Origin: a virus
IMG/VR virus record: IMGVR_UViG_3300008110_000847
Coordinates: 1 to 30,052 of that record
Reading direction: 5' to 3' (one strand)
DNA: 30,052 bases
Shown here: piece after piece, positions 1 to 30,052 of the stretch
Layout: each line of letters opens with the position of its first letter
Numbering within the stretch: position 1 is the stretch's first letter
Position numbers and translations under genes: made by a program
The notes under the pieces: model-generated
Database searches by the model: none
Seen by the model: only the letters and a program-made list of their open reading frames with translations
What the model was told of the DNA's origin: nothing

Positions 1-284
1 TAGATGCCGTATCTAGCATCTTACAATGGATAAAGGATGATTGGGCATCTAACCGTATACGTTTTATTATTGAAATCACTGCTTGGGCTGCATCTATTGG
101 ATGTGCAATTACAATGGCAGTTACAGTACCCAATCCTCCACTCCTTATTCTATATCCTATTTGGATTGCTGGTTGTGCTATGTATGCTTGGGCTGCTTGG
201 AGTCGTAAATCTTTTGGCATGTTGGCTAACTATATATTGCTCACTACCATTGATACGATTGGGTTGGTAAGGATGATATACTAA
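1..284 (+). CDS. small membrane protein, 5' partial
   Basis: The reading frame is open from the left edge (first full codon at base 3) to a TAA at 282-284, giving at least 93 residues, so the true start lies outside the window. The visible part has a charged segment followed by about three hydrophobic stretches (around FIIEITAWAASIGCAITMAV, PLLILYPIWIAGCAMYAWAA and MLANYILLTTIDTIGLVRM). This points to an integral membrane protein with roughly three helices. The next gene starts inside its stop codon (TAATG), so the two are probably co-translated. The layout loosely recalls PnuC-type or other small phage transporters, but I see no diagnostic motif and assign no function. Confidence 0.7.
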   Translation, partial: DAVSSILQWIKDDWASNRIRFIIEITAWAASIGCAITMAVTVPNPPLLILYPIWIAGCAMYAWAAWSRKSFGMLANYILLTTIDTIGLVRMIY

Positions 285-427
285 TGTCAACGATATTATT
301 AATACTTGCATACTGGGTAGGTACAGGATTTTTTATTTCAATATTAATGTATGCTGCACTGCAGTTTGCAAATTTATGTGCCTATATTGTTGACATTTTT
401 ACTACAAAAGATAAAATACACGAATGA
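284..427 (+). CDS. small single-span membrane protein, 47 aa
   Basis: ATG at 284 overlaps the previous stop (TAATG) and the frame ends with TGA at 425-427, which overlaps the polymerase start (ATGA at 424). Residues 4-37 are strongly hydrophobic (ILLILAYWVGTGFFISILMY, then further aliphatic residues), with a charged tail TTKDKIHE. It is probably one long or two short membrane helices. The tight overlaps on both sides are the main evidence that it is translated. Function unknown; it could work with the membrane protein encoded just upstream. Confidence 0.65.
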   Translation: MSTILLILAYWVGTGFFISILMYAALQFANLCAYIVDIFTTKDKIHE

Positions 428-3126
428 GTTATATTGATGCAATTCATGACCGTGACGGTGATAAAATTCATGTAGTTGAAAGAACTGCAAATGGTAAACG
501 TGCTTATCGTGAATATCCTGCTAACTATGTATTTTATTATACTGATCCTAAGGGTAAGTATCGCAGTATATACAGTGATCCGGTAAGTAGGTTTAGTTCA
601 CGTAAGCGGGGTGAGTTTGAAAAAGAAAGGCGCATACATTCAGGCAAAAAATTATTTGAAAGTGATATCAATGTAGTTTTCCGTTGCCTTAGTGATAATT
701 ATTTAGGTGCTGAACCTCCTAAGCTACACACGTGTTTCTTTGACATTGAAGTTGACTTTGATCCTGAAAAGGGCTTTAGTCCTACTACTGATCCTTTCAA
801 TCCAGTAACTGCAATTTCGTTATACTTAGATTGGTTAGATCAATTGATTACTTTATGCATAGCACCAAAGCATATGAGTGATGAAACTGCAACTGAGATA
901 ACTAATCAGTTTGAAAACTGTTTGCTATTCAATTCTGAAATAGAAATGTTTGAAACCTTCTTTCAATTGATTGAAGATGCAGATGTATTGACTGGTTGGA
1001 ACTCAGAAGGATATGACATACCTTATATGGTAAATCGTGTTACTAGAGTGATGAGTAAAGATGACACACGTAAGTTTTGTCTACTTGGTCAATTGCCAAA
1101 ACCACGTACATATGAAAGATTCGGTAAAGAAGAACAAACATACGACTTAATTGGTCGTATTCATATGGACTATTTACAATTGTATAAGAAGTATAATTAT
1201 GAAAGTCGCCACAGTTATAAACTAGATTTCATCGGTGAAATGGAAGTTGGTGAAAACAAAACACAATATGAAGGTACACTTGATCAATTGTACAACAAAG
1301 ACTTTAAAAGGTTTTTAGAATACAATCGTCAAGATACTATGCTGTTAGTTAAGATTCACAACAAACTAAAATTTTTAGATTTAGCAAATGCACTTGCGCA
1401 TGAAAACACTGTGTTATTGCCCACTGTTATGGGTTCAGTTGCAATGATTGAGCAAGCAATTTTTAATGAAGCACATGAACGTGGATTAGTTGTACCCGAT
1501 AAATCAAGAAAGGATAATAATGATGAACAGCAAGCCGCAGGTGCCTATGTTGCTACGCCGAAAAGGGGAATGCATGAGTATGTCGGAGCCGTTGACATCA
1601 ACTCGCTCTATCCCTCGGTTATTCGTGCCCTTAACATGGCCCCAGAAACAATCGTTGGGCAAGTTAGACAATCACTCACTAATCATTACATGCGAGAAAA
1701 AGGATTAAGACTCGCAAGTGAAAAGAAACGTCACAAAGAAGGTGATGATGCGGTAACAGGCAGTATTTTGTGGGAAGGTTTATTTGGTGCATTGGAATAT
1801 GCTTCAATTATGAATCAAGAACGTGGCACTATGCTTACTGTTGACTTTGAAGATGGTCGCAGTGTTGAAATGAGTGCAGCAGAAATATGGAAGATGATAT
1901 TTGATAGTCATAAGCCTTGGATGCTTAGTGCTAACGGTACTATCTTTACATATGAGCAAGAAGGCGTGATCCCAGGTCTACTCTCACGCTGGTATAGTGA
2001 TCGTAAAGATATGCAGAAGAAACTAAAAGAATCAACAACAGACAGTGACCGTGAGTATTGGGATAAACGTCAATTAGTTAGAAAGATTCTACTCAACTCT
2101 GCATATGGCGCACTATTGAATGAACATTGTCGTTTTTACGATAAACGCATTGGGCAAAGTGTTACATTAAGTGGTCGTCAGATTACTAAACACATGATGA
2201 GCCAAATCAATGAATGTATCGCAGGTGAATACAATCATGAAGGTGATGCAATCGTATATGGTGATACTGACTCATGTTATTTCAGTGCATTTCCTATATT
2301 AAAACCACAAATTGATTCTAATGAATTGCATTGGGACAAAGAACTGTGCATTGGCTTATATGATTCAATTGCTGATCAAGTTAATGAAAGTTTTCCTGCA
2401 TTTATGGAACGTGCATTTCACGCACCAAGAAAGAATGGATCTATCATCAAAGCAGGTCGTGAACTAATTGGTGAGCGCAGTATCTTTATTACAAAGAAAC
2501 GATATGCTATTAACATCTATGACAAAGAAGGTAAGCGTAAAGATGTGAATGGTAAATCAGGACAAATTAAAGCTATGGGTCTTGATTTGAAACGAGCAGA
2601 CACACCTAAATACGTGCAAGACTTTTTAATGAGTGTACTAGAAAGAGTACTTGATGGTGCTGAACGTGAAGAAGTTGTTGAGATGGTTAAGAAATTTAAA
2701 AATTATATGAGTGAACAACCTAGTTGGACTAAAGGAAGTCCTAAAGGTGTTAACAATTTAACCATGTACGGCGACAAAGAAAAAGCACAAGGTAAAGCAA
2801 ACATGCCTGGTCATGTACGTGCAGCATTGAATTGGAATAGATTACGACAAGCAAACAGTGACAACTATAGTCAAAAAATTGTAGATGGTATGAAGATTGT
2901 TGTTTGTAAACTTAAGGCGAATCCACTTGGTTATACGAGTATTGCGTATCCTACGGACGAATTACGTTTGCCACAATGGTTTATTGAATTACCATTTGAT
3001 GATGAAGCAATGGAACAAACATTAATCGATGAAAAGATTGATAATCTACTAGGAGTATTAGATTGGGATATACGCAAAAGCACAGATACACATACAACCT
3101 TTGATGATTTCTTTTCAATTGGTTAA
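424..3126 (+). CDS. 43: family B DNA polymerase, T4 gp43-like
   Basis: Replicative DNA polymerase with 3'-5' proofreading, 900 aa, close to T4/RB69 gp43 in length. The exonuclease motifs are intact: Exo I FDIEV (D107, E109), Exo II GWNSEGYDIP (191-200) and Exo III YNRQD (Y300, D304). The polymerase motifs are intact: motif A DINSLYPSVI (D391), motif B K554-x3-NSAYG (558-562) and motif C YGDTDS (612-617, catalytic D614 and D616). KKRYAINIYDKEG further on matches the gp43 thumb-side KKRYA motif. The protein ends in TTFDDFFSIG (891-900), which resembles the C-terminal clamp-binding peptide of RB69 polymerase. The sliding clamp gene follows directly. The ATG overlaps the upstream stop (ATGA), indicating translational coupling. 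Family assignment is very secure; clamp binding by the tail is inferred. Confidence 0.98.
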   Translation: MSYIDAIHDRDGDKIHVVERTANGKRAYREYPANYVFYYTDPKGKYRSIYSDPVSRFSSRKRGEFEKERRIHSGKKLFESDINVVFRCLSDNYLGAEPPKLHTCFFDIEVDFDPEKGFSPTTDPFNPVTAISLYLDWLDQLITLCIAPKHMSDETATEITNQFENCLLFNSEIEMFETFFQLIEDADVLTGWNSEGYDIPYMVNRVTRVMSKDDTRKFCLLGQLPKPRTYERFGKEEQTYDLIGRIHMDYLQLYKKYNYESRHSYKLDFIGEMEVGENKTQYEGTLDQLYNKDFKRFLEYNRQDTMLLVKIHNKLKFLDLANALAHENTVLLPTVMGSVAMIEQAIFNEAHERGLVVPDKSRKDNNDEQQAAGAYVATPKRGMHEYVGAVDINSLYPSVIRALNMAPETIVGQVRQSLTNHYMREKGLRLASEKKRHKEGDDAVTGSILWEGLFGALEYASIMNQERGTMLTVDFEDGRSVEMSAAEIWKMIFDSHKPWMLSANGTIFTYEQEGVIPGLLSRWYSDRKDMQKKLKESTTDSDREYWDKRQLVRKILLNSAYGALLNEHCRFYDKRIGQSVTLSGRQITKHMMSQINECIAGEYNHEGDAIVYGDTDSCYFSAFPILKPQIDSNELHWDKELCIGLYDSIADQVNESFPAFMERAFHAPRKNGSIIKAGRELIGERSIFITKKRYAINIYDKEGKRKDVNGKSGQIKAMGLDLKRADTPKYVQDFLMSVLERVLDGAEREEVVEMVKKFKNYMSEQPSWTKGSPKGVNNLTMYGDKEKAQGKANMPGHVRAALNWNRLRQANSDNYSQKIVDGMKIVVCKLKANPLGYTSIAYPTDELRLPQWFIELPFDDEAMEQTLIDEKIDNLLGVLDWDIRKSTDTHTTFDDFFSIG

Positions 3127-3133
3127 ATTTGTT

Positions 3134-3162
3134 TTGCTTTTCGCAATAAATTCCGTTATAAT
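3134..3162 (+). promoter_or_regulatory. putative sigma70-like promoter of clamp gene
   Basis: TTGCTT (3134-3139) and TATAAT (3157-3162) are separated by 17 bases. The spacer contains AATAAATTCC, similar to the AATAAATCC in the repeated promoters near 18505, 26214 and 26706. The -35 box is weak. It sits in the only gap between polymerase and clamp genes, so a separate start for the abundant clamp is plausible. Confidence 0.5.
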
Positions 3163-3177
3163 ACACACAATATATTC

Positions 3178-3185
3178 CTAAATAC
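3178..3185 (+). promoter_or_regulatory. late-promoter-like TAAATA box before clamp gene
   Basis: CTAAATAC ends 17 bases before the clamp ATG. T4-type late promoters consist essentially of a TATAAATA-like -10 box, and T4-like marine phages use a shorter TAAATA form. A start about 6 bases downstream would leave a very short leader holding the SD AAGGAG (3190-3195). Inferred from pattern only. Confidence 0.35.
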
Positions 3186-3202
3186 TACAAAGGAGAAAGA
3201 AT

Positions 3203-3928
3203 ATGAAGGACAATTTACAAGATTTAATTTCTCATATTCATGGTCTAAGTGACATTGATGTTATAAAGATTATGGGTACTGATACTGAAACTAGTTTTGC
3301 CGCAGTTTCGCAAGATGAAAATGGCAAAATCGTAATTGAAGGATCATTCAAAAATGCTGATCCAGAATTTATTGGTACGTTTGGTATGCCAAATCTAAAC
3401 AAACTAAAAACAATTCTTGGATTTGATGAATATGACGAGAACTCAAAAATAAGTACAAAACGTGATAATGACGTAGCAAAATCTATTCACTTTGAAAATA
3501 AGAATGGAGACTTTGTTAATGACTATCGTTTAATGGCAGAGTCAATCGTAAAAGAAAAAGTAAGTACAGTGATTTTCAAAGGTGCGACTTGGAACATTGA
3601 ATTTAATCCCACTGTTGAAGGTATCGGTCGTCTTAAAAAGCAAGCGCAAGCAAACAGTGAAGAAAATAGATTCAAAGTTAAAATTGAAAATAGTGATTTA
3701 AAAATTCACTTTGGTGATCCTGCAACTCATAGTGGTAGTTTTGTATTTTATCCTAAAGTACAAGGTACACTAGCGAATGTATTGCAATTTCCAGTAAACC
3801 TAGTAATTCAGGTTTTAAATATGGCAGGTGACAAAACTATGCGTATCTCTGAACGCGGTATACTTGAGATTACAATTGATAGTGGTATTGCAACATATCG
3901 TTATCTGATTCCTGCACAAACAAAATAA
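3203..3928 (+). CDS. 45: sliding clamp, T4 gp45-like
   Basis: DNA polymerase processivity clamp, 241 aa (T4 gp45 is 228). In T4 it forms a trimeric ring around DNA, tethers gp43 and activates late transcription. Supporting features are the position directly after the polymerase, and the gp45-like order of an N-terminal half with a central helix (around PNLNKLKTILGFDEY) followed by a C-terminal half beginning YRLMAESIVKEK and ending in strands (ISERGILEITIDSGIATYRY). A strong SD AAGGAG precedes the ATG by 7 bases. Overall identity to T4 gp45 is low by eye, so the assignment relies on context and strand pattern. Other proteins in this window carry polymerase-tail-like peptides that may dock on this clamp. 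Confidence 0.85.
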   Translation: MKDNLQDLISHIHGLSDIDVIKIMGTDTETSFAAVSQDENGKIVIEGSFKNADPEFIGTFGMPNLNKLKTILGFDEYDENSKISTKRDNDVAKSIHFENKNGDFVNDYRLMAESIVKEKVSTVIFKGATWNIEFNPTVEGIGRLKKQAQANSEENRFKVKIENSDLKIHFGDPATHSGSFVFYPKVQGTLANVLQFPVNLVIQVLNMAGDKTMRISERGILEITIDSGIATYRYLIPAQTK

Positions 3929-3932
3929 TTTA

Positions 3933-5525
3933 ATGGAAAAAGATAATCTAACACAAAAGCATAATAGTGACTGGGCACTGTTCTTACCCGCGCTCAGTAC
4001 ATTTTATATTACTGGGTTGGGCAAACAGCGTAAAGGTGAAAGTTATTTTCCATCTGAACGAATACCACAAGGTATTTCTGATCTTGAATCATTAAATTTT
4101 CTCAACAGTCAACAAGCACTGTTCCCATATAAGTGGGCATTATATAGTGCAGGTCATGCTGAACTTGATCCTAGTAAGCAAGGCAATAGTGAAAGTATTG
4201 TGCATGAACGTGAAAGTGGTACTTTCTTGTTGGGCGATAGTGGTGGATTTCAAATTCTAAAAGGTCAATGGCCTGCTGACTGGAAAGATCCTAATTGTCC
4301 ACGTGCTAAAAAGAAACGTGAACAAGTACTAAAGTGGATGGATACATACATGGACTATGGTATGGTTCTTGATATTCCATCACAGTCACTAACGACTTAC
4401 CATTTGAAAGATAAGAATGGTAATAGTGTACATGGTATCAAAACTATTGAAGATGCTATTACTGCTACCCATATCAATAACAAATATTTTATTGAAAATC
4501 GTAGTGGCAAATGCAAATTCTTAAATGTATTACAAGGTCGCAGTCATCAACAAAGCGATGATTGGTATCAGGAGATGAAGGATTATTGTGATCCTAAAAA
4601 ATATCCTGATAATCATTTTAATGGTTGGGCATTCGGAGGTCAGACAAAAATTGATATCAGTCTTTTTCTTAAGCGTTTGGTACATATTATCCATGATGAT
4701 TTACTCCAGCCTGGAGTTCACGATTGGATTCATTGCCTTGGCACATCTATACTAGAATGGTCATTAGTGTTTAGTGATACACAACGGGCACTTAGAAAAT
4801 ATGTAAATCCAAATGTTACAATTAGTTTTGACTGTGCTAGTCCATTCTTTAGTGCAGCAAAAGGTTTGGCATACTTCAATAATACATTTGAGCATAATAG
4901 CAAGTGGTCATATCAAATGGAAAAAACTGCGGAAGCCAAAAAATACGCAAAAGATACTAGACCATTTAAGGATGCCGTGCTAGCTGACGGTATCCATAAA
5001 GTATTTACTGACAGTCCGATAACTGCTAGAATGACAATTAATGATTTGTGTTACAGAGGCGTAGGATTTATTGGGCAGCACAACAAAGAAACAAAAACTA
5101 GTTGGGACACATTAAGTTACACACTAATACAAGGTCACAACGTATATCAACATATGGTAGCAGTACAAGAAGCTAACAGAAAATATGACAATAGTATCAT
5201 GCCTAGTATGTTAATACATGAACAGTTTGATAAGGTCTTATTCAAAGATGTAGTTGATGAAATTATTTCTCAACCTACAAGAGAAAGTGCATTGAATAAG
5301 ATTGAAGAATATAATTGGTTTTGGAATCAATTTAAAAGCGGTAGTCAAGGTTTTAGTGGTAAGAAAACTACTAACTCAATGACAAATTTTGATAAATTTT
5401 TTGATATGGCAGTGTTTACTAATTCTCAAGAGGAAGAATCTGTTGAAGATATCATTGATGATATTGAGATACTAGAAGGTGAAGAGATGTGGGCTAGCCG
5501 TGTTATTGATGAAAACAAGGAGTAA
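3933..5525 (+). CDS. dpdA: DpdA-like DNA guanine transglycosylase (TGT family)
   Basis: 530-aa member of the tRNA-guanine transglycosylase superfamily. Phage DpdA proteins exchange guanine in DNA for a 7-deazaguanine base. TGT-like landmarks are GDSGGFQ (101-107), LNVLQGR (197-203, like the VVQGG strand), GWAFGG (231-236) and SFDCASP (298-304), where D300 is the best candidate nucleophile. The CxCxxC zinc cluster of bacterial TGT is not visible. Near the C-terminus, NFDKFFDM (485-492) resembles the polymerase tail TTFDDFFSIG, followed by an acidic tail. It lies 4 bases after the clamp stop, in the same cluster as FolE, QueD and QueE, so DNA rather than tRNA is the likely substrate. The next gene's SD (AAGGAG) is embedded in its last codons. 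The exact DpdA subfamily and inserted base cannot be told from sequence. Confidence 0.87.
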   Translation: MEKDNLTQKHNSDWALFLPALSTFYITGLGKQRKGESYFPSERIPQGISDLESLNFLNSQQALFPYKWALYSAGHAELDPSKQGNSESIVHERESGTFLLGDSGGFQILKGQWPADWKDPNCPRAKKKREQVLKWMDTYMDYGMVLDIPSQSLTTYHLKDKNGNSVHGIKTIEDAITATHINNKYFIENRSGKCKFLNVLQGRSHQQSDDWYQEMKDYCDPKKYPDNHFNGWAFGGQTKIDISLFLKRLVHIIHDDLLQPGVHDWIHCLGTSILEWSLVFSDTQRALRKYVNPNVTISFDCASPFFSAAKGLAYFNNTFEHNSKWSYQMEKTAEAKKYAKDTRPFKDAVLADGIHKVFTDSPITARMTINDLCYRGVGFIGQHNKETKTSWDTLSYTLIQGHNVYQHMVAVQEANRKYDNSIMPSMLIHEQFDKVLFKDVVDEIISQPTRESALNKIEEYNWFWNQFKSGSQGFSGKKTTNSMTNFDKFFDMAVFTNSQEEESVEDIIDDIEILEGEEMWASRVIDENKE

Positions 5526-5526
5526 T

Positions 5527-5739
5527 ATGTATAAAGCTAAAATTCAACACTTAACAGAAATGCATAATGTTCTTAATAAACAGATTGATGATATGGAACG
5601 TGATCATCCTCATGTTGAAGTTGAAAAATTAACTGAGATGAAAAAACGTAAGCTACAACTTAAAGACGAAATAAGCCGTCTAAACAAATTGCAGTGGGAA
5701 CATGAACATGAACATTTAGACTACGGAGATGATAGATGA
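5527..5739 (+). CDS. YdcH/DUF465-like coiled-coil protein, 70 aa
   Basis: Charged helical protein with the layout of the DUF465 (YdcH) family: HLTEMHNVLNKQIDDME, then a short linker, then KLTEMKKRKLQLKDEISRL, forming a probable helical hairpin. YdcH-type proteins are common in proteobacteria and phages but have no firm function. I chose ATG 5527 because AAGGAG (5518-5523) sits just upstream; an earlier in-frame ATG at 5479 would overlap dpdA by 47 bases. The tail is His/Glu rich (HEHEHLDYGDD). It overlaps the next gene by 4 bases. Confidence 0.75.
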   Translation: MYKAKIQHLTEMHNVLNKQIDDMERDHPHVEVEKLTEMKKRKLQLKDEISRLNKLQWEHEHEHLDYGDDR

Positions 5740-6170
5740 TTCAGGCTGAACGAGAAAAAATTGAAAGGGTAATGAATGAAGCACCTAGAAAAATATGGGT
5801 TACTTTTCAAAAAGAGGGTATACACAAATATCCTGCAGCACTGGAAAATCCTTTACTTGAAGATGTTAGCTTTCTTGGCTATCCTCATAGGCATATCTTT
5901 CACTTCAGGGTGTCAATCGACGTATGGCACAATGACCGTGATATCGAATTCATACAATTCAAACGGTGGCTTGAATCATTGTATTCAGGGGAACAAAATT
6001 GTTTGCGACTGGACTACAAAAGTTGCGAAATGATTGCCGATGACCTCTATTTAAGAATTGCAGATCGGTATCCAAACCGAAATGTAGTAATCAGTGTATC
6101 CGAAGATAATGAAAATGGCTGCGAGATACACTACAATTTAACTAAACCGTATCAACAACTTTCAATTTAA
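5736..6170 (+). CDS. putative T-fold protein resembling QueD/PTPS, 144 aa
   Basis: No confident family match from memory, but the order of motifs follows the 6-pyruvoyl-tetrahydropterin synthase/QueD T-fold. There is a His-rich strand HRHIFHFRVSIDV (H51, H53, H56), then DRDIEF (67-72) where QueD has its G-M-x-x-D-F turn. A helix FKRWLESLY follows, then SCEMIADDLYLRI (96-108, compare the T-A-E-N-L-A helix) and a closing strand VVISVSEDNENG (compare V-x-V-x-E-T). ATGA overlap with the upstream gene and its place two genes after dpdA fit a role linked to deazapurine chemistry. I infer a T-fold; enzyme activity is unproven and it may be a binding or structural relative. Confidence 0.55.
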   Translation: MIQAEREKIERVMNEAPRKIWVTFQKEGIHKYPAALENPLLEDVSFLGYPHRHIFHFRVSIDVWHNDRDIEFIQFKRWLESLYSGEQNCLRLDYKSCEMIADDLYLRIADRYPNRNVVISVSEDNENGCEIHYNLTKPYQQLSI

Positions 6171-6181
6171 AGGAAATAAAA

Positions 6182-6388
6182 ATGGGTAAACCAGCAATTC
6201 AATCTAATCCTAAAGTTCAACAAATTTTTCATGATTTAGAAAAATATAAAGAATTCTGTGTAGACTATGGGTATGTATTTGACGAAGCACACTTATATGA
6301 TATGAAGCAGTTTGCGTATCGTCAACATACAAAACAACTTGCAGGTAAACAACCTAAAAACAACTGGATCGAAAACAGTAGACCTTAA
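6182..6388 (+). CDS. hypothetical phage protein, 68 aa
   Basis: Starts at an ATG preceded by AAAGGAAATAAAA and ends at a TAA at 6386-6388. It is basic and mostly helical (QQIFHDLEKYKEFCVDYGYV, then MKQFAYRQHTKQLAGK), with a proline-containing, basic tail. No recognised motif. It lies between the T-fold-like protein and the first glycosyltransferase in one run of + strand genes. Confidence 0.65.
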   Translation: MGKPAIQSNPKVQQIFHDLEKYKEFCVDYGYVFDEAHLYDMKQFAYRQHTKQLAGKQPKNNWIENSRP

Positions 6389-6407
6389 TAAAATTAATAA
6401 GGAAAAA

Positions 6408-7607
6408 ATGCGTAAACTCTATTACATGGGTCTTGAACCCTACAAAGCTAGATATACTTTACAGTTGCAAGAGTGGAATCGTGCGGTGTTTGAACGTAGG
6501 GGGATAGACTATGTAATAGTGCCAGGTGATACATTAAGTAATGATAAAGCAATTGTAACCGGTCAAGTACTTGATGCACATGGTCGCACATACTTTGGTA
6601 TGAGCCAAATGATGAATCTTGTTAAAATGATGAAGGCTGGAGAATTAAATCATGCAGATGTTGTATACTTTGAGGACATGTTTCAACCAGGTATCGAAAG
6701 CTTACCTTATATTCTCAATCAAATTGATAGTGTTAACCGTCCTCGCATTGCCGTTCGCTGTCTTGCACAAACTATTGACCCCGATGATTTCGTTCATGTG
6801 TGGGGTATGCAAGAGTGGATGGGTCACTATGAAAAAATGGTTGACTCGTTCGCAAACATAATTCTTGCAACTAATGAAGAAATGGTTTCACATATGAAGA
6901 TTGCTGGTTGGAAGGGAAAGATTTATAATATCAGTGGTCTTGCATTTGGTAAAGATGAAGTTCGTAATAGAGTAAGTGAATTAAAACCTTTTCATCAAAG
7001 AAAATTGCGTGTTTGTTTTGCAGCACGATGGGATCAAGAAAAGCAACCTGACTTTTATATGGATTTGATTGAAGAATTTCATAGAAGAAGTAAGATGGCT
7101 TATTGGGAAGGCTACGAGCAACATGAGATTGAGTTTGCAGTGTTTAGTGGTAGCAAATTAAAATCAAATAACAGTAGTTATATGGAAAGAACTAAGCGCC
7201 TTGTAGACGAAGGTAAGCTTGTTGTATATGAAGATTTAGAAAAGGACGATTACTATGCCCTCCTTAATGATAGCCGTGTTTTATTCAATTGTGCGTTACA
7301 AGACTGGGTCTCAAACACAGTCAGTGAAGCCGATGCTCTTGGCTGTAATGTGTTATATCCTGCTTATCGTAGCTTTCCTGAAACATTCGCCAATGACTCG
7401 GAACGCCTTTACATTCCTTGGTCTATAAATGATGCACTTAATAAATTATTTAAATTGTTAAAACACCCACATGTTAATATGGGAAAAATAAGTGATTATA
7501 ATGACAAGACAATTGATCGTATTTGTGATATAATAACTGGACAAGGTGAAAAGTATTTAAGAATGGATACTGATTATCGCAAGCACGTAAGTGAAACTAA
7601 ATTTTAA
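6408..7607 (+). CDS. GT-B glycosyltransferase (group 1 type)
   Basis: 399-aa putative glycosyltransferase. The C-terminal half has the Rossmann-like second domain of GT-B enzymes: RVCFAARWDQEKQPDFY (201-217, the strand and basic residues that usually hold the sugar nucleotide) and SNTVSEADALGCNVL (302-316, equivalent to the E-containing donor-binding motif of GT4-like enzymes). The N-terminal half is a divergent acceptor domain with YFEDMFQPG (88-95). I place the start at ATG 6408, preceded by AAGG; an in-frame ATG at 6312 would run 77 bases into the upstream gene. The acceptor could be DNA, a capsid or tail component, or host glycan. The nearby GalE-like epimerase and cytidylyltransferase suggest local supply of activated sugars. 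Unlike the second glycosyltransferase it lacks the F-D-D-L-F tail. Confidence 0.8.
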   Translation: MRKLYYMGLEPYKARYTLQLQEWNRAVFERRGIDYVIVPGDTLSNDKAIVTGQVLDAHGRTYFGMSQMMNLVKMMKAGELNHADVVYFEDMFQPGIESLPYILNQIDSVNRPRIAVRCLAQTIDPDDFVHVWGMQEWMGHYEKMVDSFANIILATNEEMVSHMKIAGWKGKIYNISGLAFGKDEVRNRVSELKPFHQRKLRVCFAARWDQEKQPDFYMDLIEEFHRRSKMAYWEGYEQHEIEFAVFSGSKLKSNNSSYMERTKRLVDEGKLVVYEDLEKDDYYALLNDSRVLFNCALQDWVSNTVSEADALGCNVLYPAYRSFPETFANDSERLYIPWSINDALNKLFKLLKHPHVNMGKISDYNDKTIDRICDIITGQGEKYLRMDTDYRKHVSETKF

Positions 7608-7616
7608 GGAGAAGTT

Positions 7617-7817
7617 ATGAGAGAACAAATGATTGAAACACTACGAGTATATTTTTCTGCAAACGTTATGAAACATAAGATGAATATAGAAATTATGCTT
7701 AAGAAACCAATGGGTATTCATGATCATACTGATTGGATGTCAGCAGTAGAACAAGAAATTGCTATTATTGCTGAGTATGAAGATAAATTAGAAGTATTAA
7801 ACAAACACTTTTCTTAA
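7617..7817 (+). CDS. conserved phage helical protein, 66 aa
   Basis: Short charged protein, apparently two helices joined by a loop: REQMIETLRVYFSANVMKHK, then GIHDHTDWMSAVEQEIAI and a final helix EYEDKLEVLNKHF. I recognise the general type (R-x-x-M-I-E-x-L-R-x-Y ... A-E-Y-x-D-K-L-E-x-L) from T4-like marine phages, where it has no assigned function. SD AAGGAG lies 6 bases before the ATG. The GalE-like gene begins with the base after its stop. Confidence 0.75.
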   Translation: MREQMIETLRVYFSANVMKHKMNIEIMLKKPMGIHDHTDWMSAVEQEIAIIAEYEDKLEVLNKHFS

Positions 7818-8816
7818 ATGAAGAAAGTATTAATTACAGGTGCACATGGTTTTATAGGTAGCCATACTGCTAAATTATTTAAGCAGAATGGCTACTTTGT
7901 CATTGGACTTGATCATCATTATACATTAGACCATTGCGAAGATAATGTACTGAAATATCTTGACCAAAATCACATGCATGACTATGAAGAATTGCTACCT
8001 TTCTTAGCAGGCACTAACAATGTTGACGCAATAGTGCATTGTGCAGGTAGTTCATTAGTTGGTCCTAGTGTTCGTGATCCTTACAAGTATTATTACAACA
8101 ATGTAAAAAAATTGAATAATACATTGTATGCACTAAAAGAACAATATCCTAACTGGGATGGTTCATTAATCTTTTCTAGCAGTGCATCAATATATGGTAA
8201 CAATAACACTGTTCCTATCTCCGAATCAGACAATAAAGAACCCGTAAGCCCATATGGTCGCAGTAAGTTAATGGGTGAACAGATTATAAATGACTTCTGC
8301 ATTGCTTATGGTATGAAGGCAATAGCATTACGATATTTTAATGCAACAGGCTGTGACTTAGACGGCGAGTTAGGTAACAGAAAAGATGATACACATATTG
8401 TACCCAGAGTAGCGACAGCAGCGTTGTCTGGTAAACCGTTTTTATTAAACGGAAATGATTATAATACAGATGATGGAACTTGTGTGCGTGACTATTTACA
8501 CGTTATGGATATCGCAAAAGCACATTTGATGGCTGTTGAACTAAGTGATCAGTTTGAAGATGGTGACTTTGAAGCATATAATTTAGGAACTGGTACAGGA
8601 TATAGTAATCTAGAAATTGTTCATTCTTTTGTAGAACATAACAAAGTACCAGTGCATATATCATATAGTGACAGACAGCAAGGTGATCCTGATGAACTTA
8701 TAGCTAATCCATTAAAGTTTATAGAAGATACAGGTTGGATGCCAGAACATAGTGATTTGGAAACAATAGTAACAAGCACTTATAATTATATGAAAAAAAC
8801 TTTCTATAATAACTAA
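7818..8816 (+). CDS. galE: UDP-glucose 4-epimerase-like (GalE) SDR enzyme
   Basis: NAD(P)-dependent extended short-chain dehydrogenase/epimerase, 332 aa, close to GalE length (about 338). It has the N-terminal dinucleotide-binding GAHGFIGSH (8-16), the SSSASIYG strand (120-127) with the catalytic Ser, the YGRSK triad motif (Y146, K150), and RYFNATG (172-178). DDGTCVRDYLHVMDIAKAH (218-236) is characteristic of GalE. The likely reaction is interconversion of UDP-hexoses such as UDP-Glc/UDP-Gal. Its position between two glycosyltransferases suggests it provides their donor sugar. The exact sugar specificity cannot be read from sequence, and related GDP- or UDP-sugar epimerases are alternatives. 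Confidence 0.88.
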   Translation: MKKVLITGAHGFIGSHTAKLFKQNGYFVIGLDHHYTLDHCEDNVLKYLDQNHMHDYEELLPFLAGTNNVDAIVHCAGSSLVGPSVRDPYKYYYNNVKKLNNTLYALKEQYPNWDGSLIFSSSASIYGNNNTVPISESDNKEPVSPYGRSKLMGEQIINDFCIAYGMKAIALRYFNATGCDLDGELGNRKDDTHIVPRVATAALSGKPFLLNGNDYNTDDGTCVRDYLHVMDIAKAHLMAVELSDQFEDGDFEAYNLGTGTGYSNLEIVHSFVEHNKVPVHISYSDRQQGDPDELIANPLKFIEDTGWMPEHSDLETIVTSTYNYMKKTFYNN

Positions 8817-8817
8817 G

Positions 8818-8846
8818 CTAAATAATTATGCAACACAAAGGTTGCA
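8818..8846 (+). promoter_or_regulatory. late-promoter-like box and hairpin in folE leader
   Basis: CTAAATA (8818-8824) is followed by the perfect inverted repeat TGCAAC-ACAAAG-GTTGCA (8829-8846; 6-bp stem, 6-base loop). No U-tract follows, so it is unlikely to be a terminator. A transcript starting just after the box would carry the hairpin at its 5' end. The folE SD AAGGAAGGAAA begins at 8870. Confidence 0.35.
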
Positions 8847-8885
8847 AATTTCAAAAATTTAATCCGTGTAAGGAAGGAAATCAAA

Positions 8886-9566
8886 ATGAGTTATAACAAA
8901 ACTAAAACCGATCCAGAACTGGGTCAAAAAGTTCATGAATATCTAGTAAAAATGGGAGTTGAAACTCCTATGAAACCTAATAATTGGGAACGCAAACAAA
9001 AAATTGAAGCTATTGAGGGTTACTTTCATCAGATCATGAAAACCTTAGGGTTAGATATGAGTGATGATAGTTTAATTGAAACGCCTACTAGGGTAGCCCG
9101 GATGTATGTCAACGAAATCTTTTGGGGCTTAGATTACGAGGCATTCCCTAAATGTACAACAGTTGACAACAAAATGAAGTACAATGAAATGGTAGTTGAG
9201 CGTAATGTCAACGTACAAAGTAATTGTGAACATCACTTTGTAGTTATTGACGGGCTTGCTACAGTAGCATATGTACCTAAACAAAAAGTATTAGGCCTAA
9301 GTAAAATCAATCGCATTGTAGAATATTTTAGTAAACGACCACAAATACAAGAACGGTTGACTGAACAAATTTTCCATGCACTTTGTTTCATACTTGAAAC
9401 AGAGGATGTTGCTGTTATGATTGACGCACAACATTACTGTGTGCGTTCAAGAGGTGTTGAGGATACAGGTAGTTCTACTGTTACAGTTCGCTTAGGTGGT
9501 GGATTTAAATCTGATCCAGCAGCGAGAAATGAATTCTTAAGCATTGCTAGAATGGGTAAATCATGA
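8886..9566 (+). CDS. folE: GTP cyclohydrolase I (FolE)
   Basis: Converts GTP to 7,8-dihydroneopterin triphosphate, the first step of both folate and 7-deazaguanine synthesis. The protein has 226 aa. Conserved features are ETPTRVARMY (65-74), the zinc motif CEHH (C114, H117), GLSKINRIVEYFSKRPQIQERLT (137-159), and HYCVRSRG (H183, C185 third zinc ligand, R188), followed by GSSTVTVRLGGGF. All expected catalytic residues are present, so it should be active. With QueD and QueE nearby, the product is best explained as feeding 7-deazaguanine synthesis for DNA. The N-terminal 35 residues are an extension typical of this enzyme. A 4-base overlap (ATGA) leads to the next ORF. Confidence 0.95.
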   Translation: MSYNKTKTDPELGQKVHEYLVKMGVETPMKPNNWERKQKIEAIEGYFHQIMKTLGLDMSDDSLIETPTRVARMYVNEIFWGLDYEAFPKCTTVDNKMKYNEMVVERNVNVQSNCEHHFVVIDGLATVAYVPKQKVLGLSKINRIVEYFSKRPQIQERLTEQIFHALCFILETEDVAVMIDAQHYCVRSRGVEDTGSSTVTVRLGGGFKSDPAARNEFLSIARMGKS

Positions 9567-9727
9567 TCATTGCAATTACTATATTAACCTTTCTAGTTTT
9601 TTGTGGTTTTATAGTATTGTTTATGAACTTACCAGGTTGCACTGGTAGCTGCCTACAAGGCAGATACAAATGTGATTGTCCTTTAAGGAAAGATAAAGAT
9701 GATATTCGACAAGATAAAAGACCTTAA
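9563..9727 (+). CDS. small membrane protein with Cys cluster, 54 aa
   Basis: Begins at ATGA overlapping the folE stop. Residues 1-23 form one hydrophobic helix (IIAITILTFLVFCGFIVLF). A cysteine-rich segment PGCTGSCLQGRYKCDCP follows, with four Cys spaced C-x3-C-x6-C-x-C, and the tail is charged. It may be a membrane anchor with a metal- or disulfide-bound head. The 3' end overlaps the next gene by 29 bases, which is unusual here and lowers confidence. No family recognised. Confidence 0.5.
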   Translation: MIIAITILTFLVFCGFIVLFMNLPGCTGSCLQGRYKCDCPLRKDKDDIRQDKRP

Positions 9728-10169
9728 ATCTAAAGGCGTAAAAATAGGTATTACATTTAGTACATTTGATTTACTACATGCAGGACATATTGCTATGCTT
9801 GCAGAAGCAAAAAATCATTGTGATTATTTGATTGCAGGATTGCAAACTGATCCTACTATAGATAGACCAGAAACAAAAAATAAACCAGTTCAAAGTATCG
9901 TTGAAAGACAAATACAATTATCAGCATGTAGATTCGTTGATGAGGTAGTTGTGTATCAAACTGAACAGGATTTGATAGATATATTGTTGACATTACCCAT
10001 TGATGTGCGTATACTAGGTGTTGAATACAAAGGTAAAGAATTTACTGGTGATGCAGCATGTCAAATAAAAGGTATAGAAATAATTTATAATGGTCGTGAC
10101 CATAGTTTTAGTTCCAGTAATTTACGCAAACGTGTTGCAGAAGCACAAGAACAAAAACAAAAATGGTAA
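9699..10169 (+). CDS. cytidylyltransferase-like nucleotidyltransferase
   Basis: 156-aa member of the HxGH nucleotidyltransferase superfamily (TagD / RfaE C-domain / glycerol-3-phosphate cytidylyltransferase type). STFDLLHAGH (21-30) contains the H27-x-G-H30 motif, followed by the LIAGLQTD strand. R-Q-I-Q-L-S-A lies mid-protein, and SSSNLRKR near the C-terminus takes the place of the second nucleotide-binding motif. Such enzymes join a phosphorylated alcohol or sugar to CMP or AMP. I infer a CDP- or ADP-activated intermediate, perhaps a donor for one of the neighbouring glycosyltransferases. Substrate is undetermined. SD AAGGAAAGA lies before the ATG. Confidence 0.8.
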   Translation: MIFDKIKDLKSKGVKIGITFSTFDLLHAGHIAMLAEAKNHCDYLIAGLQTDPTIDRPETKNKPVQSIVERQIQLSACRFVDEVVVYQTEQDLIDILLTLPIDVRILGVEYKGKEFTGDAACQIKGIEIIYNGRDHSFSSSNLRKRVAEAQEQKQKW

Positions 10170-10172
10170 ATA

Positions 10173-10373
10173 ATGAAGTTAAAGCCTTGCCCCTTCTGTG
10201 GTAATGACTTAAATCAACAAGATTTTTGGCATGAAACAGTTTACCCATACAATAGACAAAAAACTATTTGGTCAGTAAACTGTGCTGAAGAAGTGGGAGG
10301 GTGTTCTGCACAGATGTTCGCTGATAGTGTAGAAGAAGTAGTAGAAAAATGGAACAAAAGACAGCGGTCTTAG
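10173..10373 (+). CDS. Lar-like zinc-finger protein, 66 aa
   Basis: Starts KLKPCPFCGN (3-11), the signature opening of the Lar restriction-alleviation family (LKPCPFCG). Further Cys residues lie in VNCAEEVGGCSAQ, and the C-terminus EEVVEKWNKR matches the conserved A-x-x-x-W-N-x-R ending. Four Cys would bind one zinc. The Rac prophage Lar protein lessens host restriction by stimulating modification; many phage relatives have only the zinc module, so the activity is inferred from family. No strong SD is visible, and the start follows the preceding stop by 3 bases (TAAATAATG). Confidence 0.75.
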   Translation: MKLKPCPFCGNDLNQQDFWHETVYPYNRQKTIWSVNCAEEVGGCSAQMFADSVEEVVEKWNKRQRS

Positions 10374-10430
10374 ACATTCATCCCGCTATATTAAATTCTG
10401 CATGTCTTGCTAATAGAGGAGACATAAACA

Positions 10431-11021
10431 ATGGCAAATCAAACAATACATTACATAGATGTAGCAAACATGAGCCCAGAAGAAGCGTCAATTCATCTGG
10501 AAAGTATTAGACAAAAATATGCTAATAAATTCAGAAGTTACAAATATACTAGCACTAAAGAATATCACGATAGTTTTCCATGCGCATATCGTCAATGGCG
10601 TGCGGATAGCCATTGCAATCTAATTCATGGTTATAGTTTTAGTATGAAGTTTTATTTTGGTACAGATCAACTAGATGTTCGTAATTGGGCAGCAGACTAC
10701 GGTGGTCTAAAAGAATTAAAAAAGATATTAGAAGATCAGTTTGACCATACATTACTTGTAGCACAAGATGACCCAGAACTGGAAACATTTAAACTACTAC
10801 AAGAAAAGAAAATGGCTAAATTGACCATATTACCACGTTTAGGGTGTGAAGGTTTAGCCGATATGCTTTACAAGTATGTCAATGGCGTGTATATTCCTGA
10901 TATGTGGGGAGAAGGGGAAGCAAATAGACTTTGGTGTTATCGTGTAGAAGTGCGTGAGACACAAAGTAATATGGCTTTTAGAGAAGGACACCGTGAATGG
11001 AATGAGGATTTATTTTCATGA
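10431..11021 (+). CDS. queD: 6-carboxytetrahydropterin synthase-like (QueD)
   Basis: 196-aa PTPS/QueD family enzyme, expected to turn dihydroneopterin triphosphate into 6-carboxy-5,6,7,8-tetrahydropterin, the second step to 7-deazaguanine. Recognisable parts are FPCAYRQW (49-56), HCNLIHGYSF (61-70) with catalytic-type C62, FDHTLLV (104-110, the D-H pair), CEGLADML (139-146, Glu helix) and RVEVRETQSN (171-180). Canonical QueD binds zinc through A-A-H and H-G-H; here the positions read Y53, H66 and Y68, so two of three His are replaced by Tyr. Either metal binding is altered or other His supply ligands. SD AGGAG (10417-10421) precedes the ATG by 9 bases. It overlaps the phosphoribosyltransferase by 4 bases. 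Confidence 0.87.
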   Translation: MANQTIHYIDVANMSPEEASIHLESIRQKYANKFRSYKYTSTKEYHDSFPCAYRQWRADSHCNLIHGYSFSMKFYFGTDQLDVRNWAADYGGLKELKKILEDQFDHTLLVAQDDPELETFKLLQEKKMAKLTILPRLGCEGLADMLYKYVNGVYIPDMWGEGEANRLWCYRVEVRETQSNMAFREGHREWNEDLFS

Positions 11022-11566
11022 AAACTTCAGTTAGTTATGAAGAAATTGAATCACATTGCTTAGCCATAGCAAAACAAATGAGCAAAGACAAATGGGTACC
11101 TGATTACATTGTAGGTATCACCCGTGGTGGATTATTACCTGCCGTTTTATTAAGCAATTGGTTTGAGTGTAAAATGCATACATTAGCAGTTAGTTTGCGT
11201 GACAATTCTGATACTGAAAGTAATTGCTGGATGGCTGAAGATGCAATTGGTTATGTACCATTTGAAGAACGAGGTGTCTTTGGAGCAGAAATTGATCCTT
11301 CTTACCGTAAAAACATACTAATCGTTGATGATATCAATGATACTGGTGCAACATTAAATTGGATTAAGATGGATTGGCAACAGAATTGTTTACCTAGTCA
11401 TAGTGCATGGGATAGTGTGTGGAATAACAATGTAAGAGTAGCGACATTATATAATCGTTGGTCAAGTAAGAGTGAACTGCCAGTTGACTATACAGGTGTG
11501 TTTGTTCATTTGGATAATGATCCTGGTTGGATAGTGTTTCCTTGGGAAAAATGGGCTAGTGAATAA
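11018..11566 (+). CDS. phosphoribosyltransferase (PRTase type I)
   Basis: 182-aa type I phosphoribosyltransferase. Diagnostic are GITRGGLLPAVLLS (33-46, the PPi loop region) and the PRPP-binding motif ILIVDDINDTGATL (100-113) with D104/D105. The fold suits purine salvage enzymes such as xanthine-guanine PRTase, and FVHLDNDPGWIVFPWE near the C-terminus resembles the W-I-x-F-P-W-E ending of that group. It is translationally coupled to queD (ATGA). In this setting it could salvage guanine released by the DpdA exchange, or act on a deazapurine base; that link is inference. Confidence 0.85.
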   Translation: MKTSVSYEEIESHCLAIAKQMSKDKWVPDYIVGITRGGLLPAVLLSNWFECKMHTLAVSLRDNSDTESNCWMAEDAIGYVPFEERGVFGAEIDPSYRKNILIVDDINDTGATLNWIKMDWQQNCLPSHSAWDSVWNNNVRVATLYNRWSSKSELPVDYTGVFVHLDNDPGWIVFPWEKWASE

Positions 11567-11578
11567 TAAGGATTTTAT

Positions 11579-11803
11579 ATGAACGAAAACTTTGAAAAAG
11601 TATTAAAAGAATCTACTTATGATATATTAGGTGTGCCACAAGTAGATCAAAAGAAATTTACTAAGTTAATTATTGAAGAATGCATTAAATTAATGCATGA
11701 GCAAGAAAGAATTCCAGAAGGATTTTTTTATGCTAAAAATGCAAATATACATGAACTTGTTATTAAACAACATTTCGGAGTTGAAGATGAACGAGCGAGT
11801 TAA
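11579..11803 (+). CDS. small helical protein, paralog 1 of 3
   Basis: 74 aa, all-helical by appearance. KLIIEECIKLMHEQE followed by ELVIKQHFGVEDE is the same pattern seen in the genes at 11787 and 12821 (L-I-[IV]-x-E-C-[IM] then I-x-x-x-F-G). SD AAGGATTTTAT precedes the ATG. It overlaps the next paralog by 17 bases. Members of this type are frequent in T4-like marine phages with no known role. Confidence 0.7.
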   Translation: MNENFEKVLKESTYDILGVPQVDQKKFTKLIIEECIKLMHEQERIPEGFFYAKNANIHELVIKQHFGVEDERAS

Positions 11804-12014
11804 AGAACTAATGGTTAACCATGGTCTTCACAAGTATATAACTGAAGATTGTCAACACAGAATGGAACTTCTTGCTGAGTTGATTGTTAGAGAATGTATG
11901 CGTATGTGCGAGGTTACGGAGATGAGTTTTGTGACTCATGATTGTGATGTTGAGGCATCGGGTGCAATTACTGTTAAACAATTTATTGCTGAACATTTTG
12001 GAGTTGAAGAATGA
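11787..12014 (+). CDS. small helical protein, paralog 2 of 3
   Basis: 75 aa. I use ATG 11787, preceded by CGGAG and aligned with the starts of its paralogs; an earlier in-frame ATG at 11697 would overlap the previous gene by over 100 bases. It contains LLAELIVRECMRMCE and ends VKQFIAEHFGVEE, matching paralogs at 11579 and 12821. The Cys residues are spaced like a possible metal or disulfide pair but are not strictly shared. It overlaps the lipoprotein gene by 4 bases (ATGA). Function unknown. Confidence 0.7.
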   Translation: MNERVKELMVNHGLHKYITEDCQHRMELLAELIVRECMRMCEVTEMSFVTHDCDVEASGAITVKQFIAEHFGVEE

Positions 12015-12568
12015 ATATTAAGCTAATTGTAATGACCTTTTTGCTTAGTGCTTGTTCATTGACTAGTTTTAAAGATAAGACTACTCAAAATTCACCTCCA
12101 ATTGAAAAGAGAAATAGTCACAGTAACGCAAACACCAACATCAATAATACAAATGCAATTGTAAATAAAATTGATGAACCTGTTATAGAAGTACGTAAAG
12201 AAAAAATCACTGATTCAGCCGATCCTAATAAACTATTTAAGAACTATTCAATTTATTTTGATTTAGATGAGTATACAGTAAAAGACAAATTTTTACCTAT
12301 AATTAAACAACATGCCGACTTTCTTGTTAAAAATCCTGATCATTTTGTGTTTATAGAAGGTCATACAGATGAGCGAGGTGGTGCAGAGTATAATGTGGCA
12401 TTAGGTCAAAAAAGAGCAAACGCTGTTAGAGTCCTATTGTTATTACATGGAGTGAAAGAAAATCAACTAGAAGCTTATTCATATGGATTTCTCAAACCTA
12501 AAGCATTCGGTTCTAATGAAGAAGCATGGAGTCAAAATCGCCGTGTTGACTTTTTTTACAAAAATTAA
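12011..12568 (+). CDS. Pal-like OmpA-domain lipoprotein
   Basis: 185-aa lipoprotein. Residues 1-15 (MNIKLIVMTFLLSAC) form a signal peptide with lipobox L-S-A-C, so C15 would be lipidated. A low-complexity Asn/Ser/Thr-rich linker of about 50 residues follows. The C-terminal domain is OmpA/Pal-type: SIYFDLDEYTV, then FVFIEGHTDERGGAEYNVAL, and QNRRVDFFY at the end. In Pal this domain binds diaminopimelate-containing peptidoglycan. A phage-made copy could modify the envelope of the infected cell, for example in lysis timing, superinfection exclusion or vesiculation; these are inferences. It probably derives from a Gram-negative host. It is ATGA-coupled to the upstream paralog. Confidence 0.88.
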   Translation: MNIKLIVMTFLLSACSLTSFKDKTTQNSPPIEKRNSHSNANTNINNTNAIVNKIDEPVIEVRKEKITDSADPNKLFKNYSIYFDLDEYTVKDKFLPIIKQHADFLVKNPDHFVFIEGHTDERGGAEYNVALGQKRANAVRVLLLLHGVKENQLEAYSYGFLKPKAFGSNEEAWSQNRRVDFFYKN

Positions 12569-12595
12569 AAATTACTTAACATTTTGGAGTTATAA

Positions 12596-12817
12596 ATGAA
12601 AACATTTGATACATTTGAACAAGTAGAAGGCATGAATGGTTGCATGAAAAGGCCAATAGTAGTTCATGCTACACAAATTAATGAAGAATTTAGAGTAGAC
12701 ACATTAGAAGGTAATTACAAACAAGGTAAGCCAGGTGATTATCTAATGCGCGGTATAGACGGTGAACTCTATATTTGTGACAGAGAAATTTTTGAAAAAA
12801 CTTATGATTGGGTATAA
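12596..12817 (+). CDS. conserved phage protein (PGDYLMRGIDGELY family), 73 aa
   Basis: Contains RPIVVHATQI, then FRVDTLEGNYKQGKPGDYLM, and ELYICDREIFEKTYDWV. This is the pattern of a widespread small phage family (P-x-x-V-x-A-x-Q ... G-D-[YW]-[LI]-[MI]-x-G-x-x-G-E-x-Y-x-[CI] ... I-F-x-x-T-Y). It appears in many unrelated phages and has no known biochemical function; it looks like a small beta-rich domain. SD TTGGAG lies about 7 bases before the ATG. Confidence 0.8.
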   Translation: MKTFDTFEQVEGMNGCMKRPIVVHATQINEEFRVDTLEGNYKQGKPGDYLMRGIDGELYICDREIFEKTYDWV

Positions 12818-12820
12818 CTC

Positions 12821-13096
12821 ATGAATATAAAAATTCAAGAAGTTGCTGACAAGGCAAAAGAATTAGTGCCTAAAGGTATACTTAGCGTAGAACATTGGAT
12901 AGATCAATACAATTTAATCTTTGCTGAATTAATAATTAAAGAATGCATTGAGTGTTGTGGTAGTCAAGCAGATAAACAAACCATTCGTAAAAGATTTGGT
13001 TTACCTGTAGAAAGCAATATTAAGTATCCTGGTGTTGACCCAAGTGGCAGCATAGAATCACAATACAATCGTGAATATAACATACCAAAAACATGA
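12821..13096 (+). CDS. small helical protein, paralog 3 of 3
   Basis: 91 aa. FAELIIKECIECCGSQADKQ followed by IRKRFGLPVE repeats the pattern of the genes at 11579 and 11787, with an extra C-terminal segment (YPGVDPSGSIESQYNREYN). It starts 3 bases after the preceding stop and overlaps the MazG-like gene by 4 bases. Function unknown. Confidence 0.7.
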   Translation: MNIKIQEVADKAKELVPKGILSVEHWIDQYNLIFAELIIKECIECCGSQADKQTIRKRFGLPVESNIKYPGVDPSGSIESQYNREYNIPKT

Positions 13097-13371
13097 ACAA
13101 TAAAACCGAAGAAGCATTAGGTATTCTACAAGAAGAATGTGCTGAAGTTATTGTAGAAGCCAGTAAAATTCGTCGTTTTGGATTAGAAACAGCACACTAC
13201 AAATCAGACATGAACCGCACTCACAGAGCAATGTTAGAAATGGAATTAGGTGATGTACTAGCATTAGTAGATATTCTGTTAGAACAGGGGATATTAGATC
13301 AGGATAGACTTGATCTATATAAGCAACAGAAAAAAGATAAACTTAAATTATGGTCAAAAATATATGAGTAA
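13093..13371 (+). CDS. MazG-like nucleotide pyrophosphohydrolase
   Basis: 92-aa all-alpha NTP pyrophosphatase of the MazG/phage type. The metal-binding motifs are EECAE (E14, E15, E18) and EMELGDVLALVD (E51, D54), matching the E-E-x-x-E ... E-x-x-D pattern. It may hydrolyse (d)NTPs or ppGpp-like nucleotides. In a deazaguanine cluster it could also influence the dGTP/GTP pool, which is inference. It overlaps queE by 8 bases (ATGAGTAA). Confidence 0.85.
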   Translation: MNNKTEEALGILQEECAEVIVEASKIRRFGLETAHYKSDMNRTHRAMLEMELGDVLALVDILLEQGILDQDRLDLYKQQKKDKLKLWSKIYE

Positions 13372-14212
13372 AATTAAAGTAGCAGAATTATTTTATAGTA
13401 TTCAAGGTGAGGGTAGATTTATGGGTGTGCCCTCAGTTTTTCTGCGCACATATGGTTGTAATTTTAAATGTGCTGGTTTCGGTATGCCTAAAGGTCAATG
13501 TTCATCTGAAGCAGATAATATTGCAGAACGCATCAATGAGTTTAAATTCTATCATGAATTACCATTAGTAAGCACAGGGTGCGATAGTTATGCAAGTTGG
13601 CATCCCAAATTTAAAGACCTTAGTGCAATGTATGATACAGATGTAATTGTAGAAGCAATTATTGGTTCATTACCATACAAAGAATGGCGTGATGAACATC
13701 TTGTTATTACAGGTGGTGAACCACTATTAGGATGGCAACGTAGCTACCCTGAATTACTAGAGCAGCCTAAAATGAAAAAATTAAAGGATATCACCTTTGA
13801 AACTAACGGCACACAAAAATTACAACCAGACTTTAAATTGTATTTGTATAAATGGACACACAAGAAAGGTTATCATAATTTAACTTTTAGCGTGAGTCCT
13901 AAATTAAGTGTGAGTGGAGAGAGTAGAGATGAAGCTATTCGCCCTGATATTGTTAGAGAGTACGAAGATTTAGGTCATACTTATTTAAAATTTGTTGTAG
14001 CAACAAAAGACGATGTTGATGAGGCACTAGAAGTTATTGAATTATACAAGAAAGAAGGATTCGGTGGTCATGTATACTTGATGCCCGTAGGTGGTGTTGA
14101 AAGTGTGTATACATTAAACAACAGAACTGTCGCAGAGCTTGCAATGAAACATGGTTTGCGTTATAGTGATAGATTACAAGTACCTTTATTTAAAAACGAG
14201 TGGGGAACATGA
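13364..14212 (+). CDS. queE: 7-carboxy-7-deazaguanine synthase-like radical SAM (QueE)
   Basis: 282-aa radical SAM enzyme, expected to make 7-carboxy-7-deazaguanine from carboxytetrahydropterin. QueE features: ELFYSIQGEGRFMGVPSVFL (8-27), GGEPLLGW (117-124), FETNGTQ (145-151) and SVSPKLS (176-182). The iron-sulfur motif is unusual. Canonical C-x3-C-x2-C-D-T is split: C32-x3-C36 is followed by AGFGMP and a segment of about 36 residues before GCDSYASW, where C73 would be the third ligand (C46 is an alternative). ATG 13364 lies inside the MazG-like stop region; an in-frame ATG at 13310 would overlap it by 62 bases. The next gene starts at ATGA on the queE stop. The assignment is supported by FolE and QueD nearby. 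Confidence 0.87.
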   Translation: MSKIKVAELFYSIQGEGRFMGVPSVFLRTYGCNFKCAGFGMPKGQCSSEADNIAERINEFKFYHELPLVSTGCDSYASWHPKFKDLSAMYDTDVIVEAIIGSLPYKEWRDEHLVITGGEPLLGWQRSYPELLEQPKMKKLKDITFETNGTQKLQPDFKLYLYKWTHKKGYHNLTFSVSPKLSVSGESRDEAIRPDIVREYEDLGHTYLKFVVATKDDVDEALEVIELYKKEGFGGHVYLMPVGGVESVYTLNNRTVAELAMKHGLRYSDRLQVPLFKNEWGT

Positions 14213-14439
14213 TAGGACCAGACACAAGATACACGTGGGATCCATATGCATACTTTGCTGACAACGCTGTATGGAGTTGGCAGTTTGCATGGTTACCACA
14301 TCGTTGTGAATTATCAAATAAACTTATTTGGTTAAAATACGCATACAGGGGTGAAGCAATAATTAATGATTACCCAGAACCAATAATAGTTCGTTGGCGT
14401 AATACTGATGATCATATTTTAAAATTAATACGGCAATAA
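14209..14439 (+). CDS. hypothetical aromatic-rich protein, 76 aa
   Basis: Starts at ATGA overlapping the queE stop; a GTG at 14200 is a less likely alternative. It is unusually rich in Trp and Tyr (YTWDPYAYFADNAVWSWQFA), with SNKLIWLKYAYRG and PIIVRWRNTDDHILKL near the end. The S-x-x-x-I-W-L-K-Y-A-Y-R-G segment resembles small conserved proteins of marine T4-like phages, of unknown function. Confidence 0.7.
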   Translation: MIGPDTRYTWDPYAYFADNAVWSWQFAWLPHRCELSNKLIWLKYAYRGEAIINDYPEPIIVRWRNTDDHILKLIRQ

Positions 14440-14455
14440 TTTAAAGGAGAAAGAA

Positions 14456-14962
14456 ATGGCACAATGGCGAATAGAACCAAGTTGGAAAAAATCAATAGTT
14501 GAAAGAGAATACTATCATAAAGGTGATAATACTGTTATAGTTGAAATAGGATGGCGTTGGGGAACATTTGAATGTGAAACTGAAGATGAGAATGTTCCAG
14601 AAATTTCCGTAGGTGACAATTTATGGGACTGCGGCTACGATGTAGAATTGATAGAAACATGGGACGGATGTTGGGAAGAACATTACATGGATGATTGTGA
14701 TGAAGAAACACGTGAGTGGTTAGAAGAATTTTTTGAAGAAAATAGTTATTATGAACTTGAAGACCAAGAAGGTTGGGTACGAGGTGATAATGAAATGATT
14801 ATTGATTGTGATCCTGTTTTTACTAGACTTGATGGTCCTAATGAAGGTAAACAATACGGATCCGACGGAGAAGAAATCAAAGAAGAAACAAAAGAACCAG
14901 TTGCTGAATCAGCAAAATTAAATCCTAATGCAGTATGGCCTTTTCCTAATTCAGAAGAATGA
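14456..14962 (+). CDS. highly acidic Trp-rich phage protein, 168 aa
   Basis: Strongly acidic, with runs such as CWEEHYMDDCDEETREWLEE, and rich in Trp/Tyr. Beta-like N-terminal segment (NTVIVEIGWRWGTFECE), acidic middle, then a low-complexity KEETKEPVAES linker and PNAVWPFPNSEE tail. No catalytic motif seen. The charge and size would suit a DNA-mimic or protein-binding factor, but this is speculation. SD AAAGGAGAAAG lies just before the ATG. It overlaps the glycosyltransferase gene by 4 bases. Confidence 0.75.
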   Translation: MAQWRIEPSWKKSIVEREYYHKGDNTVIVEIGWRWGTFECETEDENVPEISVGDNLWDCGYDVELIETWDGCWEEHYMDDCDEETREWLEEFFEENSYYELEDQEGWVRGDNEMIIDCDPVFTRLDGPNEGKQYGSDGEEIKEETKEPVAESAKLNPNAVWPFPNSEE

Positions 14963-16263
14963 AAACATATAATAAACGAATTGGTTTTTTAGTTAGTTAT
15001 CAAACACTAGTACCACACGGTGGTATTGGACAGTTTACAAAAAGTTTTATCAGATTGATGGAAGAAAATAATGTTAAAGTTGACAACACAAACATCATCT
15101 ATCCTGAGGAATCATATGGCTATACAAACCACAGTGCTATTTTTATGTATGGCGATAGTTATTGCTATGAACGAATGGCTAACTTTCGTAACTCAATTAT
15201 TAGGGCGTTAAGCACTAATCTATATGATGCACTAATTTGTAATACTTATGAAACTGTACAAGTTGCAAGTACAATGGGCCTTGAAGATGTAATTCAAATC
15301 ATTGCATACACACATTTAGAGAGTCAAATCTTTCCTAACACATTACACAATCCATTCTTAGATAGTGTTAATGAAATGATGCGTAAGCAATTAGAAATGG
15401 ATGATATTTTTATAGGTACGCAAAGTAAATATAATAAGTTAGAAATTGGTAATGATGCATGGCACTTGCCCATACCAATAACTGAACCTGACTTATTAAA
15501 AGAACATCATGTAGAACGTGAGGGCGTGTTGTTCATTGGTCGTTGGGAAGAAGGTAAGAATCCTGAGTTGTATTTAAAACTCATCGGGGAGACTAAGCTT
15601 CCTGCAAGAGTGATGACCAATGCAAATGGTGCTAAAAAATTTGAAGCACGGTTAAAAGAATTAAATGTTGATTATAAGATTGCAGTAAGTGTAATTGGAC
15701 AAGAAAAAATAGACTTTATTACAAGTTGTCGTGTAGCATTCAATCCTAGTACAGTAGAGAGTTATGGTATGGCTTTCTATGAACAACAAATTCAATTGCC
15801 TACTTTTGTAATAGAAGATCAACGATGGACAGAAAACTTTAAAGGGCATTTCTTTTTTGAAACAAATAAAAAGGATATGGCCAAAGATGTTTTGAATGCA
15901 TATGATATGTTCTCTACTGCAAAAGAATGGTATAATAAAGGTACATTACTTTACAATCAGCAGAAAGAAGCAGAAGTATTTGATAAATGGAACCTTTGTT
16001 TTGAATCGTTTACCCCAAGACAAAGTAATAGTAATACCGCAAAGATTCTTTCCTACGATACCTTGGTGTACGCAGATTTTATACAAGATTTGGGCAGAAA
16101 AACTATTTGCATAGATGATGTCCGTAGTGTGTTGACAAATAAGTCCAAATATGCTACAGTCTTATATACTGACAATCACACTATATTGTCAAAAGAGCAA
16201 GATTATGTACCTGTTGTCAAAAATGAAACAAATGTATTTGATGATTTGTTTGAATTTCAATAA
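14959..16263 (+). CDS. GT-B glycosyltransferase with clamp-binding-like tail
   Basis: 434-aa glycosyltransferase of the GT4-like GT-B fold. PHGGIGQF (19-26) is the N-terminal glycine loop, LFIGRWEEGKNPELYL (191-206) the donor-binding strand with basic residues, and ESYGMAFYE (267-275) the E-x7-E motif typical of retaining group 1 enzymes. After the catalytic core an extension of about 90 residues ends in NVFDDLFEFQ (425-434). This closely resembles the polymerase tail TTFDDFFSIG and, more loosely, the clamp-binding tail of RB69 polymerase. T4 alpha-glucosyltransferase is reported to associate with gp45. I therefore infer a DNA-modifying glycosyltransferase coupled to replication; the acceptor base is unknown. 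It is coupled by ATGA to the acidic protein upstream. Confidence 0.83.
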   Translation: MKTYNKRIGFLVSYQTLVPHGGIGQFTKSFIRLMEENNVKVDNTNIIYPEESYGYTNHSAIFMYGDSYCYERMANFRNSIIRALSTNLYDALICNTYETVQVASTMGLEDVIQIIAYTHLESQIFPNTLHNPFLDSVNEMMRKQLEMDDIFIGTQSKYNKLEIGNDAWHLPIPITEPDLLKEHHVEREGVLFIGRWEEGKNPELYLKLIGETKLPARVMTNANGAKKFEARLKELNVDYKIAVSVIGQEKIDFITSCRVAFNPSTVESYGMAFYEQQIQLPTFVIEDQRWTENFKGHFFFETNKKDMAKDVLNAYDMFSTAKEWYNKGTLLYNQQKEAEVFDKWNLCFESFTPRQSNSNTAKILSYDTLVYADFIQDLGRKTICIDDVRSVLTNKSKYATVLYTDNHTILSKEQDYVPVVKNETNVFDDLFEFQ

Positions 16264-16454
16264 TGATAGTTGTTCCACCCAATAAAATAAGTGTAATACA
16301 GTATTGGTGCATTATGAATATATCACCTAGGCAGTATTATTTTCACCATGCATTCGGTGGTGATGGGTGGGAAGTAAGACGTACTAAAACAGAATGGCAA
16401 CTCAGAACTGATGACCCTAAACACGAAACTTACATTGAGTTAAAATATAAATGA
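16263..16454 (+). CDS. small protein resembling the 22030-23625 array family, 63 aa
   Basis: Starts at TAATG on the glycosyltransferase stop and ends in ATGA shared with uvdE. The layout (VIQYWCIMN..., then GGDGWEVRR, then WQLRTDDPKHETYIELKYK) has the same ending shape as the array genes further on, whose members end in strings such as MYELKYL or FFTLRWS. It is probably a distant member of that family. Function unknown. Confidence 0.65.
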   Translation: MIVVPPNKISVIQYWCIMNISPRQYYFHHAFGGDGWEVRRTKTEWQLRTDDPKHETYIELKYK

Positions 16455-17506
16455 CATTTAATCCAAAAATCAAACGTATCGGCTTTGCTTGCAAATGGGC
16501 AGAGATTAACAAGAAGGGTGAGATTGCTAGTACCGAGGGTCTTAACACTGGTGGTACTACTATGGCATGGGCTAATCGTCAAAGCCGCAGGGTAGCAGAA
16601 GAAAAAATAATTGATGTTGCTGCCCGTAACATTATGAATACTCATGCACTAATCAAAAAGGTTGCGACACTTCCTAATGAACTACGCATGTTGCGCATCA
16701 CTAGCGACATGCTAAGTTTCTACACACATGAAGATTGGCAAGGATTCTGGCAAGACACAGAAGTACAAAATAAACTAGAATATTGGTTCAGGCCACTAGG
16801 TGAGACTGCACGTGCAAATGATGTACGTATTAGTTTTCACCCTGACCAATTTGTAGTTCTTGCAAGCGACCGCGAAGAAGTAGTAAATAAATCTATAGAG
16901 GAGTTTGAATATCATGCAAGCATGGCAAGATGGATGGGCTATGGCTCTACGTTCCAGGACTGTAAAATCAATGTCCACATCAGTGGTCGTCAAGGACCCG
17001 AAGGCATTCGTAAAGCCTACGAAAGACTCAGCCCCGAGGCGAGGAATTGCATTACTATCGAAAACGAGGAGATAGTACATGGACTTGATGATTGTCTCAG
17101 TCTTAGTAATTTGCTTCCTATTGTGCTTGACATACACCATCATTGGGTACGTGAAGGGGTATACATTGATCCAGCTAGCGATAGCGTTAAGCGAGTGGTT
17201 GACAGCTGGCGTGGTGTTCGTCCTACTATGCATTATAGCGTCAGCCGTGAAGATATTCTAGTAAATCATGATCCTAATGTTTTACCTAATATGAATATAT
17301 TGCTAGAACAAGGACACAAGAAACAAAAACTACGTGCGCACAGCGACTACTATTGGAACAATGCATGTAACGAATGGGCATTGACTTTTAATGAACAGTT
17401 TGATATAATGTGCGAGAGCAAGGCTAAGAATATGGCTAGCTTTAAATTATACGAGGGAAGTAAAAATGTTAAACAAGATAAAGAACTTATTTGCGAAGAA
17501 GCCTGA
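16451..17506 (+). CDS. uvdE: UV damage endonuclease (UvdE)
   Basis: 351-aa UV-damage endonuclease, a TIM-barrel nuclease that nicks DNA 5' of cyclobutane dimers, 6-4 photoproducts and other lesions. Family motifs in order: IKRIGFACKW (7-16), LRITSDMLSFYTH (81-93), VRISFHPDQFVVLAS (125-139), CKINVHISG (171-179), ITIENEE (201-207), PIVLDIHHHWV (223-233, metal-binding His) and TMHYSVSRE. All look intact. It gives the phage light-independent repair, reasonable for a sunlit aquatic habitat. Start overlaps the preceding stop (ATGA); the end overlaps the next gene by 41 bases. Confidence 0.93.
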   Translation: MTFNPKIKRIGFACKWAEINKKGEIASTEGLNTGGTTMAWANRQSRRVAEEKIIDVAARNIMNTHALIKKVATLPNELRMLRITSDMLSFYTHEDWQGFWQDTEVQNKLEYWFRPLGETARANDVRISFHPDQFVVLASDREEVVNKSIEEFEYHASMARWMGYGSTFQDCKINVHISGRQGPEGIRKAYERLSPEARNCITIENEEIVHGLDDCLSLSNLLPIVLDIHHHWVREGVYIDPASDSVKRVVDSWRGVRPTMHYSVSREDILVNHDPNVLPNMNILLEQGHKKQKLRAHSDYYWNNACNEWALTFNEQFDIMCESKAKNMASFKLYEGSKNVKQDKELICEEA

Positions 17507-17882
17507 AACTAAGACAGAGCCAGAAGTTAAAAAGGTTAAAGAACCTAAACCAAAAAAAGAACTTAGTGAAAAAGAAAAGGCTACTGCAAATAACGAACCT
17601 TATATAGCGATAACTAAGGTTGAACTAAATCCAGATAACGTTAATGATGGTGTATTTGAGTTAGACTTTAATGATAAGTTTGTGATTAATTTGATACGTG
17701 CAGGATATAAAATCAGACCAGACGATACGGATGATGCCATAGTTGATCGTTGGTTTCAAACAGTTTGTAGAGGTATAGCGAAGGAACTATACGAACAAGA
17801 ATGGGCTGATCCCGAAAAACGTGATATACGATATAAAATGCAAACAAGAAAATTAGGTAACGGCAGAACGGAGATAGGATGA
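17466..17882 (+). CDS. conserved phage protein with Lys-rich N-terminus, 138 aa
   Basis: N-terminal 45 residues are Lys/Glu/Pro-rich and probably disordered (FAKKPETKTEPEVKKVKEPK). The folded part has IAITKVELNPDNVNDGVFEL, then FNDKFVINLIRAGYKI and DDAIVDRWFQTVCRGIAKEL, a pattern I recognise from T4-like marine phages (P-D-N-x-x-x-G-x-F-E-L-D ... V-D-R-W-F). No enzymatic motif. It starts inside the end of uvdE (41-base overlap) with GAGGGAAGTAAA as SD, and overlaps the next gene by 4 bases. Confidence 0.75.
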   Translation: MLNKIKNLFAKKPETKTEPEVKKVKEPKPKKELSEKEKATANNEPYIAITKVELNPDNVNDGVFELDFNDKFVINLIRAGYKIRPDDTDDAIVDRWFQTVCRGIAKELYEQEWADPEKRDIRYKMQTRKLGNGRTEIG

Positions 17883-18475
17883 TGATGACTACTACATTTA
17901 ATGAAGATTTTTTCACAATTGATAATGCTCTTAGTTCAACAGCTATATTGAACAAAAGACTTCCTATAACAGTTGTACCTACACACAACGGTAAGTTTGA
18001 ACCAAAATTTTTACATGAATTATTTGATTCATTGTATGGAAACATTATTAAAGAGGCTAAGGATTTATTTTGGGAACAAATACTAAATGAAGAGGCAGCT
18101 AGAGGCACCTTTTGGGAAAAAGTTTTAGAAAAGCATATGCCTTTCACACGCCGTCATTCACAATCAAACTATGTAGGCTCTGATTTCTTAGATAAGACTG
18201 ATGCTAAATTTGGGGGTGGATCTAGATATTCTGCTGATGGCACTGTTCAAGCTACTATAAGTGGTTATGAAAATAAAACAGGAACATTACGAGTTTGTTT
18301 ATGTGCTTGGGGACAACATAGCCATAAGGTATATTTTATGTTGATCCCGAACGATGAGTATTTTAAATGGAAAAGCCCTGCAAAAATCACACTTAGAGCA
18401 AACTCTACTCCAATTGGACCTCTTTGGGACAAATATCGTTGCAGTTTTCAAGATGTGATACGTCAGGGTGTTTAA
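17879..18475 (+). CDS. unknown protein, possible PD-(D/E)XK-like core, 198 aa
   Basis: Begins with three Met codons at the upstream stop (GGATGATGATG), so the exact start is uncertain. Central region GSDFLDKTDAKFGGGS (100-115), followed by strands TVQATISGYENK and RVCLCAWGQHSHKVYFMLIP, has the look of a restriction-endonuclease-like core: acidic residues, then D108-A-K110, then a beta strand. A helical N-terminal part precedes it. I do not recognise the family, and the nuclease idea is weak. It ends at the strong terminator at 18474. Confidence 0.7.
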   Translation: MMMTTTFNEDFFTIDNALSSTAILNKRLPITVVPTHNGKFEPKFLHELFDSLYGNIIKEAKDLFWEQILNEEAARGTFWEKVLEKHMPFTRRHSQSNYVGSDFLDKTDAKFGGGSRYSADGTVQATISGYENKTGTLRVCLCAWGQHSHKVYFMLIPNDEYFKWKSPAKITLRANSTPIGPLWDKYRCSFQDVIRQGV

Positions 18476-18500
18476 AAGTTGCTATTTTAGCAACTTTTTT
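18474..18500 (+). terminator. strong intrinsic terminator
   Basis: Perfect 10-bp stem AAAAGTTGCT / AGCAACTTTT with loop ATTTT, running into a T tract (18495-18500). The left arm overlaps the end of the preceding stop codon. It closes the upstream gene run, and a new promoter begins 5 bases later. Confidence 0.88.
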
Positions 18501-18504
18501 GCGG

Positions 18505-18533
18505 TTGACAATAAATCCATTTTTTGATATTAT
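18505..18533 (+). promoter_or_regulatory. sigma70-like promoter, copy 1 of repeated cassette
   Basis: TTGACA (18505-18510), 17-base spacer ATAAATCCATTTTTTGA, TATTAT (18528-18533). The 16-mer GGTTGACAATAAATCC recurs exactly at 26212 and 26704. Position between terminator and gene fits a real promoter. Confidence 0.8.
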
Positions 18534-18563
18534 ACAATTCTCAATGTAATTTACAGGAGTAAC

Positions 18564-19817
18564 ATGATGGAAGAAAGAAACGGTATTCCGAATGTATTAG
18601 TTTATAATCGTCCGATCAAAGAAATTAAAAATGAAGATCGTGCACCGAATGTTTTAGATAAGCAGCCTGATGAGCATGACGCAAAATCCTTAGTAGAAAT
18701 TGTTAATGATTTCTGTGAAGATGGTATGTTGGAAGAGATTGAAGAATATCTTAAAGAACAGGGAAAGTTTATATCATATAGTTATGATGATTATGCTAAG
18801 CCTGAAGAACTAACATTACGTGTTCTATTAAGCGCACTAGCTGTACAACGACCTATTAGTAAAAGACACCTGAGAAAAATTCAGGAAAAATATAATAGAC
18901 TAAAGGTGCAGACTCCAATCGTATTAAAAATAAAATTTAACGGTAAGGTATATTATTATATCGTTGATGGTCAGCATACTGCTGCTACCCAAGGTATCCG
19001 CGCCCGTTTAGGTCTTATTAAAGAAGTAGATAAAAAAAATTGGGAAGATATCAAAGTTAGATGCATGGTAGTTGAATGCGATGATTTTACATTTGCTAGA
19101 GAAGTTTTCTTAGGTATTAACGGTGAGGATAAGCTTGAACTTGCTTATTTTGATAAATGGAAAAATTATGTATTAGGCGCAAGACAAGATAATGCTGATA
19201 TTGAACTTTGGCAAGATTGTCTTGAATTACAAGAAATTTTAGAAGAATTTGGTATTACTCCTATCCATAAAGACAGTCCTGAGGACATTAAAAAAATGCC
19301 CGGTGCATTTATTGATGTTCATTTGATTGAAGATAAAAAGCCTGAAGATGTGCGCTGGATCGCTAGACTCCATCAAATGCTTTGGGATGATAAGCCTATG
19401 GACCCGTTTGAAGTTGATCCAATGCTGTTACTAAGAGACAAGATTAAGAAAGATGCATCATTGGATAATAGACACGTTTATGCATTTGTTAAGGAGCTAG
19501 GTAGTTTAATTAGACACACTGCTGGAAGTCCCGCAGGTTGGAAAAAGTTCACACAAAAAACTTATCCTCTTTGGTTCAAATCCACTCACCCAGATGATGC
19601 TGATAAAAAAATAAGTATTCCCGATGATGCTTCACTTGCCCTACTATTGTTTGCGTATCAAGAAGCTGGGGGAAAATTTAAAGACTTACGCCTAACTTTC
19701 TTAAAAGAAAAGTTTACTAAACGCGGGGAAACTTTATTTGACTATCTTAGTCAAGACGGTAAAGAGATTAGTGAAAGTTTGAAATCGTTGATCCGAGGCG
19801 ATGAAAGTAGCGAATAG
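18564..19817 (+). CDS. ParB/sulfiredoxin-fold protein with DGQHT motif
   Basis: 417 aa. YIVDGQHTAATQGIRARLG (132-150) is the DGQHR/ParB-like motif, preceded by the PISKRHLRKIQEKYN helix and the VLKIKFNGKVYYYI strands. A long C-terminal helical region follows, including GSPAGWKKFTQKTYPLWF. In ParB this fold binds or hydrolyses CTP; in other members it is a DNase or ATPase. Which applies here is not determined. It is a candidate for a host-takeover or DNA-processing role. SD CAGGAG lies 8 bases before ATG 18564, with a second Met adjacent (18567). It begins a new transcription unit behind the terminator and promoter. Confidence 0.75.
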   Translation: MMEERNGIPNVLVYNRPIKEIKNEDRAPNVLDKQPDEHDAKSLVEIVNDFCEDGMLEEIEEYLKEQGKFISYSYDDYAKPEELTLRVLLSALAVQRPISKRHLRKIQEKYNRLKVQTPIVLKIKFNGKVYYYIVDGQHTAATQGIRARLGLIKEVDKKNWEDIKVRCMVVECDDFTFAREVFLGINGEDKLELAYFDKWKNYVLGARQDNADIELWQDCLELQEILEEFGITPIHKDSPEDIKKMPGAFIDVHLIEDKKPEDVRWIARLHQMLWDDKPMDPFEVDPMLLLRDKIKKDASLDNRHVYAFVKELGSLIRHTAGSPAGWKKFTQKTYPLWFKSTHPDDADKKISIPDDASLALLLFAYQEAGGKFKDLRLTFLKEKFTKRGETLFDYLSQDGKEISESLKSLIRGDESSE

Positions 19818-20260
19818 TGAGAACTCATCTTTATTTTGGCAAATATGAAGGTAAAATTACCTCCTGGAAAGTAGGTCATATGACTAGTGAGGATAGTCGC
19901 ATGGCTAATTATAGCAAAGGAGGTAACCTTCTTACAATTTATGGTATATGTACTCATCTTGCAGGTCTTAATGAAAAAATGTTGGATTTTGAATGGGAAG
20001 GAAAAGCTCACTTTTATCATTACAGACAGAAATTTGCTAAAGAAAAATCAGAATACCTAATGTATGATAAATCCCCTAAAGGTCTTCCAATTCTAACAAA
20101 AGAGGGCATACTTGAATGGTATAAAAATGAATCAAGTTACATTAGTGGATTTTATTGGGTAAAGGATTGTTACTTTCCTTTGTATAGCAATAAAGTAAAA
20201 CTAACTGAATTTATGGAAAAAGTGTGGCAGGATCCTGAAAAATATCTTGAGGGCTTTTAA
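19817..20260 (+). CDS. hypothetical protein with GTG start, 147 aa
   Basis: A GTG start shares its first base with the preceding TAG stop (taGTG), which argues for coupling to the ParB-like gene. The sequence has basic beta-like N-terminal part (THLYFGKYEGKITSWKVGHM) and several aromatic clusters (HFYHYRQKF, YISGFYWVKDCYFPLYS). No motif recognised. A conserved partner of the ParB-like protein is possible. Confidence 0.65.
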   Translation: MRTHLYFGKYEGKITSWKVGHMTSEDSRMANYSKGGNLLTIYGICTHLAGLNEKMLDFEWEGKAHFYHYRQKFAKEKSEYLMYDKSPKGLPILTKEGILEWYKNESSYISGFYWVKDCYFPLYSNKVKLTEFMEKVWQDPEKYLEGF

Positions 20261-20263
20261 AGT

Positions 20264-20292
20264 TTGACAATTAATCAACATGCTGATATAAT
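20264..20292 (+). promoter_or_regulatory. promoter predicting a leaderless mRNA
   Basis: TTGACA (20264-20269), 17-base spacer ATTAATCAACATGCTGA, TATAAT (20287-20292): both hexamers are perfect consensus. Initiation about 7 bases after the -10 box would fall at or next to the A of the ATG at 20299, so the mRNA would have essentially no leader. Confidence 0.8.
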
Positions 20293-20298
20293 TACATT

Positions 20299-21303
20299 AT
20301 GAAAAAATACGCACTCATAGACACTGCTAATACTTTCTTTCGTGCCCGTCATATTGCAAGTCGCAATACAGATGCCTGGGGCAAGATTGGGATGGCATTA
20401 CATTTGTCACTTGCTAGTGTAAATCAAATTGCACGTAAATTTGGTATTGATCACACAGTGTTCGCACTAGAAGGTCGCAGCTTTCGTAAGGACTTCTACA
20501 AGCCTTATAAAGCTAATCGTGCAGTAGCACAACAAGCAATGACAGAAGCAGAAAAAGAAGAAAACGAACTTTTTTGGGACACGTATGAAAAGTTTACTAC
20601 GTATCTTAAAGAAAAAACCAACGTATCAGTTATTCGTCATGAAAATGCCGAGGCTGATGATATCATTGCACGTTTCATTAACTTACATCCAAATGATCAA
20701 ATATATATTATTAGCAGCGATACTGATTATTACCAGCTCATATCTAATAACTGTTTCCAATATAATGGAATCACCAATCAACTCATCACCCCCGAAGGAT
20801 TCTTTGACGATAAGGGGCGTCAAGTTGTAGACAAGAAAACTAAGGAGCCTAAATTGTTAGGTGACCCACAGTTTCTTCTATTTGAGAAATGTATGCGCGG
20901 TGACGCAAGTGACAATGTGTTTAGTGCATATCCGGGCGTAAGAACAAAAGGTAGTAAAAACAAAGTTGGTCTGATTGAAGCATATGAAGATCGCACCAAA
21001 CAAGGCTATGCGTGGAACAATCTACTACTCCAGCGCTGGACTGATCACGAAGGTGTTGAACACCGTGTTAAGGATGACTACGAACGCAATCGTACATTGA
21101 TTGATCTTAATGCACAGCCTCAAGAAATAAAAGATAAGGTTGATGCTGCAATTCGTGCAAGTGTCCGTACAACTACAACACCGCAAGTTGGTGTACACTT
21201 TATGAAATTCTGTGGTAAGTATGAACTTACTAAAATCAGTGAACAAGCGGAGGCTTACGCAAAATGGTTAAACTCGCCATACGCAGGTTGTTTAATAAAT
21301 TAA
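20299..21303 (+). CDS. rnh: 5'-3' exonuclease / RNase H (FEN family, T4 Rnh-like)
   Basis: 334-aa FEN-superfamily 5' nuclease, which in T4 removes RNA primers and flaps from lagging-strand fragments. Acidic metal-binding motifs are LIDTANTFFRARH (6-18, D8), AEADDIIARF (117-126), SSDTDYYQLI (139-148) and MRGDASDNV (199-207). A basic region RSFRKDFYKPYKANR (60-74) fits the arch entrance. It carries its own consensus promoter, with no Shine-Dalgarno motif before the ATG. Its 3' end lies next to or overlaps the following small gene. The partner ligase appears to begin at 29852. Confidence 0.92.
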   Translation: MKKYALIDTANTFFRARHIASRNTDAWGKIGMALHLSLASVNQIARKFGIDHTVFALEGRSFRKDFYKPYKANRAVAQQAMTEAEKEENELFWDTYEKFTTYLKEKTNVSVIRHENAEADDIIARFINLHPNDQIYIISSDTDYYQLISNNCFQYNGITNQLITPEGFFDDKGRQVVDKKTKEPKLLGDPQFLLFEKCMRGDASDNVFSAYPGVRTKGSKNKVGLIEAYEDRTKQGYAWNNLLLQRWTDHEGVEHRVKDDYERNRTLIDLNAQPQEIKDKVDAAIRASVRTTTTPQVGVHFMKFCGKYELTKISEQAEAYAKWLNSPYAGCLIN

Positions 21304-21320
21304 AACTGAGGTATGATTAT

Positions 21321-21554
21321 ATGCGCAGAGAAACATTGAAGGACAGTTTATATGGAGGATTGGTTGAAATAACTAAAAATCCTAAACTATACCGATTTAG
21401 TTCTATCGGAAAAGAATACTGTTATTTTACTGAAGAAGGTAAACAAGAAATACTTGAATGGATACATAATCATGCCAAAGAGATTTCTACCGCAGAAGAA
21501 ATTATATTGAATGAACGGGCTAAAAAGTTGGTATTGGATGAGCTAAAACGGTGA
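21321..21554 (+). CDS. hypothetical protein, 77 aa
   Basis: Start chosen at ATG 21321, with TGAGGT about 10 bases upstream; an in-frame ATG at 21264 would overlap the nuclease gene by 40 bases and add a basic N-terminus. Sequence has LYGGLVEITKNPKLYRFSSI, then YCYFTEEGKQEILEWIHNHA and a charged C-terminal helix. The short strands followed by a helix may form a winged-helix-like unit. Function unknown. Confidence 0.6.
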   Translation: MRRETLKDSLYGGLVEITKNPKLYRFSSIGKEYCYFTEEGKQEILEWIHNHAKEISTAEEIILNERAKKLVLDELKR

Positions 21555-21563
21555 CATAAATAC
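21555..21563 (+). promoter_or_regulatory. late-promoter-like CATAAATAC box
   Basis: CATAAATAC lies just after the preceding stop codon and 14 bases before ATG 21578; GAGGAG (21567-21572) lies between. The spacing parallels the box before the clamp gene. Pattern-based only. Confidence 0.35.
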
Positions 21564-21584
21564 TTTGAGGAGTACCTATGTTTA

Positions 21585-21800
21585 ATGCTTTTTATTCGTG
21601 AATTTGATGGGATGAGACAATATATTGTGTGCAACGAAGCAGGTGACTGTCTTATCGTTACTACTAGTAGTAAAATTGCAAACTTTATAGAACAAAATGT
21701 TAAGGGGGTTTCTCCTGATCTACGATTAAACATCGGCGGCGATCCTGGAACAAAAGTAGAAAAGAAACTTTGGCATCATGTAAAACGTTATACAAGATGA
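21585..21800 (+). CDS. hypothetical protein, 71 aa, with competing upstream ATG
   Basis: Reads MLFIREFDGMRQYIV, then DCLIVTTSSKIANFIEQNVKG and a basic C-terminus. The strong SD GAGGAG (21567-21572) is 12 bases from this ATG but only 5 bases from another ATG at 21578 in a different frame, which encodes just MFNAFYS before TGA (21599-21601). Either a 7-codon upstream ORF controls this gene, or one base is off in the sequence and the protein begins MFNA. It overlaps the next gene by 4 bases. Function unknown. Confidence 0.6.
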   Translation: MLFIREFDGMRQYIVCNEAGDCLIVTTSSKIANFIEQNVKGVSPDLRLNIGGDPGTKVEKKLWHHVKRYTR

Positions 21801-22030
21801 TTGAAACACCTTTCCCATTTCCTATCAGCAACGTACAAGAGGTATTTAAAATACGAGCAGTTCCTGCTATTGATGGTACAAGCATTAAAAACACAGTTGT
21901 GACTGAAACAAGTTATCCTGAAGGTAATTCTACAAGGAGAGTAGAAACCTATTCTGTTACCGTTTATGATTCTACTGGAAGATTGAATTCCTATCTTTTT
22001 GGTTACAATAATATTGATCGATTAGTTTAA
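21797..22030 (+). CDS. hypothetical beta-rich protein, 77 aa
   Basis: Start at ATGA overlapping the preceding stop; an in-frame ATG at 21770 is less likely. It contains VFKIRAVPAIDGTSIKN, TSYPEGNSTRRVETYSVTVY and RLNSYLFGYNNIDRLV, consistent with a small beta sheet. No recognised motif. It heads the chain of overlapping small genes and shares one base with the next start (TAATG). Confidence 0.65.
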   Translation: MIETPFPFPISNVQEVFKIRAVPAIDGTSIKNTVVTETSYPEGNSTRRVETYSVTVYDSTGRLNSYLFGYNNIDRLV

Positions 22031-22248
22031 TGTATTCTGTAAATATTCGCAACATTGCCGAATTAGATGAGATTGATCAAATATTTAATGAGGCTATGCA
22101 AAATTGCAAGTCCATCATTGGAGCCAAAGTTTCTCATGATGAAATACTAATGGATGGGTCAACAATGTCATACCAACTATCTTATATGCTAGAAATTTAT
22201 TTTCTCAATCAAACTGATGCAATTATGTATGAATTAAAGTATCTATGA
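22030..22248 (+). CDS. array paralog a, 72 aa
   Basis: First probable member of the tandem family at 22030-23625. N-terminal helix ELDEIDQIFNEAMQNCKSII, then a strand pair ending IYFLNQTDAIMYELKYL. That ending matches the family pattern [IYF]-x-F-x4-[DEK]-x3-[FY]-x-L-x-[WYF]. It overlaps both neighbours (TAATG before, ATGA after). Function unknown. Confidence 0.7.
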   Translation: MYSVNIRNIAELDEIDQIFNEAMQNCKSIIGAKVSHDEILMDGSTMSYQLSYMLEIYFLNQTDAIMYELKYL

Positions 22249-22451
22249 AAATAACAGACCCCAAAATCTGCAATAATTTACGAGAATATTATTACGACAA
22301 TGTACATTGGGCTGATAATGACTACGTTCCCTGTAACACTTTCAGCAATTGGATAACCACAGAGTACAATGCAGTTTATAATTTCATAGACCAAAGTATT
22401 ACATTCAAAGACGAGAAAAAATTTATACATTTTTCATTGTTATGGTTATGA
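22245..22451 (+). CDS. array paralog b, 68 aa
   Basis: Starts at ATGA. An aromatic N-terminus (NLREYYYDNVHWADNDYV) leads to NTFSNWITTEYNAVYNFI and the family ending ITFKDEKKFIHFSLLWL. It is coupled by ATGA to the next gene at 22448. Function unknown. Confidence 0.7.
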   Translation: MKITDPKICNNLREYYYDNVHWADNDYVPCNTFSNWITTEYNAVYNFIDQSITFKDEKKFIHFSLLWL

Positions 22452-22636
22452 CATATCCAATTAAAATATACTGGAAGAACGGCGATAATATATCTGCATG
22501 GGATGAAAAGTGTATTGAACTTTTAGAAAAGTTTGGTTTACCTGGTGGCAGGTATGTAACAAGCTTTTCTGAAAACTATCTTGAAATTAATTTTTATAAA
22601 CATGAGGATGCTGTATTAGCAACTTTAATATTATGA
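22448..22636 (+). CDS. array paralog c, 62 aa
   Basis: ATG 22448 overlaps the preceding stop (ATGA); an in-frame ATG at 22442 is an alternative. KIYWKNGDNISAWDEKCIEL, then FGLPGGRYVTSFSENYLE and the family ending INFYKHEDAVLATLIL. It is the most divergent ending of the set, lacking the final aromatic residue. Overlaps the next gene by 4 bases. Confidence 0.68.
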   Translation: MTYPIKIYWKNGDNISAWDEKCIELLEKFGLPGGRYVTSFSENYLEINFYKHEDAVLATLIL

Positions 22637-22863
22637 AATTAAATATTGATGAAGGTAAGTATGTTAGTAAAGAAGGTGATGCATACTATTCTATAGAGGT
22701 AGACGGCAGACAAACATTTGGTGATTATCCTCTTTGGGTAGATATGATTAACTGGGCTAACGAACAATACGGTGACGATTATAAAAGATGGAATGTAAGT
22801 ACCAAAAGATTTTTCTTTAGGGATAAAGAAGATTTAGAATGGTTTATCTTAAGGTGGTCATGA
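22633..22863 (+). CDS. array paralog d, 76 aa
   Basis: N-terminal strands with YYSIEVDGRQTF, helix LWVDMINWANEQYGDDYKRW, and the family ending FFFRDKEDLEWFILRWS. This ending aligns almost position by position with that of the next gene (YYFKHERDLVFFTLRWS). ATGA overlaps on both sides. Confidence 0.72.
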   Translation: MKLNIDEGKYVSKEGDAYYSIEVDGRQTFGDYPLWVDMINWANEQYGDDYKRWNVSTKRFFFRDKEDLEWFILRWS

Positions 22864-23060
22864 CTTATAAGACAATCATTGGTAAAGAAAAGTACCACAT
22901 GCACAATGAAATTATGCAGTGGTGTAATGACCACATTGGCGACGGGGGTTATACTCAGCAGCCTAATCCATTGTGGGATATGGTTTTAGTTTATGGTACA
23001 GCCACATATTATTTCAAACACGAACGAGATTTAGTATTTTTTACCTTAAGATGGTCATGA
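22860..23060 (+). CDS. array paralog e, 66 aa
   Basis: ATG 22860 at an ATGA junction; an in-frame ATG at 22839 is inside the previous gene. Helix MHNEIMQWCNDHIGDGG corresponds to the helix of paralog d (INWANEQYGDD), and the ending is YYFKHERDLVFFTLRWS. Closest visible relative of paralog d, suggesting a recent duplication followed by divergence. Confidence 0.72.
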   Translation: MTYKTIIGKEKYHMHNEIMQWCNDHIGDGGYTQQPNPLWDMVLVYGTATYYFKHERDLVFFTLRWS

Positions 23061-23440
23061 AACTTTTACGAAGAAAAATTTTTATCCGCGAGTACGATTT
23101 TAATAAAATCAAAACGAAGGCAACGGCAAAAGTTGATAGATACGAAACATTGTACGATCGGGCAACCTTCACACCTGTTAAAAAGGATGACTTAGAAAAA
23201 GCATATTTGGTTTTTCTATTGACTAAAGACGAAAACGATAACACATTAAATCCAATGAATAGTTGGAAACCAACAGAATTTCCTAGCAGTTATTTGTGGC
23301 ATATTAAAAAACAGTTATACAATGAAGATTATGCACGTTGGGATAGTAGGTTTGATGATAACGGTTATCTTCTAGTAAGATACAATAAAGTTACACCTGA
23401 AACAAAATTGGGTTGGGGAATTTTTGAAAAAGATTTATGA
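23057..23440 (+). CDS. hypothetical protein within the array, 127 aa
   Basis: Starts at ATGA after paralog e. Basic N-terminus (KLLRRKIFIREYDFNKIKTK), then AYLVFLLTKDENDN, a helix SSYLWHIKKQLYNEDYARW, and NGYLLVRYNKVTPETKLGWG. It lacks the array ending and is about twice as long, so it is probably unrelated or a heavily modified member. Coupled by ATGA to the last paralog. Function unknown. Confidence 0.7.
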   Translation: MKLLRRKIFIREYDFNKIKTKATAKVDRYETLYDRATFTPVKKDDLEKAYLVFLLTKDENDNTLNPMNSWKPTEFPSSYLWHIKKQLYNEDYARWDSRFDDNGYLLVRYNKVTPETKLGWGIFEKDL

Positions 23441-23625
23441 GAAAACAAACATACACACATAGAGTAGTAGTGGAAACATCCCAAGAAAGAATTGACCACA
23501 TCAAATGGTGTCGTAGAAATTTAGGAGAACGGGGAATAGATTGGGACTTCTTTGGCGGCACTAAACTTGACATTATAATCTACACCGAAAAATACATTCC
23601 ATTCTATAAACTTAAATTTGATTAA
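23437..23625 (+). CDS. array paralog f, 62 aa
   Basis: RVVVETSQERIDHIKWCRRN carries the helix with W-C seen in paralog e (QWCND), followed by LGERGIDWDFFGGTKLD and the ending IIIYTEKYIPFYKLKFD. Last gene of the overlapping chain; a gap with a palindrome follows. Confidence 0.7.
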   Translation: MRKQTYTHRVVVETSQERIDHIKWCRRNLGERGIDWDFFGGTKLDIIIYTEKYIPFYKLKFD

Positions 23626-23633
23626 CCAAAATA

Positions 23634-23652
23634 GTTGTAAATATGATACAAC
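23634..23652. promoter_or_regulatory. palindrome in leader, possible operator
   Basis: GTTGTA-AATATGA-TACAAC is a perfect 6-bp inverted repeat with a 7-base centre, 30 bases before ATG 23682. A TAAATA box (23638-23643) lies inside it, so a bound repressor or RNA hairpin could affect initiation there. Inferred from pattern. Confidence 0.35.
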
Positions 23653-23681
23653 ACAGTTATACTTACACAGAGAGGTGAAAT

Positions 23682-24137
23682 ATGAATCTAATTGCTAAAC
23701 CAGTAGTAAAAGATCAGTTTTGGATCGTTACTGATGGCGAGAAAAAAGTCGGTAATGTCCTAGCCAATGGATCTGGATTTCAAGTTAAATTGGGCGATAC
23801 AAAAAGAGAGTATCCCAGTACTAAAACAATCGCTAATAAAGAACAGATTGAATTTGTTAACTTTAAAAAAGTAGACAAGAAGAATCCTAACCCGTACGAA
23901 CATTATCCAACTACAGGTAAGGTTTTCAATTCTGTTTTGGACGTAAAAAGAAAAATTCATCTTTTTACAAAAACAACCAAAAGCAAATGTTATTATGCTG
24001 CAGGGTGGTACGCACTAAAGCAAGGATCAGAGTTTGTTCCTGTACTGTGCCCTAAGTATATTTTTGTACAACGCTACGAATGCTCTGGTCCATATATGAC
24101 CAAAACCGAAGCAGAAAATGCGATAAATACACTATGA
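23682..24137 (+). CDS. conserved phage protein, 151 aa
   Basis: N-terminal beta-rich domain KDQFWIVTDGEKKVGNVLAN, a middle part EHYPTTGKVFNSVLDVKRKI, and C-terminal YYAAGWYALKQGSEFVPVLC ending PYMTKTEAENAI. I recognise the order (F-W-[IV]-V-x-[DE]-x-x-x-K ... F-N-S-x-x-D-V-x-R-K ... C-P-K) from T4-like marine phages, where it is uncharacterised. SD GAGAGGTG precedes the ATG. Overlaps the next gene (ATGA). Confidence 0.8.
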   Translation: MNLIAKPVVKDQFWIVTDGEKKVGNVLANGSGFQVKLGDTKREYPSTKTIANKEQIEFVNFKKVDKKNPNPYEHYPTTGKVFNSVLDVKRKIHLFTKTTKSKCYYAAGWYALKQGSEFVPVLCPKYIFVQRYECSGPYMTKTEAENAINTL

Positions 24138-24331
24138 TCCATATTAAACGTTTTATAGACAAGATTGCTAGTATGGAAGGTAAACAAGGAAGGGATGTTG
24201 TCCTGCCTATATCTGATGCCCGCGCATTGCGTGATGAAATTACCAAACTTTTGCTTGATCAGCGTGAGACAAATACAACGCAAAAAACAAATGAGGTCGT
24301 TCAGGTAGAGATGAAGGGTGAAAAATGGTAA
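24134..24331 (+). CDS. conserved phage helical protein, 65 aa
   Basis: ATG 24134 at an ATGA junction; an earlier in-frame ATG at 24080 would lie inside the upstream gene. FIDKIASMEGKQGRDVVLPI then DARALRDEITKLLLDQ is a conserved two-helix pattern of phage proteins (F-I-D-K-I-x-x-x-E-x-x-Q-G-R). The C-terminus is a variable charged tail. Function unknown; it usually sits beside the next gene's family. Confidence 0.78.
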   Translation: MIHIKRFIDKIASMEGKQGRDVVLPISDARALRDEITKLLLDQRETNTTQKTNEVVQVEMKGEKW

Positions 24332-24335
24332 CTTA

Positions 24336-24629
24336 ATGGGAAGAACTCAACCTAAAGTAATACTAGAAATAGTAGATAAAACTACTTACAAAAATGATCA
24401 GATCGTAGAGGCTGCTGGAATATGGGCAGTTTTTTATGATGGGCAACCGATCAACCTCAAAAGTCAACATTACTTAGACGCGGAAAGCGTACCAAAATAC
24501 AAAAAGACAAGTTTCAGTAATCCGGGTCATGCACGTAATTTGTGTCGCAAACTTAATCAACAATTTAAAACCGAAAAATTCAGTGTCGTTTTCATGAACT
24601 CTGGTACCAAGGTTTATCCAGATGACTAG
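24336..24629 (+). CDS. conserved phage protein, 97 aa
   Basis: Start set at ATG 24336 so the product begins MGRTQPKVILEIVDK, the expected family start; an in-frame ATG at 24318 would overlap the previous gene by 14 bases. It contains AAGIWAVFYDGQPINLKS and SFSNPGHARNLCRKLNQQF, a recurring pattern in marine T4-like phages (F-Y-[DN]-G-x-P-x-N-L-[KR] ... F-x-N-x-G-H-A). Small alpha/beta protein, function unknown. It overlaps the next gene by 8 bases. Confidence 0.78.
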   Translation: MGRTQPKVILEIVDKTTYKNDQIVEAAGIWAVFYDGQPINLKSQHYLDAESVPKYKKTSFSNPGHARNLCRKLNQQFKTEKFSVVFMNSGTKVYPDD

Positions 24630-25020
24630 AGATTCTATAAAAAGACGAATTACCAAAGCAATCCTTGAACCGGGGTCAAATGTTGATTTAGATACAGCCA
24701 TGAAAACATTTTGGCTTGACATAAGAAATGAAGGTGGACTTAGATTAACAGACGTAGGTGATTCATTTTTTAAACGAGCAGATATTGAGAGTTTTGAATT
24801 TCCGTTCAGAATACAAAAAATTACAGATAAAGAACCTATCTATAGTTATCAGAATCTAATGCTTGATTTAAGTCTTAAAGTATCGTGCCCATACTACATA
24901 GGACGACATAAACCAAACGAACCATATATAAACATATATGACAGTAAAGTAGCCATGATGATTAATCTTTATGGTGATATATACGAATATTTAAGGCACA
25001 GTCAGTTAAGACGTAAATAA
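24622..25020 (+). CDS. conserved phage protein, 132 aa
   Basis: TAMKTFWLDIRNEGGLRLTD (25-44) followed by LKVSCPYYIGRHK and IYDSKVAMMINLYGDIYEYL. This arrangement (F-W-x-[DN]-x-R-x-x-G-G-L-R-L-[TS] ... C-P-Y-Y ... A-x-x-[IL]-x-L-[YF]-G-D-I) is common in T4-like marine phages without known function. A TAAATA box (25014-25019) overlaps its last codons. Confidence 0.8.
   Translation: MTRDSIKRRITKAILEPGSNVDLDTAMKTFWLDIRNEGGLRLTDVGDSFFKRADIESFEFPFRIQKITDKEPIYSYQNLMLDLSLKVSCPYYIGRHKPNEPYINIYDSKVAMMINLYGDIYEYLRHSQLRRK
25014..25019 (+). promoter_or_regulatory. late-promoter-like TAAATA box
   Basis: CGTAAATAAC overlaps the preceding stop codon, 15 bases before ATG 25035, with SD GGGAGG (25025-25030) between. 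The spacing matches the boxes at 3179 and 21557. Confidence 0.33.
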
Positions 25021-25034
25021 CAGTGGGAGGATTT

Positions 25035-25193
25035 ATGACTGAAGAAAAGAAAAGCAAGAACCCATTTATAAATATAGCTAATGCTGTAAAGAAAAATAAT
25101 ACTTTTCCTAATCAGCAGCAAAACAAAACTCCAAAACCAAACAAGGGGTTTGGTGGGGCAAACACAATGAGAAAAACAGGGAGAGGACGATGA
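25035..25193 (+). CDS. small basic conserved phage protein, 52 aa
   Basis: KKSKNPFINIANAVKKNNTF, a Gln/Asn/Pro linker, and a C-terminus NKGFGGANTMRKTGRGR. The G-F-G-G-x-x-x-x-R-[KR]-T-G-R-G-R ending is one I recognise from T4-like marine phages. High positive charge suggests nucleic-acid or protein binding. SD GGGAGG is well placed. ATGA overlap with the next gene. Confidence 0.75.
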   Translation: MTEEKKSKNPFINIANAVKKNNTFPNQQQNKTPKPNKGFGGANTMRKTGRGR

Positions 25194-25366
25194 ATTACTT
25201 ATTAATATTAGCACTAGTTTCAGCACTAACAATACCACCAGCATTTGCAGCAGACGCACCGGCAACACCAGTTAAAAAGGGTAATCTAATGCTTGCTAAA
25301 AAGAAAGACCATAGCAAAGCACAAGAAAAACCAGCCAAAAAATCTGAGAAAAAGTCTAAAAAATAA
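25190..25366 (+). CDS. secreted Lys-rich peptide, 58 aa
   Basis: Starts at ATGA on the previous stop. Residues 1-20 form a Sec-type signal peptide (MNYLLILALVSALTIPPAFA) with cleavage after A-F-A. The remaining 38 residues are very rich in Lys and Ala (LMLAKKKDHSKAQEKPAKKS, ending KKSKK). The mature peptide would be a strongly cationic periplasmic product. Roles such as outer-membrane or peptidoglycan perturbation at lysis are only guesses. Confidence 0.7.
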   Translation: MNYLLILALVSALTIPPAFAADAPATPVKKGNLMLAKKKDHSKAQEKPAKKSEKKSKK

Positions 25367-25374
25367 TACCCAGA

Positions 25375-25407
25375 TAAATAGTTTTACAGTTATGAGGTTC
25401 TGTAAAA
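25375..25407 (+). promoter_or_regulatory. TAAATA box and leader hairpin
   Basis: GATAAATAG (TAAATA at 25375-25380) precedes a perfect 8-bp inverted repeat TTTTACAG / CTGTAAAA (25382-25389, 25400-25407) with a 10-base loop. A second, shorter stem AGGTT / AACCT (within 25395-25411) would compete with it. SD AAGGAG follows before ATG 25439. Confidence 0.4.
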
Positions 25408-25438
25408 ACCTTAAACATACACACACAAGGAGAAAAAT

Positions 25439-25708
25439 ATGTTTAATTTCAATATGTTCGACCAAAACGCATTTAAAGATTTCTACACAGCAAATTTTTA
25501 TATCGATGCACTTCAACACACTAAATCTAATTTAACTGATAAAGTTATTACAGATCCAGTTTTAAATAAAGCAGCACATACCTTTTTAGATGCACAAACT
25601 GTTTTTGCTAAGATGATTGCACAAAATACAACCACTATTGCAAAACATAGTGTTGATTCTATGTGCAAAACTTATTTTCCACAAACTACTAAATCAAAGG
25701 CAGAATAA
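25439..25708 (+). CDS. phasin-like helical phage protein, 89 aa
   Basis: MFNFNMFDQNAFKDFYTANF at the start, then helical DALQHTKSNLTDKVI and AAHTFLDAQTVFAKMIAQNT, ending in KTYFPQTTKSKAE. The aromatic N-terminus and long amphipathic helices recall phasin-type proteins and a set of T4-like phage proteins of unknown function. The similarity is general, not motif-based. SD AAGGAGAAAAAT is strong. Confidence 0.7.
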   Translation: MFNFNMFDQNAFKDFYTANFYIDALQHTKSNLTDKVITDPVLNKAAHTFLDAQTVFAKMIAQNTTTIAKHSVDSMCKTYFPQTTKSKAE

Positions 25709-25710
25709 TT

Positions 25711-25896
25711 ATGCCTTGTTTGAATTGGGTAAAGTCCATAACTTCGGCTATGGTATCTAATCACTACGGATCAAAGTTAGAAGCATATATTATTAGTAAA
25801 GACCCAAAATCTCTTGCAGATGTTGAGGCTTATACAGTAGAATATGAAAGAAAACTTGCAAATGAACATTTTAAATTTTACGGAGAGACAAAATGA
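25711..25896 (+). CDS. hypothetical phage protein, 61 aa
   Basis: WVKSITSAMVSNHYGSKLEA then YIISKDPKSLADVEAYTVEY and a basic helix ending FYGETK. The S-K-[DN]-P-x-S-x-A-D-V-E segment recurs in phage small proteins, function unknown. It lies 2 bases after the phasin-like gene and overlaps the next by 4 (ATGA). Confidence 0.7.
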   Translation: MPCLNWVKSITSAMVSNHYGSKLEAYIISKDPKSLADVEAYTVEYERKLANEHFKFYGETK

Positions 25897-26165
25897 ACGA
25901 ACTACCAAAACTACCAGAAGTCAAATTCAACAAGAACGGTTACGAAATCCGTACCGATATTCTAGCAATGGCTAAAGACCTTGCAATGCAAGACTTTCAT
26001 ATGAAGTATTCAGGATGGGAAGTCACTGCAAAGCGTGATGAAAAGACAGGACAGATCATCAATAAAATTGAGATGCCTACTTTTCCAGGCCTAGAGCAGA
26101 TCCTTGAGAATGCAGAAAAAATGTATGCATTCGTAAATCAAGCATCCAATAATAGCAAAAAATAA
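25893..26165 (+). CDS. conserved phage protein, 90 aa
   Basis: NGYEIRTDILAMAKDLAMQD (15-34), WEVTAKRDEKTGQIINKIEM and PGLEQILENAEKMYAFVNQ. I recognise the N-G-Y-E-I-R-x-D-I-L-x-x-A-K start and P-x-x-x-x-P-G-L-E-Q ending from T4-like marine phages, where it usually follows a phasin-like gene as here. Function unknown. The terminator at 26186 follows. Confidence 0.8.
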   Translation: MNELPKLPEVKFNKNGYEIRTDILAMAKDLAMQDFHMKYSGWEVTAKRDEKTGQIINKIEMPTFPGLEQILENAEKMYAFVNQASNNSKK

Positions 26166-26185
26166 TTGCTAAATTTGCAACAAAC

Positions 26186-26211
26186 ATAGCCCCAACAGGG
26201 GCTATTTTTTT
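26186..26211 (+). terminator. intrinsic terminator
   Basis: ATAGCCCC / GGGGCTAT 8-bp stem with AACA loop, followed by a run of seven T. A new promoter begins 2 bases later, the same terminator-promoter arrangement as at 18474-18533. Confidence 0.9.
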
Positions 26212-26213
26212 GG

Positions 26214-26242
26214 TTGACAATAAATCCATTTGGGCATATAAT
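26214..26242 (+). promoter_or_regulatory. sigma70-like promoter, copy 2 of repeated cassette
   Basis: TTGACA (26214-26219), 17-base spacer beginning ATAAATCC, TATAAT (26237-26242); both hexamers are consensus. The leader GTATAGTCAATAACAAGGAGC (26246-26266 region) nearly repeats that of the gene at 26765. Confidence 0.88.
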
Positions 26243-26271
26243 GTCTGTATAGTCAATAACAAGGAGCTAAT

Positions 26272-26457
26272 ATGTTTATCAATCTCAATGCTAGCAAGCC
26301 AAACGGTGACTTTATGATCACTTCTTCCGCTGTGTTGCAAGATATGCATCCTACTGCTACTATGGCTGAAATTACTGAAATGCTAATTGCGATTGGTGAC
26401 GAGTACGAAGCCAAAGGTTATCAACTTAGCTACACATTTGATGAGGAGTTATCATAA
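26272..26457 (+). CDS. small early-type protein, 61 aa
   Basis: First gene after a consensus promoter, with SD AAGGAG. NLNASKPNGDFMITSSAVLQ, then HPTATMAEITEMLIAIGDEY and a short C-terminal strand. No motif recognised. Host-takeover functions are typical of small phage genes behind host-type promoters, but this is inference. TAATG-type overlap with the next gene. Confidence 0.7.
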   Translation: MFINLNASKPNGDFMITSSAVLQDMHPTATMAEITEMLIAIGDEYEAKGYQLSYTFDEELS

Positions 26458-26699
26458 TGATAACTGCTGAAAAAGTTACTAAACTATCAACATTAACTGC
26501 TGACCAACTTAACTCTATATTGGTCTATTCGGGCTACACTGGATTTGAAAAAGCAAAAACCTGCAAGTTTGTAGGTATTACTAATAATGGTGACTTTTGT
26601 TATCAATTTACATATACTTGCAATAATTACAACATTGCTAAAATTGACAAACTTTTTGTTAACATAGATGCAACAGGAAATATTGTTGCTGAATACTGA
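26457..26699 (+). CDS. hypothetical protein, 80 aa
   Basis: N-terminal LSTLTADQLNSILVYSGYTG resembles a helical recruitment motif; the rest is a beta-like region (KFVGITNNGDFCYQFTYTC, then KLFVNIDATGNIVAEY). The L-[TS]-x-[DE]-Q-L-[ND]-[SI]-I segment is similar to one in the gene at 27237. Function unknown. Coupled to the upstream gene. Confidence 0.7.
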   Translation: MITAEKVTKLSTLTADQLNSILVYSGYTGFEKAKTCKFVGITNNGDFCYQFTYTCNNYNIAKIDKLFVNIDATGNIVAEY

Positions 26700-26705
26700 T
26701 TTTGG

Positions 26706-26734
26706 TTGACAATAAATCCGGTTGGTGTTATACT
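26706..26734 (+). promoter_or_regulatory. sigma70-like promoter, copy 3 of repeated cassette
   Basis: TTGACA (26706-26711), 17-base spacer ATAAATCCGGTTGGTGT, TATACT (26729-26734). The leader GTATAGTGAATAACAAGGAGC (26739-26759) differs by one base from that of copy 2, so promoter and leader duplicated as a unit. Confidence 0.87.
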
Positions 26735-26764
26735 ATGGGTATAGTGAATAACAAGGAGCGAAAA

Positions 26765-27037
26765 ATGACTACAGCATTTCAAGGTTTGACTACTCAGGAA
26801 ATTCGTCAAGTTTCTATGTACGGTTGCACAGAGCAACAATTGCGTGAATCGGTTGAGGACAGCATTACTTTCAAATTATCGGGTCCTGTAATGATCGCAG
26901 CAGGTATGTTGTCTGATGCACAAGAAATGATTTGCACCGAATACGGTGAGGTTACTGATGGTCGTGCTAACGAAGCCCGTCAAGCAATCAATCGTGCAAA
27001 ATGGGTTATGTTCACTTATGCAATGGAGGACAAATAA
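26765..27037 (+). CDS. hypothetical protein, 90 aa
   Basis: ATG 26765 follows SD AAGGAG of the duplicated leader; upstream in-frame starts fall inside the promoter. Helical: QGLTTQEIRQVSMYGCTEQQ, SGPVMIAAGMLSDAQEMI and NEARQAINRAKWVMF. I recognise the L-S-D-A-Q-E-[ML]-I region as common in marine phage small proteins. Function unknown. Confidence 0.75.
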   Translation: MTTAFQGLTTQEIRQVSMYGCTEQQLRESVEDSITFKLSGPVMIAAGMLSDAQEMICTEYGEVTDGRANEARQAINRAKWVMFTYAMEDK

Positions 27038-27237
27038 TGTCAAATACTTATACATTTAGGCAAATTGCATATATCACAATTGAGGTTGTTGCTGATACAG
27101 AGGATGAGGCATACGATAAAATGTGTGATATCGATCCACTAACAGGTGATATTGATTACGAAGAACCTGAGTTGGAATCTATTGAAGATGAAAACGGTAA
27201 ACGTCTTTGGGATATGTATAAAGGAGAAATGGTATAA
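27037..27237 (+). CDS. small acidic conserved phage protein, 66 aa
   Basis: Shares one base with the previous stop (TAATG). A strand-helix start FRQIAYITIEVVADTEDEAY leads into an acidic C-terminal half (DYEEPELESIEDENGKRLWD). The E-x-x-A-x-x-K pattern resembles small DpnD/PcfM-like proteins; assignment is weak. Confidence 0.7.
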   Translation: MSNTYTFRQIAYITIEVVADTEDEAYDKMCDIDPLTGDIDYEEPELESIEDENGKRLWDMYKGEMV

Positions 27238-27512
27238 TGGCTACTATTCAAGAAATCAATCAATCAATTATGTTTGGTAATCTGTCTAATGACCAACTTG
27301 ATTCTATTATTCATGCTGTAAAGTTTAGGCGTAATGAATTACTGAAGCAAAACAAACGCAGTTTGACAATTGGTAGCGAGGTTAAATTTGTAAGCAGTCG
27401 CACTGGTCAAACGATCATTGGTAAGGTCTCTGCAATCAAAACAAAAAATGTAATTGTCAATGCAGGTTTTACTAACTGGCGAGTACCCGCTAACATGTTG
27501 GAGGTTGTATAA
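27237..27512 (+). CDS. conserved phage protein with KOW/SH3-like domain, 91 aa
   Basis: Helical N-terminus (MFGNLSNDQLDSIIHAVKFR) followed by an SH3/KOW-like strand set: LTIGSEVKFVSSRTGQTIIG, then NVIVNAGFTNWRVPANMLE. The G-x-x-V-K-F-x-S-x-R-T-G ... W-x-V-P-A-N-M-L pattern is familiar from T4-like marine phages; such domains often bind RNA or protein. SD AAAGGAG lies upstream. TAATG overlaps on both sides. Confidence 0.78.
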   Translation: MATIQEINQSIMFGNLSNDQLDSIIHAVKFRRNELLKQNKRSLTIGSEVKFVSSRTGQTIIGKVSAIKTKNVIVNAGFTNWRVPANMLEVV

Positions 27513-27691
27513 TGAATAAGCTAGAAGAATTGGCCAATGAAATTGCATTCCTAAATAATTCGGATATGCACTTTGTGTTAGGAACTATTTTTGGTATTAT
27601 TGTTTCAACGATTGGCTTTGCGGGTGTCGCAAGGATTCTTGACAAAGCCGTAGATGTTACTAAGGCTCAGGCAGAGAAGGCAGCGAAATAA
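27512..27691 (+). CDS. small single-span membrane protein, 59 aa
   Basis: Overlaps the preceding stop (TAATG). N-terminal acidic helix, one membrane segment HFVLGTIFGIIVSTIGFAGV, and a Lys/Ala-rich C-terminal helix (TKAQAEKAAK). Topology unknown, no family recognised. Confidence 0.7.
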   Translation: MNKLEELANEIAFLNNSDMHFVLGTIFGIIVSTIGFAGVARILDKAVDVTKAQAEKAAK

Positions 27692-27692
27692 A

Positions 27693-27839
27693 ATGACTAC
27701 CAAAGGACAATTTATTTTATTCTTTTTTCTATTAATTTTCATTGTCCCCACAACCTTTTACATCATTTACAAAATTATTAAACACGTATCAATTGATTTA
27801 ATTTCATATATAAAGGCAAAGAGAAATTATGGGTCTTGA
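27693..27839 (+). CDS. small membrane protein, 48 aa
   Basis: ATG 27693 follows the preceding stop by one base. FILFFFLLIFIVPTTFYIIY is one very hydrophobic segment, followed by a basic tail KAKRNYGS. Probably paired with the membrane protein just upstream. It overlaps the next gene by 11 bases. Confidence 0.65.
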   Translation: MTTKGQFILFFFLLIFIVPTTFYIIYKIIKHVSIDLISYIKAKRNYGS

Positions 27840-28203
27840 TCAATACGCATATATCGCAAATAAAGTAAATAATGAAACTAATTCTTCAACTGAACTAGCA
27901 TATTGGCGCAAGCATCCTAATTTGCATGGTTGGATGGAACGACTGTGGAACGAAAAAGGTTGTCCTGGTCTTGAGGCAGGCTTTAACGATATAATGTTCA
28001 ATGGTATTGAACTTGAACTAACCTTTGATGATGTTGTAAAGTTAGAAGAAGATATCAAAAATAACAAACTTCCCGAAACTACAGGTTTCTTTTTTGGTAA
28101 CAACAGTGACGAGTATTACAAAGCACAGGATCTAGAATTTGTGTACGAGGCTAAATCAAGGCTTTTCCTAGGTCAAAAAGTGTTCTATAATTCAAGTTGG
28201 TAA
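27829..28203 (+). CDS. conserved phage protein (MGLDQYAY family), 124 aa
   Basis: MGLDQYAYIAN start, AYWRKHPNLHGWMERLW (24-40), ELELTFDDVVKLEEDI and LPETTGFFFGNNSD (79-92), ending FLGQKVFYNSSW. This M-G-L-D-x-Y ... W-R-K-H ... L-P-x-T-x-G-F-F-F-G pattern is a widespread phage and bacterial family of unknown role, sometimes misnamed phosphoglycerate kinase in phage annotation. SD AAAGAGAAA precedes the ATG. Confidence 0.82.
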   Translation: MGLDQYAYIANKVNNETNSSTELAYWRKHPNLHGWMERLWNEKGCPGLEAGFNDIMFNGIELELTFDDVVKLEEDIKNNKLPETTGFFFGNNSDEYYKAQDLEFVYEAKSRLFLGQKVFYNSSW

Positions 28204-28237
28204 CTATTAAAGTTATTATACTTGAGACACTTAAAAA

Positions 28238-28864
28238 ATGAAAAAATCAAAAAAATCAAAAAAAGAAATTTCTGTACATAAGCCTAGTCAAGATTATATT
28301 GAAGCCGCACTAAAATTTTGTACTAGACAAATAGATACACTAGGGCATCCGTTGGCAGATGATGCCCTATTCACACATCTAGATGACTCAAACTCATCAT
28401 TACTACGTGAAGCGGTATTAGCGCATGTTGCCAATCTTAAGTGGTGTTCGGAAAAACACGGACCAGATGCTATGGATCCAGTTACTGGAAAAAACTATGA
28501 AATAAAACCTAAGCGCGGTGATAAATCTCCTTTTAAGGGTGGCGGAAGCTTTAGCGATCTCACCGAAAAAAGAATTGAAGCCATGAAAACTACAAACGAC
28601 GGCATGATTGTAGGATTGTTTGTGGAACGTAGACTTGTATTAGCATTAGAATTTTTACTATCTGATATTATGCCGAAATTAGAGGCAAAGGTTATCAAAG
28701 AATGTGTTGATGGTAAGAACCGTTATGCTAGAAGTAGCGGTTTTGATTACCGAGATTATAAAGATAGTAAAAATTTAAAAATCATATATATAGATGAGGA
28801 TATGATTGCAGAATACGAATGCATTCACCACGAACTATATGATTTGATTTTGAGTACTAAATGA
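28238..28864 (+). CDS. putative PD-(D/E)XK restriction-like endonuclease
   Basis: 208 aa. GPDAMDPVTGKNYEIKP (75-91) fits the catalytic core of PD-(D/E)XK nucleases: P76-D77, a turn with D80, then E88-I-K90 on the next strand. GDKSPFKGGGSFSDLT and a strand MIVGLFVERRLVLALEFLL follow, as in type II restriction enzymes. The first ten residues are a Lys-rich tail. It overlaps a DNA methyltransferase gene by 4 bases, the usual layout of a restriction-modification pair. No clear SD precedes the ATG; a TATACT box (28217-28222) suggests a short-leader transcript. Alternatives are a methyl-directed or host-DNA-degrading nuclease. Confidence 0.7.
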   Translation: MKKSKKSKKEISVHKPSQDYIEAALKFCTRQIDTLGHPLADDALFTHLDDSNSSLLREAVLAHVANLKWCSEKHGPDAMDPVTGKNYEIKPKRGDKSPFKGGGSFSDLTEKRIEAMKTTNDGMIVGLFVERRLVLALEFLLSDIMPKLEAKVIKECVDGKNRYARSSGFDYRDYKDSKNLKIIYIDEDMIAEYECIHHELYDLILSTK

Positions 28865-29850
28865 TTGAACAATATTTAAACGTAAGATATAGCACTAGAA
28901 ATCTACCTGATAGCGAGTTTGATAAACTGCTACCTACATTAGCAAAAGAACTCACGCAGGTAGATTTCCTACCTCATTACACCGAGGATAAATTGCGTAA
29001 GGATTGGAACGAGCTAAAAAAATGGTCAACTACTGAAACTTTTATTAATTCAACCAGCCGTTTAGGTATGAAATTGTGCGAACATTTCATGCCAAATTTC
29101 TATGATATTGAAGATAACCGAGGTAATAGTTTCAGAACATATTGGCAAGATAGTAAACTTTTAGAAAAGGTATTAATCGGTAATCGTAAATCACATAGCA
29201 CTCCATACCTTTCGGAACTGAAGCGAGGTATTTATTTTGCAACTGGAATGCCCAAATCAACAATGTACAGACCGCAAATGAGCAAGATGATCACAACAGG
29301 TGCAGAATATGTACTTGATCCTTGTGCTGGTTGGGGAGGTCGTATGTTGGGCACAGTAGCAAATGGGGCACATTATATTGCATTTGAGCCTAACCCAATT
29401 ACTTTTGCCAATCTAAATAGAATGATTGATTTTTTGGGTATTACAAGTAATGTAACATTGTATTGTGATGATGCACGTAATATTGATTCCTATGACATAC
29501 CAATGGTTGATGTTGTTTTGACTAGTCCACCTTACTTTGATTTAGAAATTTACTGTAAGGATAACAATCAAAGTGTCCAAAATTGTACTACCTATGAGGA
29601 TTGGGATACCAATTTTTTGACAATAATCATATCTAAGTGTATAATGTATTTAAAGGCTGATGGCAAAAGTTGCTGGAATGTAGCAAACTTCGGTAAAAAT
29701 GATATGTGGGCAAGTGTTGACAATGCACATGAAATAATGAATTTTGAACGTGCTATAATTTATGAAAATAAATCTTCAGCTAGGCCAACAATAAAATCTG
29801 ATTCAAAATCTAAAAAATCTGATATAACAGTTTCATACACACGGAGATAA
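28861..29850 (+). CDS. DNA methyltransferase with TSPPY motif
   Basis: 329-aa SAM-dependent DNA methyltransferase. Motif I is DPCAGWGG (153-160), followed by IAFEPNPITFANL (acidic residue binding SAM ribose), YCDDARNID, and motif IV TSPPY (221-225), typical of N4-cytosine or N6-adenine enzymes. SCWNVANFG follows as a later strand. About 150 residues precede motif I and may hold the target-recognition region. It is coupled (ATGA) to the putative endonuclease, so it may protect phage DNA against it. The specificity is unknown. A Lys/Ser-rich segment near the C-terminus is low complexity. Confidence 0.86.
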   Translation: MIEQYLNVRYSTRNLPDSEFDKLLPTLAKELTQVDFLPHYTEDKLRKDWNELKKWSTTETFINSTSRLGMKLCEHFMPNFYDIEDNRGNSFRTYWQDSKLLEKVLIGNRKSHSTPYLSELKRGIYFATGMPKSTMYRPQMSKMITTGAEYVLDPCAGWGGRMLGTVANGAHYIAFEPNPITFANLNRMIDFLGITSNVTLYCDDARNIDSYDIPMVDVVLTSPPYFDLEIYCKDNNQSVQNCTTYEDWDTNFLTIIISKCIMYLKADGKSCWNVANFGKNDMWASVDNAHEIMNFERAIIYENKSSARPTIKSDSKSKKSDITVSYTRR

Positions 29851-29851
29851 C

Positions 29852-30052
29852 ATGAGTGCAAGTTGGATACGCAAACTTAACGAATCTGATAGTCGCCTTC
29901 ATAAAGAAGATGTAGTTAGACAAGCACTGGAAGCTGCCACATTGGGCAGCACCAATGCCATTAACTTTTTGACGTTAACAAAGGTATGTTACAACCCTTA
30001 TCATACCTTCGGTGTTAAACAAGTGCCCGATACAGTAGGTATTACTGATGCA
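29852..30052 (+). CDS. probable ATP-dependent DNA ligase, 3' partial
   Basis: 67 residues are visible, running off the right edge. SWIRKLNESDSRLHKEDVVR followed by QALEAATLGSTNAINFLTLT and CYNPYHTFGVKQVPD resembles the helical N-terminal domain of phage DNA ligases, where the N-P-Y-x-T-F-G-V-K-x-[VI]-P segment precedes the adenylation domain. The catalytic K-x-D-G is outside the window, so this rests on the N-terminus and on the replication context (polymerase, clamp, 5' nuclease). SD ACGGAG precedes the ATG. Confidence 0.62.
   Translation, partial: MSASWIRKLNESDSRLHKEDVVRQALEAATLGSTNAINFLTLTKVCYNPYHTFGVKQVPDTVGITDA

Follow-up and report, generated by a model that had tools for sequence, protein, structure and literature searches.

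TCGA is the site of the TaqI system (R.TaqI/M.TaqI) of bacteria, in which M.TaqI is an N6-adenine enzyme with an NPPY motif and with motif I placed before motif IV. We analyzed a 30,052-base virus record (IMGVR_UViG_3300008110_000847), hereafter called the window, in which a gene for a 208-aa nuclease-like protein overlaps a gene for a 329-aa methyltransferase (MTase). This pair is like the TaqI system only in its proposed TCGA site, apart from the order of motifs I and IV, which is also that of M.TaqI; the TaqI system is bacterial, and the 329-aa MTase has TSPPY where M.TaqI has NPPY. The chlorovirus pairs (CviJI and others) resemble the present pair in that a virus encodes adjacent nuclease and MTase genes with short sites, but they belong to algal viruses and not to phages; their type II nucleases are held responsible for the rapid breakdown of host DNA, and mutual exclusion was found not to be due to them (PMC7019647). 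The Mom-REase fusions of jumbo phages likewise combine phage modification with a nuclease and have been proposed to spare phage DNA while attacking host or rival DNA, but they use momylation and fused domains (PMC7824862), whereas the window has a separate SAM methyltransferase gene. Virus-encoded restriction-modification is already known; what appears to be new here is the exchange of the nuclease beside a constant MTase, together with MTase-free carriers purged of the site. These two features are not described for the chlorovirus pairs in the passages of PMC7019647 consulted, and we found neither them nor a description of the present pair in the open-access literature searched. We put at roughly 0.84 the probability that the gene pair is a phage-encoded type II-like restriction-modification pair directed at TCGA.

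Nuclease and methyltransferase genes of the window

The adjoining nuclease and MTase genes reported in the preliminary description are confirmed, including their coordinates and their 4-base overlap, ATGA. The features of the locus are as follows.

28238..28864, plus strand: PvuII-like PD-(D/E)XK nuclease, 208 aa, PHROG 3210, family 0, a proposed TCGA-specific restriction endonuclease (ORF; AlphaFold, Foldseek and VIA; family conservation; TCGA purging in carriers without a paired MTase)
28466..28507, plus strand: catalytic motif G-x-D77-A-x-D80 ... E88-x-K90, codons D77 to K90 (conservation; profile alignment to PvuII GNDAVD...YELK)
28861..28864, plus strand: 4-bp stop/start overlap ATGA of the nuclease and MTase genes (sequence; small overlaps or gaps recur in relatives)
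28861..29850, plus strand: DNA methyltransferase, 329 aa, motif I then motif IV (TSPPY), a proposed TCGA-protecting modification enzyme (Pfam, PADLOC, AlphaFold, family alignment)
29317..29340, plus strand: SAM-binding motif I DPCAGWGG, residues 153-160 of the MTase (family alignment)
29521..29535, plus strand: catalytic motif IV TSPPY, residues 221-225 of the MTase (family alignment)

The 208-aa protein has no family match in Pfam, NCBIfam or PADLOC, and is matched by PHROG 3210, a family of unknown function (E 1e-21). The residues proposed earlier for its active site, D77, E88 and K90, are all present, as are D80 and E58; D77, E88, K90 and E58 are invariant across 23 aligned family-0 members, and D80 is invariant in a smaller 7-member set. 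Structure prediction, which had been suggested as a check on whether the protein adopts a nuclease fold, returned a restriction-endonuclease fold at high confidence (AlphaFold pLDDT 93.8, pTM 0.87). The best PDB match to this model is PvuII (Foldseek, E 7.5e-7), followed in the ranking by DpnI, Eco15I and NhoI, with Holliday-junction resolvases lower; VIA comparison of the model with PvuII gave Z 10.6 with rmsd 6.1 over 140 for 1ni0, and Z 10.4 with rmsd 2.6 over 121 for 3ksk. Among PDB sequences, the 7-member family-0 profile aligns GxDAxD...ExK to the PvuII GNDAVD...YELK, a match that is weak on its own (E 0.7), that disappears when the larger family-0 alignment is used, and that we accordingly count only as supporting, jointly with the fold. 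The window nuclease is therefore like R.PvuII in having it as best structural match with the D...ExK active site in register, and R.PvuII also works with a separate MTase, but the two share only 11-18% identity. With the PvuII fold and the catalytic residues both present, the 208-aa protein is confidently modelled as a restriction-endonuclease-fold protein with an intact active site, and it would probably act as a metal-dependent dimer. In the few nuclease pairs compared, dN/dS was mostly 0.03-0.37, with one value of 0.92 based on very few changes, suggesting that these pairs are mostly under purifying selection.

The downstream product, METHYLTRANSFERASE, was correctly described as a TSPPY methyltransferase. 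It matches the Pfam family N6_N4_Mtase (PF01555) just above the cut-off (27.8 bits vs 26.7, E 3e-6) as well as PADLOC type II MTase models (MTase_II, E 4e-10), and both DPCAGWGG and TSPPY, in this order, are conserved in 34 relatives. Its AlphaFold model (pLDDT 91.1) retrieves the Rossmann MTase superfamily in its entirety, with RNA (including tRNA) and small-molecule enzymes at the top; since these matches are generic, the fold does not decide the substrate, and the assignment to DNA comes from the sequence families and the context. On these grounds the 329-aa protein is a predicted N6/N4-type DNA methyltransferase, encoded by a separate gene adjoining the nuclease.

The phage had been called T4-like, which holds for replication, as the window encodes a T4-type DNA polymerase; however, the closest relatives of this polymerase are from Sinorhizobium phage Phosso, Agrobacterium phage Atu_ph07, Xanthomonas phage XaC1 and Klebsiella phage RaK2, which are jumbo phages of 350-490 kb. 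Elsewhere in the window, positions 8886-14212 hold genes for GTP cyclohydrolase, QueD-like, QueE-like and phosphoribosyltransferase-domain proteins, which form part of a 7-deazaguanine pathway, so that modification of the phage DNA, or of host tRNA, is possible as well. Further genes are a UvdE-type UV endonuclease at 16451-17506 (Pfam PF03851, E 6e-35) and a 530-aa ORF at 3933-5525 that Pfam does not recognize and that PHROG matches only marginally.

Neighbour families of the methyltransferase and exchange of the nuclease gene

Scanning of viral contigs gave 260 MTase loci, so that such pairs are not uncommon, contrary to what had been supposed for phages of this kind. The closest 80 of these, together with earlier matches, were clustered at 90% identity into 38 MTase groups. 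Within this closest third of the matches, a gene of ~180-220 aa lies directly adjacent to the MTase gene in 36 of the 38 groups, almost always on its upstream side, where it abuts or overlaps the MTase start (it is downstream in L006); no such small neighbour was seen in L023, whose MTase as query retrieved three loci only, or in L090. As the search for the pair in related phages thus found it again in many viral contigs, its occurrence is not due to chance. The possibility had been raised that homologs of the MTase occur in most phages without the nuclease. This is not the case in the close family, but does apply to distant homologues at ~30% identity in Vibrio, Staphylococcus, Mammaliicoccus and Bacteroides phages, which have no such neighbour, indicating that the pairing is characteristic of this MTase clade. 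A scan of bacterial genomes with the MTase returned mainly partial matches of 26-35% to larger proteins and no such pair.

The neighbour gene belongs to one of three families, designated 0, 1 and 2, without detectable mutual similarity: family 0 was compared with the other two by BLAST clustering and by hhalign, which revealed no relation of it to either, and family 1 with family 2 by BLAST only. Family 1 (phrog_6927) has an invariant G-x-D...ExK motif, with GHD in nearly all members, and is matched by the PADLOC type II restriction enzyme model REase_II PDLC03515 (E 1.8e-12); thus a type II restriction enzyme model recognizes a partner of the same MTase family, although that partner has no detectable relation to the window nuclease. 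Family 2 has no clear family match; E31, D58 and K70 are invariant in it, and it is a candidate nuclease only from its position, a weak D...K motif and the depletion of TCGA. Searches of PDB sequences with families 1 and 2 returned nothing useful. Two of the three neighbour families look like nucleases.

Phages whose MTases are 91-98% identical can differ by a clean replacement of the nuclease gene only. Between loci L063 and L086, DNA identity is ~98% until the nuclease start codon is reached and resumes at that level 3 bp ahead of the MTase start; between these flanks one locus has a family-2 gene and the other a family-0 gene. Similar replacements are seen at lower identity in L079/L080 (families 2/0), L083/L098 (0/1) and L055/L077 (0/2). 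The nuclease gene can also be hypervariable within one family, as in L012, L013, L019, L020 and L021, where MTases 92-98% identical accompany family-1 nucleases mostly 38-67% identical. If an MTase accepts three different nucleases without itself changing, a single target site common to all of them is to be expected. The best explanation, given the depletion pattern described below, is that the MTase would be the constant part of a module and the nuclease would be exchangeable among three unrelated families acting on the same site.

TCGA content of carriers with and without the methyltransferase

The TCGA signal came out of a scan of all palindromes and was not predicted beforehand; further records then tested it. 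Expected 4-mer counts were derived from the genome's own tri- and dinucleotide counts (ACG-2014d). Genes of families 0 and 1 are likewise found in cyanophages and in further contigs that lack this MTase, and we call such carriers solo if no paired MTase lies in the stretch examined, many of the IMG/VR records being fragments. At one family-0 locus (L204) and two family-1 loci (L258 and L285), the nuclease gene has one and the same position, immediately downstream of a gene for a gp44-like clamp loader, with no MTase.

TCGA is completely absent from the family-0-solo genome of ACG-2014d (0 vs 310 expected in 179 kb) and from four more family-0-solo records of 60 kb each (0/64, 0/86, 0/65 and 0/60), giving 0 vs 586 expected in 419 kb over the five records. 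The same is true for family-1-solo records S-SSM4, G006 and G009 (0/111, 0/82 and 0/85), or 0 of 280 expected in 180 kb over the three. TCGA ranks first in depletion among all 4-mers in both pools, whose eight records were read after zero counts had been seen in some. In seven cyanophage and jumbo-phage controls (S-PM2, Syn9, P-SSM2, Syn19, P-SSM4, S-SM1 and RaK2), nuclease-free in the sense of no match in tblastn searches, TCGA stands at 0.73-0.86 of expectation, with rank 11-29. Among non-redundant family-0 loci, 38 of the 42 lacking this MTase have no TCGA, compared with 3 of the 21 having it (Fisher P 3e-9, kinship ignored, although related phages are not independent), and zero TCGA is found in 12 of 19 family-1 loci without either MTase. 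Poor fits are the family-1-solo records G005 (3/97) and G008 (11/57), ACG-2014f (family 1, with unlinked MTases only; 115/133) and locus L204 (4/9); a single TCGA in G003 lies in locus L194, outside the 60 kb counted. In 12 large records with the nuclease but without this MTase adjacent, the MTase family is absent elsewhere too, except for one weak match, and some other DNA MTase is present in 9 of the 12. The PvuII specificity, CAGCTG, was discarded as a candidate on the indirect ground that in ACG-2014d it is not depleted (25 vs 16 expected).

TCGA is kept by carriers that have a different MTase, of the DLPY type, immediately after the family-1 gene (P-SSM7 83/94, G007 124/130, G011 60/58). 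Beside the MTase family of the window, TCGA is depleted yet present, with 41/143 for family 0, 55/221 for family 1 and 5/105 for family 2. It ranks 1 to 3 of ~136 in nine of ten 40-kb samples of such phages, and 9 in the tenth, G015 (family 0 with the MTase; 26/62), which fits poorly. In the window itself, TCGA is the most depleted of the 136 4-mers, with 11 occurrences vs 47 expected, or 55 +/- 6 by shuffling, and none of them is within the two genes. As most MTase-bearing phages have TCGA in reduced numbers, modification in them may be only partial, may come late or may be a recent acquisition; the partial depletion may stem from incomplete or late methylation, or from solo nucleases in the past. 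The pattern of depletion and retention is indirectly consistent with both enzymes acting on the same short site, and the survival of sites is the only indication that the 329-aa MTase would be specific for TCGA.

Other words are missing from some of the phages sampled. S-ShM2 and S-SSM2, which belong to the same phage species (L301-L309, L377), have a divergent family-1 branch; they lack TTAA (0/586 and 0/120) and keep TCGA, which suggests that this branch has a second readable specificity, TTAA. In S-BM3 (L319-L321), whose family-1 copy is annotated as 113 aa, TTAA is at 30/189, as expected if purging relaxes after decay of the nuclease. GTAC is absent from S-SM1 (0 of 165 expected; L355, 50001-100000) and low in Syn9 (36/172) and Syn19 (79/192), possibly because of another site-purging nuclease; a Syn19 protein named R.RsaI endonuclease gave a weak fold match. 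We also noted the absence of ACGT (0/119) and AGWCT (0/38) in G005 (L334-L336), of GATC (0/120) in G017 (L365-L366) and of CGCG (0/23) in G013 (L357-L358). CCGG is nearly absent from the cyanophages sampled (L350-L355, L292-L309) with or without these nucleases, and its loss regardless of the nuclease points to another cause.

Alternative explanations and biological meaning

A restriction-modification pair directed at TCGA would work as follows. The nuclease would cut TCGA wherever it is unmodified in the DNA of the host, and in that of any rival present; the MTase of the overlapping gene, probably co-expressed, would modify TCGA (at N4-C or N6-A) in the phage's own DNA and so protect it; and phages with the nuclease but no paired MTase would be spared by having no TCGA. 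As for the benefit, degradation of host DNA seems more likely than exclusion of rivals, by analogy with the chlorovirus precedent (PMC7019647). We also consider it quite probable that nucleases of the three unrelated families are interchangeable TCGA enzymes, and that self would be told from non-self either by methylation with the shared MTase or, without a paired MTase, by eliminating every TCGA from the phage's own genome, that is, by restriction without modification.

The alternative that survives best, though we regard it as unlikely, is that the nuclease cuts TCGA but the 329-aa protein does not protect against it, being perhaps an RNA methyltransferase or else an orphan MTase that acts elsewhere, so that the phage would rely on partial loss of sites or on another modification such as 7-deazaguanine. 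The lead of RNA and small-molecule methyltransferases in the fold search, the GTP cyclohydrolase, QueD and QueE homologues in the window and the partial retention of TCGA would all fit it. It is countered by the above-cut-off N6_N4_Mtase match and the type II MTase matches, by the tight linkage of the MTase to whichever of three unrelated families fills the place of the nuclease, and by the retention of some TCGA in MTase-bearing phages, whereas solo nuclease phages have none.

We consider it very unlikely that the nuclease is a selfish, free-standing homing endonuclease that stands beside the MTase by chance and spreads by cleaving alleles that lack it. The recognition sites of homing enzymes are long and rare, and an enzyme of this kind would not purge a 4-bp word genome-wide, so the total loss of 586 and 280 expected TCGA in the solo carriers argues, if indirectly, against it. 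The top fold matches are type II restriction enzymes, and a linkage that holds with one MTase family in 36 of 38 groups cannot be called patchy; scattered insertion beside conserved genes was seen in the MTase-free contexts, not in the MTase-linked one. Families 0 and 1 without the MTase do lie beside replication genes (a helicase, or directly after the gp44-like clamp loader), and the replacement is clean at gene borders, which agrees with the siting typical of homing nucleases, common near essential genes and at exchange boundaries (PMC10448857). The idea that hosts or rival phages impose the TCGA depletion, with the nuclease and MTase having other or different specificities and the pair being a counter-defence or a decayed restriction system, is highly improbable: the loss of host restriction sites by phages is known (PMC12707154), most cyanophages here have lost CCGG with or without the nuclease and the depletion of TCGA persists in MTase-bearing phages, but TCGA loss tracks the phage's own nuclease, the seven nuclease-free controls and the carriers with an adjacent DLPY MTase keep TCGA, and a family-1 sub-branch lacks TTAA instead, with TTAA at 30/189 in S-BM3, where the copy is annotated as shorter.

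If the reading as a TCGA-directed restriction-modification pair is true, a family of hypothetical proteins common in marine and freshwater phages would be a predicted TCGA restriction enzyme, and a virus lacking a methyltransferase could make safe use of a restriction enzyme that cuts often, having purged the sites from its own DNA. Nuclease specificities would then be readable directly from the absence of words in phage genomes. The finding bears on how large lytic phages may destroy host DNA while sparing their own.
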